Positions 1-64,000 of a DNA stretch of 64,000 nucleotides are shown here, piece after piece. Position numbers and translations under genes: made by a program. How positions within the stretch are numbered: position 1 is the stretch's first letter; each line of letters begins with the position of its first letter. Below the pieces are notes generated by a model. The model was given only the letters and a program-made list of their open reading frames with translations, did not search any database and was not told the origin of the DNA. Source of the DNA: Synechococcus sp. BL107 (lineage in GTDB: Bacteria; Cyanobacteriota; Cyanobacteriia; PCC-6307; Cyanobiaceae); assembly GCF_000153805.1 (NCBI RefSeq), contig NZ_DS022298.1, positions 1,161,434-1,225,433 of the forward strand. The letters run 5' to 3'.

Positions 1-1
1 T

Positions 2-991
2 GAGGAAGCCTTAAAGGCCAATCTGGTGGAGCACCAATCCCGATCGACAGAGCTGGTGTTGATCCGCGGCGAACGGGCTCTGCAGCAAGCGTTCATGCAG
101 GGGTTGAGGGCCGTTCGTAGCCACATTGATAGTGGTGGCCCTGGAGCGGCATCGAGTTGGGACGCGCTTGAGCTGCTCCAACGTCGTTGGCAGGATCGGG
201 TTGAGCTTCAACTTGTTGCCCTTGCACCTCTTCCCTTTTGGACGAGTGCTGAGGCGGAATCCATGGCCAGGCGACTCGCGAAGTGCCGGGGGCTTCTGGG
301 CGGGGTGCTGGATCCATCAATGGTGGGGCCAGCGGTCGATCAGTCGTTGAAGGCCCTACTTGAGCTGGCTGATCGCCATGGCCTTGCCGTGGATTTGCAT
401 ATTGATGAAGCCGACCATGCACCGGCACAAGGGGTGAAACAGCTCCTACGGGCCTTGACGATCACTCCGGTGGAGGTGCCGATCACTTGCAGTCATGCCA
501 GCAGCCTTGCGCTGTTGCCCCAGGCAGCGTTGCAACGACTTGGCGAGCGCATGATCAGGGCCAATCTGCAGGTGGTTGCCCTACCCCTGACGAATGCTTG
601 GTTGCTGGAACGACGATCCGACATCACTCCGCTGCAGCGGCCTCAAGCTCCCATCCGACAACTCCAACGATCTGGCGTCCGCGTTGCCGTTGCCGGCGAC
701 AACGTCGCTGATCCCTGGTTCCCTGCTGGTGATTTCGATCCTCTGTCGTTGATGGCTGCTGCCATTCCACTCACCCAGCTTTTGCCTTGGCAGCGTCTTG
801 GTTTGGCGCCCTTCACGACGGCGGCGGCCGGAGTTCTTGGCCTGTCTTGGGATGGGGTGCTGCGTCGGGGTGCCCCTGCCGATCTGGTGGCGGTGAAGGG
901 AACGAGTTGGTCGGATGTCTTGCGCGGGTCGTCGTCTCGGCGTGTTCTCGTTCAGGGGCAATGGTTGTCGTCGACATTCCCGACCAAGTAA
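2..991 (+). CDS. Cytosine deaminase-like amidohydrolase (5' partial)
   Basis: The frame is open to the first base of the window, so the true start lies upstream; GTG at 26 is only the first internal start codon. The protein resembles CodA-type cytosine deaminases of the amidohydrolase superfamily, which hydrolyse cytosine to uracil and ammonia in pyrimidine salvage. Counting from GTG 26, the visible landmarks are RSHID near residue 31, LHIDE near 124 (metal His and catalytic Glu positions in CodA), CSHASS near 155 and AGDNVADPW near 223 (the GHDDVFDPW equivalent with its catalytic Asp). The C-terminal amidohydrolase tail (RRGAPADLVAV) is present. Substrate could be another aminopyrimidine or aminopyrrole compound; the class is fairly safe, the exact substrate is inferred. 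Confidence 0.75.
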   Translation, partial: EEALKANLVEHQSRSTELVLIRGERALQQAFMQGLRAVRSHIDSGGPGAASSWDALELLQRRWQDRVELQLVALAPLPFWTSAEAESMARRLAKCRGLLGGVLDPSMVGPAVDQSLKALLELADRHGLAVDLHIDEADHAPAQGVKQLLRALTITPVEVPITCSHASSLALLPQAALQRLGERMIRANLQVVALPLTNAWLLERRSDITPLQRPQAPIRQLQRSGVRVAVAGDNVADPWFPAGDFDPLSLMAAAIPLTQLLPWQRLGLAPFTTAAAGVLGLSWDGVLRRGAPADLVAVKGTSWSDVLRGSSSRRVLVQGQWLSSTFPTK

Positions 992-1025
992 CGGTTAGAC
1001 CCATTGGAGTGAACCGTCTGCAGCC

Positions 1026-2384
1026 ATGACTCGCGCCGATGCGCTTCTCGCTCTAAGACAGGATTTAGCCCATATTTCCGACCTGGATCTTCAGGACGAA
1101 CCTGGCCAGTTGCTGCGTTGTTCCCGCGATGCATACGACTACTCGCCTGTGCTGACTCCCAAGCTTGCGGGGGCCCGTGCGCAGTTGGTGTCTCGCCCTC
1201 AGTCGGTGGCCGCCGTCGAACAGTTAGCAGCAGCGTGTGCCAAACATGGCGTCCCACTCACGGTGCGGGGTGCTGGCACCGGGAATTATGGGCAATGCGT
1301 CCCCCTCGAGGGCGGGATGGTGATGCTCACCACTGGTTTGCAGCGCATTCGCAAGTTTGATCCCGTCACGGGTGTCGTCACGGTGGAGCCGGGTTGCCAG
1401 ATGAGTCATTTGGATCAGGAGCTACGCCGTCATCAGCGTGAGTTGCGCTTGCTTCCCAGTACTTGGCGCAGCGCAACGGTGGGTGGTTTTGTTGCGGGGG
1501 GATCGGGGGGGATTGGTTCGATTCGCTGGGGATTTCTGCGCGATCCAGGCCACTTGTTGGGTCTTGAGGTCGTGCCGATGACGACCGATGCCCATTGCCA
1601 TCAATTGGATGAAATTGAGGCGGAACCACTGAATCATTCATACGGCACGAACGGGATTATTACGGCGTTGACGTTGTCCACGGCTCCTGCGGTGAACTGG
1701 CATCAGGTCTGCATCGACTGCATGGATTGGGCCGATGCCGTGGCGTTGTTGTTGGCGTGTGGACGCTCCGCCGTGTCGCTTCAGCTCGCAACGGCACTAG
1801 AAGCCTCCGTTTTGGATTGCTTGCCTGGTTGGAGTGGCCCGGCCAAGGGTCAACACAGGTTGTTGTTGTTGGTGGCCCCGGATGGTATTGCAAGCCTGAA
1901 ACGCTTAGCCGCTGATTCCGGGGCTGATCTGCAGGATCTTGGCCCGGAGGATTTCAACGCTGGCAATGGTTTACGGGAACTGAGTTGGAATCACACCACG
2001 TTGCACATGCGCGCTTCGGAGCCAGGCTGGACATACCTGCAAATGCTGTTACCGCAACCAGAACTCCCTGCCATGCAGGCGCTTCGGGACCATTGGGGTG
2101 ATGATTTGCTGTGGCATCTGGAGCTTGTGAAACAGCAAGGCTCCGTGCGTGTGGCGGCATTACCGCTTGTGCGTTGGCGTGGGGCTGCGTTGTTAGAGCA
2201 GCTCATGGACGACTGTCGTGCCCATGGCGCTTTCGTGTTTAACCCCCATGTGATCACCGTGGAAGACGGGGGGCTTGGTGTTGTAGACGGTGATCAAGTC
2301 GCAGCCAAACAACGCTTTGATCCGGATGGCCTGATGAACCCCGGCAAACTTCGCGGTTGGCTCGAGCGTACTCAAAACAGCTGA
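1026..2384 (+). CDS. FAD-binding oxidoreductase (GlcD/PCMH type)
   Basis: A 452-residue flavoprotein of the GlcD/FAD-linked oxidase family. The N-terminal PCMH-type FAD domain (about residues 50-230) shows VRGAGTGNYGQ, then VVTVEPGC and GGFVAGGSGGIGS, the usual FAD pyrophosphate-binding segments. The C-terminal half corresponds to the oxidase cap, ending in FDPDGLMNPGKL, a signature of this family. Members oxidise glycolate, D-lactate or other 2-hydroxyacids and some sugars; nothing in the sequence fixes the substrate. It starts 34 bases after the deaminase-like gene on the same strand, so co-transcription is likely. Confidence 0.8.
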   Translation: MTRADALLALRQDLAHISDLDLQDEPGQLLRCSRDAYDYSPVLTPKLAGARAQLVSRPQSVAAVEQLAAACAKHGVPLTVRGAGTGNYGQCVPLEGGMVMLTTGLQRIRKFDPVTGVVTVEPGCQMSHLDQELRRHQRELRLLPSTWRSATVGGFVAGGSGGIGSIRWGFLRDPGHLLGLEVVPMTTDAHCHQLDEIEAEPLNHSYGTNGIITALTLSTAPAVNWHQVCIDCMDWADAVALLLACGRSAVSLQLATALEASVLDCLPGWSGPAKGQHRLLLLVAPDGIASLKRLAADSGADLQDLGPEDFNAGNGLRELSWNHTTLHMRASEPGWTYLQMLLPQPELPAMQALRDHWGDDLLWHLELVKQQGSVRVAALPLVRWRGAALLEQLMDDCRAHGAFVFNPHVITVEDGGLGVVDGDQVAAKQRFDPDGLMNPGKLRGWLERTQNS

Positions 2385-2391
2385 ACGAAAA

Positions 2392-2952
2392 TCAGCACCC
2401 CAAGCTGTCGAAGGTGGATACGCCGGTGGTTGGATTGATGCCATCGGCATCGCGGCACAGCCGTCGTTGGTCATCACGATCCAGCAAGGCGTCCGTGAAA
2501 TCGGCGCCTTCAATCAGGGCTTTGCTGAAACTGCTGCCTGAAGCGATCACCCCAATCAGGACGGCATCTCGTAGATCAGAGGCTACGAAATCGGCACGGT
2601 CCATCAGGGCATCGGATAGGTCGGCGCCTCGGAAGTCCGCCTCAGCAAAAGCCCCCTGCGTGAGGATTGCGCCATGGAGGATTGCGTCGCGAAAATCGGC
2701 CCCCCGGCCTGTCGCTCCAGCAAACGAGGTGTTGGCCAGGTTTTGACCTCGAAAATCCCCGTTGCTTTGGTTGGTGAGGGTGTAATCGACCGTTTCCTGG
2801 AACAGGGCACGATCTTGCAATCCAAAACCGGCGGAGGTGTCGAGGGCGACGGCGGCGCTGGGCGAAACCCAAAGACACACCATGAGCGCGACTGCCAGCG
2901 CTGCTCGCAAAACCGAATGGCGCATCACGGATTGGTCCATAACCCGATTCAC
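2392..2952 (-). CDS. Exported pentapeptide-repeat protein
   Basis: A 186-residue protein beginning with a hydrophobic signal peptide (about residues 12-36, ending near SAAVA) followed by pentapeptide repeats of the A(D/N)LXX type, seen as runs such as ADFRGADLSDALMDRADF between about residues 65 and 165. Such repeats fold as a right-handed beta-helix; lumenal pentapeptide proteins are common in cyanobacteria, with no settled function. The GTG start at 2952 overlaps the folC stop by four bases (GTGA), suggesting translational coupling; ATG at 2940 or 2925 are alternatives. It is the last gene of the argD-folC unit. Two Cys near the C-terminus could form a disulfide after export. Confidence 0.82.
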   Translation of the reverse strand: MNRVMDQSVMRHSVLRAALAVALMVCLWVSPSAAVALDTSAGFGLQDRALFQETVDYTLTNQSNGDFRGQNLANTSFAGATGRGADFRDAILHGAILTQGAFAEADFRGADLSDALMDRADFVASDLRDAVLIGVIASGSSFSKALIEGADFTDALLDRDDQRRLCRDADGINPTTGVSTFDSLGC

Positions 2953-4196
2953 TTTGCCTCAATAATCCCTTGGGCCATCAATTCACCGAGCAGATAAAGC
3001 GACCCAGCAATCAGTGGAGATGGATTGGGCCAAGAGCCAGGTGCTGAGGCCAGCCCATTCAGTACGTCCACCACGTCATTGGCCCGTCCCATCTGATCAA
3101 CAAGGTTTGGACATGCGTCGGATAGACGATCCAGGGTCCAACTTTCGTGTCCAGGCACGGGGATGATCCAGGCGAAGTCGTTGGGTTTCAGCAGAAGCTG
3201 CAGCATCTCGGGGGCTTGTTTGTGGGCTTGAATTCCCAAAATCCAAAGCTGAGTGTGTTGGCGATCGCACCAGCACGCACGTTCTTGGGCTAGTTGGGCT
3301 GCGGCAGCCGGGTTATGGGCTCCATCCAGACGAATCGGTCGCCCGTTCCAGAGCACCGTTTGAAGACGACCGGGCCAATAGGCCTTGGCGAGCCCTTGCC
3401 GAATGGATGGATCCGAAATCTTGGAACCCAACTTCCGGATTTGTCGGAGAGCGCCGTAGGCAACGGCGCCGTTACTCCGTTGCAGGGTTCCTGGTAGTCC
3501 AAGGTCCCAATCATCGGGAAGTGGTTCTACCCATTCCAGGGTGGCGCCCACCGTGCGTGTGTGCTCTTCCAAAACGGCACGCACAGGATCCAGTTGGGCG
3601 GCACTAATCACGTGGGCGCCGGGGCTGATGGCAGCAGCTTTTTCTCGGCTGATGGCCGTCAGCGTGTCCCCGAGATGTTCGCGGTGATCGATGCCAATCG
3701 CACCCACGGCAATCAGCGGACGTTGGGGGTGGGCTGTAGTGGCATCGAGGCGGCCACCGAGTCCTGCCTCAAGCACCATCCAATCCACCTCGTTGGCTTT
3801 GAAGTGCAGGAAGGCTGCGGTGATCAAGCGCTCAAATGTGGTGAGCTGGTGCTGTTCCGCAAATGGTTCCAGCGCCTGTAACCGCTGATGGAGTTCCACC
3901 AGAGTGATCGATTTTTGATTAACGCAAATCCGCTCGCACCAGCTCACCAGATGGGGTGAGGTGGTGAGTCCAGAACGCACACCAGCTGCGGATAAACCGC
4001 TGTGGATCATGCAAGCAATCGACCCTTTCCCGTTGGTTCCCACAACCTGGACGGCGGGTGTGTTGCTGCAAGGATCTCCCAATTCAGAGAGAACGCGATG
4101 CATTCGATCCAGGGATAGATCCATGCCCCGTTGTTCGAACGGTGGCAAAAGGCGCTGAATCAGACGGTGCAGTGCAGCGTCCGGGGGGTGCGTCAC
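2949..4196 (-). CDS. folC: Folylpolyglutamate synthase / dihydrofolate synthase
   Basis: A 415-residue member of the Mur ligase superfamily that adds glutamate to dihydropteroate and/or tetrahydrofolate with ATP in the cytosol. Visible family marks are the P-loop VVGTNGKGSIACMI near residue 50, the omega-loop region TTSPHLVSWCERI, FERLITAAFLHF, the LEAGLGGRLDATT motif near 142 and a conserved DGAHNPAA near 315. Length is normal for FolC. The GTG start overlaps the argD stop by four bases, and its own stop overlaps the downstream pentapeptide gene in the same way, so argD-folC-pentapeptide reads as one operon. Confidence 0.93.
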   Translation of the reverse strand: MTHPPDAALHRLIQRLLPPFEQRGMDLSLDRMHRVLSELGDPCSNTPAVQVVGTNGKGSIACMIHSGLSAAGVRSGLTTSPHLVSWCERICVNQKSITLVELHQRLQALEPFAEQHQLTTFERLITAAFLHFKANEVDWMVLEAGLGGRLDATTAHPQRPLIAVGAIGIDHREHLGDTLTAISREKAAAISPGAHVISAAQLDPVRAVLEEHTRTVGATLEWVEPLPDDWDLGLPGTLQRSNGAVAYGALRQIRKLGSKISDPSIRQGLAKAYWPGRLQTVLWNGRPIRLDGAHNPAAAAQLAQERACWCDRQHTQLWILGIQAHKQAPEMLQLLLKPNDFAWIIPVPGHESWTLDRLSDACPNLVDQMGRANDVVDVLNGLASAPGSWPNPSPLIAGSLYLLGELMAQGIIEAK

Positions 4197-5377
4197 GCCT
4201 GTATCAGTTGGAGTGTGCGCTCCAAGCGTGCAAGAAGTGCAGACACATCACGACGGGAGATCACGAGGGCAGGCACCATGCGCACAACCTTTGGACCTGC
4301 AGGAACAAGGAGCAGTTTTTGATCCAGGGCCGCTTTCACAACAGCTCCGGCATTGAGGTCACAATCGTCTCGAAGCACGAGTCCTTGCAGAAGTCCCCAC
4401 CCTCTGGCCTGGTGAAGCACGTTTGGGAAGCGTTCGACCAGGGTTTCCAATCCGTGGCGTAGCTGTTCACCGCGCTCGCGCACATTGCGGAGCAAATGGC
4501 GTCGTTCCAGTTCCCTCGCCACCGTGAGACCGGCTCGACAGGCAAAAGGATTGCCTCCAAAGGTGCTGGCGTGGTCGCCGGGTTCAAAAATGTCGGCCTG
4601 TTGGCTCACCAGTAAGGCACCGATGGCATGGCCACCGCCTAGACCTTTCGCCAAGGTGATGGCGTCCGGAATAACCCCGAGCTGTTCATAACCCCAAAGT
4701 TCACCGCTGCGGCCCATGCCCACTTGCACTTCGTCGAAGATCAGCAGGATTCCTCTTTGGCTGCAATGGCGGCGGATGGCTTGAAAAATAGTGGGATCCC
4801 CCGGAATCACTCCCCCTTCCCCTTGAAGCGGCTCGATTAAGACAGCCGACACCCTTGGGCCATTGGCTTCCGAACGGGCCAGTAAGGCCTCAAAGCTGGC
4901 AAGGTTGTTGTACTCGAAGGTTTCGAAACCCTCCACCATGGGTTCAAAACCCTTGTGATATCTCGGCTGACCCGTGGCGCTGACGGCTGCCAAGGTTCGT
5001 CCGTGAAAACTGGCAGCTGCCGTAAGGATGATCGGGCGTTCGATGCCAAGGCGTTGATGGCCGTGCTTGCGAGCCAACTTGATGGCCGCTTCGTTGGCCT
5101 CAGCACCGGAGTTGCAGAAAAAAACGCTATCGGCGCAGCTGTTGTCCACTAGCCAGCGGGCCAGTTGTTCTTGCTCTGGGATTTGATACAGGTTGGAAAC
5201 GTGCTGCAGTCGATTCAGCTGATTCTTCAGCGCACGACGCATCACTCTGTCGCTGTGACCCAACGTGCAAGTGGCAATTCCAGCCACCGCGTCGAGATAT
5301 CGATGCCCTTGATCGTCGCGAAGCCAACAGCCGCGTCCACTGATCAAAGTCAGTGGATAACGGTTGTAGGTGCCCAT
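4193..5377 (-). CDS. argD: Acetylornithine aminotransferase
   Basis: A class III PLP aminotransferase converting N-acetylglutamate semialdehyde to N-acetylornithine in arginine synthesis. Landmarks: NSGAEANEAAIKLARK near the phosphate-binding region, SFHGRTLA, LIEPLQGEGG, FDEVQVGMGRSG and the PLP lysine in TLAKGLGGGHAIGA. The start is set at the ATG at 5377 (MGTYNRYPLTL); the frame stays open further upstream but that part lies over a tRNA-Leu gene. The resulting 394 residues match the family. It heads a three-gene operon with folC; argF, another arginine gene, is elsewhere in the window (61 kb). Confidence 0.93.
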   Translation of the reverse strand: MGTYNRYPLTLISGRGCWLRDDQGHRYLDAVAGIATCTLGHSDRVMRRALKNQLNRLQHVSNLYQIPEQEQLARWLVDNSCADSVFFCNSGAEANEAAIKLARKHGHQRLGIERPIILTAAASFHGRTLAAVSATGQPRYHKGFEPMVEGFETFEYNNLASFEALLARSEANGPRVSAVLIEPLQGEGGVIPGDPTIFQAIRRHCSQRGILLIFDEVQVGMGRSGELWGYEQLGVIPDAITLAKGLGGGHAIGALLVSQQADIFEPGDHASTFGGNPFACRAGLTVARELERRHLLRNVRERGEQLRHGLETLVERFPNVLHQARGWGLLQGLVLRDDCDLNAGAVVKAALDQKLLLVPAGPKVVRMVPALVISRRDVSALLARLERTLQLIQA

Positions 5378-5385
5378 GATTGCAG

Positions 5386-5467
5386 TGGGAGCACTCGGAC
5401 TTGAACCGAGAAGACCGAAGTCGGTGCATTTTGAGTGCACTGCGTCTACCAATTCCGCCATGCTCCC
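5386..5467 (-). tRNA. tRNA-Leu (CAA anticodon)
   Basis: Reading the minus strand, a 7-bp acceptor stem GGGAGCA/TGCTCCC encloses a class II tRNA with D-arm GGCGGAATTGGTAGACGC, an anticodon stem-loop with loop CTCAAAA (anticodon CAA, codon UUG), a variable arm and a TTCAAGTC T-loop. The CCA end is not encoded. It lies eight bases upstream of the argD start on the same strand. Confidence 0.95.
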
Positions 5468-5520
5468 GCACAACAATTGTATGGACTGACGTCCCCGTTT
5501 CAGGAATTCAACGGACTGGT

Positions 5521-6849
5521 TTAGAAACCGTCGCGTTCAACGGTTGCGCCTACACCACGTAGCTTGGTTTCCACGTTGTCGTAGCCACGATCAAGGTGAG
5601 CCAAACCCGACACCTGAGTGGTGCCGGATGCTGATAATCCCGCCAGCACCATCGCCGCCGCTGCTCGAAGATCGCTGCCGGTGACGGGTGCACCGCTGAG
5701 GGACGGCACGCCTTGAACGATGGCCGTGCTGCCATCAACGCGAATGGCAGCCCCCATGCGTTGCAGCTCAGCCACATGCTGAAGCCGATTTTCATAGATT
5801 TTTTCGCTGATCACGCTGGTGCCTTGCGCTGTTGACATCAGGGCCATGAACGGAGCCTGCAGGTCGGTCGGAAAGCCAGGGAAAGGTTGGGTTGTGATGT
5901 CTGTTGCGACGATCTCCCCAGGGGTGATTTGGATGCTTCTGCCGTTGATCTCGAGGGAGCAACCGCAATCACGCAATTTTTGAAGAACAGCGTTCATATG
6001 CTCTGGTACAACCGGCTCTACACACATGCTGGAACGGGTAATCGCAGCAGCCATGAGAAAGGTGCCGGCTTCGATGCGATCGGGAATCACGGCGTAACCG
6101 CGGCAACCATGAAGTGATGGCACTCCCTCAATCGTGATCACGGGTCCCCCTGCGCCAGTCACCTTGGCTCCCATCACATTCAGCAGGTTGGCAAGGTCTT
6201 GAACCTCGGGTTCTTGAGCAGCATTTTCGATTTTGGTGGTGCCTTCCGCTAAGACGGCGGCCATCAAAATTGTTTCAGTGGCGCCCACGCTGGGGCAATC
6301 CAAGACGATGGCAGCGCCCTTGAGTCGTCGGTTGGACCCTTTTGCCGAAGCCGTCACGATGCCGTGTTGGACGGTGACGACGGCGCCAAGGGCCTTAAGT
6401 CCACGGATGTGCTCCACAACGGGCCGGGCTCCAATCCGGCATCCACCGGGGAGAGGAACCTTGGCGTGACCCATTCGACCGAGGAGGGAGCCAATGCTGA
6501 AAAAACTGGCGCGCAGGCTATTGACGAGTTCGTAGGGAGGCTCTGCATTAGTGAGTTGTTTTGCGGTCAGAGCTACCCGACTATCACTGCGCTCAACCTG
6601 CACTCCAAGCGCACCCAGAATGTCGCCCATTCCTTGAATGTCAGTTAGGTCAGGGACATTGACTAGCTCGACCGTTTCGTCGGTTAGAAGACTGGCTGTC
6701 ATCAACACCAGGGCTGAATTCTTGGCTCCGCTCACGGTCAACGTTCCCTGTAAACGTTGACCGCCTTTGACGTTTAGATGCTGGGTGACACTCTGTTGAG
6801 ACGCAATTGCACCCACCACCATGTCCTCTAACAACTGACGTTTCTGCAT
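5521..6849 (-). CDS. murA: UDP-N-acetylglucosamine 1-carboxyvinyltransferase
   Basis: A 442-residue EPSP-synthase-like enzyme that transfers enolpyruvate from PEP to UDP-GlcNAc, the first committed step of peptidoglycan synthesis. Seen: SGAKNSAL near residue 40 (substrate-contact Lys-Asn), the active-site loop GGCRIGARPVVEHI with the catalytic Cys near 137, and the C-terminal DLRAAAAMVLAGL followed by DRGYDNVETKLRGVGA. The Cys means a fosfomycin-sensitive type would be expected from family knowledge. ATG at 6849 is used; ATG at 6822 is a possible shorter start. It is separated from argD by the tRNA-Leu gene. Confidence 0.95.
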   Translation of the reverse strand: MQKRQLLEDMVVGAIASQQSVTQHLNVKGGQRLQGTLTVSGAKNSALVLMTASLLTDETVELVNVPDLTDIQGMGDILGALGVQVERSDSRVALTAKQLTNAEPPYELVNSLRASFFSIGSLLGRMGHAKVPLPGGCRIGARPVVEHIRGLKALGAVVTVQHGIVTASAKGSNRRLKGAAIVLDCPSVGATETILMAAVLAEGTTKIENAAQEPEVQDLANLLNVMGAKVTGAGGPVITIEGVPSLHGCRGYAVIPDRIEAGTFLMAAAITRSSMCVEPVVPEHMNAVLQKLRDCGCSLEINGRSIQITPGEIVATDITTQPFPGFPTDLQAPFMALMSTAQGTSVISEKIYENRLQHVAELQRMGAAIRVDGSTAIVQGVPSLSGAPVTGSDLRAAAAMVLAGLSASGTTQVSGLAHLDRGYDNVETKLRGVGATVERDGF

Positions 6850-6977
6850 ATTCGCAATTGTGGATGAGACCGTCTAGACGGCCGGCGTTCAAACTGGATT
6901 GATGGCTTTGGTCTGTGCTGGTCGTTGGCGATGCGTCAATGCCGTATGGTCATCCGGTCGCTAAAACGACAACGCCC

Positions 6978-7061
6978 GCGGATGTGGCGGAATTGGTAGA
7001 CGCGCTAGTTTCAGGTACTAGTGGTGGCAACATCGTGGGAGTTCAAGTCTCCCCATCCGCA
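6978..7061 (+). tRNA. tRNA-Leu (CAG anticodon)
   Basis: An 84-base class II tRNA. The acceptor stem GCGGATG pairs with CATCCGC; the D-arm is GGCGGAATTGGTAGACGC; the anticodon stem CTAGT/ACTAG carries loop TTCAGGT (anticodon CAG, codon CUG); the T-loop is GTTCAAGTC. No CCA is encoded. Confidence 0.95.
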
Positions 7062-7095
7062 CTACCTTGACGATGCGACCAACAATTATCCAACC

Positions 7096-7344
7096 ATGAT
7101 CGTCCTGAAGATTTCTAATGCTTCGGAAGTTGTGGCTTCAAAGGTTGGCCGATTTCTAGAGCGCCTCACCCCTGATTCCATCGACCAAACGACGGTTGAA
7201 GACCAGGTGATTAAAAAGTTGATCGAAAACTTGGCTGCCGAGGGATTAAAAGGAGAGGTTGCAGCAATTAATGGTTTGGACCTTGAAGGTGAAGACCTGA
7301 ATGTGCATAAAGGCCTCAAAGTCCGAAAGCACAGCACCTTCTAA
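7096..7344 (+). CDS. Conserved cyanobacterial small protein, unknown function
   Basis: An 82-residue protein starting MIVLKISNASEVV at ATG 7096. An upstream in-frame start would run into the tRNA-Leu gene, so the internal ATG is preferred. It looks alpha-helical, with charged heptad-like stretches (VEDQVIKKLIENLAAEGLKG) and no signal peptide or membrane segment. I do not recognise a named domain. It is followed within about 20 bases by an RNA methyltransferase gene, which suggests co-expression but gives no function. Confidence 0.7.
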   Translation: MIVLKISNASEVVASKVGRFLERLTPDSIDQTTVEDQVIKKLIENLAAEGLKGEVAAINGLDLEGEDLNVHKGLKVRKHSTF

Positions 7345-7363
7345 CGAGGAGTTTTCGAGAGTT

Positions 7364-8203
7364 TTGTCGGAACCGTTGATCAGTAGCCGGCGGAATCCGT
7401 TGGTCAAACGGCTCCGAATGTTGTCGTCCAGGCCTGGGAGAGATGCAGAGGGACTGCTCCTTCTAGAAGGCACGCATCTGCTTCAAGAGTTGTTGTGGAT
7501 CGGGGGACAGCCCACTGAGCTCATCGCAACGGAAGCTTGGTTTGACCGCCACGCCGACCTAATCCAGGCGTTGGATGCGTCTGTTGTTTGGCGACGTGTC
7601 ACCGAGGAGGTCCTGGGAGCTGCCCTCAGCACCGTGACTCCTGATGGTGTGGCTTGTCTCTGCCCCATAACGCTGCTGCCGGAGCCGCCCAAAACCTGTG
7701 ATTTTTGGTTGGTTTTGGACCGAATTCAAGATCCTGGAAACCTCGGATCCCTGTTGCGCTCTGCCTTGGCCGCAGATGTCCAAAGCGTTTGGATGGGATC
7801 TGGAGTGGATCCGTTGGGGGGGAAAGCCTTAAGGGCATCGGCTGGGGCGCTGTTGCAATTGCCCCATCGCCGCTTTGGTCCGGAGCAACAACAGGCGATC
7901 GACGATCTTGATCAAGCCTTGAGGTTGCTCATGGCCCAAGGAATCCAGGTGGTTGCCACCTTGGTGCCTGATGCATCCGGTCCGCTTCGTCCGATTCCCT
8001 ATTGGGAGTTGGATTGGACGCAACCCACAGCGTTGGTGCTTGGCACCGAGGGCGCTGGTCTACATCCACGCCTTCAGGCTTGTTGCACCCATGCGGTCAC
8101 CCTCCCGCATAGTTCAAGGGTTGAGTCGTTAAATGTGGCAGCTGCGGCGGTTCCTCTTCTTTTGGAGCGACGAAGAGCGAGAATGGTCGGTACGCAGCAG
8201 TAG
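7364..8203 (+). CDS. TrmH/SpoU-family RNA 2'-O-methyltransferase
   Basis: A SPOUT methylase that transfers a methyl group from SAM to a ribose 2'-OH in rRNA or tRNA. The N-terminal substrate-binding domain begins at ISSRRNPLVKRLRML and includes LLLLEGTHLL. The C-terminal SpoU domain shows the three motifs: DRIQDPGNLGSLLRSA, LVLGTEGAGLHP and SLNVAAAAVPLL. The start is uncertain: the frame is open to ATG 7301, inside the previous gene, but a TTG at 7364 with AGGAG about 12 bases upstream gives the usual N-terminus. The RNA target cannot be told from sequence. Confidence 0.87.
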   Translation: MSEPLISSRRNPLVKRLRMLSSRPGRDAEGLLLLEGTHLLQELLWIGGQPTELIATEAWFDRHADLIQALDASVVWRRVTEEVLGAALSTVTPDGVACLCPITLLPEPPKTCDFWLVLDRIQDPGNLGSLLRSALAADVQSVWMGSGVDPLGGKALRASAGALLQLPHRRFGPEQQQAIDDLDQALRLLMAQGIQVVATLVPDASGPLRPIPYWELDWTQPTALVLGTEGAGLHPRLQACCTHAVTLPHSSRVESLNVAAAAVPLLLERRRARMVGTQQ

Positions 8204-8208
8204 TTCGG

Positions 8209-9651
8209 GTGAGCGACGCCAGCTTCGACTTCGACGTCATTGTGATCGGTGCCGGGTATGGAGGCTTTGATGCTGCAAAGCATGCTGCCGACCATGGATT
8301 GAAGACGGCGATCATTGAATCGCGCGACATGGGTGGCACCTGCGTCAACCGAGGCTGTGTGCCGTCGAAAGCTCTCCTGGCCGCAAGCGGAAAGGTGCGT
8401 GAGCTTGCCGATGACAAGCACCTGTCGAGCTTCGGTATCCACGCAGCGCCGGTGCGCTTTGAACGTCAAAAAATTGCTGATCACGCCAATCAATTGGTGC
8501 AAGCGATTCGCACCAACCTGACGAAGACGCTCGAACGATCAGGCGTCACCATTCTCCGCGGCCATGGTCGTCTTGAGGGCTCCCAGCGGGTTGGATTGCG
8601 GGAACCCAGTGGTGTCGACCGTGTTATTACCGCGCAAGACGTGATCCTGGCCACGGGCTCTGATCCCTTCGTTCCGCCTGGTATCGAAACCGATGGTCGG
8701 ACGGTGTTCACAAGCGATGAAGCCATCAACCTTGAGTGGCTTCCTCGATGGATTGCCATCATCGGCAGCGGTTATATCGGCTTGGAATTTGCCGATGTTT
8801 ATACAGCCCTTGGTTGTGAAGTCACGATGATCGAGGCTCTCGATCGTGTGATGCCAACGTTTGATCCAGACATCGCAAAGATTGCCCGCCGCAACCTGAT
8901 TGAAGGCCGTGACATCGATGCCCGTTCTGGCGTGTTGGCTCGAAAAGTAACCCCTGGTTGTCCTGTCCAGATTGAACTGGCCGACTTCAATAGCCGCGAG
9001 TTTGTCGAGACCTTGGAGGTGGATGCTGTGTTGGTGGCCACCGGCCGTGTTCCCACGAGCAAAGGGCTCAATCTCGAATGCTTAAACATCGAAACCAATC
9101 GTGGTTTCGTGCCGATTGATGATGCGATGCGTGTGTTGGTGAATGATTCACCAATCCCCCATCTTTGGGCTGTTGGTGACGTCACCGGAAAGCTGATGTT
9201 GGCGCATACGGCTGCTGCTCAGGGAACAGTGGCTGTCGATAACATCCTTGGCCACGCGCGAACCATCGATTACCGCAGCATTCCAGCGGCCACGTTCACA
9301 CATCCAGAGATCAGCTCTGTTGGACTAACGGAAGCTGACGCCAAGGCTCTTGCTGAAAAGGACAATTTCCCCTTGGGAGCCGTACGCAGCTATTTCAAGG
9401 CCAATTCCAAAGCATTGGCAGAGCTTGATAGTGATGGCGTCATGAAGCTCCTCTTTAACAAGTCCAGCGGGGAGGTTCTTGGTGCCCATATTTATGGTTT
9501 GCATGCCGCTGATTTGATTCAAGAAGTGGCGAATGCAGTGGCACGACGCCAAAGCGTTTCACAACTCTCGCAAGAGGTGCATACGCATCCCACCTTGAGT
9601 GAGGTGGTGGAAGTGGCCTACAAGCAAGCTGCCTCACAATTGGTGGCTTGA
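8209..9651 (+). CDS. lpdA: Dihydrolipoamide dehydrogenase
   Basis: A 480-residue flavoprotein disulfide reductase, the E3 component of pyruvate dehydrogenase and possibly of the glycine cleavage complex, reoxidising dihydrolipoamide with NAD+. Seen: FAD-binding GAGYGGFDAA, the redox-active pair in CVNRGCVPSK (Cys45 and Cys50), NAD-binding GSGYIGLEFAD, the second FAD segment HLWAVGDVTG, and the C-terminal catalytic HTHPTLSE. GTG at 8209 is the start, five bases after the methylase stop. The E1-alpha subunit pdhA is at 17.5 kb. Confidence 0.93.
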   Translation: MSDASFDFDVIVIGAGYGGFDAAKHAADHGLKTAIIESRDMGGTCVNRGCVPSKALLAASGKVRELADDKHLSSFGIHAAPVRFERQKIADHANQLVQAIRTNLTKTLERSGVTILRGHGRLEGSQRVGLREPSGVDRVITAQDVILATGSDPFVPPGIETDGRTVFTSDEAINLEWLPRWIAIIGSGYIGLEFADVYTALGCEVTMIEALDRVMPTFDPDIAKIARRNLIEGRDIDARSGVLARKVTPGCPVQIELADFNSREFVETLEVDAVLVATGRVPTSKGLNLECLNIETNRGFVPIDDAMRVLVNDSPIPHLWAVGDVTGKLMLAHTAAAQGTVAVDNILGHARTIDYRSIPAATFTHPEISSVGLTEADAKALAEKDNFPLGAVRSYFKANSKALAELDSDGVMKLLFNKSSGEVLGAHIYGLHAADLIQEVANAVARRQSVSQLSQEVHTHPTLSEVVEVAYKQAASQLVA

Positions 9652-9704
9652 TTCAGTCTTTGATTCGTTATTAACCAGCGTCAATTCACTTTTACATCAC
9701 TGTT

Positions 9705-10589
9705 ATGGAGATTCGTCGTCGTTCGCCTAGTCCCAAGATTCGTGTCTCATACCTTGAGTATGGCGTTCCCCATGACGATGAAAAGCCGCGCAATATTCTC
9801 GAAAAAATTGTTTGGGAGAAGGATCGCGAAGTTGATCTGGCGCGGCAGAAAGTGCCGTTAGATCAACTGAAAAAAAAGATCAGCTTGTTGCCACCCGCAA
9901 GGGATTTTATTGCCGCACTTAAGCGGGCACAGATCAAGCCGGCCGTGATTGCAGAGGTGAAGAAGGCCAGCCCCAGTAAGGGAGTAATCCGTGATGATTT
10001 TGATCCTGTGGCCATTGCGAAGGCCTATGCCGCAGGTGGGGCAAGTTGTTTATCTGTGCTCACCGATAAGCAATTTTTTCAGGGTGGTTTTGACGTGTTG
10101 GTGCAGGTGCGTGAAACCGTTGATTTGCCCTTGCTGTGCAAAGAGTTTGTTCTGAGTCCGTACCAGCTTTTTCAGGCACGAGCGGCTGGTGCGGATGCGG
10201 TGCTATTGATCGCCGCGATCCTTACGGATCAGGACCTGCGCTACCTCAACAAAGTGGCTCAATCCCTTGGTTTGGATGTGTTGGTTGAGGTGCATGACGC
10301 CAAGGAGCTGGAGCGGGTGCTCGCGATTGGAGGTTTTTCATTGATTGGCATCAACAACCGCGACTTAGCCACATTTGAAACAGATCTAGCCACCACAGAA
10401 TTGTTGGTGAATCAATTCCGTGATCGTTTGCATTTGGACACCACCGTGCTGGTGAGTGAGTCGGGATTGTTTACGCGTTCCGATCTTGATCGGGTTCAGG
10501 CTGCTGGTGCTGAGGCCGTTTTGGTCGGTGAGGCCTTAATGCGTCAGGAGGATGTAGAGCAGGCCCTTCATTCACTGGTGGGGGCGTGA
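9705..10589 (+). CDS. trpC: Indole-3-glycerol phosphate synthase
   Basis: A 294-residue TIM-barrel enzyme that decarboxylates and cyclises CdRP to indole-3-glycerol phosphate in tryptophan synthesis. Motifs: [13 protein letters not shown] near residue 84, [48 protein letters not shown] and [11 protein letters not shown] at the phosphate site. About 30 extra N-terminal residues precede the canonical domain ([15 protein letters not shown]), as is usual in cyanobacteria. No other trp gene is adjacent. Confidence 0.94.
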
Positions 10590-10632
10590 TGTTGCCCCGT
10601 CCTGCAGAATTGCGATCTATTGCACTGAGCTT

Positions 10633-11301
10633 TTGCTGATCAGCCTGCTCACGGGTTTCGCCGCTGGTGCTGTTCATGTGGTGGGTGGTGTGGACCATCT
10701 CGTGGCGATGACGCCTTTTTCACTGCGACAGCCCGTCGCTGCCCTGCGCGCTGGGTTGGCTTGGGGGGCTGGTCATTCGGTTGGCGTAGTGGTGCTCGCC
10801 CTCGCTGCGATCGGTTTGAAAGACCTCGTCCATATCGAAGCAATGTCGGCATGGGCCGAATTTTTGGTGGGCGTCGCTCTCTTGTTGGTGGGTGCTCTGG
10901 CGGTCCGTACCGCTTTCGGACTCAAGCTGCATAGCCATGAGCACCATCACAATGATGCCTCGATTCATCGGCATCTCCACTTGCATGTCCGTGGCCAAAG
11001 CAACCACCGCCGTCACGCCCATGCCGCTTCGGGCCTCGGCCTTTTGCATGGTTTGGCCGGTGCGAGTCATCTCTTGGCAGTGATTCCAGCTTTGGCATTG
11101 CCCCCATTGGGAGCTTTCGCCTACTTAGTGGCCTATCTCGGAGGATCGATTGCGGCTATGGCTGCTGTTGTGAGCACCCTGTCGTTTCTCACTCTGCGGA
11201 GTGGTGCACGTGTGTTGCCGTTGTTGGTGGGATGCACGGGGGCCCTATCGATTGCAACCGGTGCTTTTTGGTTGCAGAAAACATCTGCTGTTGTGTTCTA
11301 A
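10633..11301 (+). CDS. Nickel/cobalt permease-like membrane protein
   Basis: A 222-residue protein with about six hydrophobic helices, a GGVDHLVAMTP motif near the N-terminus, GLAWGAGHSVGV, and a His-rich hydrophilic loop (HSHEHHHND followed by HRHLHLHVRG, about residues 98-125) likely to bind a transition metal. LLHGLAGASHLLAVIPAL repeats the His-bearing helix pattern. This matches the general plan of NiCoT/UreH/HupE-type permeases. It faces sodX-sodN across 156 bases, which strongly suggests nickel supply to the Ni-superoxide dismutase. The start is TTG 10633; no ATG is available in frame. Metal specificity is inferred from context. Confidence 0.75.
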   Translation: MLISLLTGFAAGAVHVVGGVDHLVAMTPFSLRQPVAALRAGLAWGAGHSVGVVVLALAAIGLKDLVHIEAMSAWAEFLVGVALLLVGALAVRTAFGLKLHSHEHHHNDASIHRHLHLHVRGQSNHRRHAHAASGLGLLHGLAGASHLLAVIPALALPPLGAFAYLVAYLGGSIAAMAAVVSTLSFLTLRSGARVLPLLVGCTGALSIATGAFWLQKTSAVVF

Positions 11302-11457
11302 ATCGTTTGGATTTAGCTCATAGTTTCACAATGCTTTTATCAGATAGGTCGATATCAATCAAGAGGGAAGTCGGTCGACTTAGCGTTCTTTTTTGAAGAT
11401 GCTTTTAACTTTTGGCCCTGCTACTTGTTGCCCGAGTTGGGTGATTGAGATGGTTGG

Positions 11458-11799
11458 TTAAAAACGGTTTGCTTGCCTGCTCTGGTTAGAGCTAACGCGG
11501 GCCATAACGATGCCGATCAACGCTGATGGGGGGATTGGTCCCAGCTGCCGACTATCAGTACTGGAGGAGGGGTTGTCCCCTAGAAGAATCATCCCGTCGT
11601 GCCCCACACTCTGAAGACGCTTGATGAGGCGAAGTCCTGGCCTTAAAGGATGCCACGCCACCACAACGGCTCCCAAGGGTGGAGTGTCAGTGTCGGCTGA
11701 GGTCCGTCGAACCAGCACCCGGTCGTCAGGATTGAGGGTGGGACGCATGGACTCGCCTTCCACTTTGAGAAGCAAACGGCGTCCACAAAAAAGCAGCAA
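11458..11799 (-). CDS. sodX: Nickel-type superoxide dismutase maturation protease
   Basis: A small S24/S26 signal-peptidase-like protein. The Ser motif VEGESMRPTL and the Lys in RLIKRLQS form the Ser-Lys dyad, and LLGDNPSSSTDSRQLGP is the conserved C-terminal box. In Ni-SOD organisms SodX removes the SodN propeptide so that the N-terminal His can bind nickel. It lies 53 bases downstream of sodN on the same strand. The only standard start is TTG 11799, yet the family-like sequence AAGLQDLLL continues upstream in frame without ATG, GTG or TTG, so the real start may be a rarer codon (CTG, ATT or ATC). Confidence 0.9.
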   Translation of the reverse strand: MLLFCGRRLLLKVEGESMRPTLNPDDRVLVRRTSADTDTPPLGAVVVAWHPLRPGLRLIKRLQSVGHDGMILLGDNPSSSTDSRQLGPIPPSALIGIVMARVSSNQSRQANRF

Positions 11800-11852
11800 C
11801 AGGTCTTGAAGACCAGCTGCTGCAATCGGCGATATGGGTGAGCGGATTGTGC

Positions 11853-12329
11853 TCAGGAGGCGGTAACCCAGGCGTCGCTACGGCCTTTGGATTGCCAGAA
11901 CATGCCGTGGATTTTTTCAACAGCAGCCATCAGTTCTTCGGCTTTGCCTTGGTCGATGTGCACCTTGCAGGCGCTGCAAAGCTTGGCCGCTTTCCAGAAG
12001 GTGTCGTGGAGATCGGGGAACGTGGCGAGGTGCTCGGGCTTGAAATAGTCGGTCCAAAGGATCAACAGTTCTTTCTTGGTCTTTTGGGCTTCGTCTTCCT
12101 TGACCGCAACAAAACGGGAGAAGGTGTTGTTGTAGGTGGCAAGAGCTGCAGCATTTCCTGCATCAGGTGCTTCCAAAGCCTTGAGCTTTTTAGTCATCGC
12201 GAGCACTGCTTCAGCGTGAACACGAGCTGAAGCAGGGTCGTAGACGCCGCAAGGTCCATCGCAATGGGCTTCCACAACGGAAGCGGGCAGAGCGCAGACA
12301 ATGGCGTTAAGGGCCGAACGCAGCATCAT
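11853..12329 (-). CDS. sodN: Nickel superoxide dismutase precursor
   Basis: A 158-residue Ni-SOD that disproportionates superoxide. The nickel hook HCDGPCGVYDP begins at residue 22, directly after a 21-residue propeptide ending VVEA; cleavage before His22 exposes the amine, His imidazole, Cys2 and Cys6 ligands of the mature enzyme. The rest is the four-helix bundle with WTDYFKPEHL and the C-terminal region. Use of nickel rather than iron for SOD is typical of open-ocean picocyanobacteria. It is followed by sodX and faces a permease-like gene. Confidence 0.97.
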   Translation of the reverse strand: MMLRSALNAIVCALPASVVEAHCDGPCGVYDPASARVHAEAVLAMTKKLKALEAPDAGNAAALATYNNTFSRFVAVKEDEAQKTKKELLILWTDYFKPEHLATFPDLHDTFWKAAKLCSACKVHIDQGKAEELMAAVEKIHGMFWQSKGRSDAWVTAS

Positions 12330-12369
12330 TTAAGGAGCGGTATTTGCTTGATGTGAGCCTAGCTTCCGC

Positions 12370-12966
12370 TCACTTCTTGACGTCGAGTAATTCGACCTCA
12401 AAGAGCAAGGTGGCGTTTGGAGGAATCACACCACCGGCACCACGCTTTCCATACGCCAGGTCGGGCGGGATGACCAGGTTGCGCTTGCCGCCCACTTTCA
12501 TCCCAGCCACACCCTCTTCCCAGCCCTTGATGACGCGGCCAGCTCCCAGCGGGAAGCTGAACGGACCACGTCCATAGCTGCTGTCGAATTCGGTGCCGTT
12601 TTCGAGGCTGCCTCTGTAGTTCACCACGACTGTTTGTCCCGCAGTGGCTTCGTCCCCAGTTCCAACCTCAATCTCCGTAATTTTCAAGCCACTGGGCAGA
12701 AGACGGGTGTCGGGGGCATCCATCGGGCCGCCCAGGGCGGATGCATCGGCTTGATTGGTCTCAGGCGCCATGGCGAAAAGGGTTGGATTGGGGTTTTCGG
12801 GGTCCAGTTCGAAGTTCGATGCAACAGCAGCTTTGGATTCGGAACGCACCACAGCAACTTCGGCCTGGGGTGCAGCCGTCACCGTGGAAGGAGAGATCAG
12901 TTGGCTCACAAAGGCCAGAAGGAGGCAAGCCACACACACCGAGGTGGAGATCAAAATGTCGCGCAC
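12370..12966 (-). CDS. FKBP-type peptidyl-prolyl cis-trans isomerase
   Basis: A 198-residue protein with an N-terminal hydrophobic segment (residues 4-28, probable signal or anchor), a low-complexity linker, and a C-terminal FKBP domain from about residue 90. Domain marks: [53 protein letters not shown] and [16 protein letters not shown]. It should catalyse proline isomerisation outside the cytoplasm, in the periplasm or thylakoid lumen. It sits 40 bases upstream of sodN on the same strand and might be transcribed into it. Confidence 0.92.
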
Positions 12967-13018
12967 AGAATCCGAGTCGGATGGTCCTAATTCTGGCCTT
13001 TCAGAGGGCCGGAATGAA

Positions 13019-13345
13019 TTATTCGGCCCGATTCAGTTGACGAATCTGTTGTTCCAGTCGGTCGAGGCGACCTCGAAGTTCATCCACTTCTCTTTGACTC
13101 GGAACGCCAAGATCTTGAAGGATGTTGTCTCGGTTGCGTTCCAGATTCCGGCCCATCTGTTGCTCAAGCTCTGGGGTTTCCCCCCGCAAGGCCTTGAGCA
13201 CGTCATCGACCAACTCTGATGCCTGGTTTGGATCCAGTTGCCCGTTGCTGACCCATGCTTGCGTGACGCCTCGCAGCCGGTCGGCCACCAGGGTTGTGGT
13301 GCCGAGTCCACGGAGCAGAAGCTGCTGAAGCGGGTTGGCGTCCAT
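13019..13345 (-). CDS. Phasin-like coiled-coil protein
   Basis: A 108-residue protein starting at ATG 13345 ([15 protein letters not shown]). The pattern of an N-terminal amphipathic helix ([18 protein letters not shown]), a helical middle and a C-terminal coiled coil ([19 protein letters not shown]) matches poly(hydroxyalkanoate) granule-associated/phasin-family proteins as annotated in many bacteria. Marine Synechococcus generally lack PHA synthesis, and no PHA gene is nearby, so a different role is likely. The longer open frame upstream overlaps the divergent lnt gene and is not used. Confidence 0.7.
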
Positions 13346-13398
13346 GGGAGTCCGCAAAGGGCTGCCGTCCAGGATGGCTTGGTCTTGCCCCTCTGACC

Positions 13399-14820
13399 AT
13401 GGGCGATCTCCGACTGTCTGCTGGATGGCGCGCCGTTTTTGGGGGCGTGCTCGCAGGGCTGGCACCTTCTTTGGGCGGCCCCCTTCTGATGCTGCCTGCG
13501 TTGGCGTTGTTGTGGTCGTTTGCTGAACGCACCCGCTGGAGTGCGGTGTGGGGTTTGCTCGCTGTGCTGGTGAGCCATGCCTGGCTGTTGTCATTGCATC
13601 CACTCACCTGGATGGGTGTGCCTGCCCTGTTGAGCCTCCCTCTGGCGATCAGCCTTTGGTTGATCTGTGGCGTTTGTGCGGCGGCGTTGCTCGCGTTGTG
13701 GTCGATGCTGCTGCAGCGCTGTCGTCGTTGGTTCCCGCGATCAGCGCCCTGGTTGCTTGCGGCTGTTCTCGCTTTGATTTGGGCCTGGGCTGAGCTGGTG
13801 TTGTCGGGCTCGCCGTTGTTTTGGATCGGGGTCGGTGGCAGCACATTGCCCTGGGACCTACCGCTCGCCGGCTTGTCCCGTTGGTTTGGTTCCGGGGGAC
13901 TGGTTGTGGTTCAGCTGATGTGGGCCTGGTGGATTTGCGGCTTGGTGGAGCGCCGAGGCATCGACCGTCGAGCCGTCAATCGCCGTGGTTTGTGGATCGG
14001 TTTCGGCAGCCTTCTGCTGGCCCATGGCCTAGGTGCTGTGATTTTGGCGACAGCACCACCCGTAACCGGTGCTCTCTCGATGGCCGTATGGCAGCCAGCG
14101 GTGCCCACCCGTAAAAAGTTGGATCTGGATCAGCAGCGCCAACTCCCGCAGGCTTTGCTCGCTGCGTTGCAAGAGGCGAAAGGCGAGCAAGTGGATGCTT
14201 TGGTGGCGCCGGAGGGTGTGCTTCCGTCCCGTTGGCGCATGCCCCAGGGGGCACCATCTGTGCCCCTGATCAGTGGTGGGTTCCGCTGGGTGCAGGGCCA
14301 GCAGCGCAGCTCATTGTTGCTGTTCTCACCGGACTCTGAACGTCCAGAGCCCCTCCTTGACAAACACCGCCTGGTGCCCATTGGGGAATGGATTCCGCCG
14401 CTCCCGGGGGGATTCACCGCCGGATTATCGGCGGTGGGGGGGCTGCATCCAGGGGATGAATCGCGGCTGTTTTCCGTCTTCGACTCTCCTGCTGCTGGGG
14501 CTATTTGCTACGAAATTGCTGATGGCAGGTCCCTGGCTCTGGCCGCAGCCGAGGGGGCGGATTGGCTGCTTTCTATCGCCAATCTCGATCCATATCCCTC
14601 GCAGCTGCAGCAACAATTTTTGGCGTTGGCGCAGCTGCGTGCCATCGAATCGGGTCGTGACCTGCTCAGCGTCGCGAATACGGGACCGACGGCCCTGATT
14701 TCTGCCGATGGACATGTGAATCGCCTGTTGCCACCAATGGAGGTCGGAGTCGCCACGGTGACGATCCAGCGTCGCGAAACAATGAGCTTTTATTCCTGGT
14801 TGGTGTCGCAGTCCCGTTGA
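13399..14820 (+). CDS. lnt: Apolipoprotein N-acyltransferase
   Basis: An integral membrane enzyme that N-acylates the lipid-modified Cys of lipoproteins. Starting at ATG 13399 it has 473 residues: about six N-terminal membrane helices (to about residue 220) and a C-terminal nitrilase-fold domain with the Glu in [11 protein letters not shown], the Lys in [11 protein letters not shown] and the Cys in [11 protein letters not shown] forming the Glu-Lys-Cys triad. Several lipoprotein substrates are predicted in this same window (38.5-40.8 kb). An upstream in-frame start would overlap the divergent phasin-like gene. Confidence 0.92.
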
Positions 14821-16013
14821 AGCAATCCACCCCCCAGCACGGTGTCGTCCGCATAAAAAACGGCGGCTTGCCCAGGGGCGATGGAAAACTGATTCTCGTC
14901 AAACACCAGATGGCAACGGTGGGGGCGCTGGCGTTGATGGTCGTCGTCGGTCGCGGGCAATGGGGTTAACCGGGCGGTGACGGGAGCACTGCGGTACCGC
15001 ACTTGCACATCGACGTTCATGGCCTGCAGGGGTGGATCGATGGAAACCCAGTTGATCGCACCGACAACCGCCTCCTGACGACCAGCTTCCGCCCGGGGTG
15101 CCACCACAACGCGATTCATGGCTGGGTCGAGTTTCACCACGTGTAATGGCTCTTGCCACGCCACGCCAAGGCCCTTGCGCTGGCCGATGGTGAAGTGCTC
15201 GATCCCATCGTGCTCCCCCACCACAGTGCCGTCCTTCAGGACGATTTCCCCTTGTCGCGGCGGCAAATAGGTATCCAGAAAGGCACGCATGGAACCGTGG
15301 TGGTCCGCCAGGCATAGGTCCTGACTCTCGGGCTTTTCAGCGGTGCGCAGACCATGGCGGCCGGCTTCGATGCGTGTATCCGCTTTGGTCAGTTCGCCGA
15401 GGGGAAACACGATCCTGCCGAGGGCTTCTTGCGGCAGGTCGTAGAGGAAATAGCTCTGGTCTTTGCGGGAGTCCAAGCCTCGCAGCAGCTGATGGCGTCC
15501 ACGATCACCGCCATGGCGGATGCGGGCGTAGTGGCCCGTAGCAATTCTTGGAAGATGGCGCTCCTGCTTTGCCCACTCGAGCATGGGGCCAAATTTCACA
15601 GATCGGTTGCACTGCGAACAGGGCAGCGGCGTGATGCCGTCCTGGTAGCCATCCACGAGTCGTTGAACAATTTCCTTTTGGAAGGTTTCGCGGGTATCGA
15701 CCACATGGTGAGGGATGCCCAACTGCTCACAGATGCCTGCGGCATCCACCAACCCTTCAGCGCAGCAGGCGCCTTTTCCACTCATCAGCCACAACGTCAG
15801 TCCCTCGACCTCCCAGCCGGCTTCCACCAACAGGGCAGCGGTTAAGGAACTATCCACTCCACCCGACAACCCGACGGCGACGCGATGCTCCCCAGGCCAT
15901 TGACGCAGCCGGGTCAGGGCGGCTTCTCCGGCCTCCGTCATGGTTGTTCCAAGGGCCATCGGCGGCGCAGGGAGATCACTCCATAGTGAGCTCCCGGCCA
16001 TCAATCTCGCCAT
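14790..16013 (-). CDS. mnmA: tRNA-specific 2-thiouridylase
   Basis: MnmA places sulfur at C2 of the wobble uridine in Lys, Glu and Gln tRNAs. The N-terminal PP-loop [18 protein letters not shown] (near residue 47), the catalytic Cys in [31 protein letters not shown] and the second Cys in [10 protein letters not shown] are all visible. About 30 extra N-terminal residues precede the usual domain, so a start at ATG 15939 is possible. Its 3' end overlaps the 3' end of convergent lnt by 31 bases. Confidence 0.93.
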
Positions 16014-16568
16014 GGGCTGGCCTTGAGCTGATGCGTGTGATGCCGAGATTGTTGCGACGGCGGTTTGTTGGTTGGTTTTGCAGCTTTGTTTGAAAGTTGC
16101 TCACGAGAACATTGCGGATCGGCTTGCGGAATTTTTTTAGATGTGCTGCTGCTGCCCGATGAGAGGCAAGCGCGACGAGGAAAGTGGTGGCGTTGTCCCC
16201 TCTGGGTTGATGCGTGTTGATTGCATCTGTTGGTGGAGCTGATTCGCTGGAATCCTATGCAGTGCCTGCTTTTTTGCACGTTTACATACACGTAGAATTT
16301 CCCTGGATTGCGAACGATGTCGATTTTTTAGTGTATGAAAACCCTCACATCAAGGTGTAAATGAACACAAATACGGTCGTGCGGTAATCAATTTCCGACC
16401 GCTTGGATTGGTCCAAATTGCCCCGTTTTTTTGCGATAAAATCTGGATAAGAAACTATTTGTTAAGCCCGAATGTTTCGATTTCCTGGCCTGAATCTGAA
16501 GGGTTGCTGAAAAAGAGGCCTTCTTTTGTTTCTTCGTAAGAAAGTCTTTGCACATTCGGGCTGCCTCC
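16014..16568. other. Long intergenic region upstream of the sigma factor gene
   Basis: This 555-base stretch is A+T-richer than its surroundings, notably from 16260 to 16540, and has no convincing gene. It contains short inverted repeats (ACGT arms around 16278-16294 and GCGGT/ACCGC around 16380-16402) and A/T-rich boxes. It probably holds the promoter and a long 5' leader of the sigma gene and the mnmA promoter. A small non-coding RNA here is possible but not shown. Confidence 0.45.
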
Positions 16569-17510
16569 ATGGTGTCCACAGCTTCTAAGCCGCTCGAGAC
16601 GCAACGTCGCCGTAGCAGCGATCCTGTGAGTTGGTATTTATCAACGATCGGAAGAATCCCTCTGCTCACGGCGGCAGAGGAAATTGAATTGGGAAATCAA
16701 GTGCAAGCCATGATGGCTTTCACAGAAGACGGTTCGAAGGACTTCAAAGTTGAAGACCTGACGACTAAACAGCGGCGCATGCTTCGTATTGGCCGTCGGG
16801 CCAAAGAGCGGATGATGAAGGCCAACCTTCGTCTTGTCGTCAGCGTTGCCAAGAAATACCAGGGCAAAGGTTTAGAACTTTTGGACTTGATCCAAGAGGG
16901 TTCTCTTGGCTTGGAACGGGCTGTTGAAAAATTCGATCCCACAAGGGGGTACAAGTTTTCGACCTACGCCTTCTGGTGGATTCGGCAGAGCATGACCAGG
17001 GCGATTGCTTGCCAATCCCGCACGATCCGTCTCCCTGTTCATCTCAGCGAACGTCTCACCACGATTCGCAAAGTCAGTTTGGATCTCGCCCACAAGCTTG
17101 GCGCCATGCCGAACCGGTTGGAAATCGCTGAAGCGATGGATATTCCGGTGGAAGAGCTCGATTCCCTCTTGCGTCAGGCCCTCACCACCAGCAGCCTCGA
17201 CGCTCCAGTTAATGGAGAAGAAGGACGAAGCTTCCTTGGTGACTTAATTGCCGATTCGTCAGCGGACGAACCCCTCGACATCGTTGAGCAGCGCATTCAC
17301 CATGAGCAACTCGGCCGTTGGCTCAGTCATCTCAGTGAGCAAGAGCAAAATGTGCTTCGGCTTCGTTTTGGCTTAGAAGGCAACGAGCGTCACACGCTTG
17401 CCGAGATTGGTCGCATGATGGAAGTATCCCGAGAGCGGGTCCGTCAGGTGGAGCTCAAGGCTCTTCGAAAATTGCGCAATCTCACCAGACGCTTGCCGAG
17501 TGGCATTTGA
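16569..17510 (+). CDS. RNA polymerase sigma factor, group 2 (RpoD-like)
   Basis: A 313-residue sigma-70 family protein. Region 1.2 (DPVSWYLSTIGRIPLLTAAEEIELG), region 2 (LRLVVSVAKKYQGKGLELLDLIQEG, then KFSTYAFWWIRQSMTRAI), region 3 and region 4 with a helix-turn-helix (TLAEIGRMMEVSRERVRQVE) are all present. The lack of an N-terminal region 1.1 and the size place it among the non-essential group 2 sigmas of cyanobacteria, which respond to light, nutrient or circadian cues. ATG 16569 is the start; a TTG at 16548 is less likely. The long leader suggests complex regulation. Confidence 0.93.
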   Translation: MVSTASKPLETQRRRSSDPVSWYLSTIGRIPLLTAAEEIELGNQVQAMMAFTEDGSKDFKVEDLTTKQRRMLRIGRRAKERMMKANLRLVVSVAKKYQGKGLELLDLIQEGSLGLERAVEKFDPTRGYKFSTYAFWWIRQSMTRAIACQSRTIRLPVHLSERLTTIRKVSLDLAHKLGAMPNRLEIAEAMDIPVEELDSLLRQALTTSSLDAPVNGEEGRSFLGDLIADSSADEPLDIVEQRIHHEQLGRWLSHLSEQEQNVLRLRFGLEGNERHTLAEIGRMMEVSRERVRQVELKALRKLRNLTRRLPSGI

Positions 17511-17542
17511 TGAGCGGTTTTAAGGAGTGGCGTGGCTGAGGC

Positions 17543-18628
17543 TTAGTCCTCAGCCCAGATGTACCGCGTTAGTTCTGCAGGATCAGGTTCGGGGGCGGAG
17601 AGTGCGAAATCAACGCAATCCGAGATCACCGCATCTATTTCTTTTTCAATTCCACGAAGTTCGTCGCTGGTGACCAAGCCGGCTTCGGTCAAGTCGCGCT
17701 CCAGCGCTTTGAGCGGATCACGCTTTGCCCAGAACAGCTTTTCCTGTTCTGAGCGCAATTCATCGGGATCAGCCAACGAATGTCCGCGGAATCGGTAGGT
17801 GAGGCATTCCAAAACGGTGGGACCCTCCCCAGCCCTGGCTCGTTCGATCGCCCGTTGCGCTGCAGCGCGAACAGCAAGAACGTCCATGCCATCCACTTCT
17901 TCTCCAGCCATGCCGAAGGACCCTGCCTTACGCCAAATTTCAGGATCGCTTGTGGCTCTGTCGTGAGCCATGCCGATGGCCCATTTGTTGTTCTCAACGA
18001 CAAAAAGGATCGGTAGTTTCCACAATTGGGCCATGTTCAAGCATTCGAAGAACTGGCCGTTATTGCAGGTGCCGTCTCCAAAAAATGCTGCTGTTACCGA
18101 GTTACTGGAGGCATCGCCGAGGGCGTCTCGTTTGTAGCGACTGGTAAAGGCTGATCCAAGGGCGACGGGAATTCCTTCCGCGATAAAAGCAAAACCTCCC
18201 AAGAGGTGATGTTCTTTGGAAAACAGATGCATGGAACCACCGCGGCCCTTGCTGCATCCCGTTTCTTTGCCAAACAGTTCACTCATGACCTCGCGCGCAG
18301 GAACCCCTGCACTCAGGGCATGGACGTGATCGCGGTAGGTGCTGCAAAACCAGTCATGCTGACGCTTCATTGCGCCAATAACACCAGTGCTGACGGCTTC
18401 TTGACCGTTGTAAAGGTGAACGAAGCCAAACATCTTGCCCCGGTAATACATCTCGGCGCATTTGTCCTCAAAGCGCCGACCCAGGGTCATGTCTCGGTAC
18501 AGGTCCAAGCCCGTGTCGCGATCAACGATCGCGCGTTGAGATGTCACCAGATTGGAGAGACGTTCGGCATGGGCACCGGCGGCGGCGATACCGATGGAAG
18601 CGGAGTCCACCGCGAGGTCCTGACCCAT
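17543..18628 (-). CDS. pdhA: Pyruvate dehydrogenase E1 component, alpha subunit
   Basis: This TPP-dependent subunit decarboxylates pyruvate as part of the pyruvate dehydrogenase complex. Seen: [36 protein letters not shown], the TPP motif [17 protein letters not shown] through [10 protein letters not shown], and the phosphorylation-loop-like [16 protein letters not shown] 18628 (MGQDLAVD) gives 361 residues, typical of cyanobacteria; an upstream ATG at 18688 would add 20 hydrophobic residues not expected here. The partner lpdA lies at 8.2 kb. It is divergent from ftn2. Confidence 0.94.
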
Positions 18629-18720
18629 GACCAGCTCATTCACACCTAGCAACTGTAAGGGCCAGCGGATGAGGAATAGGCAAAACACCAGACAGTGACT
18701 AAAGTTCGCGCCTGCGACAC

Positions 18721-20751
18721 ATGAAGCTGTTGGATTTGCCCATCGATCATTTCCGACTGCTGGGTGTCAGTCCTTCCGCTGATGCGGCAGCCATCCTTCA
18801 CCGTCTGCAAACCCGCTGTGATAGCCCGCCTGATCAGGGGTTTACCCATGAAGCGCTGCTCAAGCGCAATGAACTACTGAGCCGTTCGGCTGATCTCCTC
18901 ACCGATCGAAATGACCGTGCCGAGTACGAATCTGCTCTGCTTCGTTTGAGTGCATCTCATCCCAACGAGACCGTTGGACTCGACCTTCCAGCGAGCAGTG
19001 AAGTTGCTGGATTGATTCTTCTTTGGGAGGCCCACGGAGCCCTTGAGGCGTTCCAAATGGCGAGTCATGGGCTTCAGCCACCGCAAGCACCTGCGCTCGG
19101 CAGTGGCCGGGAAGCTGATCTCACCCTGTTGGCCGCTTTGGCGTGTCGCGATGCAGCAGTCGAAGAACAGGGTCAGCGCCGTTATGAATCGGCGGCGCAG
19201 TTGTTGGTTGAAGGAATTCAGTTGCAACAGCGCATGGGCAAGTTGCCCAATCAGCAGCGCATGCTCGAAGGCGATCTGGACGCGCTTCTTCCGTTCAGAA
19301 TTCTGGATCTCATCAGTCGAGATTTGAGTGATCAGGCCTCGCACCAACAGGGTTTAACGCTGCTTGATCAACTCGTCAGTTGCCGAGGCGGTCTGGATGG
19401 AACGGATGTTGTGACCTCCATTGAGGGGGCTGGGTCGATGACCCAAGACGATTTCGAGTCGTTCTTCCAACAAATTCGCCGTTTTTTGACGGTGCAAGAA
19501 CAGATTGATCTCTTCAGTCGTTGGTCGGAAGAGGGCGAAGCGGAAGCAGGGTTTTTGGCTGTTCTTGCACTCACGGCTGCCGGTTTTTCCCGGCGCAAGC
19601 CGGAAAGCCTTGAGCAGGCCCGAGGGCGGCTGCAACTCCTACCTGACTCAGAGCTGGATCCGATGCCCCTCTTGGGCTGTCTGGATTTGTTGCTTGGCAA
19701 TGTGCGTGAGGCGGACCATCACTTCGCTGCGATCCGGGATGCAGACGTACAGGCTTGGTTTGTGCAGCACACTGGCGACAGCTTGGCGGCGCAGTGTGAA
19801 TACTGCAGGGCTTGGCTTGGGCGGGATGTGTTGCCGGGCTATCGCGATGTCGATGCAACAGCCATTGATCTCGACGCCTGGTTTGCCGACCGTGATGTGC
19901 AGAACTACGTCGAACGACTGGATCGACAAGCGTCCCGTCAGCCGCTCAGCGACGCGCTGCCCTTGCCTTGGCAGACCTCCGTCGCTTCGGATCTTGGTCT
20001 TCAATCCTTGGAGCCTATTTCAGCTTCAGAGGAGTCTGCGGATGGTCTGGAAGAACGCGGTATCCGCCTCCCTTCCCTCTCGCTTCCCCAACTTCCCCAA
20101 CTGCCCAGGCTTCCCCAACTTCCACGACCGCTCGTGGTCAAGATTGCGGTGATGGTGGCAGTTCTGGCCGCCTTTGGTGGCGGTCTCTCGCTGATGCTCC
20201 GTCAGCGAAGTGAAGCGCCACAGGTATCGCCAGTGGTGAAGGAAGAACCGGTGTTATCGGCCCCCGATGATCTCGATGAGACAGCGCTTCCGATGGCCAC
20301 ACTCCAACCGGAGCAACCTCTGGATCGTCCAATCGAACCGCTGACAAGTGATGCGCCTTCGGATAAGCAACTCGAGGATCTCGTCCAGGGCTGGTTGGAT
20401 GCCAAAGCCAATGCCTTAGCGAGTCCAGACAACGCTGTGCCTGATGCGGTTTCGAAAGAAATATCCACCGTTGCCCGCGATCGGCTGTTGCAACGGGTGC
20501 AAGCAGAGCGCACCGCCGATGCCGCGCTGGGCTACACAAAGATCATCAAGGCTTCTGTCACCAGCGTTGATGTGGTGAGCCGAACCCCACGACGCATTGC
20601 TGTGAAGGCTGAGCTGAACTACTTCGATCAAACCCTTGATCGCTCCGGAACCAGCATTGATCAGACACCTGCAGGAGCGTTGACAGTCACCTACGTGCTT
20701 GGGCGAGATGGAAAACAGTGGAAATTGCATGAATACATTTCCGGTTCCTAA
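18721..20751 (+). CDS. ftn2: Ftn2/ZipN (ARC6-like) cell division protein
   Basis: A 676-residue protein with the plan of cyanobacterial Ftn2/ZipN and plant ARC6, membrane anchors that bind FtsZ and organise the divisome. Residues 7-75 form a degenerate J-like domain ([21 protein letters not shown]). A long helical cytoplasmic part follows, then a repetitive Leu-Pro stretch ([15 protein letters not shown], about 455-470), one membrane helix near 473-492 and a C-terminal IMS/DUF4101-type domain from about 555 ([14 protein letters not shown] to WKLHEYI). The degenerate J-domain lacks an obvious HPD motif, as in Ftn2 generally. Confidence 0.88.
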
Positions 20752-20772
20752 GCGATTGGCGAGCCGCTTTTT
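20751..20772 (+). terminator. Possible weak terminator after ftn2
   Basis: A short stem (AGC...GCT with an inner GGC-GA-GCC) is followed by five T between ftn2 and ffh. The stem is imperfect, so read-through into ffh is plausible. Confidence 0.35.
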
Positions 20773-20806
20773 ACGATCAGTGCATTGAGCCAGTCATGGT
20801 CCCGCA

Positions 20807-22267
20807 ATGTTTGACGAGCTTTCAGCCCGCTTTGAAGATGCTGTCAAAGGGCTGAGAGGCCAGGACAAGATCAGCGAAACCAATGTCGATGGGGCTCTTA
20901 AGGAGGTTCGTCGTGCGCTGCTCGAAGCCGATGTCAGCCTTCCGGTGGTTAAGGATTTTGTCTCTGAGGTGCGCGGCAAAGCCGTTGGCGCTGAGGTGGT
21001 GCGGGGGGTCAGCCCCGACCAGAAGTTCATCCAGGTAGTCCACGATCAACTTGTGGATGTGATGGGTGGCGATAACGCACCACTGGCCCGCGCCTCTGAG
21101 ACTCCCACGGTTGTTTTGATGGCCGGCCTGCAGGGGGCGGGTAAAACCACGGCCACGGCCAAGCTGGGCCTCCACCTCAAAGATCAGGGCCGTCGCTCCC
21201 TCATGGTGGGTGCGGATGTGTATCGCCCCGCTGCCATCGAGCAGTTGAAAACCCTTGGTGGGCAGATTGGGGTTGATGTGTTCAGTCTGGGAACAGACGC
21301 GAAGCCTGAAGAGATCGCTGCGGCCGGTTTGGCGAAGGCGAAGGCGGAGGGCTACGACACCCTTCTGGTCGACACCGCAGGCCGCCTTCAGATCGACACC
21401 GAAATGATGGGGGAAATGGTGCGAATTCGCTCCGCTGTGCAGCCCGATGAGGTGCTGCTGGTTGTGGATTCGATGATTGGCCAGGAAGCGGCCGAACTCA
21501 CCCGTGCCTTCCATGAGCAGGTTGGCATTACCGGGGCTGTGCTCACCAAGCTGGATGGCGATTCCCGCGGTGGTGCGGCACTTTCCATCCGCAAAGTGAG
21601 CGGTCAGCCGATCAAGTTCATCGGTACCGGTGAAAAGGTTGAGGCGCTTCAGCCATTCCATCCAGAACGGATGGCGAGCCGCATTCTCGGTATGGGGGAT
21701 GTGCTCACGTTGGTAGAGAAGGCTCAAAAAGAGGTCGAACTCGCCGACGTTGAAAAAATGCAGAAGAAGCTGCAGGAGGCGTCGTTCGATTTCTCTGATT
21801 TCCTCCAGCAGATGCGTCTGATCAAGCGGATGGGATCCCTCGGGGGGCTCATGAAAATGATCCCCGGCATGAACAAGATCGACGACGGGATGTTGAAGCA
21901 GGGCGAGGACCAGCTCAAGCGTGTCGAGGCCATGATTGGGTCGATGACAGAGAGCGAGCGATGTCAGCCGGAGTTGCTGTCCTCTCAGCCGAGTCGACGT
22001 CGTCGCATTGCTGCCGGAAGTGGCCACCAGCCCGCCGATGTGGACAAGGTGCTGGCTGATTTCCAGAAAATGCGGGGCTTCATGCAGCAGATGAGCCGTG
22101 GAAACATGCCAGGAATGCCAGGAATGCCAGGAATGCCAGGAATGGGTGGAATGCCAGGGATGGGTGGAATGCCAGGGATGCCAGGAATGCCCGCAGGGGC
22201 TGGCCGGGGTGGCCCCCCCAAGCGTCAGCGTCCAGCCAAGAAAAAGAAGGGCTTCGGTGAACTCTGA
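20807..22267 (+). CDS. ffh: Signal recognition particle protein Ffh (SRP54)
   Basis: A 486-residue GTPase that binds signal sequences and SRP RNA and delivers ribosomes to the membrane. N domain residues 1-95, G domain with GLQGAGKTTATAKL, DVYRPAAIEQLK, LVDTAGRLQID, TKLDGDSRGGAAL and GTGEKVEALQPF, then the Met-rich M domain with the RNA-binding SSQPSRRRRIAAGSG. The C-terminal tail consists of repeated Met-Pro-Gly units encoded by near-identical 9-base repeats. It is followed 78 bases later by rpsP and then phoH. Confidence 0.96.
   Translation: MFDELSARFEDAVKGLRGQDKISETNVDGALKEVRRALLEADVSLPVVKDFVSEVRGKAVGAEVVRGVSPDQKFIQVVHDQLVDVMGGDNAPLARASETPTVVLMAGLQGAGKTTATAKLGLHLKDQGRRSLMVGADVYRPAAIEQLKTLGGQIGVDVFSLGTDAKPEEIAAAGLAKAKAEGYDTLLVDTAGRLQIDTEMMGEMVRIRSAVQPDEVLLVVDSMIGQEAAELTRAFHEQVGITGAVLTKLDGDSRGGAALSIRKVSGQPIKFIGTGEKVEALQPFHPERMASRILGMGDVLTLVEKAQKEVELADVEKMQKKLQEASFDFSDFLQQMRLIKRMGSLGGLMKMIPGMNKIDDGMLKQGEDQLKRVEAMIGSMTESERCQPELLSSQPSRRRRIAAGSGHQPADVDKVLADFQKMRGFMQQMSRGNMPGMPGMPGMPGMGGMPGMGGMPGMPGMPAGAGRGGPPKRQRPAKKKKGFGEL
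22108..22194 (+). repeat. 9-base tandem repeats encoding Met-Pro-Gly in ffh
   Basis: Copies of ATGCCAGGA, with GGTGGA and GGG variants, run through the C-terminal tail of ffh and give (Met-Pro/Gly-Gly) units. The near-perfect DNA identity suggests recent slippage-driven change in copy number. Confidence 0.85.
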
Positions 22268-22345
22268 AGGTGAACCGGTATGGTGGTTCTTTGGCGGGCT
22301 GAATGGCCCGGCTTGAACCCCACCACTCTTCACACCAAGGCCACG

Positions 22346-22738
22346 ATGATCAAGCTCCGCCTGAAGCGGTTCGGTAAGAAGCGGGAAGCGAGCTTCCGCC
22401 TCGTGGCCTGCAACAGCACGTCTCGACGGGATGGACGCCCGTTGCAGGAGCTTGGCTTCTATAACCCCAGAACGAAGGAAACCCGTCTGGATACAGAGGC
22501 CATTCGCGAACGTTTGGGTCAGGGTGCTCAACCCACAGACATCGTGCGCACCCTCTTGGAGCGCGGTGGTTTGATCGAAAAAACGGTTCGCCCTTCCGTC
22601 ACTGTTGGCCAGGCCAAACAAACGGCAAAGCGTGAGGCGGCTGCAAAACAGGCTGCAAAGGATGCAGCTGAGGCCAAGGCCGCTGCTGCTGCTGAAGCTG
22701 AGGCACCAGCTGCCGATGCTGAAGCGTCGGAAGGCTGA
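22346..22738 (+). CDS. rpsP: 30S ribosomal protein S16
   Basis: S16 is a small-subunit assembly protein. The canonical domain [21 protein letters not shown] through YNPRTKET and [17 protein letters not shown] occupies residues 1-85. A 45-residue Ala/Lys/Glu-rich tail (about residues 86-130) extends beyond the bacterial norm, as in other marine Synechococcus. ATG 22346 is the start; in-frame codons upstream do not belong to the conserved domain. The stop codon overlaps a possible CTG start of phoH. Confidence 0.96.
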
Positions 22739-23778
22739 TCACCTCAGCACCCGATAGGGGCGACCGCGGTCGTTTCGTCTTCGACCTGCCTGATCCTGAA
22801 GCTGCCCTCGCCATTGCAGGGGAAGCAGAGGTCACTCTTCACCGACTTGAAGCCCTTACTGGGGCTTCAGTTGTGTTGCGGGGACTTCAATTGGTGATCA
22901 CTGGTCGAGCCGCTCAGATTGAGCGAGCCGCTTCGGTTGTCGAGTTGGTTCGACCCATTTGGCAAGACGGTCAAGCGGTGTCGTCCGTTGATCTTCAGTC
23001 GGCTTTGGGGGCTCTGAATACAGGTCGCGGAGACGACCACTCGGCGATGGCAGAGCAAGTGTTGGTGCGAAGTCCGCAGGGCCAAACCTTGAGGCCACGA
23101 ACCCTGCGACAGAAAAGTTACGTAGACGCCATGGAGCGCCACGACCTCACCTTTGCCCTGGGACCTGCCGGAACAGGGAAAACATTCTTGGCCGCCGTAT
23201 TGGCGGTTCGCATGCTGACCGAACGCAAGGTTGAGCGACTGATCTTGACGCGACCGGCGGTGGAAGCTGGGGAACGTCTGGGATTCCTTCCCGGTGACCT
23301 CCAACAAAAAGTGGATCCGTATTTGCGGCCTCTCTACGACGCGCTGCACTCCCTGCTGGGACCAGAAAAGACTGCTGGCCTCTTAGATAAAGGCGTGATT
23401 GAGGTCGCGCCCTTGGCGTACATGCGGGGCCGCACGCTCAATAATGCGTTTGTGATCCTTGATGAGGCACAAAACACCACTCCAGCTCAGATGCGAATGG
23501 TGCTCACCCGGTTGGGGGAGCATTCGCGCATGGTGGTGACGGGTGATGTCACCCAAGTGGATCTTCCTCATCATCAACTCAGTGGCCTTGAAGAGGCCTC
23601 AGAGGTGTTGGACGGCGTGGCGGGGGTTGCTGTTTGCCGTTTGACATCGGCGGACGTCGTGCGCCATCCGTTGGTGCAACGGGTTGTGGAGGCCTATGCC
23701 CGCCTCGATGAGCAGCGGCTTGAGCAACGAGAGGAACAAGGGTTGACCAGCCCTCCGTCGCGGATTGTGCGTCGATAG
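22735..23778 (+). CDS. phoH: PhoH-family ATPase (PhoH-like/YbeZ)
   Basis: A P-loop ATPase implicated in RNA metabolism and rRNA processing, often paired with the YbeY nuclease. Seen: Walker [33 protein letters not shown], Walker [16 protein letters not shown] and [12 protein letters not shown]. The conserved N-terminal RNA-binding-like region ([19 protein letters not shown] through [14 protein letters not shown]) lies upstream of the first standard start codon (GTG 22873). No ATG, GTG or TTG exists between the in-frame stop at 22720 and that region. CTG 22735 overlaps the rpsP stop as CTGA, like the ATGA/GTGA overlaps elsewhere here, so it is used as the provisional start; ATC 22738 is an alternative. 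Confidence 0.85.
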
Positions 23779-23844
23779 GGAGATCCACACCCCATCTCAT
23801 TGCCACCACTGTCAAAGTAACCAAAGCAATGTGGTCTGGTCGAC

Positions 23845-24576
23845 ATGCCAGCTAGCAGCAATTTTCAACAGGCCATTCGTGAGGCACAGTCCAGTGCCCT
23901 CGTCGGCCCCAACGTTGTCAATAAGGCCTTGCCTTATGTCGGCGGTGGCATGGTGCTCACCTCCTTGGGAGTGCTTGGCGGTCTCACCTTGATCGCTTCG
24001 CCGATCTTTATGCCCCTGTTTTGGGTGGCGTTAATCGGCAACTTGATTCTTTTCTTTGTTGCCCAAAACGTCGCTTTGAAGGGCAATAACGCCACGGCGT
24101 TGCCTCTTTTAGCGGTTTACAGCTTGATCACTGGCTTCACCCTGAGTGGTCTGGTCGCGTTCGCCGGAGCAGTGGCGGGTATCGGTGCCGTTGGTACCGC
24201 TGCCTTGGCCACTGGGATCACATTTGTGATCGCTTCGATCGTCGGCCGTCGGATGAGCGACAGTGTCGGCCAGGCGCTTTCGGGTGTCGTTGGTCTTGGA
24301 TTGATCGGCCTGATTTTGGCGATGGTCGTCCAGTTCGTTGGTGGGATTTTTGCTCCAGCGATGTTCCATGGCACCAGCTTTGAGCTGATGATTGCTGGTT
24401 TCGGAACCGTGCTGTTCGTTGGTGCGGCTTTTGTCGACTTCTACACGATGCCCCGTGCCTATCGGGACGACCAATATTTGGCCGGTGCACTCAGCATGTA
24501 CCTCACCTACATCAACCTGTTTATTTTCATTCTTCGGTTGATCATTGTTCTGAATGGTGGTGGTCGTCGCGATTAA
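23845..24576 (+). CDS. BAX inhibitor-1/YccA family membrane protein
   Basis: A 243-residue protein with about seven membrane helices. The profile and the motifs TGFTLSGLVAF, VGLGLIGLILAMVVQF and the C-terminal FVDFYTMPRAYRDD...ALSMYLTYINLFIFILRL match the Bax inhibitor-1/YccA (TMBIM) family, putative pH-sensitive calcium leak channels or FtsH modulators. Interestingly ftsH is in this window but 34 kb away. A strong terminator follows 28 bases after the stop. Confidence 0.88.
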   Translation: MPASSNFQQAIREAQSSALVGPNVVNKALPYVGGGMVLTSLGVLGGLTLIASPIFMPLFWVALIGNLILFFVAQNVALKGNNATALPLLAVYSLITGFTLSGLVAFAGAVAGIGAVGTAALATGITFVIASIVGRRMSDSVGQALSGVVGLGLIGLILAMVVQFVGGIFAPAMFHGTSFELMIAGFGTVLFVGAAFVDFYTMPRAYRDDQYLAGALSMYLTYINLFIFILRLIIVLNGGGRRD

Positions 24577-24603
24577 GCGATCCAACTTTCATCAAATTCA
24601 TCG

Positions 24604-24631
24604 AAAACCCCAACATTGTTGGGGTTTTTTT
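24604..24631 (+). terminator. Rho-independent terminator
   Basis: An 11-bp perfect inverted repeat AAAACCCCAAC / GTTGGGGTTTT with a 3-base loop runs into a T tract, just after the BI-1 family gene. Confidence 0.92.
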
Positions 24632-24676
24632 GTGTCGAGAAGAGGGCTTTTGATCGGCTTGTCTTCGATCATTTGT

Positions 24677-25198
24677 TTAAGCAGCGGCGATGGCGTACAC
24701 GCTGCTGCTTATCGCCCTTTTTTGTTCGTCGTCGTAGCCCCATCGCTCTAAGAAGGAGACGTCAGCACCGCTGTTGTCGATGGTGGCTTCAAGCAGCTGC
24801 TCCAAGCGTTCCTTCACGAGGATCGGCTCCAGAAGTCGTAGTAATTCTGCGCAGCGGAGGGTGACCCGCTCCGATCCGGCTTGTTGGTTGTCATCTCCAC
24901 TGCGCTTGTGATGCAGTGCCATCGCAGTACTCATCGCCAAATTGCGAACGCTGAGGTCCACTACATCGCGTCCAGCACTGCGCAGCTGCCCCGCAACGAC
25001 ATCGGGCATGCGATCCATTAAGGCGCTATCTCCCGCAAGCGTCACCACAAAAAATCCTCGCGCCCCATCGCGGCTTGCCACCATTTCACCGATCCGATCG
25101 GCGAGCACTTCATCGCTGATCTCTTCGTTGTCCCATTGCTGCAGCCAAGTGGCTGTGATCTCCATCGCCTGCTGAAACGTGGGCTGTTGATTCGACAT
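24677..25198 (-). CDS. Conserved cyanobacterial protein, unknown function
   Basis: A 173-residue soluble, mostly helical protein (FQQAMEITATWLQQWDNEEISDEVLADRIGE at the start; LERWGYDDEQKRAISSSVYA at the end). No signal peptide, membrane helix or catalytic motif is seen and I cannot name a family. It is divergently arranged with the acetolactate-decarboxylase-like gene across 47 bases, so the two may share a regulatory region. Confidence 0.75.
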   Translation of the reverse strand: MSNQQPTFQQAMEITATWLQQWDNEEISDEVLADRIGEMVASRDGARGFFVVTLAGDSALMDRMPDVVAGQLRSAGRDVVDLSVRNLAMSTAMALHHKRSGDDNQQAGSERVTLRCAELLRLLEPILVKERLEQLLEATIDNSGADVSFLERWGYDDEQKRAISSSVYAIAAA

Positions 25199-25245
25199 GG
25201 CGCATCGTTGCCAATCCAGTCAGGCTATGGGCCTGCCTGGTTGAT

Positions 25246-26097
25246 GTGATGCTGAGTTCCTCGAATCACGATCTTCATCTGCGACTTCCTTCCGGCCATT
25301 GGCAGGCGCTACAGAAGCACTGTGCTCAGACGGGGGAAAGCGCCAGTGCCGTGATCCGTAAAGCACTGGGTGATTTTCTCGATTTGGAGCACCACACCAT
25401 TTGGCAGCTTTCGACGTCGACGGCCGTGGTGGAAGGAGTGTTTGGAGAAGCATTGAAAGTGTCTGATTTGCCCGAGCACGGCGATTTTGGGATCGGAACG
25501 TTTGAGCACCTGGATGGTGAAGGAATCCTTCTCGATGGAATCTGTTGGCAGGCCAGGGCCGATGGAAGCCTGATTCAGGCTCCCCTCGATGAAGGCATTC
25601 CCTTTTGGATCGCATCGCGTTTTCAGAGTGAGAAACAATTCACGCTTGAAGATGTTCAGAGTCTTGAGCAGCTTGGAGCGTTGCTGGATCCCTTCAGGCC
25701 CAGCGCCAATCTCTTCGTTGCCATCCGCATAACTGGAACGTTCAATCAGGTTTTAGTGCGATCGGTGTCTCCAGTGGAGGAAGGCGCCACGTTGTTGGAT
25801 GCAGCGAAGGCCCAAACCACCTTCCGCCACCAGGCGATTCAAGGAACTCTGGTTGGATTTTGGAGTCCGTCCCACGCCAGCAGCCTGAATATTCCTGGCT
25901 ATCACTTGCATTTTCTTTCTGATGATCGACAGCACGGAGGCCACCTATTGGATCTAGGGGCCGAGTCGTTGCAGGTGGATTTCGATCTCGAATCGAACTT
26001 GCGTCTTGCTTTGCCTGAAACGCGCGAATTTTTGATGGCTGACCTGAGTGGAGATCCCAGATCGGCATTGGAGCAGGCTGAAACCAAAGCCGGCTGA
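25246..26097 (+). CDS. Alpha-acetolactate decarboxylase with N-terminal RHH-like segment
   Basis: Residues 60-283 match acetolactate decarboxylase (AlsD/BudA), which turns alpha-acetolactate into acetoin: VVEGVFGEALKVSDLPEHG, DFGIGTFEHLDGEG, and the zinc-site GYHLHFLSDDRQHGGH, with His220, His222 and His233 at the metal-ligand positions, and HHTIWQLSTSTA where the canonical enzyme begins. Residues 10-46 (LHLRLPSGHWQAL, then ESASAVIRKALGDFL) have the pattern of a ribbon-helix-helix/CopG DNA-binding fold and are not part of standard AlsD. Starts GTG 25246 or ATG 25249. The stop overlaps the era start (TGATGA). Confidence 0.85.
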   Translation: MMLSSSNHDLHLRLPSGHWQALQKHCAQTGESASAVIRKALGDFLDLEHHTIWQLSTSTAVVEGVFGEALKVSDLPEHGDFGIGTFEHLDGEGILLDGICWQARADGSLIQAPLDEGIPFWIASRFQSEKQFTLEDVQSLEQLGALLDPFRPSANLFVAIRITGTFNQVLVRSVSPVEEGATLLDAAKAQTTFRHQAIQGTLVGFWSPSHASSLNIPGYHLHFLSDDRQHGGHLLDLGAESLQVDFDLESNLRLALPETREFLMADLSGDPRSALEQAETKAG

Positions 26098-27056
26098 TGA
26101 ACCCCCAGACTGAATCGATGGTTCAACCCCCTGTGCGAGACGACTACCGGTCCGGTTTTATTGCCCTGATCGGTCGTCCCAACGTTGGGAAATCCACCCT
26201 GCTGAACAAGTTGGTGGGGGAAAAGGTGGCGATCACATCGCCGGTGGCTCAGACCACACGCAACCGCCTGCGCGCGATCCTCACCACCGAGGAGTCCCAG
26301 ATGGTTCTGGTCGATACCCCTGGAATTCATAAGCCCCATCATCTTTTGGGCGAACGGCTCGTTCACAGCGCCCGAAGCGCGATCGGAGAGGTTGATCTTG
26401 TGTTGCTTCTCCTTGAGGGTTGTGAGCGGCCAGGCCGCGGCGATGCTTTCATCGTCAATTTGCTGAAACAGCAGTCGCTACCAGTGTTGGTTGCTTTAAA
26501 CAAATGGGATTTGGTGGCTGCCGACCAACAGGATCAAGCCGCCGCCAGCTATGACGAACTCCTCGCTGAGACCCATTGGCCGGTGCATCGCTGCAGTGCG
26601 ATCTCGGGTGATGGTTGCCGTGAGCTCTCTGCGGTCATGGCGGAACAGCTTCCCTTGGGACCGCAGCTGTATCCGCCCGACATGGTGACGGATCAACCGG
26701 AACGCGTGCTCCTAGGCGAATTGATTCGTGAGCAGGTTCTTCTCTATACCCGTGAAGAGGTGCCCCATAGCGTTGCTGTAACGATCGATCGCGTCGAAGA
26801 CATCCCACCGAAGGGCAAAAACCCAGGGCGGACGGCCGTGTTGGCCACGGTGCTGGTGGAACGGAAAAGCCAGAAAGGGATCCTGATCGGGAAGGGCGGC
26901 GCCATGCTCAAAACGATTGGTCAGGGAGCAAGGCTCCAGATGCAAACGTTGATCGATGGTTCGGTGTATTTGGAGTTGTTTGTGAAGGTGGTTCCTGATT
27001 GGCGGAGTAAGCCCCATCGCCTGGCGGAGTTGGGTTATGGCGGGGGTGATTTTTGA
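26097..27056 (+). CDS. era: GTPase Era
   Basis: A 319-residue ribosome-assembly GTPase that binds the 3' end of 16S rRNA. G1 GRPNVGKSTLLNKLVGEK near residue 27, the Thr-containing switch region TTRNRLRAI, G3 VDTPGIHKP, G4 ALNKWDLV and the C-terminal KH domain with KGILIGKGGAMLKTIG and VKVVPDWRSKPHRL are all present. The ATG overlaps the stop of the preceding decarboxylase gene, implying translational coupling. Confidence 0.95.
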   Translation: MNPQTESMVQPPVRDDYRSGFIALIGRPNVGKSTLLNKLVGEKVAITSPVAQTTRNRLRAILTTEESQMVLVDTPGIHKPHHLLGERLVHSARSAIGEVDLVLLLLEGCERPGRGDAFIVNLLKQQSLPVLVALNKWDLVAADQQDQAAASYDELLAETHWPVHRCSAISGDGCRELSAVMAEQLPLGPQLYPPDMVTDQPERVLLGELIREQVLLYTREEVPHSVAVTIDRVEDIPPKGKNPGRTAVLATVLVERKSQKGILIGKGGAMLKTIGQGARLQMQTLIDGSVYLELFVKVVPDWRSKPHRLAELGYGGGDF

Positions 27057-27087
27057 GCGGGGATTGCGTCCGATCTACGCTTCCACC

Positions 27088-27990
27088 ATGCTCTCTTTGC
27101 TGACGCGCACCAAGAGCTTTCGGGATCCTTGGGTCGGTCATCCCATCCTGAACCGGCAGTTTCAGCTGCACCGTCGACGGGTGGAACTTGCCGAAACCCT
27201 TTGCACTTGGCGGCGGTGGTTGAAACCCGGACGATGCGCCGAGCTCGAGCGAGATGGGTTTGTTGTGATCCAAAACTTCCTCCCGCCGAGCCAATTTGCG
27301 GCGTTGCGTGATGAGGTGGAATCGCGGGTGAGTGATGTTGCGCATCAGCATCCGATGCCCGTGAACAATCGGGTGGGATTTCAACCCAAGCAACCCTTCC
27401 CAGCTGGATTCGATCGGTTTGATGGCGGCACCCTCAACCGCTTTCTTCATATCGATCCATCGGTGCTGCCCCAGGCGGCGGCGGTGTGCCACGACCCACG
27501 CTTGTCGTCCTGTTCTCGACAGGTGATTGGCTTGCCGATGGATCACCACAAGGTGGATGTGTACCTCACGGTCCATGGGGAGGAGAGCGAAACCCCAGAC
27601 CTCCAGAAAGATCTGCATCGCGATACGTTTTTTCGGGCCTTGAAGTTTTGGTTGTTCTTGCGTCCTGTCGAGCGTGACGACGGCCCGTTTGAGTACGTCC
27701 CCGGCAGTCATCGTTTGGATCCCGTTCGTTTGCGCTGGGAACAATCCACAGCTGATGCGGCGCTGTTGCATCGCCGCCAGCCCGATGTTTCGGGCTCCTT
27801 TCGGATTCAAGACGAAGCTTTAGCAAGCCTGGGCCTGCCAAAGCCCGTTGCGGTCACCTGTCCTGCTAACACCCTTGTGCTCGCTGATGTGTTCGGCTTC
27901 CATCGTCGTGGTGCCGCTGTGCCCGGGCGCCAGCGTTTGGCTCTTTATGGATGGAATCGGCCGTATCCGTTTTTGCCAATCACTTGGTGA
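27088..27990 (+). CDS. Phytanoyl-CoA dioxygenase (PhyH) family protein
   Basis: A 300-residue Fe(II)/2-oxoglutarate-dependent oxygenase-like protein. The iron site HRD (in LHRDTFFRALKFW), the double-stranded beta-helix segment PFEYVPGSHRLDP and the distal His in DVFGFHRRG are visible, as is the Arg in PGRQRLALYG. PhyH proteins hydroxylate lipids or small secondary metabolites; the substrate is unknown. ATG 27088 is preferred, as an upstream start at 27037 would overlap era. Confidence 0.85.
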   Translation: MLSLLTRTKSFRDPWVGHPILNRQFQLHRRRVELAETLCTWRRWLKPGRCAELERDGFVVIQNFLPPSQFAALRDEVESRVSDVAHQHPMPVNNRVGFQPKQPFPAGFDRFDGGTLNRFLHIDPSVLPQAAAVCHDPRLSSCSRQVIGLPMDHHKVDVYLTVHGEESETPDLQKDLHRDTFFRALKFWLFLRPVERDDGPFEYVPGSHRLDPVRLRWEQSTADAALLHRRQPDVSGSFRIQDEALASLGLPKPVAVTCPANTLVLADVFGFHRRGAAVPGRQRLALYGWNRPYPFLPITW

Positions 27991-28012
27991 AGCTGGCTGA
28001 GAGAATGATCAG

Positions 28013-28477
28013 ATGAGTGAACAACCCTTCCCTCCTGCCGATCCAGCCGCATTTCTTGCCCTTTGTGATGGGCAATGGATGAGTTTGCGCAGCTGTTTCG
28101 AGCTGTCGATGGAGGGAGATGACGAATGGCACAGCAGTGAACGGGGGGAGTTGACGGTGCGTTGTGAAAGCACCCCAGCGTCTGGCCTGGGTCAGCTGGT
28201 TGTGCAAGCCCCCAGTGGAGTCAGCAGCACCCTTTTGTTTTCCGAGGACGGTGGCTTATCTCGCAATGGAGAGCCTGCGGGAACCTGGCGCTTTTGGCCC
28301 GACGGCAGCATGGAACTCAATCTTCCGAGCCCCGATGGTGTTGTGGTGCAGGAGCGCATTTGGTTCACGCGCGCGAATTTGCGTTTGCGCAGCACGACGG
28401 CAGTGAATGGTGAGGGTGTTCCCCTGCAAGGCAGCTTTTGCACCGATATCCGCCGGGTCTCGAAGCCTGCTGCTTAA
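28013..28477 (+). CDS. CpcS/CpeS-type phycobiliprotein bilin lyase
   Basis: A 154-residue lipocalin-fold protein of the CpcS/CpeS/CpeU family, which attaches phycobilins to cysteines of phycobiliprotein beta subunits. Marks: FLALCDGQWMSLRSCFEL near the start, GTWRFWPDGSMELN, and the C-terminal ERIWFTRANLRLRSTT...GSFCTDIRRV. It supports a phycobilisome-containing cyanobacterium. Which subfamily (T, S or U) cannot be fixed by eye. It converges with a small membrane protein gene with a 4-base overlap. Confidence 0.82.
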   Translation: MSEQPFPPADPAAFLALCDGQWMSLRSCFELSMEGDDEWHSSERGELTVRCESTPASGLGQLVVQAPSGVSSTLLFSEDGGLSRNGEPAGTWRFWPDGSMELNLPSPDGVVVQERIWFTRANLRLRSTTAVNGEGVPLQGSFCTDIRRVSKPAA

Positions 28478-28632
28478 GACGAGAAGGCAAGGGTCAGCAA
28501 GCACCCGATCACCAAGCCTTTGACGAAGCTCAGCCACATGAACTGATATTTGGTGAGGCCCAGACGTTTCCGGAGACGCTTCGTTAGTTTTTTGTGCCAG
28601 CCAAGCATCGTTGAATGTTTGTTTTGATACAT
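28474..28632 (-). CDS. Small single-helix membrane protein
   Basis: About 52 residues from ATG 28632 (or 44 from ATG 28608): a basic N-terminal half (KKLTKRLRKRLGLTKYQFMWL) followed by one membrane helix (FVKGLVIGCLLTLAF). The amphipathic-basic plus helix arrangement looks like a real cyanobacterial small protein, but I cannot assign a function. A longer open frame up to 28698 is less likely. Confidence 0.6.
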   Translation of the reverse strand: MYQNKHSTMLGWHKKLTKRLRKRLGLTKYQFMWLSFVKGLVIGCLLTLAFSS

Positions 28633-28763
28633 ATTGCTCAGAGACCGTCTGGTTAACAACGCGTTAAAACGCTGCGGTTTTTGCGCTGATGCGAACAACT
28701 CCTTTGGATCAGGATGACGTCAAACAGTTGTTTTATCGTTTGGTTTCGGTTGGTTTTTGAGGG

Positions 28764-30002
28764 TTGCGAGTTGTTATTAAGCCCAATCCAAGCTTGAAAA
28801 AAACCTATCGCCTCGATGTTGTGACCCTGGCTCCCCAGGCGTTTGCTCCTTTGTTGGACTTGGGGGTGATCGGGCGAGCGTTTTCCGCTGGGATTGCGGA
28901 GATGCATCTTCACAATCCGCGGGAGTTCGCAACCGATCGTCACCGCAAAGTGGATGACGAGCCCTACGGCGGTGGTGCCGGAATGGTGCTCAAGCCCGAA
29001 CCGGTGTTTGCCGCCATGGAGTCGGTGCCGCGCTGCCCACGCTCCAGGGTTTTGCTGATGTCTCCCCAGGGACGCCCGTTACAGCAGTGCGACCTTCAAC
29101 GCTGGTCGCGGGAGTTCGATCAGTTGGTGTTTCTCTGTGGGCATTACGAAGGGTTTGATGAACGCATTCGCGGCCTCGCAGATGAAGAGGTTTCGATCGG
29201 AGATTTTGTGCTCACCGGCGGGGAATTGCCTGCGATGACCGTGATCAATGGTGTGGTGCGATTACTCCCCGGGACGGTGGGGGCCCCCGACTCGTTGGTG
29301 GAAGAGAGTCACAGCACGGTGTTACTGGAACACCCTCACTACACCCGGCCTGCGGACTTCAAAGGGATGACGGTGCCCGCGGTGCTGCGCAGTGGAGACC
29401 ATGGAGCGATTGCGAACTGGCGGCAGCAACAGCGTGAGCTGCGAACCCAGGAGCGCCGGCCGGATCTTTGGACGCGGTGGCAAACCGAGAGAATGGAGTC
29501 CCCTTGCGACACCGCCATGCAGTTGCGTATCGGCAACGGTTACGACATGCACCGGTTGGTGAAGGGGCGAGCCTTAATCCTTGGTGGTGTGAGCTTGGAC
29601 CATCCGGATGGACTCGGTTTGGATGGCCATAGCGATGCTGATGTGTTGGTGCATGCCGTGATGGATGCCCTGCTTGGCGCGTTATCCCTCGGCGATATCG
29701 GCAAATACTTCCCGCCGACCGACCCAAAGTGGAAAGGGGCCGACAGTTTGATGCTGCTGGAGCAGGTGGTCCAGCTGGTGGGAGATCAGGGCTGGCAGGT
29801 GTTGAATCTGGATGCTGTTGTGATTGCGGAGCGTCCCAAGCTCAAGCCCCACATTGAAGCCATGCGATCCAATATCGCGATGCGCATCGGCATTGCCGCG
29901 GACGCTGTTGGTGTTAAGGCAACCACCAATGAAAAACTGGGTCCGGAAGGCCGTGAAGAGGGGATCAGCTGCCATGCCGTGGCGCTCTTGCAGAAACCAT
30001 GA
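28764..30002 (+). CDS. trmD-ispF: Fused tRNA (guanine-N1)-methyltransferase and MEcPP synthase (TrmD-IspF)
   Basis: One uninterrupted 412-residue frame. Residues 15-240 are TrmD, which makes m1G37 in t[33 protein letters not shown], the knot segment [17 protein letters not shown] and [13 protein letters not shown]. From residue 252 (ATG 29517) a complete IspF domain follows, forming 2-C-methyl-D-erythritol 2,4-cyclodiphosphate for isoprenoids: [41 protein letters not shown] and [15 protein letters not shown]. The join has no stop and little linker. Either this is a true fusion or ribosomes restart at ATG 29493 or 29517. Start is TTG 28764. Confidence 0.9.
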
Positions 30003-30400
30003 TGCGCAAGTTTGTGCTGCTGTTCGCCATCCTTGTGATGTTTGCGGGGCAGGTTTTGGCCAGTGATGTGGTGATTGAACAATTGCGTTTGAAGGTTCCT
30101 GAATCACAGGTGCAGACCTGGCTTGAGGCAGAGAAGCAGACCTGGCAGCCGTGGCTTGAGGCGCAGGAGGGCTTCCTCGGACGCGACATCGCCTGGGATC
30201 CGGCGCATGAGGAAGGCCAGCTGTTGATTCAGTGGGCCACCCGTGATCAATGGAAGGCGATCAGCTCGGATGAGGTTGAGCTGGTGCAGCGCAAATTTGA
30301 TTCTGTTGTGAATGCTGCATTGGGCCGTTCTGCAACGGCGGAATCCCCGTTCCCCTTGGTATTGGAGGGTGAGTTGTTGCCGCTCCGCTTGCCCGGCTAA
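29999..30400 (+). CDS. TIGR03792-type exported cyanobacterial protein
   Basis: A 133-residue protein with a clear signal peptide (residues 1-22, ending GQVLA) and a mature domain with [34 protein letters not shown] and [14 protein letters not shown], the pattern of the TIGR03792 family, which resembles a ferredoxin-like antibiotic-monooxygenase fold. No function is established. Its ATG overlaps the preceding IspF stop and its stop overlaps the larB start by one base, so all three are probably one transcript. Confidence 0.75.
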
Positions 30401-31068
30401 TGGTGGATGCCCGGCTCGATCTGCAGCGTCGACGCCGCCTCGGGATGGTGGAGGCCATCTGGGGTGAGCACAAAACTGGGGATCAAATCATTGCGATTTT
30501 GAAGCGCTTTGAGGATGCGGGCGAGCTGGGGTTGGTCACTCGGGTGGATGAAACCAAAGCAGATTTCATTTCGGCGGCCCTCCCCCAGGTGAGGATTCAT
30601 CCCCACGCGCGATGTTTAACGATGGGCGCGTTGCCCACGCCGAAGGACGGTGACCCTGAGGTGGCGGTGATCAGTGGCGGCAGCAGCGATCGCACAGTGG
30701 TGGCGGAGGCCACGCTTGCGTTGCAGTGCCACGGAATCGGCGTCGATACCGTGGTGGATGTGGGGGTAGCCGGGTTGCATCGCCTGCTCGACCAACTACC
30801 AAGGCTGCAAACCGCTCGCGTTTTGATTGCTTGTGCGGGCATGGAAGGAGCATTGCCCACTGTGCTCACTGGCTTAGTGCCCCAACCGGTGATTGGTGTA
30901 CCGGTGTCTGTCGGCTATGGCATCAGCCAGGGTGGACGCACTGCCCTGGAAGGAATGTTGGCGAGTTGTGCGCCTGGATTATTGGTAACCAATATCGATA
31001 ACGGATACGGAGCGGCAATGGCAGCTCTGCGAATCCTGCGGGGTACAGCAGAGGATGGAAGGAAATGA
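30400..31068 (+). CDS. larB: LarB-like nickel-pincer cofactor synthesis protein
   Basis: A 222-residue protein with the C-terminal PurE/AIR-carboxylase-like domain of LarB: AVISGGSSDRTVVAEATLAL, DVGVAGLHRLL, CAGMEGALPTVLTGL, VIGVPVSVGYG and a final LLVTNIDNGYGAAMAAL. LarB carboxylates and hydrolyses nicotinic acid adenine dinucleotide in making the nickel pincer nucleotide used by lactate racemase and related enzymes. No larA, larC or larE is seen in the window. ATG 30400 overlaps the previous stop by one base. Confidence 0.85.
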   Translation: MVDARLDLQRRRRLGMVEAIWGEHKTGDQIIAILKRFEDAGELGLVTRVDETKADFISAALPQVRIHPHARCLTMGALPTPKDGDPEVAVISGGSSDRTVVAEATLALQCHGIGVDTVVDVGVAGLHRLLDQLPRLQTARVLIACAGMEGALPTVLTGLVPQPVIGVPVSVGYGISQGGRTALEGMLASCAPGLLVTNIDNGYGAAMAALRILRGTAEDGRK

Positions 31069-31078
31069 AAACGGGAAA

Positions 31079-31207
31079 TCAATCCGTCGTGCTTTGGCCT
31101 AACCGACCGAGTTCGGCGCTGTTCTGATCACATTCGACGCGCTTCATCGTGTTGATCAAAGCGTCGAGATCGGCTGGGGACAACTCACCATCCTGTTGCC
31201 ATTTCAT
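31079..31207 (-). CDS. Possible 42-residue protein
   Basis: A small frame on the minus strand beginning MKWQQDGELSPADLDALI and ending GQSTTD. It is acidic and helix-prone with one Cys and fits the codon style of neighbours. It lies downstream of the DUF1517 gene on the same strand, 117 bases away. The ribosome site is weak. No family is recognised, and it could be chance. Confidence 0.4.
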   Translation of the reverse strand: MKWQQDGELSPADLDALINTMKRVECDQNSAELGRLGQSTTD

Positions 31208-31324
31208 TGCTCGAGGATCGGGAGACAAAGGACGGACTGAATGTGTTGATTTGGAATTTAGGTGTTGGACCTAAGAAAAAATGCCTACTTCACTCAAATC
31301 TCCAGAAGAAAATCTGTAGATCGC

Positions 31325-32305
31325 TCAGAGATGCTGGAGGTTTGGATATGCGGTTACCAAATCTTCAGCGCTCAGCACATCACCACGGCCTTCCGGTTGC
31401 CAAATCACTTCAAGGGCAATGAGTTCGGTGGAGGCCGTTGAACCCAAAATGCGCAGGGTTTGACGTAACTCTTCCCCAGTATCGGAGCCGGGAAGCTTGG
31501 CTGATGCTGTTGAGGCCACCAACAGCGTTACAACGATGAATTCGTTGGTGTCATCTGCATCACCAGAGCCAACATTGGCGTCTGCACGGCGTTCACCGCC
31601 CACGTTGCTGGTGAGCTCAGCGTCCAATTTGCTGCGTTCATTCATTGACAGCCGATTGAAGGTGGCTTCAGCTGCGTTGAAGGGAACAGTTCCGCTCTCC
31701 GAATTGGCGTAAACCCAGAGATCGGGCTGGCGCAGCAGCGCAAGGGTTGTTTCTTGGAGCAAGCGTTGCAAGCCGCTCTTGCTGGCTGTGTCGGAGCTGG
31801 CGGCAAGTCGGCGTAGGTCGTCTTGTAAGGATTTCGCGCTGGCGAGCAGACCCACTTGCAGCTGGATCATGTTCACGTTGCGAGGGAGGGCCGGAGCGGC
31901 TGGAGCTCCGCCCATGCCCGGGGTTCCCCCTCCACTGATGCCACCACGGACTGCGTTCACTAAAACCCCAGCTACGGCCATCAAGATCAACAGTCCAAAG
32001 AGACCGCCACCCCCGAATCCAAAAATCGGAATCAGGAAGGGGAAGCCCATGCCACCGCCCCTATATCCACCGCCATAACCGCCGCCGCGGTACCCGCCTC
32101 CGCCGTAGCTGCGACCGCCGGATCGAGGCATGGAAGGCGCTCGAAAACTCCCACCACCCATACGGCCGCCCCGCGCTGCATCAGCAGGTTGGACGTGGAT
32201 CAGGCTGAGCCCCACCAACACCATGGGGAGGAGCAGCGAAGCGAGCAAGCGTCGGGTCCGGAACAATGATTTAGCTGCCGAAATGGCGCTGGTTTGGTCT
32301 CCCAA
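31325..32305 (-). CDS. DUF1517-family membrane protein
   Basis: A 326-residue protein with a signal or anchor segment (about residues 18-43, ending DAARG), a long Gly/Arg/Tyr-rich low-complexity stretch (about 45-85), a membrane helix (about 95-118) and a soluble C-terminal domain with NVNMIQLQVGLLASAKSLQDDL and LSAEDLVTAYPNL. This is the DUF1517 plan shared by cyanobacteria and chloroplasts; plant members affect acclimation to fluctuating light. Start is a TTG three bases after the thiS stop, so it probably belongs to the thiE-thiS unit. A TTG further in is an alternative start. Confidence 0.8.
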   Translation of the reverse strand: MGDQTSAISAAKSLFRTRRLLASLLLPMVLVGLSLIHVQPADAARGGRMGGGSFRAPSMPRSGGRSYGGGGYRGGGYGGGYRGGGMGFPFLIPIFGFGGGGLFGLLILMAVAGVLVNAVRGGISGGGTPGMGGAPAAPALPRNVNMIQLQVGLLASAKSLQDDLRRLAASSDTASKSGLQRLLQETTLALLRQPDLWVYANSESGTVPFNAAEATFNRLSMNERSKLDAELTSNVGGERRADANVGSGDADDTNEFIVVTLLVASTASAKLPGSDTGEELRQTLRILGSTASTELIALEVIWQPEGRGDVLSAEDLVTAYPNLQHL

Positions 32306-32307
32306 CT

Positions 32308-32526
32308 CTAGGAACCGCCACCCACGATGGTGACAATTTCGAGGTTGTCGCCATCGCTAACCGCGGTGTTCGGCCACTGCGTGCGTGGAACGATCACGCC
32401 GTTGTGCTCGGCGACCACGAGTTGAGGGTTGTAGGCAAGTGCTTCGATCACCAACACCAACGTTGATGGCATTGGTGCTGGATCAAGACGGCGTTGTTCG
32501 CCATTCACTTGGAGGTCGAGAGCCAT
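32308..32526 (-). CDS. thiS: Sulfur carrier protein ThiS
   Basis: A 72-residue ubiquitin-like protein that, as a C-terminal thiocarboxylate, donates sulfur for the thiazole of thiamine. The fold pattern LQVNGEQRRL and VAEHNGVIVPRTQWPNTAVSDGDNLEIVTIVGGG fits ThiS. Unusually the chain ends Gly-Gly-Gly-Ser rather than Gly-Gly, so activation would need either trimming of Ser or a variant mechanism. ATG 32526 is used; it starts a few bases after the thiE stop. Confidence 0.85.
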   Translation of the reverse strand: MALDLQVNGEQRRLDPAPMPSTLVLVIEALAYNPQLVVAEHNGVIVPRTQWPNTAVSDGDNLEIVTIVGGGS

Positions 32527-32531
32527 GGGTT

Positions 32532-33596
32532 TCAATCGACGGGGGGCAACAAGGCCTGAAGCAACTGTTGACTAGCGCGCTCAGGGTTCTCCGCAGCCAT
32601 GATCGCGCTGATTACAGCAACGCGCCGGCAACCCATATCGAGGAGAGCCGTGATGTTGTTGAGCTCAATGCCGCCAATGGCGAACACCGGGCGACGCGTG
32701 AGTGCCTGGGCCTCTTGTAATCGCATCGGACCAATCGCCGGTTTGTCTGGTTTGACGGCGGTGGTGTAAACCGGTCCGAGTCCCAAGTAATCGCAGGCAT
32801 CGGCATCGGCACGGCGCACGTCGTCCAGGGTGTGGGTGCTGCGGCCGAGCAGCCGCGCCTCTCCGATTAATTCCCGGGCGACATCGGTGGGTAGATCGTT
32901 TTGGCCGAGGTGCACGCCATCGGCATCGACCGCGAGGGCTAGATCGATGCGGTCATTGATGACGAAGAGAGCTCCGTGGTGTTGGCACAGCATTCGCAAT
33001 GCCTTCGCTTCATCGAGGCGCTCACGGTCGTTTCCGCTTTTGCAGCGGTACTGCACCATGGTCACCCCAGCCGTAAGGGCCTGAGTCACCCGTTCGATCA
33101 GATCGGGGCATGGGGTGGTGATGAGGCAAAGCTGGCAGTTGTGCAGCGTTCTGCGACGCGCGTTGACCTCACTGGCATTGAGACAGGTGACTTCCAGGTC
33201 GTAGAGCCCGTAACGGATCGCGGCTGATTCGGAGGCCAGGGATGGATCAAGGCTGCGGCCGTATTCCTCCAAAACGCGGAGCGCTTCTTGTACTCGCCCG
33301 CAATTAGCCGCCACCACTGCCTGGGGATTGTGACGTTCCAGTTGGGCTGGATGGCTGAGACCAGCCCCAGGGTCAGTGGCCGTTGATCGCGCTTGCTTGT
33401 AGATGTTTCGGTGAAGTCGCCCTAGGCGTTGCCGCCAATCCTTGAGTCGCACAACAAGATCGTCGCGCTCTAGGCCAAACCGGCACCAGTCCTCAACGAC
33501 GCGCAGGCCTTCCCTGGCACGATCGAGATTGGCATCGATCAGTCGAGCCACCCGAGGATCAACCAATCCCAATGGCCCCTCACCCATCGGTTCCAT
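32532..33596 (-). CDS. thiE: Thiamine phosphate synthase (long cyanobacterial form)
   Basis: A 354-residue enzyme joining HMP-PP and thiazole phosphate. Residues 1-140 are the extra N-terminal domain typical of cyanobacterial ThiE (RLIDANLDRAREGLRVVEDWCRF; QEALRVLEEYGR). The ThiE domain from about 150 has VQYRCKSGNDRERLDEA, FVINDRIDLALAVDADGVHLGQNDLP, GRSTHTLDD, YLGLGPVYTTAVKP and VFAIGGIELNNI. Followed immediately by thiS. Confidence 0.93.
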   Translation of the reverse strand: MEPMGEGPLGLVDPRVARLIDANLDRAREGLRVVEDWCRFGLERDDLVVRLKDWRQRLGRLHRNIYKQARSTATDPGAGLSHPAQLERHNPQAVVAANCGRVQEALRVLEEYGRSLDPSLASESAAIRYGLYDLEVTCLNASEVNARRRTLHNCQLCLITTPCPDLIERVTQALTAGVTMVQYRCKSGNDRERLDEAKALRMLCQHHGALFVINDRIDLALAVDADGVHLGQNDLPTDVARELIGEARLLGRSTHTLDDVRRADADACDYLGLGPVYTTAVKPDKPAIGPMRLQEAQALTRRPVFAIGGIELNNITALLDMGCRRVAVISAIMAAENPERASQQLLQALLPPVD

Positions 33597-33628
33597 GGCA
33601 CGCTGTGGGGAGACTATTGCGGCTCAAC

Positions 33629-33748
33629 ATGGAGAACGGTGGTTCCGACAGCTCCATGAGCGTGTTGATTTGGGGCATTGTGCTCCTCGGCAGCATCGGG
33701 GTGTTCATCGTGTGGGGCTTGGTCAATGCTTACCCAGGGATGGCTTAG
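33629..33748 (+). CDS. Putative 39-residue single-helix membrane protein
   Basis: A small frame on the opposite strand to its neighbours, beginning MENGGSDSSMSVLIWG (or 30 residues from ATG 33656) with one long membrane helix (VLIWGIVLLGSIGVFIVWGLVNAY) and a short PGMA tail. Size and shape resemble small subunits of photosynthetic complexes, but it does not match PetG, PetL, PetM, PetN, PsaM, PsbN or Psb30 as I know them. It fills the gap between thiE and ribF, overlapping the ribF stop by four bases. Confidence 0.6.
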   Translation: MENGGSDSSMSVLIWGIVLLGSIGVFIVWGLVNAYPGMA

Positions 33749-34707
33749 CCAGGATTCCTTAGCAATTGTCGGGCCGCTTCGGCATCGTGTCCGATCTGCG
33801 CACTGAGTTCTTGAAGTCCGTTGAATTTTTGCTGGCCGCGAAGGCGATGAACGGGTTCAACGACCAACTCGCGATGTTCGAGCTCCAGGTTGCGATCGAG
33901 CAGATGCACTTCCACTGCTGAGGGTGAATTGGGATCCACCGTTGGTTGCGGCCCCAGGTTCATCACCGCTGGCATGACGTCTTCTGCTCCATCCAGTTGA
34001 ACCCAGGCGGCGTAGACCCCAAGGCCAGGTAAGAACTTGCGACCATCCACCTGCAAATTCGCCGTCGGCCAGCCGATCTCTCGTCCCAGTCCACGGCCGC
34101 GAACAACGGTGCCTTGGAAGCGGTAGGGCCGACCTAGGAGGGCTTCTGCCTGCGTTAACGCACCTTGCTCGAGGGCGGAACGAATCCGGCTGCTGCTCAT
34201 GCGCCCGTCCGCGTCCTCAACAATTTCAACAATCCTCACGTCCACACCCCGACGATGAGCCAGGCGTTGCAAAAGTTCTGCATCACCAGCACGTCGGTGA
34301 CCAAAGCGGAAGTTGGTCCCAACAGCAATCCGTTTGGCCTGAAGGGTTTCCAACAGAACGGAATCCGCGAACTCTTCAGCACTGAGTTGGGCTAGCTCCT
34401 TGGTGAAGGGCACGAGCACCAGCTGTTCGATGCCCAACGGTCCGAGCAAGGACAACTTTTCGTGGGGGAGGTCGAGGCGCAACCGTGTTTCTCCAAATAG
34501 CACTTCGCGGGGGTGGGGCCAGAAGCTCACCACGCTTGGAACGGCACCGATTTCTGGATCCAGTCCTTCGATGGCCGCGGCCATCACGGCGCGGTGGCCT
34601 GCGTGGATCCCATCAAAGCTTCCAAGGGCCAATGCTGTGGGTCGGCGGGCATCCTTTGGCGAGCAGAGCGGGATCAAAGAGGTGCGGGCCGGACGCTTTG
34701 ATGGCAA
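33745..34707 (-). CDS. ribF: Bifunctional riboflavin kinase / FAD synthetase
   Basis: A 320-residue enzyme making FMN from riboflavin and FAD from FMN. The N-terminal adenylyltransferase domain has LGSFDGIHAGHRAVM, the second motif FGHRRAGDAELL and MSSSRIRSALEQG (ISSTxIR-like). The C-terminal flavokinase domain has YRFQGTVVRGRGLGREIGWPTANLQ and MNLGPQPTV, ending LRGQQKFNGLQEL. Length is typical. Confidence 0.93.
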   Translation of the reverse strand: MPSKRPARTSLIPLCSPKDARRPTALALGSFDGIHAGHRAVMAAAIEGLDPEIGAVPSVVSFWPHPREVLFGETRLRLDLPHEKLSLLGPLGIEQLVLVPFTKELAQLSAEEFADSVLLETLQAKRIAVGTNFRFGHRRAGDAELLQRLAHRRGVDVRIVEIVEDADGRMSSSRIRSALEQGALTQAEALLGRPYRFQGTVVRGRGLGREIGWPTANLQVDGRKFLPGLGVYAAWVQLDGAEDVMPAVMNLGPQPTVDPNSPSAVEVHLLDRNLELEHRELVVEPVHRLRGQQKFNGLQELSAQIGHDAEAARQLLRNPG

Positions 34708-34731
34708 GTTTGAACGACTGACCGACCGGGC

Positions 34732-35292
34732 ATGGCAGATCGCCTTGATTTTCAGCAGTTGTCCTTTGGGCTAAAGCGCATGGGCTGGATCCGATTTTGG
34801 ATTCAGGTGGTGCTCGGAGTCGTGGTGGTGGGGGTGTTGATTTTCAACAACATCGGCGGGAGTTTGGCCCGCAACGCTGAACGGGCCGTGGGACTGGGGC
34901 CAGGGTTATCGCTCACCACCCTTTCGTTTTTGGTGTTGTTGTACAGCCTCTGGCAAGGCTGGTTGATTGTTCGAATCGGCCGGGCCATCGATAGTGCGGC
35001 GCGACCCACCCGTGGTGAAACGGCACGGGTGATCAAGCGAGGTTTGCTCGCTGATCTTGTGGGCCTCACGTTTGCTGCAATTGGCTATCAAGCCTTGGCC
35101 GGCAGTTTGTTTGTTCAAGCTTCGATGCAGACCCCCGGCATCGCCATTGGTGGTGGTGGCTCTGCAGACAATTTGGCGATCACATCGCTCGAGATGCTCT
35201 CGGTGTTGAGCAACACCCAAGTTTTGTTTGGGCATTTGATTGGCTTGATTCTTTCGCTTTGGCTCCTGCAACGCGTTTATCGGACCCAGTGA
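34732..35292 (+). CDS. DUF3611-family membrane protein
   Basis: A 186-residue protein with four likely membrane helices (about residues 20-42, 62-82, 108-128 and 160-180) and an early RMGWIRFWIQVVLGVVVVGVL. This pattern matches DUF3611, found in cyanobacteria and plastids with unknown function. It begins 24 bases after the divergent ribF start. Confidence 0.75.
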   Translation: MADRLDFQQLSFGLKRMGWIRFWIQVVLGVVVVGVLIFNNIGGSLARNAERAVGLGPGLSLTTLSFLVLLYSLWQGWLIVRIGRAIDSAARPTRGETARVIKRGLLADLVGLTFAAIGYQALAGSLFVQASMQTPGIAIGGGGSADNLAITSLEMLSVLSNTQVLFGHLIGLILSLWLLQRVYRTQ

Positions 35293-35336
35293 TCCTTGGT
35301 TGCTGAGCCATGTTTGGTCGGAGTTGGCTTCGTTTC

Positions 35337-35388
35337 CAGTGGTCAGATTCAGTGGTCAGGTTCACTAGCCAGATTCAGTGGACCGACT
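35337..35388. repeat. 13-base tandem repeat, four degenerate units
   Basis: Units CAGTGGTCAGATT, CAGTGGTCAGGTT, CACTAGCCAGATT and CAGTGGACCGACT follow one another between the DUF3611 gene and the surE 3' end; the last unit lies inside the surE end. The period is not a multiple of three. Confidence 0.7.
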
Positions 35389-36184
35389 GATCGTTCAGCT
35401 TCAGCTGGGGGAGATCCCCAAGGGGGCCTCTCCAGAACAAATCCGGCTGAATCGGGGTGAGTGATGGGCAGTTCTTGTGGATTTGTGCCACGTCGCTCGG
35501 CCAGTCTTTGGGCCCTTCACCAGCTGATTCCAAATCGTTCACCACTTCACCGGCGAGCCAGTAGTAGGCACGGCCACGCGGATCCTTGCGGGAGCTGAAT
35601 TGCTCGTCGTATCTCCGGATCGACAGTCGGGTCCAGCGCAGGGGGCCCATCGCCTCCTTGGCACAGGGCGGAATATTCAAGTTGAGCAGCATGTTCTCCG
35701 GCCAATGGCCATGAATGGCTTGTTCGCTCACATCCATCGCCAGATCAGCGGCGGCTTGAAATTGGCGCCATTGGAAGCAGGCACTGCTCACCGCGAGTGA
35801 ACGAATCCCTTCGAGCGTTCCCTCCATGGCAGCAGCCACGGTGCCGGAACAAAACACATCGGTGCCGAGATTGGGTCCGTGGTTGATGCCGGATAAAACC
35901 AGATCAGGTTTGTGCTTCACCAGCTCAAACAAGGCCAGCTTCATGCAGTCGGCTGGGGTGCCACTACAGGCCCATGCCGTAACGCCTGGGGCGAACAGCT
36001 CATCGGCCCGTTCAGCCCGGATGGGGGATTGAAGGGTGAGGCCGTGGCCGGTGGCCGAACGCTCCTGGTCTGGACAGACAACGGTCACCTCATGGCCCCG
36101 TGCTGCAGCAGCGGCGGCGAGGGTCCGAATCCCGTCAGCAAATACGCCATCGTCGTTGCTGATCAGAATCCGAAGCGGTGCCAT
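35375..36184 (-). CDS. surE: 5'/3'-nucleotidase SurE
   Basis: A 269-residue metal-dependent phosphatase acting on nucleoside monophosphates. [17 protein letters not shown] (Asp-Asp and Asn metal ligands near residues 9-11), [51 protein letters not shown] and LAVSS are all visible. It is divergent from pheS, 72 bases apart. Confidence 0.94.
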
Positions 36185-36256
36185 AGGAACGAACCTCTTT
36201 GCTCGGAACCTAAACGTCCCGACTGCTTACAGTCTGGTCTTCTTCACGACAGCCCA

Positions 36257-37264
36257 GTGAGCGCCACGGTCACCCTGCAGCAGCTCACCGATCAGCTGGA
36301 TGCCCTTGAGCAGGAAGCTGCCGCTGAAATTGCCGAGGCTGTCAACGCCCAATCCCTCGAGCAGCTGCGAGTCGGTTTGTTGGGCAAAAAGGGCCGTATT
36401 TCCGCAGTCCTCGGGGCCATGGGCAAATTGCCTGGCGAGGAGCGGCCTGTGGTGGGGCAGCGGGCCAATGTCTTAAAAAATCAAGTGCAGACGTTGTTGG
36501 CTGAGCGCCTGCAGGCGGTGAAGCAAGCAGCGATGGCGGAACGCATCGCGGGGGAAACCCTCGACGTCACGGCTCCTGCGTCTGGAACGCCAATGGGGCA
36601 CCGCCATCCATTGATTTCAACAACGGAAGAGATCGTCGACCTCTTTTTGGGGTTGGGGTACAGCGTGGCGGAGGGCCCTGAGGTGGAGCAGGACCACTAC
36701 AACTTCACAGCCCTGAACATCCCGGAAGACCATCCGGCTCGGGACATGCAAGACACGTTCTATCTAAAAGGTGATCTTCTGCTGAGAACCCACACCTCTC
36801 CGGTGCAGATTCGCCACCTGGAGCAGAACCCCCCACCGGTTCGCATCGTCGCGCCTGGGAGGGTCTATCGCCGTGATGCCGTGGATGCCACCCATTCACC
36901 GGTGTTCCATCAAGTGGAGGTGTTGGCGATCGATGAAGGCTTGGATTTCAGCCACCTAAGGGGAACTGTGATGGCCTTTTTGAAAGCCTTTTTTGGCGAT
37001 CTTCCAGTGCGTTTTCGGGCGAGTTACTTTCCGTTCACGGAGCCTTCGGCTGAGGTGGACGTGCAGTGGCGAGGTCGTTGGCTTGAGGTGATGGGTTGCG
37101 GCATGGTCGATCCTGCCGTTTTGGAAGGGTTAGGGCTAGATCCAGAGCGGTACAGCGGTTTTGCCGCTGGTTTGGGGGTTGAGCGCTTCTGCATGGTGCG
37201 GCACGGCATTGATGACATTCGCCGGCTATACACAAGCGATCTGCGCTTCCTCGAGCAGTTTTGA
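36257..37264 (+). CDS. pheS: Phenylalanyl-tRNA synthetase alpha subunit
   Basis: A 335-residue class II aminoacyl-tRNA synthetase subunit. The N-terminal coiled coil (residues 1-85) ends before [22 protein letters not shown]; motif 2 region [13 protein letters not shown]...[19 protein letters not shown], then [18 protein letters not shown] and the motif 3 [22 protein letters not shown] follow. GTG 36257 is the start; a longer frame upstream overlaps surE. The pheT partner is not adjacent, as is usual in cyanobacteria. Confidence 0.95.
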
Positions 37265-37351
37265 CGCAATTCGATTCCCCTGAATCCTGCTCGATCCGTC
37301 CCTTTTAATTTCTGTTGACTTAATCAGAATTTGCTGAGCATTCATTAGTAG

Positions 37352-38389
37352 ATGTCGGCACGATTTTTGATTGGAAGCGCACTCGCTTCTTTGCTCGCTG
37401 CTACCTGTAGCGGCGTTCGTGCTGAAGAGCCCTTTGCGGCTTCTGAATCGAATTTTGATCTCAGCCCACTGACGTTCAACGCTCTGCTGGCTCAGGCCCA
37501 AGACGATTCGGACGTTGCACAACCTGACCCCAGCGTTGCTGCAGCTGAGTTGGCCGGCCCCAGCCAAGAAGCCTTGGCGAAGGCTGCTCAAAATCCAATT
37601 GCGAGCATGATCAGTATTCCCATTCAGTGGAATGCAACTCCCGGAACTCAATGGGCTCCGAACGCATTAGATCCAGACGCGAAATCGAATCGCACGCTCA
37701 ATGTGGTGAACATCCAGCCGGTATATCCGTTCAAGTTGAGCGACGACTGGACCATGGTGACGCGAACCATTATTCCGTTTCTGGGTTTGCCTTTTGGTGA
37801 AGTTGGGGAGATTGGAATGTCTCCATTGGGAGAACCTTATGTTGCGGAGTGGGACCAATACCAAAAGGGTGGGATTGGCGATATCAATCCAACCGCGTTC
37901 TTTGTTCCAACGTTAAAAGGTAATTTCACCTTCGGACTTGGACCAACTGTGAGTGCGCCAACTGGAGAAAAGCCACTGGGTTCTGGTAAGTGGTCTGCTG
38001 GTCCTGCAGCGGTTGGTGTCTACACCAAAGGACCGTGGGTTGTTGGTGGCTTGATTAATAATCTCTGGTCGTTTGCTGGAGATGATGATCGCGCTGATGT
38101 GAATAAAATGTTGATTCAACCGTTCGTTAATTACAACCTTCCGAAGGGCTGGTATCTTTCATTCTCGCCAATCATTACGGCGGATTGGGAGAATGACGAC
38201 CAAGGCTGGACCGTCCCTGTTGGTGGAGGAATTGGGCGTGTTTTCAAGTTAGGAAAGCAACCCATCAATGCTTCCCTGCACGCCTATTACAATGCAATCA
38301 AGCCTGAAATTGGTGGAGAAGAGATTATGGGTGATTGGACCATTCGTACACAAATTCAATTCTTGATTCCTACTGTTGCTAAAAAATAG
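37352..38389 (+). CDS. Putative outer-membrane transporter, phenol-MetA type
   Basis: A 345-residue protein with a signal peptide (residues 1-24), a low-complexity linker (about 30-80), and a beta-rich remainder. ISIPIQWNATPG, LNVVNIQPVYPFKLSDDWTMVTRTIIPFLGLP, GGIGDINPTAFFVP, LGSGKWSAGPAAVGV and the block LWSFAGDDDRADVNKMLIQPFVNYN match the family annotated as transporters of the MetA-pathway-of-phenol-degradation type (also mislabelled neuromedin U), likely outer-membrane barrels. It opens the exported-protein region that continues with four DUF1254/DUF1214 genes; a terminator follows it. Confidence 0.75.
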   Translation: MSARFLIGSALASLLAATCSGVRAEEPFAASESNFDLSPLTFNALLAQAQDDSDVAQPDPSVAAAELAGPSQEALAKAAQNPIASMISIPIQWNATPGTQWAPNALDPDAKSNRTLNVVNIQPVYPFKLSDDWTMVTRTIIPFLGLPFGEVGEIGMSPLGEPYVAEWDQYQKGGIGDINPTAFFVPTLKGNFTFGLGPTVSAPTGEKPLGSGKWSAGPAAVGVYTKGPWVVGGLINNLWSFAGDDDRADVNKMLIQPFVNYNLPKGWYLSFSPIITADWENDDQGWTVPVGGGIGRVFKLGKQPINASLHAYYNAIKPEIGGEEIMGDWTIRTQIQFLIPTVAKK

Positions 38390-38402
38390 CAAGGTTGGTC
38401 TT

Positions 38403-38443
38403 GAAGGTGAATGAATTGAATTGTTTTTCACCTTCTGTTTTTT
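38403..38443 (+). terminator. Rho-independent terminator
   Basis: GAAGGTGAA pairs with TTCACCTTC across a 15-base loop, followed by a T-rich run. It lies between the outer-membrane protein gene and the first lipoprotein gene; a decayed copy of its 3' half occurs before the second lipoprotein gene. Confidence 0.8.
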
Positions 38444-38470
38444 AATTTTATCCAAGTATTACCTTCAATC

Positions 38471-39619
38471 ATGTTTTTTCAAAAGAAAGCTATCACTGGC
38501 GCTCTTGCTCTTGGCCTAGGTGTTTTAACCGTTGCTTGTGGCCAGCCCAAAAGTGCTTCAGATCAACCTTCGTCGACTGCCAATGCTGAGCAGGCTGCTG
38601 CTTCAGTCGACACAGCTACAAAGGATTGTCCTAAGCCTGCTGTCGTTAAGCGGGGCACTGAGCTGACCCCCGTTACCAAGGCCAATTACGCCGTCGCTGA
38701 GACGGAGGTGATCCTTGGAGATTACGTTCGCAAAATTGCCAAGGGCACTTGTGGCACTGGTGTTGGTGAGTTCCTCCATCAGAAGGGTGCAATGGACCCG
38801 AAGGAACGCACCATTCTTCGCCCCAATTTCGACACGCTCTATTCCTTCGCCGTTCTTGATCTCAATAGCCCTGCCACGGTTGTGCTTCCTGAGACCGATC
38901 GTTATCAGATCCTCGAAGTGGTGAATGAGGAACATTGGATTCCTTTGGAGACTGCTAAGCCCGGCGGATATCAACTCACCAAAGAGTCGATGGGTAGTCG
39001 TTATGTTTTAGCCCTTGTGCGCACTCGGGTGAACATGCAGGATCCTGAAGATCTCAAAAAAGCCGGTGCAGTCCAAGATCAGATTGACTTGGAGCAATCA
39101 GCGAAGGGTGAATTTGTCTCGACCAATAACTACGACATGGATGAGATTCTTGCCATGCGTGCTGATTACAACAAACGGTTGGCACCTGAGGGTGTGACCT
39201 CGGAGATGGCCTTTGGCAAGAAAGGCGAGATCAGCGAGGAGATGCGTAATTTTGGTGTTGGCGTTGGCTGGGGTGGGCTTACCAAGAAGGGAGCGGTGTA
39301 TCCCATTCCTAATTCGGTGGATTCCACTGACCCTCAAACCCTAACGTTGAAGGATGTTCCCAATGATCCACGTGCCTTCTGGTCAGTCACTGTATATGAC
39401 AAGCAAGGGTTTTCGATTGGTGAAAAGTACAATGTGAACAGCGCTTTCGCGAAGGAAAATGAAAAAGGTGAGTACGTAATTCACCTTGGTGGAGATAAGA
39501 GTCAAGATAACTATCTCGATATCTACCCTGGCTGGAATGTTGTCCTACGAATTTACTCCCCGACTGAAGCCTATTTCAACGGTAGCTGGACACTTCCGCA
39601 GTTTGTTCCTGCAAAATGA
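38471..39619 (+). CDS. DUF1254/DUF1214 lipoprotein, copy 1
   Basis: A 382-residue predicted lipoprotein: signal peptide with lipobox LTVAC (Cys23), then a Ser/Ala/Gln-rich linker to about residue 55. The DUF1254-like part has LRPNFDTLYSFAVLDLNSPATVVLPETDRY and the C-terminal DUF1214 part has AFWSVTVYDKQGF through YLDIYPGWNVVLRIYSPTEAYFNGSW. The biochemical role of these domains is unknown. The downstream neighbour is a paralogue whose upstream region and leader are nearly identical, while the mature domains have diverged. A G+C lower than the flanking chromosome is evident by eye. Confidence 0.85.
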   Translation: MFFQKKAITGALALGLGVLTVACGQPKSASDQPSSTANAEQAAASVDTATKDCPKPAVVKRGTELTPVTKANYAVAETEVILGDYVRKIAKGTCGTGVGEFLHQKGAMDPKERTILRPNFDTLYSFAVLDLNSPATVVLPETDRYQILEVVNEEHWIPLETAKPGGYQLTKESMGSRYVLALVRTRVNMQDPEDLKKAGAVQDQIDLEQSAKGEFVSTNNYDMDEILAMRADYNKRLAPEGVTSEMAFGKKGEISEEMRNFGVGVGWGGLTKKGAVYPIPNSVDSTDPQTLTLKDVPNDPRAFWSVTVYDKQGFSIGEKYNVNSAFAKENEKGEYVIHLGGDKSQDNYLDIYPGWNVVLRIYSPTEAYFNGSWTLPQFVPAK

Positions 39620-39675
39620 ATTGAATCATTTTTCGCCTTCTCTTTTTTAATTGAATCCAAGTATTACTTTTAATC

Positions 39676-40818
39676 ATGTTTTTTCAAAAGAAAGCCATCA
39701 CTGGTGCTCTCGCTCTTGGCTTAGGTGTTTTAACCGTTGCTTGTGGCCAGCCCAAAACTGCTTCAGATCAGCCCTCATCTACTGCCAATAATGAGCAAGC
39801 TGCTGCTTCAGTAGACATAGCTAATAAGGATTGCCCTGCGCCTGCTGTTGTGATCGAGAACAACAATGCTGCAGAGGTCACTAGGGAAAATTACACCTTG
39901 GCAGAAACTCAAACCGTGATGGCTGCATACGTTGGGAAAATTGCCAAGGCCACCTGCAGTAGCGGTGTGGGTGTGCTGTGGAATGACGGCAAAACAGCCG
40001 ATCCCAAGGATCGAACGGTGATTCGGATCAATTTCGATACTCTTTATTCATCGTTGTTGCTTGATCTCAATAGCCCTGCCACAATTACTCTTCCGGAGAC
40101 AGATGGCCGTTACCAAAGCGCCATGGTGGTGAATGGCGAGGGGTACACCTTTGTCTACAAAGAGCCAGGAGATTATGAACTCACGAAGCAGACGGTTGGT
40201 AGCCGCTTTGCTCTGGTGGCTTTCCGCACCGGCGTGAACATCCAGGATTCAGCCGATGTCGCCGAGGCTCAGGCTTTGCAGACGAAGCTATCCGTTCGTC
40301 AGGAGGAGAAGGGTGAATATATCCAGCCCACCCAATGGAACAAGGAGCAAATGCTTGCCATTCGAGACGAATACAACAAAGAACGCAACGAGAAAGGTGT
40401 GAAGTCTGAAGACTTGTTCGGTCGGAAGGGAGAGATCACCCCGGAGCAAAACAATATGGGCGTTGCTGTTGGTATTGGTGGTCTTCCTAAAGAGGGTGCT
40501 GTTTATCTGTTCTATACGCCAACATCCTCAGATCCACAGTCGTTGACGCTAAAAGATGTACCGAATGGCGATAACGCTTTTTGGTCGCTGACTGTTTACG
40601 ACAAGGATGGATTCCCCAGTGGGGACTTGTTCAATCTCAACAGTGCCTTTGCGAAAACCAACGAGGCTGGTGATGTGGTGATTAACCTTGGTGGTGATAC
40701 CGATCAAGAGAACTATCTGGGGATCTACCCTGGCTGGAACGCAACATTCAGGATCTACAACCCTAAGCCCGCTTATTTTGATGGCTCATGGAATCGGCCT
40801 GAACTTGAGCTCAAATAA
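39676..40818 (+). CDS. DUF1254/DUF1214 lipoprotein, copy 2
   Basis: A 380-residue paralogue of the preceding gene, with the same leader and lipobox (LTVAC) and linker, then a diverged mature part: INFDTLYSSLLLDLNSPATITLPETDGRY and AFWSLTVYDKDGFPSGDLFNLNSAF, ending YLGIYPGWNATFRIYNPKPAYFDGSW. It would be lipidated and processed by Lgt, Lsp and Lnt (lnt is at 13.4 kb) and held at the periplasmic face of a membrane. Function unknown. The 56-base gap before it repeats most of the sequence found upstream of copy 1. Confidence 0.85.
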   Translation: MFFQKKAITGALALGLGVLTVACGQPKTASDQPSSTANNEQAAASVDIANKDCPAPAVVIENNNAAEVTRENYTLAETQTVMAAYVGKIAKATCSSGVGVLWNDGKTADPKDRTVIRINFDTLYSSLLLDLNSPATITLPETDGRYQSAMVVNGEGYTFVYKEPGDYELTKQTVGSRFALVAFRTGVNIQDSADVAEAQALQTKLSVRQEEKGEYIQPTQWNKEQMLAIRDEYNKERNEKGVKSEDLFGRKGEITPEQNNMGVAVGIGGLPKEGAVYLFYTPTSSDPQSLTLKDVPNGDNAFWSLTVYDKDGFPSGDLFNLNSAFAKTNEAGDVVINLGGDTDQENYLGIYPGWNATFRIYNPKPAYFDGSWNRPELELK

Positions 40819-41006
40819 ATACCCCTACGGTTAAGTGGAAATTGGCAGATCTGGGTTTGCTGTTTGCTAATCCGGATTTGCCCTGACATTTAATTATTTA
40901 TTCATATTTGGCGGATTGTTTGGCTCAAATTTGTCCTATTCGGACCATTGATTGAAGGATTCCATGGCTGCCGCGGTTTATTTTTTAATCAGTCAATGAT
41001 CTCTTA

Positions 41007-42572
41007 ATGGCGAAAGCAGCTACTAAGAAACGTGTCTTCAAGAGACTCTCCCTTTTAGCCCTGTCGGGAGTTTTGTTGAGTTCGCCATTACGGGCCCAAT
41101 CGGGTTCGGATGATGTTCCTGTGGGCTACACCACCCCGATTCCTTCTGAGCTGCTAACCCCGGATACCGTTCAAACATCGATCGGCACCTTCAATTTCTT
41201 TGATGGGATGCCGGACCCGGCCACTGTGAGGAAAACGTTTGAAAACCTCAAATTTATCCGTGGCTATGAAACCTTTCTCACGTTGATGCCTGCCGCCAGC
41301 ATCGAAATGCTGCGCCATGGTCATGAGCAGATCGGAGCCGATGATCACACCAAGGTGGTTTTGTTGTCTCCCTTGAATTCGAATCCCCTGTTCCTCACAG
41401 GTAATACGGATACGATTTACGGCTCAACGTTTTTCAACCTTCAGGACACAGGTCCGATGGTGATCGAAATCCCTGCTGGCCTTGGACCAGGGACGATCAA
41501 TGACGCCTTCTTTCGCTTTGTTGCTGATACGGGGGCTCCGGGGCCTGATAAAGGACAAGGTGGCAAGTATTTGATTTTGGGACCAGATGATGCTGAGCCA
41601 AGTAATATTGAGGATTATTTTGTTTTTCGATCTCCAACCTATTCAAACTGGTTGATCCTTAGGGCTTTCCTTGATTCTGAGGGCAAACCTGACCAAGCGA
41701 TTGCTAATTATGAAAACGGATTACGTCTTTATCCCTTTTCGCAGAAAGATAATCCACCCCAGATGAAATTTATTAAGGCTGGAGAAAAGATATTTAATAC
41801 GGTTCACGCTAATAATTTTGAGTTTTTCAACGAGCTTAATACTGTGATCCAACGTGAGCCCATTGCTTTCTTGGATCCCGAGCTGAGGGGATTGGCGTCG
41901 TCGATTGGGTTAGAAAAAGGTAAACCTTTTTCCCCTTCGCCAGAAGAGAAAAAGATTCTTGAGGAAGCGATTCAAGCTGGAGTTGCTTACGTCCGTTCAG
42001 ATATGGGTAAGCCTCGAAATAAGGATGTTTATTTCTATCAAGGCAAGCAATGGTTTACACCATTTGGAGGCGGAAGTTATGAATGGTTGATTGATGGTGG
42101 CAAAGGCGGTCGTAATCTTGATGCCCGCAATAATTTTTTCTGGGGCTACACCGTCAATACTCCTGCCATGGTGCTGAAGATGGTGGGTGTCGGTTCCCAG
42201 TACGGAGTAGTCGCCACAGATGCCAATAGTGTTTATCTCGATGGAGGTAATACCTATAAACTCACCATCGATAAAGATGTTCCAGCGAAAGATTTTTGGT
42301 CGATGGTTATTTATGATCCCCAGACCCGATCTGAACTTCAGACAGGTCAACTATTGCCGAGTAAAAACAGTGTGAGAAACCAAGATATACAAACCAATTC
42401 TGATGGCAGTATTGATCTTTATTTTGGTCCTAATGCACCTGCCGGACAAGAAGCCAATTGGATTGAAACTGTTCCTGGCAAGGGGTGGTTTGCTGTCTTC
42501 CGTCTTTACGGACCGCTGCAGCCTTGGTTCGATAAAACCTGGCAGCTCAACGACATTCAGCCTCTTGGTTGA
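41007..42572 (+). CDS. Secreted DUF1254/DUF1214 protein, long form 1
   Basis: A 521-residue protein with a signal peptide (residues 8-30, ending LRAQ). The DUF1254 domain has TGNTDTIYGSTFFNLQDTGPMVIEIP and PGTINDAFFRFVADTGAPGPD; the DUF1214 domain has AKDFWSMVIYDPQTRSELQT and GPNAPAGQEANWIETVPGKGWFAVFRLYGP. It lacks a lipobox and should be periplasmic or released. A+T content rises in the middle (about 41.58-42.07 kb) relative to its ends. It is a clear paralogue of the next gene. Confidence 0.85.
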   Translation: MAKAATKKRVFKRLSLLALSGVLLSSPLRAQSGSDDVPVGYTTPIPSELLTPDTVQTSIGTFNFFDGMPDPATVRKTFENLKFIRGYETFLTLMPAASIEMLRHGHEQIGADDHTKVVLLSPLNSNPLFLTGNTDTIYGSTFFNLQDTGPMVIEIPAGLGPGTINDAFFRFVADTGAPGPDKGQGGKYLILGPDDAEPSNIEDYFVFRSPTYSNWLILRAFLDSEGKPDQAIANYENGLRLYPFSQKDNPPQMKFIKAGEKIFNTVHANNFEFFNELNTVIQREPIAFLDPELRGLASSIGLEKGKPFSPSPEEKKILEEAIQAGVAYVRSDMGKPRNKDVYFYQGKQWFTPFGGGSYEWLIDGGKGGRNLDARNNFFWGYTVNTPAMVLKMVGVGSQYGVVATDANSVYLDGGNTYKLTIDKDVPAKDFWSMVIYDPQTRSELQTGQLLPSKNSVRNQDIQTNSDGSIDLYFGPNAPAGQEANWIETVPGKGWFAVFRLYGPLQPWFDKTWQLNDIQPLG

Positions 42573-42609
42573 GGTCTGAACTGATCAATTTCTCCATACA
42601 TCCTCAACC

Positions 42610-44163
42610 ATGACTCGTTTCACTCGCTTCCCTTCAGCTGTTCTTTCTGCTTTGTTCTTGGCGTGTGGTGGTTCAGCACTTCATGCCGCTGATGTTGTAC
42701 CAAAGGGCTTTAACACTCCAATCCCCAACGATGTGTTGACACCTGATTCGGTTCGCACACGTATCGGTACCTTCAACTACTTCGATGGTTTTCCTGATGA
42801 TGAAACCATGCGAATTTCCCGTCGCCAGGTTGATTTAGGACGAGGCATTCAAACCTTTTTGAACTTTATGCCCGCTGCATCTCTGGAGATGCTCTATGTC
42901 GGCCATCGCGATGGCTACGGCATGCAACCGAATCGGGATATTGGTTTGTTTGACGAGCTGATGAGCTCCAAATCGCTCTGGCTCACTGGCAATACCGACA
43001 CGGTGTACGCCTCGGCATTTCTGGATCTCAGCGATGGCCCCGTGGTGGTGGAAGTTCCTCCGGGTACTGGCCCTGGCACGGTGAATGATGCCTTCTTCCG
43101 TTTTGTGGTGGACATGGGCGGGCCTGGTCCTGATAAGGGCAAGGGCGGAAGATACTTAATTCTGGGGCCAGGCCAAAAAGCACCTTCCAACACCGATGGT
43201 TATTTCCTTGCGACGACCCCCAGCAAGATCAATTGGTTGATTTTGAGGGGTTTCTTGGATGAGAAAGGTGAGCCGGATACAGCAAGAACTGCTTTCCAGA
43301 ATGGCCTCAAGGTGTACCCCTTCGTGCAAAGGAATAACCCTCCTTCCAACACCTTTAAGAACCTCACGGATTGGCAGGTGAATACCATCCATGCCAATAA
43401 TTTCAAGTTTTACGAGGAACTGGATGATGTCATCCAGCGCGAGCCCTCCGAGATGTTTTCTCCAGAACTCCTTGGGATGGCCTCGGCGATTGGGATTCAG
43501 AAAGGCAAGCCATTTAACCCCTCCTTTGCACAAAAGAAGTTGTTAACTGAGGCGGTCGCCATCGGAAACGCCACGGCGCGTTCGATTCTATTTTCTCCGC
43601 AGGATCCCAAGGCTTACATCTATCCCGGCAAGGCTGGTTTCTGGCAAACCGGATTCCCTGGGGGCAGCCACGAATATCTCGTCAACGGGGGGAATGGCGG
43701 GCGTGACATGGATAGCCGCACCCTGTTCTTCTATCTCGCCACAGTGAATACTCCGGCGATGGCCCTTGAACTTCCTGGTGTGGGATCGCAATACGCCTTC
43801 AGTTCTCGTGATGGCAGTGGTGCCTATCTCGATGGCTCAAAAACCTACAAAGTCAACATCCCCGCGAACCCACCGGCAAACCGTTTTTGGTCGTTTGTGG
43901 TCTACGACCCGCAGACCCGTTCGATGCTGCAGAGCAAGGAAATGCCCTACCCCAGTAAGAACAACAAGAGGAATACTGACATGGCGAAAAATGCCGACGG
44001 CAGCACTGATCTGTACTTCGGCCCTAAAGCACCGGTAGGAAAGGAAGCCAATTGGGTCAAAACAGTACCTGGAAAAGGTTGGTTCGGGATTTTCCGTCTC
44101 TACGGCCCTGGCCAGGAATGGTTTGATCGCACCTGGAAGCTCGGTGGTATCGAGCAGCTCTGA
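42610..44163 (+). CDS. Secreted DUF1254/DUF1214 protein, long form 2
   Basis: A 517-residue paralogue of the preceding gene, with signal peptide (to about residue 26, ending ALHAA) and the same domain order: TGNTDTVYASAFLDLSDGPVVVEVPPG, NDAFFRFVVDMGGPGPDKGKGG, then FWSFVVYDPQTRSMLQSKEMP and EANWVKTVPGKGWFGIFRLYGPGQEWFD. Its codon use is G+C-richer than the neighbour's, so the two differ in composition despite shared origin. It starts 37 bases after the previous stop and is followed by a strong terminator, so these two are likely co-transcribed. Function unknown. Confidence 0.85.
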   Translation: MTRFTRFPSAVLSALFLACGGSALHAADVVPKGFNTPIPNDVLTPDSVRTRIGTFNYFDGFPDDETMRISRRQVDLGRGIQTFLNFMPAASLEMLYVGHRDGYGMQPNRDIGLFDELMSSKSLWLTGNTDTVYASAFLDLSDGPVVVEVPPGTGPGTVNDAFFRFVVDMGGPGPDKGKGGRYLILGPGQKAPSNTDGYFLATTPSKINWLILRGFLDEKGEPDTARTAFQNGLKVYPFVQRNNPPSNTFKNLTDWQVNTIHANNFKFYEELDDVIQREPSEMFSPELLGMASAIGIQKGKPFNPSFAQKKLLTEAVAIGNATARSILFSPQDPKAYIYPGKAGFWQTGFPGGSHEYLVNGGNGGRDMDSRTLFFYLATVNTPAMALELPGVGSQYAFSSRDGSGAYLDGSKTYKVNIPANPPANRFWSFVVYDPQTRSMLQSKEMPYPSKNNKRNTDMAKNADGSTDLYFGPKAPVGKEANWVKTVPGKGWFGIFRLYGPGQEWFDRTWKLGGIEQL

Positions 44164-44174
44164 TTGTTAATTGT

Positions 44175-44220
44175 GAATAACTCTGGTTTTCCATAATAAG
44201 AACCAGAGTTATTCAATTTT
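44175..44220 (+). terminator. Strong Rho-independent terminator
   Basis: A 14-bp perfect stem GAATAACTCTGGTT / AACCAGAGTTATTC with a 12-base loop is followed by AATTTTTT, directly after the fourth DUF1254/DUF1214 gene. Confidence 0.93.
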
Positions 44221-44374
44221 TTGTGAATCACTCCGTTGATGAGATTCCATGTCAAGAACATCATTTATTATTTGCGTACCGTGATGCCAGCGAGGGTTAG
44301 TTTGGTTTTATTTAGGAAGCGATTGGTAGTTGTTCTAAATCAGCCATCGCCGTCGCCAAGAGTCTGAATCAAGG

Positions 44375-44411
44375 CACATCAAAACTCCCCATGAAGGGGA
44401 GTTTTGATGTG
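44375..44411. terminator. Perfect 16-bp inverted repeat, likely terminator for the minus-strand gene
   Basis: CACATCAAAACTCCCC and GGGGAGTTTTGATGTG flank a 5-base loop, 23 bases downstream of the minus-strand beta-barrel gene stop. No long T run follows on either strand, but the stem is very stable; it may act as a bidirectional terminator or protect transcripts from decay. Confidence 0.75.
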
Positions 44412-44433
44412 ATGTTGTTTTGCTTAGAGGAAG

Positions 44434-45432
44434 CTATTCGAACAAAACTCGAATGCCAAGATTCACACCATGTTGCTTCGTGTCATATCCGTTGTCGTTG
44501 CCATAGGCTTCGTAATCCAAGCCAAAATATTTATAAGAGAGAGATAGTTGTGTTGAATTTCCAATTGAATAGGCAATCCCGGCTTGGGCTGTACCACTGA
44601 GATCTTGTCGCCCTGATAATCCAAAGCCCGCAGCATCCAGATAAACAAAAGCTTGCCAATCTGGGTTGAAGGCGTAGGTGGTGTGCATGCCAATTAAGGG
44701 TTGCACCCAAGTGCGAGACCACGATTCATCAAATTTGATGGTCTTCGTGCGCTTTTCTTTGACAATTGGACCCTCGTAATCAGCTCCGAGTTTGATGTCT
44801 ACGTCGCTACCGATGCTTCCATTGACAATTCTTGTACCTGCAAATCCAACAAAGGAGACGGCGCCCTGTTCCATGCGCGGCCGTTGAACATCACCGGCTC
44901 GATAGCGGAGGGCCAGATCCACAATTGTTTGATCAAAGTCAAAGTCTGCGTCATATTCACCACCAATCGAAAGACTCCTTGTAACTGTTTTTCCTGTGAG
45001 TTTTCTGTTCCTAGAACGATCTCGACTGGTCCACTTTGAACCATCTTTGCTTCCATCTAAACTCGCATGTATGATCCCTGTTTGTAATCCCCAGCGGCCA
45101 CGTTCGACGGCTGCTCGCATTGTTAAGACGCCTGTTAGATGATCAAGAATGTCTTCTAGATCCCAATTCAATGTATTGGCATTTCCACTGAGAGTTGTTG
45201 TTGTATCTGCGGATAGGGGGAGAAATCCATACACATCAAGATTCACGCGCCAGTCGTCATCTTTTTCATCATCTTCACTGGAATCACCGTTGTCCGATCC
45301 ATCTGCTATGAGATGTTTTAGTTCAAGATCATCGGTTGTATGGGGAGGTGCAACTTCCGCCATGGCCATTGGGCCAGTAGCAGTCAATAATGCCACAGCA
45401 GCTTGAACAAATAACTTGTTAAGTGTTGCCAA
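44434..45432 (-). CDS. Putative outer-membrane beta-barrel protein
   Basis: A 332-residue protein with a signal peptide (residues 1-25, ending AMAEV), a very acidic linker (SDNGDSSEDDEKDDD, about 46-60), then alternating hydrophobic strands (WRVNLDVYGFLPLSADTTT; AGIAYSIGNSTQLSLSYKYFGLDY) and a C-terminal Phe-Glu (GIRVLFE). The pattern resembles outer-membrane barrels of the OmpA/OmpW-like group, but no specific family is recognised. It faces the DUF1254/DUF1214 genes convergently, with two hairpins between them. Confidence 0.7.
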   Translation of the reverse strand: MATLNKLFVQAAVALLTATGPMAMAEVAPPHTTDDLELKHLIADGSDNGDSSEDDEKDDDWRVNLDVYGFLPLSADTTTTLSGNANTLNWDLEDILDHLTGVLTMRAAVERGRWGLQTGIIHASLDGSKDGSKWTSRDRSRNRKLTGKTVTRSLSIGGEYDADFDFDQTIVDLALRYRAGDVQRPRMEQGAVSFVGFAGTRIVNGSIGSDVDIKLGADYEGPIVKEKRTKTIKFDESWSRTWVQPLIGMHTTYAFNPDWQAFVYLDAAGFGLSGRQDLSGTAQAGIAYSIGNSTQLSLSYKYFGLDYEAYGNDNGYDTKQHGVNLGIRVLFE

Positions 45433-45532
45433 TTTGATAGTAAAATTTGAGCTAATTTTAGCGATCCGGCTGCTCCGGTATTTGATCTATTGCCAGTTAT
45501 TTTTTTGTCTTGGCTTGTTATTCTGCTATTGG

Positions 45533-47554
45533 TTAATTGGGTTTACGTACGGCGCCCATGAGGGGATTTTGTACAGGTGCTGCTACGCCGTAAGTCACCA
45601 CCAGCCCTTGCCCTCCTGGGAAGGTTGAAGTGCGTGCGTTATAGCTCTTGTTGATCACAACATCGGCATCAAACCAGTTGTTGGCGCTCCAGATGTTTCC
45701 GGCATCATCAACGACCACATCCGTCGTGACTTGAATCACTCCGCTTTGGTAGTTGTGAATCACATCGCCTGTCGTTTTTCCCTCAGGGCATGTGGATGGG
45801 TCTGTTCCACAGATGTGGATCAGGCTTTGTCCGTAGAGGTTGCCAACCCAAACATTGTCGTTTCCGTCAATCGTGACGCCCCAAGGCACAAAAGCGACCT
45901 CGCCTGCAATTCCGTTCTGAATAATTTCAAGATCAGGAGAAATCAAGGCAAGATTTCCAAGGGTTTTGAGATTGGGGTTGACCGCAGCAAAAGCAGCACC
46001 TGCCTCAAATTCTTCCATGATTGTCTTGGGTTGTTGAGGCGGGTTGGGTGTCCCAGGTGGCATGACCGCGCCTGCTGGAAGTGCCCCTGTTGGTGAATTG
46101 GATTGTTGCGATAACCAGGCGTTCCCCTTGGAATCAATCGCAAGGCCACGGGCTCCAAGTGCCACGGTGACTGTTTTGAATTGATCAGGTGAATCGCCTT
46201 CAATCACAGTGAGTTTGTTGTTGAAGCTGCTGCTCACCCAGATTCGATTTTGATCGTCTACGGCAACACCAAATGGCGCTTGGAGCCCTTTGAACGAGAG
46301 TCGTTTTCCCTTTGTAAAATCACCACCAGGAAATCGAATCATGTAGTTGCTTGTGTTGTCGGCTATCCAGACATCACCATTTTTGGATGTTCCAATCCCC
46401 TGCAGCTGGCCAACTTCTTTGTCAATGATTGCAGGCCCAACTGCTGTTCCATCTTTGAGGTCAAACACGCCAACTTTGTTGTTGAACGTGCTCACCCATG
46501 CATAGTTTTCTGAAATGCCCGTACCCCAGCCAACGCCATCGAGTCCTTGCCCGTTGTAGCCCGTGATTGGCGGAGATTGTGCTGTTGCTGTTTGATCAAA
46601 GTGCGTCATGCCGCCACCAATGCTGTTGACCACTCCTGATTGCGATCCGGGCATCCAGTTGGCTCCACTCCAGAGGTGTCCCTTTTGGTCAAATCCCAAT
46701 TTTCCGAGGGCTAATGCACCACCTCCTTGGAATCTGATTGAGAGGGAAAAGCTTTCTGGTTGAAATAGGAGATAGGGAAGTGAAGCCGTTGTTCTTCTTT
46801 CCTTATTGTTATTGAGGGGATAGTTTTTGTCGAATAATTTGTATAGTTTTCCTGTGTTTTTCCAAGGTAATTTTGCAATGTTTGTCATTGCGTCAAGGCT
46901 ATTTGTTGCCTCTGTAAGTTGAAAAAGTTTTGTGCAGCCTTGTTCTTTTGTGGGGTCACCGCAGAGGGCTAGGAGATCAGATAGCACATTGATGCGCGCA
47001 GCAGTTTCTGAGCTCAGAAGGTTGAATCCGTTGAGCAACGTTGTTCCAAATTGCCCTGTGCTTTGATTAACTAAATGTTTGACATGTCCAGAGCCAACTG
47101 CTAGGGCGTTCTCGCTGCCAAAGAGTTGATTCCCCTTTAATTGCTGGGCATTAGGCCAAACGGAGCCCACTGTTGTTCGTTCATTGATCATTACCGTTCC
47201 ATTCACTGTTTCATCGAGAACAGTGAGCATGGTGAGGCGATCAACGTTTGACTTGTTGACCGTTCCACCAGAGGCGACCAGGTAATGAACGGTGCCGTCT
47301 TTTGGTTTGACGGACACCGCAAAGCTTCCGTCTTTTTTGGAGCGAACGACTTTCACCTGTTCAGGCTCCTGCCCGCCCCTTGTTGTCCAGAGGGTGACGG
47401 AGGCGTCTGCAACGGGCTTGCCCATCACCGAGACGGTGCCGCGCACTCTGTTGCGAATGCTGGCTTCTGCAGCTTGCTCGCCCCCGAATCCTGCAAGGCT
47501 GATGCCCAGTCCTGCAATTAGTAGTCCACGATTCAATGGTTTGAACGGGTTCAT
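45533..47554 (-). CDS. Secreted beta-propeller (NHL/Vgb-like) protein
   Basis: A 673-residue protein with a signal peptide (about residues 8-32), a carboxypeptidase-regulatory-like domain (VRGTVSVMGKPVADASVTLWTTRGG...SKKDGSFAVSV, about 38-90), a helical part, and repeated blades such as GIGTSKNGDVWIADNTSNYMIR, FGVAVDDQNRIWVSSSFNNKL and WGVTIDGNDNVWVGNLYGQ. This is the layout of NHL or virginiamycin-B-lyase-type propellers, which bind proteins, RNA or small ligands. Four Cys may form disulfides. It is transcribed in the same direction as the barrel gene downstream, 100 bases away. Role unknown. Confidence 0.75.
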   Translation of the reverse strand: MNPFKPLNRGLLIAGLGISLAGFGGEQAAEASIRNRVRGTVSVMGKPVADASVTLWTTRGGQEPEQVKVVRSKKDGSFAVSVKPKDGTVHYLVASGGTVNKSNVDRLTMLTVLDETVNGTVMINERTTVGSVWPNAQQLKGNQLFGSENALAVGSGHVKHLVNQSTGQFGTTLLNGFNLLSSETAARINVLSDLLALCGDPTKEQGCTKLFQLTEATNSLDAMTNIAKLPWKNTGKLYKLFDKNYPLNNNKERRTTASLPYLLFQPESFSLSIRFQGGGALALGKLGFDQKGHLWSGANWMPGSQSGVVNSIGGGMTHFDQTATAQSPPITGYNGQGLDGVGWGTGISENYAWVSTFNNKVGVFDLKDGTAVGPAIIDKEVGQLQGIGTSKNGDVWIADNTSNYMIRFPGGDFTKGKRLSFKGLQAPFGVAVDDQNRIWVSSSFNNKLTVIEGDSPDQFKTVTVALGARGLAIDSKGNAWLSQQSNSPTGALPAGAVMPPGTPNPPQQPKTIMEEFEAGAAFAAVNPNLKTLGNLALISPDLEIIQNGIAGEVAFVPWGVTIDGNDNVWVGNLYGQSLIHICGTDPSTCPEGKTTGDVIHNYQSGVIQVTTDVVVDDAGNIWSANNWFDADVVINKSYNARTSTFPGGQGLVVTYGVAAPVQNPLMGAVRKPN

Positions 47555-47684
47555 TGAATCGGAGTGGTGTTATCTCCTTAATAAGGGGTAGTAGTCGATC
47601 TGCCATCCCTTCGATTGGCTTCCTGTACGAATGGGCTCACGGAAACCCCTTTAAAGTGAAAGCGTTGTTTTTTTCGTTCGATCA

Positions 47685-48593
47685 GTGCCCCGAATCGGAC
47701 TGATCGTGAACGATGGCAAGCCGTTGGCAGAACAAACGGCCGACACGATTCAGCAACGCTTAGAAGCGGCTGGTCAGGAGGTGGTTCGAGCCAGCAGTGC
47801 CGGTGGGATGGTCGGGTTCGCTAACCCCGATCAGCACCTGCGGATGCTGGGCTACAGCGCCTGCGTCCCTGAAGGATTTGATGAAACGATGGCCCTCGCG
47901 ATCGTGCTGGGAGGGGATGGAACGGTGTTGTCCGCTGCACGCCAGACAGCGCCGGTGGGTGTGCCGATCCTCACGATCAATACGGGCCATCTGGGCTTTC
48001 TGGCAGAGGCCTATCTGGGGGATCTCGATCGAGCCCTAGAGGTGGTGCTTACCGAACAGTGGACGATTGAAGAGCGCAGCAATCTTGTGGTGAGTGTGAT
48101 GCGGGGCGAGCAGCGTCGCTGGGAGGCGCTTTCGCTCAATGAGATGGCACTCCATCGAGAGCCGCTCACCAGCATGTGTCACTTCGAAATAGCGATCGGC
48201 CGTCACGCCCCTGTTGATATTGCCGCGGACGGGATCATCCTTGCGACGCCCACCGGTTCCACTGCTTACGCCCTGAGCGCGGGTGGACCGGTGATTACGC
48301 CCGATTGTCCAGTGCTGCAGCTCACGCCGATTGCCCCCCACTCCTTGGCGTCTCGGGCCCTCGTCTTCAGCGACCGTGAACCGGTCACCGTGTTCCCGGC
48401 AACCCCAGAACGACTGATCATGGTGGTGGATGGAACGGCCGGTTGTTACGTATGGCCGGAGGATCGTGTGTTGATCCGTCGCAGTGATCATCCGGTGCGT
48501 TTTGTACGGCTTGTGGACCACGAATTTTTCCAGGTGTTGCGCAACAAGCTCGGTTGGGGATTGCCGCACATCGCCAAGCCCGACAAGGAATGA
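47685..48593 (+). CDS. nadK: NAD kinase
   Basis: A 302-residue enzyme phosphorylating NAD to [22 protein letters not shown] (GGDG motif), [46 protein letters not shown] and [18 protein letters not shown]-like segments are visible. GTG 47685 starts. It overlaps the next gene by four bases (ATGA). Cyanobacteria usually carry two nadK genes; which one this is cannot be decided here. Confidence 0.93.
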
Positions 48594-49273
48594 CGGAGGC
48601 GTTGCTGCTGCTGGTGGGAAGCAGTGCCGTTGCGCTCGCTCCCCGTCTGTTGGCTTCGGGCTACAGCACCGTCGACATGACGAACTTGGAGCTCACGGAC
48701 TGGGCTGGGCTTACGAACCAAAGGCCAGTGGCCGCTGTTCTTGCTGCGGAGCAACGCGACGCCATTCCGATGCTGCGTCATCGTTTTGCTGGCTTGCCGC
48801 TTTTGCTCGATCTGGTGGTCGACAGCGTGGATGCTCGCGCTGAATTCCTGCAAACCGGAGCGGATGATTTTTGGTTGTCTGGCAGTGCCCCTAGCGATCT
48901 ATTGATGCGGCTGCGGTTGCATTGCACCCTGTCGCAACGGCAGCCAAGCCGACCTTCGCTACTTCAATTGAAGAACGACGACCTTTGCTTGGATCCATCA
49001 ACGCGGGAGGTTTGGCGCGGAGGTCGAGCCCTCGACCTCACAACACGGGAATTCATGTTGTTGCTCACCTTGCTGCAGCATCAGGGACGCGTTTTGAGCC
49101 GTGATCAGTTGCTGCAGCAGGTCTGGCAAGACGAGCGGGCCAGCAGTGGCAATGTTGTGGAGGTGTATGTGCGGTACTTGCGCCAAAAACTTGAGGCGGA
49201 GGGTGAAGGCAGGCTTCTGCACACCGTCCGGGGTCGTGGTTACTGTCTCGGCCCCCCGACAGCTGAGGGTTGA
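48590..49273 (+). CDS. Atypical OmpR/PhoB-type response regulator
   Basis: A 227-residue protein. Residues 1-115 have the size and rhythm of a receiver domain but lack the acidic pair and the phosphoacceptor Asp: the equivalent strand reads [13 protein letters not shown] and the first strand [10 protein letters not shown]. Residues 130-222 are a winged-helix DNA-binding domain ([32 protein letters not shown] through [14 protein letters not shown] and [13 protein letters not shown]). A non-phosphorylated regulator is inferred. ATG 48590 overlaps the nadK stop, so the pair should be co-translated. Confidence 0.85.
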
Positions 49274-49693
49274 ATGTCGATGGATGTCCCACCCGTCCTT
49301 CCGTTGCCCCAGCGGCTTCCGTTAACGGCGCAATGGTGCATCAAGCCGCAGCTCTGCGTTGCCTTGGAGGTGGCCCAGTCCCCTGAGCAGCAGAGTCTTG
49401 GCCTGATGCAACGTCCGCCATTGCCTCCCCTGCGCGGCATGTGGTTTCCGTTTAAGACTCCGCGGCCGCTGCGGTTCTGGATGCTGCATACCTTGGCGCC
49501 GCTGGACATGATTTTTGTGCGGGGGGACACCGTGGTGTCGATTCAGCCAAGGGTGCCCGTGTGCCCAGGGTTGCCTTGCCCCAGCTATGGCCCGCGTCAG
49601 TTGGCAGACGGGGTCGTGGAACTGGCGGCTGGGGAGGCGGAACGCCTGGGTATCAAGACGGGCGATCCAGTGCAGTTTAGCACGATTCCTTAG
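49274..49693 (+). CDS. DUF192-family protein
   Basis: A 139-residue protein whose core is a DUF192 domain: LEVAQSPEQQSLGLMQRPPLPPLRGMWFPF, PLRFWMLHTLAPLDMIFVRGDTVVSIQPRVPVCPG and AAGEAERLGIKTGDPVQF. No signal peptide is obvious, though many DUF192 proteins are exported. ATG directly follows the stop of the response regulator (TGAATG). Function unknown. Confidence 0.82.
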   Translation: MSMDVPPVLPLPQRLPLTAQWCIKPQLCVALEVAQSPEQQSLGLMQRPPLPPLRGMWFPFKTPRPLRFWMLHTLAPLDMIFVRGDTVVSIQPRVPVCPGLPCPSYGPRQLADGVVELAAGEAERLGIKTGDPVQFSTIP

Positions 49694-49712
49694 CTTTATT
49701 TGCACGATATCG

Positions 49713-50966
49713 TTACTGTTTCGTGCCACTTACTGTTAGGATTGGATTCATTGGCGCGAGTCGTGTGCCATCGCTAAGGGGTTGTCCGCGCCAGGCCTGG
49801 AGCTGGCTAATGCGGACGGTCATGTTGGCGTCCTCGAGTAACCGCCGCACACCACTGAGGCTCTCCACGGTGGCGAGCGGCACCACCACGATGCCCGTTG
49901 GCTCTAAGCGTTCCAAGACGAGTTGCAGCAACGTGTTGCGTTGGCGACCGCCGCCTCCTAGCAGCACACGGTTGGGTTGCTCGAGCCCCGCGGGGAGGTC
50001 TCCCTGCAAAAGATCGATGGCATTGGCTTCGAGCACCGCTGCTGGGCGTACACCCAACCGTTCGGCATTGGCCTTGATCAGTGCGGCGCCTCCAGCCCGT
50101 TGTTCGACCGCCATGAGTTGCAGTTGCGGCCGCAATCGCAACGCTTCGAGCCCAATGCTTCCTGTGCCGGCACCCAAATCCCAAAGCACCCCTTGCTCTG
50201 GAGGATTGAGATCGGCCAGCAGTTGGATGCGAATCTCCCGTTTGGTCATCAGACCTGGGTGGTCGCTGTGCTGCAGGTACACCCCATCATCGAGGCCAAA
50301 GAGGGGATAGGTCTTTGGATCTTGTGGCGCTGCTTCCTTGGCGATGAGCACTGCAATCAAGAGCCGATGCAGATCGAGGGGGAGATCGTCATCCGGTGTG
50401 ATTTGCAGGATGCGTTCGTCCGGATGACCGAGGTTTTCGCAGAGCCAAAGGTCGTAGCTCGCTTCAAGCCCACTACTGGCGAGCATCTGTCTCACACCGA
50501 TGGCGCCGCCTTGATTCGGATCGGTGAGAACAGCAAGCGCCGCAGGACGTTTCTGGAGAGCCTGGCTTAAGGCTTGGGGTTCTCGACCGTGCAGGCTCAC
50601 CCACGTGGCGTCTTGCCAGGGGCGGCCAATGCGGGCAAAGGCCAGCTGCAGCGAGGTGGGGGCTGGGTGAAAGCGCAGACGCGCGGTGCCGAGCCGATCC
50701 CCCAGCATGCGGCCGATACCAAACCAGAGGGGATCGCCGCTCGCCAGCACCACGCCCGGGGCAGTCGCGTCTAAGTCCTTCAGGGCGTCCACCAAGAGGC
50801 GGGGATCGTCACTATCAATCAAGGGTTTGGGCTGATTGAGCCACGCGTTTAGCGCCGGCTGAAGTCGGCGCGGTGCGGCAATCCAGTGCGCCTCACGGAT
50901 CAGTTGTTGCTGAGCCGTAGGCAAAGAGGCTGGTGCCCCGGCATCGGTGCCGATCACATCGATCAT
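49713..50966 (-). CDS. cobL: Precorrin-6B/6Y C5,15-methyltransferase, decarboxylating (CbiET/CobL)
   Basis: A two-domain corrin-ring enzyme for cobalamin synthesis. The N-terminal CbiE-type domain (residues 1-215) has MIDVIGTDAGAPASL and VVLASGDPLWFGIGRML; the C-terminal CbiT SAM-methyltransferase domain has TKREIRIQLLADL, VLWDLGAGTGSIGLEAL and VLLGGGGRQRNTLL. ATG 50966 gives 417 residues; a start at 51008 would overlap the divergent sulfotransferase gene. Fits the pseudocobalamin pathway of marine Synechococcus. Confidence 0.9.
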   Translation of the reverse strand: MIDVIGTDAGAPASLPTAQQQLIREAHWIAAPRRLQPALNAWLNQPKPLIDSDDPRLLVDALKDLDATAPGVVLASGDPLWFGIGRMLGDRLGTARLRFHPAPTSLQLAFARIGRPWQDATWVSLHGREPQALSQALQKRPAALAVLTDPNQGGAIGVRQMLASSGLEASYDLWLCENLGHPDERILQITPDDDLPLDLHRLLIAVLIAKEAAPQDPKTYPLFGLDDGVYLQHSDHPGLMTKREIRIQLLADLNPPEQGVLWDLGAGTGSIGLEALRLRPQLQLMAVEQRAGGAALIKANAERLGVRPAAVLEANAIDLLQGDLPAGLEQPNRVLLGGGGRQRNTLLQLVLERLEPTGIVVVPLATVESLSGVRRLLEDANMTVRISQLQAWRGQPLSDGTRLAPMNPILTVSGTKQ

Positions 50967-50999
50967 CCAGGCATTCTGGTGGTAGTTGATGCGTTGCCT

Positions 51000-52073
51000 A
51001 TGGGTCATCGTCCCTCCCGTTCAGATCTCTTGGTGATTGCCGGTTTCATTCGGCCCCGGGTGCTTTGGCGAGGCTTGTTTGTGGGTCGCCCCTTTCTCTC
51101 GCATTGGTCGTCAGCGGTGATGATCACGCTGAGCGGCCTGATGGTGGAACCATTGGCCTGGCTGCAATCTCTGCAGATTCGTCGTCAGCTGAGGGCGCGC
51201 CAACTTCCGCCCGACCCGATCGTGGTGATGGGTCATTGGCGGAGTGGAACCACCTATCTGCATCAGCTGCTTGCCAGTGATCCTGCCGCGGCGACCGTGC
51301 GCAACTCCCTGATGGTGGCGCCACAGGTTGGTGTTCTGTTGCGACCGCTGATCGTTCCCATATTGGCCCGTTTGATGTCGGCGCGACGTCCCATTGATGC
51401 GGTGGCTTGGGAGCCGAAGGATCCTCAGGAAGATGAGCTTTGCATCGCCAAACTCACCATCGACACCAACATGGCGGGGGTGGCGTTTCCATTGGATTAC
51501 CTCGTCCATTTTCGGCGGAGTGTTCTGCTCACCACCCGCCGCTTTGAACGTCTTTGGTTGTACATCACGCGCCTCACCTGGTTGCATGACGGTGCTGGAC
51601 GGTCGCACCTGTTGATCAAGAACCCCGCCCACACAGCTCGGGTGCCCATGGTGTTGAAGCACTTCCCCAAGGCGCGGTTCATTCTTTTAAAGCGGGAGCC
51701 GCTTGATTCGATTCGTTCTCTGGTGCAGGTCAAGCAACGCATGTCTGGTCTTGTGGGGTTGCAACCGCTGCCCAGCGAGATCACTCAAGTTGAAGAAACC
51801 GTGACGGCCCACCGCGAGTTGATCCAGGCGTTCGAGGCGTCGCGTCATCTCATCCCCAAGGGTCAGTTGGTTGAAGTGGCTTTCTCTGATTTGGTCCGAC
51901 AGCCTTTTCAAGAGGTGCAAAAGATCTATGAGACTTTTGGCCTTCAGAGTTGGACCACAGCGCAAGCACCTATTCGTCAACGGATCGAACAGTCGTCGAC
52001 CTATCGGGCCGATCCTGTGGCCCTTGAGCCGCTAGCGGAGCAGCGCTTACGCGTGCTGTTGGGGGTGGAATGA
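51000..52073 (+). CDS. Sulfotransferase family protein
   Basis: A 357-residue protein with the PAPS-binding P-loop-like VVMGHWRSGTTYLHQLLASDP (about residues 72-90) and the 3'-phosphate segment HFPKARFILLKREPLDSIRSLVQ. Sulfotransferases move sulfate from PAPS to alcohols or sugars. An N-terminal hydrophobic stretch (HWSSAVMITLSGLMVEPLAWL) may associate with membrane. The stop overlaps the next small gene (ATGA), and a GH116 glycosidase follows, suggesting work on a glycoconjugate. Substrate is not known. Confidence 0.82.
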   Translation: MGHRPSRSDLLVIAGFIRPRVLWRGLFVGRPFLSHWSSAVMITLSGLMVEPLAWLQSLQIRRQLRARQLPPDPIVVMGHWRSGTTYLHQLLASDPAAATVRNSLMVAPQVGVLLRPLIVPILARLMSARRPIDAVAWEPKDPQEDELCIAKLTIDTNMAGVAFPLDYLVHFRRSVLLTTRRFERLWLYITRLTWLHDGAGRSHLLIKNPAHTARVPMVLKHFPKARFILLKREPLDSIRSLVQVKQRMSGLVGLQPLPSEITQVEETVTAHRELIQAFEASRHLIPKGQLVEVAFSDLVRQPFQEVQKIYETFGLQSWTTAQAPIRQRIEQSSTYRADPVALEPLAEQRLRVLLGVE

Positions 52074-52342
52074 ACAGCGTTGAACGACAACAGCCAGAAC
52101 GACGCCAGCCTGAACGACGACAGCGGTTGCATGAATTGGTGCTGGCCTTGATCGCCAGAGAAGAGGAGTTGCCATTGATGGATGAAGCATGGCCAGAGGC
52201 TTCGAGCGGAGCTGCTCCAGCCCGTTGGTTGGATCAGAACCGCCGCACCCTGCATCGCTATCAGGCCCTAGTGCGAACAGCGGTCACCCTCGATGCCCTC
52301 GTGGATGCGGAAGACGCGCCGCAGGATTTAACCCCTGGCTGA
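52070..52342 (+). CDS. Small protein of unknown function
   Basis: A 90-residue, mostly helical protein with a short Gln/Pro/Glu/Arg repeat at the start (QQPERRQPERRQR). The four-base overlap with the sulfotransferase stop supports translation. No family is recognised. It may be a partner of the flanking enzymes; that is inference from position only. Confidence 0.6.
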   Translation: MNSVERQQPERRQPERRQRLHELVLALIAREEELPLMDEAWPEASSGAAPARWLDQNRRTLHRYQALVRTAVTLDALVDAEDAPQDLTPG

Positions 52343-52384
52343 TGCTCTCAAACCTGGCAATCTGGGGATATCTCTTGGCACTCC

Positions 52385-54880
52385 ATGACTGGACTGGGTT
52401 TCTCCGCTTTGCGCGGGATGCTGCGCCGTGGTTCCAGTCCTTGGATCCCGCCATCAGCGAGTTGGAGCCGACCGTTTGGCCTCGGGTGGGACCAGCCCTA
52501 CAGCGTCCGTTATGCGAGCAATCTCGATGATGGTCCGAACCACGGCATGCCGCTGGGGGGATTTGGTGCTGGATGCTTCGGCCGCGCCCCTGATGGCAAT
52601 ACCAACCTGTGGCACCTAGATGGTGGGGAACATTGGTTTGGAACGCTCCCCGATTGCCAGTTCTCTCTCTGGGAAAAGCAGGGGGATGATCTGCGCGCCC
52701 ATGCCCTTGCCGTTTCGCCGGAGGGTGATGCGTCGCGTCCAGATGCTGCAGCATCGCTTCCGGCTTGGAGTTGGTACCCCGCTAGTACCGACCAATGCAG
52801 CACAGGCACCTACGCCGCCCGTTACCCGCTGAGTTGGACCCATTACGACGGGGTGTTTCGTTCCGGGGTGCTGTGTGAAGCGTTCAGCCCGATTCTCCCG
52901 GGGGATTACCAACGCAGCAGTTATCCGGTAGCGGTATTCCGTTGGCAGCTCGCGAATCCCACCGACCAGCCGTTGGAGTTGTCGTTGATGGTGAGTTGGC
53001 GAAACACCGTTGGTTGGTTCACCAATACCGATGCTGCAGCGGAAGTTCATTTCCGCGACGATGGCAGCCCTGAACACAACTATTCCCCGGCCATTGGCCG
53101 GGGCGAAGGCCAGCGCAACCGGGCCATCAATGAGCCAGGGGTCACCGGTGTTCTATTGGAGGGCCGATCGTCCGAGCCGATTGCAGAGGGGGAAGGCCAA
53201 TGGTGTCTTGCGGTTCCCGACGATCTCGACGGCGTTGATGTGCTGCGTTGCAGCCGTTGGGATCCCTGCGGAGATGGCTCGGATATCTGGACTCCCTTTG
53301 CTGCAGAGGGAAGAATTCCGGAGAGCGATAACGATCGTGAGAGCCGCGCCGGCGAGCAGGCCAGTGCCGCCATGGTGGTGAAGTTCACTTTGGCTCCAGG
53401 GGAATCACGCGAGATTCCAGTGGTGATCAGCTGGGATCTACCGATCACAGCCTTTGCCTCCGGCTGTGCGGACCGCCGTCGTTACACCGACTTCTTTGGC
53501 AGCGATGGCCGAAATGCTGCTGCGATCGCAGCAGAAGCCTTAAGGGATTGGAGCGATTGGCGAGGGCGAATTGAGGCTTGGCAGCAACCCGTTCTGGAGC
53601 GAAAAGCATTGCCGGAGCCTGTGCGTATGGCCTTGTTCAATGAGCTCTACGACCTCTGTAGTGGTGGCAGCCTCTGGACGGCGGCGACGGCGAAGGATCC
53701 CTATGGCCGCTTTGGGGTTTTGGAGTGTCTTGACTACGCCTGGTACGAAAGCTTGGACGTTCGTTTGTACGGCTCCTTTGCGTTGCTTCAGCTTTGGCCC
53801 GAGTTGGATAAGGCTGTCTTGCGCAGTTTTTCCCGCGCGATTCCAGCCCGTGATGCCACCCAACGCCCCATCGGTTGGTACTTCACCCAAGGCCGGGGAA
53901 GGGTTGAGGCCGATCGCAAGGTGGCGGGTGCGACGCCCCACGACCTCGGTGCCCCGAATGAGGTGCCGTTTGATGCCACCAACTACACCGCCTATCAAGA
54001 CTGCAACCTCTGGAAAGACCTGGCCAGCGACTTTGTTTTGCAGGTTTGGCGAACCTTCCAACTCGCTCCAACCGGCGAAGATTTGAATTTCCTGGCGGAG
54101 TGCTGGCCATCGGCGGTTCAAGCCTTGGATTACCTCAAGGGTTTTGACGTCAATGACGATGGTTTGCCGGACAACGGCGGTGCGCCGGATCAAACCTTTG
54201 ATGATTGGCCCTTGAAAGGGGTTAGCGCCTATTGCGGGGCGCTATGGATCGCCGCGTTGGAAGCGGCATTGGCGATGGCGCAACGGCTGCAGCTCGACCT
54301 CGGTCTCGACACCACGGTGGAGCAACGACGCTTTGGTCAGTGGCTTGAACAGTCGAGGAGCAACTTTGATCGATTGCTCTGGAATGGCGAGTACTACGAA
54401 ATCGATGCTGAAAGCGGAACGCCAGTGGTGATGGCGGATCAGCTCTGTGGCGATTTCTATGCGCGTTTGTTGGGTTTGCCGTCTGTGGTGAGTGACGCCA
54501 ATGCCCTGAGCACCTTGAATGTGGTGCGGGAAGCCTGCTTTGAGCGTTTCGAGGCCGGAACGCTTGGCGTTGCTAACGGCTTACGACGCGATGGAACTCC
54601 ACTCGATCCGAATGGAACGCATCCGCTTGAGGTGTGGACTGGAATCAATTTCGGGATTGCCAGCTATTTCCGTTTAATGGGCCAGAGCGATACGGCTTTA
54701 GCGATTACTGGAGCGGTGGTAAATCAGGTGTATTCCGGTGGCTTGCAGTTCCGAACGCCTGAGGCGATCACAGCTGTGAACACCTTCAGGGCCTGTCATT
54801 ACCTGAGAGCAATGGCGATTTGGGGCTTGTGGGCCACCGAGACGGATTGGGCTGAAATCCCAGGTGCTTCTGAGCGTTGA
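52385..54880 (+). CDS. GH116-family glucosidase (glucosylceramidase/GBA2-like)
   Basis: An 831-residue protein with the N-terminal beta-sandwich of GBA2-type enzymes (GMPLGGFGAGCFGRAPDGNTNLWHLDGGEH; FSLWEK; FSPILPGDYQRSSYPVAVFRW) and the C-terminal (alpha/alpha)6 domain. LECLDYAWYESLDVRLYGSF carries the likely nucleophile Glu near residue 447, and LPDNGGAPDQTFDDW the likely acid Asp near 602. Known members cleave beta-glucosides or xylosides, including glucosylceramide; the marine substrate is unknown, as this group is not known to make sphingolipids. The 3' 82 bases overlap the convergent AraC gene. Confidence 0.87.
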   Translation: MTGLGFSALRGMLRRGSSPWIPPSASWSRPFGLGWDQPYSVRYASNLDDGPNHGMPLGGFGAGCFGRAPDGNTNLWHLDGGEHWFGTLPDCQFSLWEKQGDDLRAHALAVSPEGDASRPDAAASLPAWSWYPASTDQCSTGTYAARYPLSWTHYDGVFRSGVLCEAFSPILPGDYQRSSYPVAVFRWQLANPTDQPLELSLMVSWRNTVGWFTNTDAAAEVHFRDDGSPEHNYSPAIGRGEGQRNRAINEPGVTGVLLEGRSSEPIAEGEGQWCLAVPDDLDGVDVLRCSRWDPCGDGSDIWTPFAAEGRIPESDNDRESRAGEQASAAMVVKFTLAPGESREIPVVISWDLPITAFASGCADRRRYTDFFGSDGRNAAAIAAEALRDWSDWRGRIEAWQQPVLERKALPEPVRMALFNELYDLCSGGSLWTAATAKDPYGRFGVLECLDYAWYESLDVRLYGSFALLQLWPELDKAVLRSFSRAIPARDATQRPIGWYFTQGRGRVEADRKVAGATPHDLGAPNEVPFDATNYTAYQDCNLWKDLASDFVLQVWRTFQLAPTGEDLNFLAECWPSAVQALDYLKGFDVNDDGLPDNGGAPDQTFDDWPLKGVSAYCGALWIAALEAALAMAQRLQLDLGLDTTVEQRRFGQWLEQSRSNFDRLLWNGEYYEIDAESGTPVVMADQLCGDFYARLLGLPSVVSDANALSTLNVVREACFERFEAGTLGVANGLRRDGTPLDPNGTHPLEVWTGINFGIASYFRLMGQSDTALAITGAVVNQVYSGGLQFRTPEAITAVNTFRACHYLRAMAIWGLWATETDWAEIPGASER

Positions 54881-55851
54881 AGCGTTGCACTTGGAGATTC
54901 GCCGAAAAAGAGGCGGTAGTCCCTAGCAAAATGGTTTCGGCTTTGGAAGCCGTAATGGGAAGAGATGCTCCGCACCGTGTGGTGCCCCATCCTGTGACGG
55001 ATCTCGGGATGACTCAGGGCAAGTTGCACTTGTCCAAGCCGAATGTTTTTCATCAGGGTCATCGGCCCGAGGCCAAAAGTGGTTCGACAGTTCTGAACCA
55101 GTGACGAACGCGAGGCGAAAATTGTGGCGGAGAGATCATCCAATTTGATCGCATTGTTGGGGTTCTTGAGTCCCCAAATCAGCATGTCTCGCATCAATTG
55201 CGCTTGGTGGGTCGGCTCACCAGTGCTGCTGCTCATCACGACATTTGGATGAAAACATTCCAGCAGGGCACTTTCAATGAGGGTTTCTTGAAAGGCCCCA
55301 TTCGTGTGATAGTTGGGTTGCAACAGTGTTTTGAGCTGTTTGAAATGCTTGGGTTGAAGTTGCAGGGAATTGTGACGATCTAGGCAGTCAACGAGTTTCT
55401 CTTCGCCATGGATTACAGCGAGGTCGTGGAGGCGTTGTGTTTTGAAGATCGCCATGGTGGTGTGGGCACCGGGCGACATTTGAAAATATGAGTCTTTGAT
55501 TCGCGCGCTGAAGCCGTGAATGGTGGAGGGGTTGAGATGTTCGCCTCGAACGCGATGAAGCTCGATGTTGTTGGTCTGCTCAAGGCCAATAATCGAGTTT
55601 TCTGAGTTGCGATCCCCCTCCACCACCAAGGCCTGATTGGTGCGAATTGAGAGGATCGGAAGGGCTCTGCTTCCATACAACTCAAAACTGCCCCTCAGCT
55701 CGCCCGGGGTGATTTGAACAGCTTTAACGTCATATCCAACAGCAGCGAAGCAGGACTCAAACTCCCAAGTCGTCCGAAACGTCATGGTCCGGACGGCGCA
55801 ATCACTCTGTTTCAGAGTTGGCTCATATTTCTGCTTATGCAGTTTTTGCAT
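54799..55851 (-). CDS. AraC-family transcriptional regulator
   Basis: A 350-residue regulator with an N-terminal effector domain (residues 1-235, GELRGSFELYGSRALPILSI and MSPGAHTTMAI) and a C-terminal double helix-turn-helix (KLDDLSATIFASRSSLVQNCRTTFGLGP; HTVRSISSHYGFQSRNHFARDYRLFFGESPS). The second HTH and GESPS box are close to the AraC consensus. Its 3' end overlaps the 3' end of GH116 in the opposite strand by 82 bases, so antisense control of the glycosidase is possible. Confidence 0.87.
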   Translation of the reverse strand: MQKLHKQKYEPTLKQSDCAVRTMTFRTTWEFESCFAAVGYDVKAVQITPGELRGSFELYGSRALPILSIRTNQALVVEGDRNSENSIIGLEQTNNIELHRVRGEHLNPSTIHGFSARIKDSYFQMSPGAHTTMAIFKTQRLHDLAVIHGEEKLVDCLDRHNSLQLQPKHFKQLKTLLQPNYHTNGAFQETLIESALLECFHPNVVMSSSTGEPTHQAQLMRDMLIWGLKNPNNAIKLDDLSATIFASRSSLVQNCRTTFGLGPMTLMKNIRLGQVQLALSHPEIRHRMGHHTVRSISSHYGFQSRNHFARDYRLFFGESPSATLQRSEAPGISAQSVSVAHKPQIAIALR

Positions 55852-55980
55852 TTCTGGATTATCTCAGATTTCGTCGGTGATGGGTAAGCGATGAAATTTG
55901 GAGATTTTTGTTTCCCAAACCATTCATCAGAACGATTGGTCTGAGTAACGTTCCAGCCAAACACCCGGGAATGCGTCCAG

Positions 55981-56469
55981 ATGCGCCGTTTGATCTGCTC
56001 TCTCTTGGCTGCTCTGGCGTTGTTGGTGTTAACGCCTGGCATTGCCTGGGCTCAGGTCCATCAGCATGAAAGCGAATCCGGTGTTGCCATGGTTCGATCG
56101 CTGGAGAGCCTCCGCGATCTGGATTACGACAGCTGGCAAGCGGTGGCCTATCGGGAGGGCAAACCCGGTGAACCCGTGGTACTCAGAATTGTTGGTTATC
56201 CCGGCAAATTGCGCCTCGACCATCCCGTCGGACTTCAGGTTTTAGCTGGACGCCGCACATGGCTCCTCGACGACATCACCTTGGATAATCCCGTTTTGGC
56301 CGGTGACGGTCGTGACGCTGCTGTCGAATTTGCTCTGGACCCCTTGCTCAACGATCTCACCAACAACCGACCCTTGCGCCTTGTTCTGCCTGGGGTGATT
56401 ACGGAGTTGCCTGTGCCTCCCTATGTGGTGGGTGAGTGGCGCTCGCTTCAGGATTTGCCTTTGAGCTGA
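55981..56469 (+). CDS. DUF3122-family exported protein
   Basis: A 162-residue protein with signal peptide (residues 1-24, ending IAWAQ) and a beta-rich mature part: SLRDLDYDSWQAVAYREG, VLRIVGYPGKLRLDHPVGLQ and VITELPVPPYVVGEWRSL. This matches DUF3122, which is limited to cyanobacteria and of unknown function. Its stop overlaps the ribD start (TGATG). Confidence 0.78.
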   Translation: MRRLICSLLAALALLVLTPGIAWAQVHQHESESGVAMVRSLESLRDLDYDSWQAVAYREGKPGEPVVLRIVGYPGKLRLDHPVGLQVLAGRRTWLLDDITLDNPVLAGDGRDAAVEFALDPLLNDLTNNRPLRLVLPGVITELPVPPYVVGEWRSLQDLPLS

Positions 56470-57533
56470 TGTGGGATGCCTGGATGCGGCGGGCGTTGGC
56501 GTTGGCTGGCCTTGCCGATGGACACACCAGCCCGAATCCCCTTGTGGGGGCTGTTGTTCTCGATCGGCACGGCCGTTTGGTCGGGGAAGGATTTCATGCG
56601 CGGGCTGGTGAACCCCATGCTGAGGTGGGTGCCCTGGCTCAAGCCGGTGATCGAGCCAAAGGCGGAACACTTGTCGTCACCCTCGAACCCTGCTGTCACC
56701 ACGGCCGCACCCCCCCTTGTTCCGAGGCTGTTTTACGGGCTGGTATCGCTCGGGTGGTGATTGCCCTTGAGGATCCAGATCCAAGGGTTGATGGGGGAGG
56801 GATGGCGCAACTCCGGGCCGCAGGGCTTGACGTGATCAGTGGGGTGTTGCAGGCCGAAGCCGCGTTTCAGAATCGGGCTTTTCTGCATCGGGTCCGCACC
56901 GGTCGTCCCTGGGGGACGCTCAAATGGGCGATGGGTCTGGATGGCCGCACAGCCTTGAGCAATGGCGAAAGCCAATGGATCAGCGGGCCAACGGCACGGC
57001 GCTGGGTGCATCAACTCCGCTCCAAATCAGATGCGGTGATCGTTGGTGGTGGCACCGTGCGTGCGGATGATCCATTGCTCACCAGCCGCGGACGGCGGAA
57101 GCCTGAACCTCTGCGGGTGGTGCTGAGTCGAAGCATGGAGCTGCCTGTAACAGCCCAGCTTTGGGATACATCGCTCGCTTCCACCCTGGTGGCCCATGGA
57201 CCTGAAGCGCAGGAACAGCCGTTCCCGCATGGCCCGCAACGCCTACTGCTTTCAGCCTCTGAACCAAAGCCCTTGATGCAGGAGCTGGCGAACCGTGGTT
57301 GCAATCGTGTGCTCTGGGAGTGCGGTCCTGAGTTGGCAGCCGCTGCGATTCGTCAGGGTTGTATCCAAGAGGTTGCCGCTGTGGTGGCTCCCAAACTCAT
57401 GGGAGGGGTTGCAGCGCGCACACCCCTCGGAGAGTTGGGTTTTACGGCCATGGATCAGGTGGTCGCAGGATCTTGTCTCAGCCCTGTGCCTTTGGGTGGC
57501 GATTGGCTGTTTCAGCTCAGGCTCACTCCTTAG
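56469..57533 (+). CDS. ribD: Riboflavin biosynthesis deaminase/reductase RibD
   Basis: A 354-residue bifunctional enzyme of the riboflavin pathway. The deaminase domain has the zinc site HAEVGAL and TLEPCCHHGRTPPC; the reductase domain has RPWGTLKWAMGLDGRTA, SGPTARRWVHQLR, IVGGGTVRADDPLLTSR and LWECGPELAAAAI. ATG 56469 shares bases with the DUF3122 stop. The 3' end overlaps the convergent channel gene by 11 bases. Confidence 0.93.
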   Translation: MWDAWMRRALALAGLADGHTSPNPLVGAVVLDRHGRLVGEGFHARAGEPHAEVGALAQAGDRAKGGTLVVTLEPCCHHGRTPPCSEAVLRAGIARVVIALEDPDPRVDGGGMAQLRAAGLDVISGVLQAEAAFQNRAFLHRVRTGRPWGTLKWAMGLDGRTALSNGESQWISGPTARRWVHQLRSKSDAVIVGGGTVRADDPLLTSRGRRKPEPLRVVLSRSMELPVTAQLWDTSLASTLVAHGPEAQEQPFPHGPQRLLLSASEPKPLMQELANRGCNRVLWECGPELAAAAIRQGCIQEVAAVVAPKLMGGVAARTPLGELGFTAMDQVVAGSCLSPVPLGGDWLFQLRLTP

Positions 57534-58254
57534 GCCGCTGATCGGACTCGACGATGGTTCGCTCCAAGTTGCTGGCAAATCGACCGATCAGAACACCCAT
57601 CACGGCAGCCAGGTAAAGCGGTCCGGCAATGCTGGTGGCCACACTCACCATTCTGGAGAGTGGCAGCATCGGATTGATATCTCCGAATCCCACGGTGGTC
57701 AGGCAAACGAAGGCGAAGTAGTTAATCGTCGAAAACACATGGGAGGTTGCAAACACACTCGTCCCCGCACCGATTGGGACGTTGAGCGGTCCGAAGCTGC
57801 CTGGCTGGATGGTTTCGAGGGCACTCATCACGAGGCCAGCGGTCAGGCCGATGTGGAGATAGCCCGCTGTGGCGCCCATCAATAAGGCTTCGCTCACCTT
57901 GGGTTCATCGGCGAAACGTTTAACCAGGCGGATCACACTCCAACCCACCAGCACACTCCAGCTCAGGGCGAGGGGAACACCGCTGTAGATCAATTCATGG
58001 GGGGTGAGCAGCCAGAGCCACATCGACACCACCGCCAAAATGCCAAGGCCGCGGTACAGCCGATCAGCCCAAACAGGGGCAAAGCTGTCGCGCACCATTA
58101 GCTGCGTCAGCGTGAGGGCGATCAAGGTGTAACCCACGTGGGTGGTCCAGATCAGTCGCGGAAAGGCGAAGCCCACCATCACGATCAAGGTGAACAGCAG
58201 CAGCAATTTGAGCTGCAATCCCCCTTTGCGTTGCAATCGCGAAGCCCACCTCAA
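57523..58254 (-). CDS. Potassium-channel-like membrane protein
   Basis: A 243-residue protein with about six membrane helices (residues 15-35, 38-55, 66-85, 95-112, 125-145 and 200-222). The pore loop CLTTVGFGDINPM carries the TVGFGD potassium selectivity filter, between a helix and a final transmembrane segment. There is no clear voltage-sensor Arg ladder and no RCK domain. Likely a two-pore-helix-type ion channel in the plasma or thylakoid membrane; the ion is inferred from the filter. Confidence 0.85.
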   Translation of the reverse strand: MRWASRLQRKGGLQLKLLLLFTLIVMVGFAFPRLIWTTHVGYTLIALTLTQLMVRDSFAPVWADRLYRGLGILAVVSMWLWLLTPHELIYSGVPLALSWSVLVGWSVIRLVKRFADEPKVSEALLMGATAGYLHIGLTAGLVMSALETIQPGSFGPLNVPIGAGTSVFATSHVFSTINYFAFVCLTTVGFGDINPMLPLSRMVSVATSIAGPLYLAAVMGVLIGRFASNLERTIVESDQRPKE

Positions 58255-58353
58255 AGCATCTCTCCAGCACTGCGTTCAGGGTCATCCCCCCTTCGTTGCT
58301 GTCAACCGTCTGGTTCGTCAATCGCCTTCGTCAATCGCCCTTGCAGAGAAGGG

Positions 58354-59001
58354 CTAAAGCAGATCGAGCTGTTTCGCTTCAGAGGTATTGCCAGAGGTAG
58401 GGATGCAGCTCCAACCCTGTTCAGCAACGGGAGAGAGCATCGGTTCAAGGGCATGGCGATGGTATTGGTCGCCGGGTTCCAGCCAAACCTCCTCAAGGCC
58501 GTTAGGAATGATCACGGGCATGCGGTTGTGTAGCGGTTTCACCAAGGCATTGGCCTGGGTGGTGATCACGCAGCAGGTTTCCACTTCGCTGCCATCGGGC
58601 CCCACCCAGCGATCCCAGAGCCCTGCCAGCCAAAACATCGCTTGGTCGTTCCGACCGATTTGATGGCCTTTTTCAAAAAAGCTGCTGCTGGGTAAGAGGC
58701 AACGGTGATGACGCCAGGGCCCTCGGAAGGAGGCTTTCTCCCCAATGCTTTCAGCCCTGGCATTGATGGGCCGATGACTGGCGACTGGATCTTTGGCCCA
58801 GCCCGGAAGCAGTCCCCACAGCATGTGTGCCGCCCGACTTTGGCCATGTTCCCGTCGGAGTGCCAGTACGGGCTCTCCAGGCCGAATCAGCGCCCGTGGG
58901 GCGTAATGCTTCAGCCATGCAGCGTCGTCTGCCTTCAGCCATGGCTTGAGACGACGCGCCAAGTCATCGGCCGTTGATTCGAGGCAGTAGCGACCACACA
59001 T
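58354..59001 (-). CDS. SOS response-associated peptidase family (SRAP/YedK-HMCES)
   Basis: A 215-residue SRAP protein. The N-terminal Cys2 (MCGRYCL) forms a thiazolidine link with abasic sites in single-stranded DNA, shielding them. PINARAESIGEKASF, RHHRCLLPSSSFFE, AMFWLAGLWDRW and the His in KPLHNRMPVIIP are the family blocks. No LexA box is visible in the 95 bases upstream, despite the family name. The lexA gene is 3 kb downstream. Confidence 0.92.
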   Translation of the reverse strand: MCGRYCLESTADDLARRLKPWLKADDAAWLKHYAPRALIRPGEPVLALRREHGQSRAAHMLWGLLPGWAKDPVASHRPINARAESIGEKASFRGPWRHHRCLLPSSSFFEKGHQIGRNDQAMFWLAGLWDRWVGPDGSEVETCCVITTQANALVKPLHNRMPVIIPNGLEEVWLEPGDQYHRHALEPMLSPVAEQGWSCIPTSGNTSEAKQLDLL

Positions 59002-59096
59002 CCTCGAAACGTTAGGGGCCGTTCGGTTCTCACACCCATGGTGCCGTCACGCTTCGCGTCTTCCCTCGTAGCGTGACGTCAGTGCAGGCGTGGGCT

Positions 59097-60971
59097 ATGC
59101 CGATCCGTCAGGACGACAACCAACCAAACCGTCGTTTCGGAATCATCAACCTGGTGTTGATCGGCTTCGGAGTGTTGCTGCTGGTGAGCAGCTTCATTCC
59201 AAGCAACGGCATGCAGCAGGTGCCGAGAGTTCCTTATTCGTTGTTTATCGACCAAGTGAATGACGGCGCCGTCAAACGGGCGTTCATCACGCAAGATCAA
59301 ATTCGCTACGAGTTGTCGGCGCCAGAGGAGGGAACACCTCCTGTGTTGGCAACAACGCCAATTTTCGACATGGATCTCCCCCAACGCCTTGAAGCGAAGG
59401 GCGTTGAGTTCGCTGCAGCGCCCCCGAAAAAGCCCAATATCTTCACCACGATTCTGAGTTGGGTCGTCCCCCCACTAATTTTTATTCTCGTTCTTCAGTT
59501 CTTCGCCCGCCGCTCAATGGGTGGGGGTGCCCAGGGAGCCCTCAGCTTCACCAAGAGTAAAGCGAAGGTTTACGTCCCTGATGAAGAGTCACGCGTCACG
59601 TTTGCTGATGTGGCTGGCGTTGATGAAGCGAAAGATGAGCTCACAGAAATCGTTGATTTCCTCAAAACCCCTGAGCGTTATGCCGAAATTGGCGCTCGAA
59701 TTCCAAAAGGCGTATTGCTAGTTGGCCCTCCTGGAACAGGCAAAACATTGCTCTCCAAGGCGGTAGCTGGGGAAGCAGAGGTTCCTTTTTTCATTATTTC
59801 CGGCTCTGAGTTCGTTGAGCTTTTCGTTGGCGCAGGCGCTGCTCGCGTTCGCGATCTGTTTGAAGAGGCCAAGAAAAAAGCCCCCTGCATCATCTTTATC
59901 GATGAACTTGATGCCATCGGCAAGAGCCGTTCTGGCTCCATGGGGGTTGTCGGTGGAAACGATGAGCGCGAGCAAACGCTCAATCAATTGCTCACGGAAA
60001 TGGATGGTTTCACAGCCCAGGACAAGCCCGTCATTGTTCTTGCTGCCACCAACCAGCCCGAAGTTCTTGATGCCGCCCTGTTGCGTCCCGGTCGCTTCGA
60101 TCGTCAAGTGCTGGTCGACCGCCCAGATCTCTCTGGTCGTAAAACGATCCTTGAGATCTATGCCAAAAAAGTGAAATTGGCTGAAGGTGTTGATCTGGAC
60201 AATGTGGCGCAAGCCACGAGCGGCTTCGCTGGTGCAGATTTGGCCAACCTCGTCAATGAAGCTGCCCTACTGGCGGCTCGGGTGAAGCGCACACGTGTTG
60301 AGCAAAAAGATCTAGGTGAAGCCATTGAACGCGTTGTCGCTGGCTTGGAGAAGAAGAGTCGTGTGCTCCAAGACGACGAGAAAAAGGTGGTGGCGTACCA
60401 CGAAGTTGGCCACGCGATCGTTGGTCATCTCATGCCAGGTGGCAGCAAAGTGGCGAAAATTTCGATCGTGCCTCGAGGTATGAGTGCCTTGGGTTACACG
60501 CTTCAACTCCCCACAGAAGAACGCTTCCTCAATTCCAAAGAAGACCTTCAGGGCCAGATCGCCACCCTCTTGGGCGGCCGCTCTGCTGAAGAGATCGTCT
60601 TCGGAAAAATCACGACCGGTGCCGCGAACGACCTCCAGCGGGCCACAGATCTTGCGGAGCAAATGGTCGGTACCTACGGGATGAGCGACACCCTTGGACC
60701 ATTGGCCTACGACAAACAGGGGGGAGGTCGTTTCCTAGGTGGCAATAACAACCCTCGCCGTTCTGTGAGTGATGCCACGGCCCAAGCGATCGACCATGAA
60801 GTTCGTGGCCTCGTGGACAAGGCCCACGACGATGCCCTATCGATCCTTCGCCAAAACATGGGGCTGCTGGAAACCATTGCCCAAAAGATCCTTGAGAAAG
60901 AAGTGATTGAGGGCGACGATCTCAAACAGATGTTGGAGGCCAGTGTTCTTCCGGAAGGCGTCAGCGCTTGA
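59097..60971 (+). CDS. ftsH: ATP-dependent zinc metalloprotease FtsH
   Basis: A 624-residue AAA+ membrane protease that degrades damaged membrane proteins, including PSII D1 in cyanobacteria. Two N-terminal membrane helices (about residues 15-33 and 118-137), Walker A GPPGTGKT near 209, Walker [12 protein letters not shown], the second region of homology [17 protein letters not shown], and the zinc site [10 protein letters not shown] near 435 with the ligand in [12 protein letters not shown] 59097 (MPIRQDDNQ) is preferred to a start at 59073. Which of the four cyanobacterial FtsH types it is cannot be told here. Confidence 0.95.
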
Positions 60972-61016
60972 CGTGAACCCCTTTCATCCCCGATAACTGT
61001 CCTTTAGAGCGTTGCA

Positions 61017-61973
61017 ATGGCTTTCGCTGCTGAAGGGGTTGCAGCCCCTCTCGTGGGGCTGCACGGTCGTGATTACCTCTCCTCTGCGGATGGTTCCGCC
61101 GCTGAAACGGCAGCGCTTCTCACGCTGGCGGCCCAGCTGAAATCAGGGGATCGACGTATTGATCTCGGCAATCGTGTTCTGGGATTGATCTTTACGAAGG
61201 CCTCTACCAGAACCCGGGTCAGCTTCCAAGTGGCAATGGCCCGGCTCGGTGGTCAGACGGTGGACCTGAACCCAACCGTGACGCAGCTTGGCCGCGGCGA
61301 ACCATTGCAAGACACGGCGCGTGTGTTGAGTCGCTACTGCGATGCCTTAGCGATCCGAACCTTTGCGCAACAGGAACTCGTCGATTACGCCCACTGGTCA
61401 TCCATTCCAGTGATCAATGCCCTCACCGACCTGGAACATCCCTGCCAAGCCCTGGCCGACTTCCTGACGATGTTGGAAGTGCATGGTGATCTTCCAGGAC
61501 AAACGTTGGCTTACATCGGGGATGGCAACAATGTTGCCCACTCCCTAATGCTTTGTGGGGCCTTGCTCGGGGTGAACGTTCGGATTGGTTGTCCGGAGGG
61601 ATTTGAACCGTTATCTGGGGTGTTGGAGCAGGCCAGATCCCTGGCACAACATGGAGCTTCAATTGAGATTTGCACTGATCCCGTCAAGGCCGTGGCGGGT
61701 GCCCAAGCGGTGTACACCGATGTATGGGCGTCGATGGGCCAGGAGGATGAGCAAGCTGAACGGGAGGCAGCCTTTGCCGCGTTCTGTGTGGATCAGGCCT
61801 TAATGGATCAAGCCGCCAAGGATGCGATTGTTCTGCATTGCTTGCCTGCGCACCGCGGCGAAGAGATCACTGCTGAAGTGATGGAGGGTGCCTCCAGTCG
61901 GATTTTTGATCAGGCCGAAAACCGACTTCATGCCCAGCAAGCGCTGCTGGCGGCACTGATGGGTGGCCTGTGA
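61017..61973 (+). CDS. argF: Ornithine carbamoyltransferase
   Basis: A 318-residue enzyme condensing ornithine and carbamoyl phosphate to citrulline in arginine synthesis. Carbamoyl-phosphate loop STRTRVSF near residue 63, HPCQALADFLT, IGDGNNVAHSLM, the SMG ornithine loop (DVWASMGQEDE) and the HCLPAHRGEEIT motif are visible. Length is normal. It follows ftsH by 45 bases. Confidence 0.95.
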   Translation: MAFAAEGVAAPLVGLHGRDYLSSADGSAAETAALLTLAAQLKSGDRRIDLGNRVLGLIFTKASTRTRVSFQVAMARLGGQTVDLNPTVTQLGRGEPLQDTARVLSRYCDALAIRTFAQQELVDYAHWSSIPVINALTDLEHPCQALADFLTMLEVHGDLPGQTLAYIGDGNNVAHSLMLCGALLGVNVRIGCPEGFEPLSGVLEQARSLAQHGASIEICTDPVKAVAGAQAVYTDVWASMGQEDEQAEREAAFAAFCVDQALMDQAAKDAIVLHCLPAHRGEEITAEVMEGASSRIFDQAENRLHAQQALLAALMGGL

Positions 61974-62017
61974 TGGCTTGAGCTGGTCCATCCCCCTTGC
62001 AAGCAGGCTTGGTTGGG

Positions 62018-62031
62018 GGTACAAATGTATT
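62018..62031 (+). promoter_or_regulatory. Near-consensus cyanobacterial LexA box
   Basis: GGTACAAATGTATT fits the cyanobacterial SOS-box form RGTACNNNDGTWCB with one mismatch at the C. It ends 13 bases upstream of the lexA start, the expected place for autoregulation. Confidence 0.6.
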
Positions 62032-62044
62032 GTTCAATGATTGA

Positions 62045-62674
62045 TTGCTGGTGGCCGCCAACCCCCAGGAGGCTCTGACCTCCGCACAACAGGAGTTGTA
62101 CGACTGGCTCGCCGATTACATCGGCACCCATCGCCATAGCCCTTCGATTCGTCAGATGATGCAAGCCATGGGCTTGCGGTCTCCAGCTCCAGTGCAGAGT
62201 CGCTTGCGCCATCTCCAACAGAAAGGTTGGATCACTTGGCAAGAAGGACAAGCCCGAACGCTGCAATTGCTCGGTGATGTGGCGGCGTCCGTTGGTATTC
62301 CCGTGTTGGGGGCCGTTGCTGCGGGTGGTTTGGTCGACACCTTTGACGATGTGCAAGATCACCTAGACCTGGCGCCAGTTTTAGAAACTCGAGGGTTGTT
62401 TGCCCTAACGGTGAATGGCGATTCGATGGTGGATGCCCATATCGCTGACGGTGATGTGGTGTTGATGGAGCCCGTGATCGACCCACAACGGCTCAGGGAT
62501 GGCACGGTGGTGAGTGCATTGGTTGCTGGCAGCGGCACCACGCTTAAACATTTCCATCGCCAGGGCCCCACCGTTGTGCTGGAGGCAGCTAATCCGGCCT
62601 ATTCCCCGATTGAGTTGCCAGCGGAACAGGTGCAAGTCCAAGGAAAGCTCGTCGCTGTTTGGCGCCAGGTTTAG
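62045..62674 (+). CDS. lexA: LexA repressor
   Basis: A 209-residue SOS repressor. The N-terminal winged helix (EALTSAQQELYDWLADYIGTHRHSPSIRQMMQAMGL) is followed by the cleavage-site region VLGAVAAGG (Ala-Gly bond), the catalytic Ser in VNGDSMVDAHI and Lys in TTLKHFHRQG, so self-cleavage is expected to be possible. TTG 62045 is used; GTG 62051 is equally plausible. A LexA-box-like site lies just upstream. Some cyanobacterial LexA proteins have lost cleavage residues; this one keeps them. Confidence 0.92.
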   Translation: MLVAANPQEALTSAQQELYDWLADYIGTHRHSPSIRQMMQAMGLRSPAPVQSRLRHLQQKGWITWQEGQARTLQLLGDVAASVGIPVLGAVAAGGLVDTFDDVQDHLDLAPVLETRGLFALTVNGDSMVDAHIADGDVVLMEPVIDPQRLRDGTVVSALVAGSGTTLKHFHRQGPTVVLEAANPAYSPIELPAEQVQVQGKLVAVWRQV

Positions 62675-62706
62675 GGGTCTTCACGGTGTAAAGTCCTCAC
62701 GACGAA

Positions 62707-62736
62707 GGATTGCTCGAGGGCAATTCCAACGTTTTT
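62707..62736 (+). terminator. Possible terminator after lexA
   Basis: GGATTGC and GCAATTCC form an imperfect stem (one bulged T) followed after a short gap by TTTTT, just before the tRNA-Ala gene. Confidence 0.35.
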
Positions 62737-62809
62737 GGGGCCATAGCTCAGCTGGTAGAGCCCCTGCATGGCATGCAGGGGGTCAGCGGTTCGAATCCGC
62801 TTGGCTCCA
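62737..62809 (+). tRNA. tRNA-Ala (GGC anticodon)
   Basis: A 73-base tRNA: acceptor stem GGGGCCA with TGGCTCC (one G-T pair), D-arm GCTCAGCTGGTAGAGC, anticodon stem CCTGC/GCAGG with loop ATGGCAT (anticodon GGC, codon GCC), and T-arm GCGGTTCGAATCCGC. No CCA is encoded. Confidence 0.96.
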
Positions 62810-62844
62810 TTTCAAGAATAAACCAGTCACTGACAGGGTTTTTT

Positions 62845-62869
62845 GGCGGCTTTTAAGGGCCGCCTTTTT
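62845..62869 (+). terminator. Rho-independent terminator after tRNA-Ala
   Basis: GGCGGC pairs with GCCGCC across an 8-base loop, followed by TTTTTAA, 36 bases after the tRNA. Confidence 0.85.
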
Positions 62870-62967
62870 AACGCCTAAATGGCTAAATATCACTTTTGAT
62901 GCGCAAAATGGCGGTAAGCGGCTCTGCTGGCACAAAAAGTCGAAACACTCGGTTCAAGTGGGATGTG

Positions 62968-63087
62968 ATGTCTTCACTCTTCAATCGACCCTCGGACATT
63001 CGTCGAGCGCAACAACTGGCCATGACGTCGCTAGTAACACTCGGGACAGCAGTTCTCTTCGGCTTGGTTAGTGCATTGAACTCTTGA
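62968..63087 (+). CDS. Possible 39-residue membrane protein
   Basis: From ATG 62968 (MSSLFNRPSDIRRAQQ) the frame has a basic N-terminus and one hydrophobic helix (AMTSLVTLGTAVLFGLVSALN). An upstream ATG at 62896 would add 24 less convincing residues. No family recognised; a chance frame is possible. Confidence 0.4.
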   Translation: MSSLFNRPSDIRRAQQLAMTSLVTLGTAVLFGLVSALNS

Positions 63088-63128
63088 CAGCAACGCTTTA
63101 TTAGGGCTGTTACTTCATCTTTCTGATT

Positions 63129-63380
63129 GTGTTCAACGCTCTTGGTTCAGTGATGAAATGGCTGTTCCTCAAAAAGCCTGATCAGTCAAAGGAGTCAACG
63201 CTTAAAGAGCGGACTCAGCAGACGGTTCGAGTCGATCAAGTGTCCGAGATTCATCGAGGTCCAAAAGGTGGCTTGTATCGAATCGATGCCAAGGGGAAGA
63301 AGGTTTACCTCAAGGCATCTGAGCAGCCAAAGCAAGGCAAGCCACGTCGAGCGAAACGGAGTCATTCCAAAGCGGCATAA
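63129..63380 (+). CDS. Small basic protein with GPKGGLY motif
   Basis: An 83-residue protein from GTG 63129 (75 from ATG 63153), with a short hydrophobic start, a charged middle and RGPKGGLYRIDAKGKKVYLK (about residues 43-62), followed by a Lys/Arg-rich tail. The G-P-(R/K)-G-G-x-Y...G(K)K-x-Y pattern recalls the PBCV-specific basic adaptor domain seen in chlorella-virus and phage proteins. It is highly basic and may bind nucleic acid or another acidic partner. Function not known. Confidence 0.6.
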   Translation: MFNALGSVMKWLFLKKPDQSKESTLKERTQQTVRVDQVSEIHRGPKGGLYRIDAKGKKVYLKASEQPKQGKPRRAKRSHSKAA

Positions 63381-63435
63381 TTACTATTGGCGAAAGCTCT
63401 GAAAAGTAGAGAAAACTCTTAGCAATTGAGGAAAA

Positions 63436-63531
63436 CTATGTGCTTTCCTTGAAGCCTTCCGCATCATTAGCTCGTACTGCCAACAGCAGTTCTTGCAGCA
63501 GGGCAAGGGTCATCTGAGTGTCGAGTGTCAT
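63436..63531 (-). CDS. Possible 31-residue protein
   Basis: A minus-strand frame reading MTLDTQMTLALLQELLLAVR and ending EGFKEST. It is amphipathic and helix-prone with plausible codon use. No ribosome site of note and no family recognised, so it is tentative. Confidence 0.35.
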   Translation of the reverse strand: MTLDTQMTLALLQELLLAVRANDAEGFKEST

Positions 63532-64000
63532 TGCAGGTGGATGACTGCTTGGAATATCCCCCGCTGCAATAAAAAACCATCTTGCGACGGTGTGATGTTT
63601 ATTTAGTGCCAGGTATCGAATGCCATTTAGGTGTGATTAGGCAGTGATCAAAGAAATAAAAAGCCCTGTTGAGCAAAAGAGCTGTGGATTAGCCGTTCCC
63701 AGCGATGCCATGCAATGCAAGCTGAATGATTGAGGCCCTGGTCTCATCTGATGCGTTGAGCTGTTACTAGTGCCCCCGGATGGTTCTGAGGACTAATCAG
63801 AGTTTGTTCAGTTCATCGTTTACTGCTGCGATGAATAGGGTCCATCGGGGAATGGAGAACCGATGGACTCGCAGCAGGGCTGCAGCTCCCCAAACGGCTC
63901 GGTGGGGCTGCTCCTTGCCGCAAGAGCGCAAACGGAGCTAGTACATCAGAGCTATGCAGCCCGATCTTGTCTGTTGATCATTCAGCGCCCGTCGTGATCA
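63532..64000. other. Intergenic region at the window end
   Basis: No open frame stands out. The part at 63540-63700 is A+T-rich and includes runs such as AATAAAAAGCC. A group of three hairpins lies at 63840-63924 (listed separately). The remaining 70 bases to the window edge hold nothing I can assign; the region may belong to the leader of a gene outside the window. Confidence 0.4.
63840..63924. ncRNA. Three consecutive hairpins, possible structured RNA
   Basis: Stem 1: GTCCATCGG (63840-63848) with CCGATGGAC (63860-63868). Stem 2: GCAGCTCC (63882-63889) with GGGGCTGC (63904-63911), one G-T pair. Stem 3: CTTG with CAAG at about 63914-63924. There is no coding frame and no T-tract at the end. 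Strand is not known. Confidence 0.35.

Follow-up and report, generated by a model that had tools for sequence, protein, structure and literature searches.

The seven consecutive genes for exported-type proteins at positions 37352–47554 of the BL107 window (the 64,000-nucleotide stretch analysed here) may form a set for the uptake and processing of amphipathic, probably sulfated, organic compounds, a set that is reduced in Synechococcus sp. BL107 and has been horizontally exchanged. This reading is tentative. It draws on the order of the island genes in relatives, the linkage of OMP1 with sulfatases, the OMP1 structural model, an oxidase remnant and dN/dS, and taken as a whole it stays a little short of an even chance.

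Layout and proteins of the BL107 island

The open reading frames all lie where a preliminary description of this DNA had placed them, the first five on the plus strand and the last two (OMP2 and Prop) on the minus strand.

37352–38389, plus: OMP1, predicted exported outer-membrane barrel with a COG4313/FapF-like fold (PF13557 at 26.7 bits, AlphaFold model, VIA-align)
38471–39619, plus: LpA, short DUF1254+DUF1214 protein with a lipoprotein-type signal (Pfam; lipobox TVAC by eye)
39676–40818, plus: LpB, paralogue of LpA (58% identical), DUF1254+DUF1214 by Pfam
41007–42572, plus: SecC, VPA0735-type DUF1254+DUF1214 protein (Pfam; signal peptide by eye)
42610–44163, plus: SecD, exported VPA0735-type DUF1254+DUF1214 protein, paralogue of SecC (53%; PDB 3vb9/2p3y, E about 3e-69)
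44174–44215, plus: terminator-like hairpin directly 3' of SecD (stem of 17 pairs and a T-run)
44238–44366, plus: decayed 3' end of an FAD amine oxidase gene (43 codons, two stops; similarity to the G131 oxidase)
44375–44411, plus: terminator-like hairpin (stem of 16 pairs)
44434–45432, minus: OMP2, exported putative outer-membrane barrel, second module (PF13505 at 18.3 bits, below cut-off; C-terminus LFE)
45533–47554, minus: Prop, exported NHL/Vgb-type beta-propeller, second module (N-terminal domain matching DUF4198 weakly, below cut-off)
38410–38646, plus: direct repeat of 237 nt, copy 1, covering the LpA leader and signal region (copy 2 at 39615–39851)
37263–47557, unstranded: span of the insert when compared with an empty pheS-nadK site in one genome (G209); the left match stops at the pheS stop and the right match resumes at about 47558

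The run of seven exported proteins reported earlier is upheld. A crude export rule is positive for 6 of the 7 island reading frames, compared with 7 of the 49 others in the window; it misses SecC, which has a signal peptide by eye, and wrongly picks nadK. The right edge of the insert adjoins the start codon of Prop. The two repeat copies are 88% identical, more than the remainder of the LpA/LpB pair. Terminator-like sites number seven in the whole scan, fewer than in shuffles (mean 12).

The recognition of four DUF1254/DUF1214 proteins was also correct. Each exceeds the Pfam cut-offs for both domains, which occur in order, and the 2,285,034-bp genome has no further match to PF06863. SecD, the one member of the four that was modelled (pLDDT 78.2), is predicted to consist of two beta-sandwich domains plus helical segments, as in 2p3y and 3vb9, and its model matches 3vb9 with Z 44.0 (2.3 A over 453 residues, 31% identity). 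Both domains, and the fold over nearly the whole length, are common to SecD and VPA0735 of Vibrio parahaemolyticus (PDB 2p3y, 3vb9), whereas LpA and LpB are shorter than VPA0735 and have lipoprotein-type signals. VPA0713–VPA0735 has been proposed to be a mobile cluster (PMC10734457). DUF1254/DUF1214 structures have existed since 2007 (2p3y), yet the annotation still comes without a function. Beyond VPA0735, VPA0106 and 6ans, the fold search with SecD returns only matches with Z below 6 (a RetS domain, CBMs and meprin), so these were not used to infer a mechanism. A rapidly built tree with 103 proteins of the SecC/SecD type groups both sets of paralogues with heterotrophic bacteria, apart from most of the other copies in the family (support 99), but several long branches make its detail unsafe.

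OMP1 had been called phenol-MetA-type. The label passes the PF13557 cut-off, but only marginally (26.7 bits against 22), and says little about the family, 2 of whose 19 members match at E 0.01. The OMP1 family profile finds no PDB chain at E 0.1. Neuromedin U is a name used for OMP1-like proteins. The AlphaFold model (pLDDT 79.8) has its strands within residues 87–339, preceded by a long, low-confidence N-terminal extension, and suggests an outer-membrane barrel of the 4rl8 type. It aligns to the COG4313 channel 4rl8 with Z 19.3 over 230 residues (4rl8 residues 4–268; VIA-align), with the predicted barrel matched along the whole 4rl8 chain. The COG4313 channels include Pput2725, SphA and TcpY, and in this type an N-terminal segment plugs the barrel. 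However, the sequence link to COG4313 is very weak and the N-terminal extension sets OMP1 apart. The fold match to the FapF amyloid secretion channel (5o65) is equally good (Z 20.1), although no Fap family is found among the Pfam matches of the seven island proteins. COG4313 channels are described as taking up amphipathic or hydrophobic molecules, sphingosine and trichlorophenol being those reported so far, and Pput2725 resembles the OMP1 family in having catabolic neighbours (PMC4493636).

The second barrel of the preliminary description, OMP2, is likely to be an outer-membrane barrel, but its PF13505 score lies below the cut-off (18.3 against 28.7) and 1 of 11 OMP2 members matches that family. 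OMP2 homologues occur in 8 of 78 DUF1254 loci outside cyanobacteria. The propeller assigned to Prop is well supported (PknD propeller at 6e-16, Vgb lyase at 4e-8). The Prop profile has no match outside cyanobacteria, a result that is uninformative given the mixed cluster from which the profile was built.

A variable pheS-nadK interval

The interval between pheS and nadK is a hotspot. Among 31 genomes of the genus it is empty in 17, holds an OMP2/propeller pair alone in 4, the DUF1254 set in 5 (BL107 included) and other cargo in 5. The comparison thus bears out the expected patchiness of the set, but not the idea of one envelope system. Since 4 of the 31 genomes have only the propeller and the OMP2-type barrel here, with no DUF1254 genes at the site, the island must be composed of two modules or more, and OMP2/Prop is a separate module in the same hotspot.

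The other set-bearing genomes provide one clue to function. In three of these four (G131, G004 and G186) the island also contains an arylsulfatase together with the maturase for it, FGE, plus a flavin amine oxidase. The three sulfatases all carry C-A-P-T-R, which conforms to the CxPxR active-site motif, and the arylsulfatase has a lipoprotein signal by eye. The fourth, G202, has the DUF1254 set, with LpB, SecC and the oxidase gene interrupted by frame breaks; it lacks an island sulfatase, and its genome has no PF00884 match.

BL107 has lost its oxidase. Relatives have an FAD amine oxidase gene between SecD and OMP2, and in BL107 a decayed tail of it persists at 44238–44366, where 43 codons align with the G131 oxidase at 58% identity. 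The match within the 272-bp SecD-OMP2 gap scores 46.2 bits, whereas the best score among 100 single-base shuffles is 25.8. OMP1 and the four DUF1254 genes have stayed open in BL107. The set is read as a reduced version; the remnant itself establishes the loss of the oxidase only. The sulfatase and FGE have probably been lost as well. Neither sulfatase (PF00884) nor maturase (PF03781) is found by Pfam among the seven island proteins, and tblastn with the G004 proteins detects no remnant of either in the 64-kb window. Elsewhere the BL107 genome has two PF00884 matches, both distant from the island; the one inspected has no export signal by eye. Bacterial sulfatase loci combine an arylsulfatase with FGE, as do the islands of the relatives, whereas the BL107 island has neither.

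The DNA at 37352–47554 is apparently borrowed. As had been noted, it is richer in A+T than its flanks: GC is 0.46–0.54 over 37–48 kb and 0.55–0.61 in the adjoining kilobases, although isolated kilobases in other parts of the window also fall to about 0.50, and GC3 of the seven genes is 0.38–0.58 against 0.67 in surE, pheS and nadK. dN/dS is low (0.06 for SecD, 0.12–0.15 for LpA and LpB) and was counted in support of the uptake reading. Tycheposon-like islands encode an integrase and sit where a tRNA gene marks the point of insertion. A tRNA-targeted mobile island of this kind was rejected: ARAGORN finds no tRNA between 7062 and 62736 of the window, Pfam no integrase among the seven proteins, and no repeat was noticed at the insert junctions in the comparison with G209. 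Nor was a phage-gene origin adopted; the matches in phage and viral collections are two 4-kb Listeria records (29%) and two IMG/VR contigs.

Linkage of OMP1, DUF1254 and sulfatases

The proposed association of DUF1254 proteins with the OMP1-type protein is real across phyla. Linkage was counted on six-frame open reading frames because greedy calling missed genes in GC-rich loci. Outside cyanobacteria, 17 of 78 DUF1254 loci have an OMP1 family member next to the DUF1254 genes, or 16 of 78 with a cyanobacteria-only profile, the OMP1 profiles having been built partly from the loci counted. In the 40 loci with a genome-wide control, OMP1 occurs in 13, against 0.135 expected. In loci of several phyla the two genes are on the same strand and 14–80 bp apart.

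The link with sulfatases is less uniform. For the family, 201 genomes with 150 listed sulfatases were compared. Of their 82 DUF1254 clusters, 24 have a listed sulfatase no more than 12 kb away, where 1.9 would be expected, and a sulfatase is present in 48 of 52 DUF1254-positive genomes compared with 33 of 149 others; relatedness makes the genomes non-independent, and P values from such counts are therefore too small. These 201 genomes have 44 OMP1 places, of which 16 have DUF1254 within 12 kb (28 do not) and 20 have a listed sulfatase within that distance. Away from the pheS-nadK site, two other genera carry SecC-SecD with OMP1, sulfatase and/or FGE; genera g34 and g29 account for eight genomes that have it with sulfatase and/or FGE. 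G140 and G155 have OMP1-OMP2-sulfatase-FGE clusters, and neither genome has DUF1254. Outside cyanobacteria, 8 of 18 OMP1 copies away from the DUF1254 loci are near a sulfatase (0.77 expected). Beside SecD-type genes there, a sulfatase is found in 5 of 40 loci, against an expectation of 1.9 from scored matches and up to 3.7 from loose candidates, which is not significant. Sulfatase leads the Pfam tally of 146 immediate neighbours at the 78 loci, but with only 5 of 146, and the sulfatase claim was tempered for this reason. PF13557 is missing from the 25 families shown in that tally, which used greedy calls and partly missed GC-rich loci.

Several observations were counted against the organosulfate reading. 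They are the insignificant enrichment of sulfatases outside cyanobacteria, the lack of an island sulfatase in BL107 or G202, and a report that confines one S1 arylsulfatase cluster to picocyanobacteria of fresh water (PMC9361551).

Proposed function and its rivals

How might such a set work? OMP1, as a COG4313-like channel, would let in an amphipathic organic compound that in many cases is a sulfate ester. Its organic part would be bound or acted on by the DUF1254/DUF1214 proteins, which are lipid-anchored or periplasmic and predicted to have two beta-sandwich domains each, and in full versions the sulfatase would remove the sulfate. In BL107, without the island sulfatase, the substrate may be an analogue that is unsulfated or has been desulfated beforehand. 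The earlier suggestion of uptake or modification of an organic compound fits the predicted channel fold and the sulfatase/FGE partners in relatives.

What if OMP1 and the DUF1254 proteins instead serve the envelope more generally, handling hydrophobic or amphipathic molecules such as lipids and fatty-acid-like or aromatic compounds, with no relation to sulfation as such, and the sulfatases beside some family members are extra cargo of flexible regions? This is a serious if doubtful possibility. The OMP1-DUF1254 linkage outside cyanobacteria far exceeds that of DUF1254 with sulfatases, BL107 and G202 retain the set without an island sulfatase, the reported COG4313 substrates are of this kind, and lmo1241, a DUF1254 member in Listeria, increases on exposure to the bacteriocin GarKS (PMC12791056). 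However, OMP1 is itself linked with sulfatases elsewhere (8/18 copies and 20/44 family places), and the G140 and G155 clusters combine it with sulfatase and FGE where DUF1254 is absent. Those two clusters also argue against a surface or secretion system, in which OMP1 would export or anchor DUF1254 proteins that form a coat or adhesive layer. Such a system, which we consider improbable, would suit the tied FapF and 4rl8 matches, the weak jelly-roll, CBM-like matches (Z below 5) of the SecD C-terminal part and the apparent export of all island products, but two of the DUF1254 proteins have their own lipoprotein-type signals and Fap families are missing from the Pfam matches.

Perhaps there is no functional unit at all, and the hotspot holds several exported-protein genes by chance. 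The interval is variable, the OMP2/Prop module comes and goes independently, G202 has broken genes, and 28 of the 44 OMP1 places in the family are away from DUF1254. Nevertheless, the recurrence of SecC-SecD with OMP1, sulfatase and/or FGE in two other genera, the close same-strand spacing in several phyla and the low dN/dS speak against chance, and this explanation, already disfavoured, is very improbable.

The organosulfate reading can be extended. DUF1254/DUF1214 and the OMP1 family would then be two parts of an undescribed, laterally spread outer-membrane-to-periplasm system of several phyla that imports and acts on amphipathic organosulfates or the corresponding alcohols. DUF1254/DUF1214 would be a new class of enzymes or binding proteins, and marine picocyanobacteria would have full and desulfation-free versions. 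This wider claim is unlikely as it stands. A survey of literature on DUF1254/DUF1214, VPA0735, COG4313 and sulfatases, with most subscription journals outside its scope, gave no account of DUF1254 with an OMP1-type channel or sulfatases. A recurring partner channel, and sulfatase partners in some lineages, would point to a concrete substrate class for DUF1254/DUF1214. If so, some ocean phototrophs would be equipped to process dissolved organosulfates, and natural full, reduced and empty strains could be compared.

An abundant exported hypothetical protein specific to BL107 is mentioned in PMC4949707, whereas PMC10100731 gave nothing on BL107 expression. Elsewhere, and without deciding between the readings, DUF1254 or COG5361 appears as a fold name (PMC2744874), in an NnrR regulon (PMC6710368), as 'mobilome' in salt-marsh genomes (PMC10686091) and as genes that decrease under iron limitation in Caulobacter (PMC3751524).

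The island and the pheS-nadK interval

The preliminary description recognized seven exported-type genes between pheS and nadK, at 37352-47554, and the sequence bears out the coordinates of all seven ORFs.

Genes of the island, by start position
37352, OMP1, first outer-membrane barrel
38471, LpA, short DUF1254+DUF1214 lipoprotein-type paralogue
39676, LpB, second short paralogue of this type
41007, SecC, longer VPA0735-type DUF1254+DUF1214 paralogue
42610, SecD, second longer paralogue of this type
44434, minus strand, OMP2, putative second barrel
45533, minus strand, Prop, NHL/Vgb-type beta-propeller

Four of the seven had been read as DUF1254/DUF1214 proteins. Indeed, both domains score above the Pfam cut-off in LpA, LpB, SecC, and SecD, which a genome-wide search identifies as the only DUF1254 genes of this genome. 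The proposed compositional difference also holds, with GC and GC3 lower in the island than in its flanks. A crude export rule is positive for six of the seven island ORFs and 7 of the 49 remaining window ORFs, having overlooked SecC, with its signal-like N-terminus by eye, and wrongly called nadK exported. All seven genes are open reading frames. Against G131 and G186, two relatives with the set at the same interval, dN/dS is 0.06 for SecD, 0.12-0.13 for LpA and 0.14-0.15 for LpB, with synonymous sites saturated in 6 of the 14 comparisons. LpA and LpB share a 237-nt stretch at 88% identity (38410-38646 and 39615-39851), which covers the leader and the signal region of each gene, and the remainder of the gene pair is less alike. 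This repeat looks like the result of gene conversion.

The interval was surveyed in the 31 of 34 genus genomes that have a nadK orthologue, the window included; two others lack a nadK match and one has a paralogue only. It is empty in 17, with 40-173 bp from pheS to nadK. Five carry the DUF1254 set upstream of nadK: the window, G131, G004, G202, and G186 (whose stretch as fetched stops short of pheS). LpA is absent from the set in G004 and G202. Four have OMP2 and Prop there without DUF1254 beside them (G201, G214, G174, and G061), and in the last three DUF1254 occurs at other sites. Other or partial cargo is found in five (G205, G206, G210, G216, and G220). Because the content varies in this way, the region is a hotspot with at least two modules: module A (OMP1, LpA, LpB, SecC, and SecD) and module B (OMP2 and Prop). 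Presence is patchy, and the idea of one envelope system does not hold. DUF1254 occurs anywhere in the genome in 13 of the 34 genus genomes and 52 of 201 family genomes. With the close empty site of G209 as the single reference, the insert begins at the pheS stop and ends beside the Prop start codon, and no repeats were noticed at its ends. No tRNA was found near the island.

Module A is also present in G208, on a 7.5-kb contig (L123, G208:C84, 1-7524), while this genome's own pheS-nadK site is empty. The copy is nearly identical to that of G186, and the assembly is a draft with 5% contamination. It represents either contamination or a second site. The propeller at another site in G123, a member of a different genus (L109, 6073-8094), is 86% identical to Prop, whereas copies within the genus are mostly 63-66% identical (91% in G201). 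This suggests recent exchange. A quick 103-protein tree, whose long branches restrict its reading, places the groups of SecC and of SecD together with 75 sequences from heterotrophs (support 99), apart from the majority of the remaining copies in this cyanobacterial family. This fits a lateral origin in which SecC and SecD had diverged before the island moved between genera.

Sulfatase-bearing relatives and an oxidase remnant

In G131, G004, and G186 the same interval additionally holds an 800-aa sulfatase, an FGE-type sulfatase maturase and an FAD amine oxidase. These sulfatases have a C-A-P-T-R motif and, by eye, lipoprotein signals. SecC-SecD pairs with a sulfatase and/or FGE nearby also occur in two other genera of the family, one with six such genomes (G075, G101, G123, G141, G156, and G169) and one with two (G071 and G029). 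In four of the six, nadK lies inside the same 20-kb stretch as SecC-SecD.

Sulfatase, FGE, and oxidase genes are absent from the window. However, the gap between SecD and OMP2, where the relatives have the oxidase, retains its last 43 codons with two stops (44238-44366). These are 58% identical to the oxidase of G131 and score 46.2 bits, vs. a maximum of 25.8 in 100 shuffles. This remnant indicates that the window's island is a reduced form from which the oxidase was lost. The genome has two matches to the sulfatase domain PF00884, at 669144 (a 470-aa protein with no export signal by eye) and 275951, both distant from the island. The 470-aa sulfatase lies beside an ORF labeled by eye as sulfotransferase-like (L120, 8058-10131; G000:C1, about 668-670 kb). 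G202 has no PF00884 match in its genome, and its LpB, SecC, and FAD oxidase each contain a frame break (L079, 10182-15904).

Linkage within and beyond the family

Within the family, 143 DUF1254 matches form 82 clusters, and 150 sulfatase matches were listed out of a larger number. For at least 24 clusters, in 22 genomes, a listed sulfatase is found no more than 12 kb away, against 1.9 expected under uniform placement in 2.9-Mb genomes. Among the matches listed, a sulfatase is present in 48 of 52 DUF1254-positive and 33 of 149 DUF1254-negative genomes. OMP1 occurs in 34 of the 201 genomes, 31 of them DUF1254-positive. Of its 44 places (46 rows minus two second fragments), 16 have a DUF1254 match no more than 12 kb away; among the sulfatase matches listed, at least 20 have a sulfatase inside the same distance and at least 24 have one or the other. 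On the same listing 20 are near neither, including this genome's second OMP1-family gene (L240, 9142-10089; G000:C1:495273-496088), which sits beside small exported-looking ORFs and has no DUF1254 or sulfatase profile match nearby.

A SecC/SecD profile search of genome contigs returned at least 579 relatives, of which the best 80 loci were used. Seventy-six of these are non-cyanobacterial by title and, with two viral-labeled contigs, make up 78 loci. The viral-labeled IMG/VR contigs (L220 and L221) carry VPA0735-type DUF1254 genes. OMP1-like barrels are found in 17 of the 78 (16 with a profile of cyanobacterial members only), OMP2-like genes in eight and sulfatase-like genes in 13; in several cases OMP1 and DUF1254 share a strand and are 14-80 bp apart. 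Whole-genome searches for 40 of the 78 loci, hand-picked for long flanks, gave 33 OMP1 rows (counted as 31 genes and, in L217, two fragments), with 26 of 40 genomes positive. OMP1 lies inside the DUF1254 loci in 13 of 40 (0.135 expected), although the expectations for all these linkage counts disregard shared ancestry and the OMP1 profile was partly built from members of counted loci. Among the 18 copies outside, one has a DUF1254 neighbor (L226), and sulfatases lie no farther than 8 kb from eight of them, L226 included, where 0.77 would be expected. Sulfatases are not significantly enriched near SecD-type genes (5 of 40 loci vs. 1.9-3.7 expected). A C-T-A-G-R motif is seen in OMP1-adjacent sulfatases at seven of eight loci (L224, L226, L228, L231, L232, L233, and L236) and in those adjoining short DUF1254 pairs (L134 and L135).

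Structures and a possible role

The SecD model (pLDDT 78) matches VPA0735 (Z 44), VPA0106 (Z 26), and 6ans (Z 15), with no further fold relative above Z 5.7 among 993 chains aligned. The OMP1 model (pLDDT 80) is a barrel like those of the outer-membrane channels FapF (Z 20.1) and COG4313 (4rl8, Z 19.3), yet the sequence link to COG4313 is scarcely detectable. The OMP1 family appears to stand on its own by sequence, since PF13557 is reached at E 0.01 by 2 of 19 members and no PDB chain at E 0.1.

A COG4313-like barrel is associated with DUF1254/DUF1214 proteins, relatives add sulfatase, FGE, and oxidase partners, and the window has lost the oxidase. According to PMC4493636, COG4313 channels serve in the uptake of molecules that are amphipathic or hydrophobic. 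Perhaps OMP1 takes up an amphipathic organic compound and the DUF1254/DUF1214 proteins bind or convert it, to which full versions of the set would add desulfation. An expression table in PMC13125312 gives a fold value of -3.40 for anL05, a COG5361 gene on the S. elongatus plasmid pANL.
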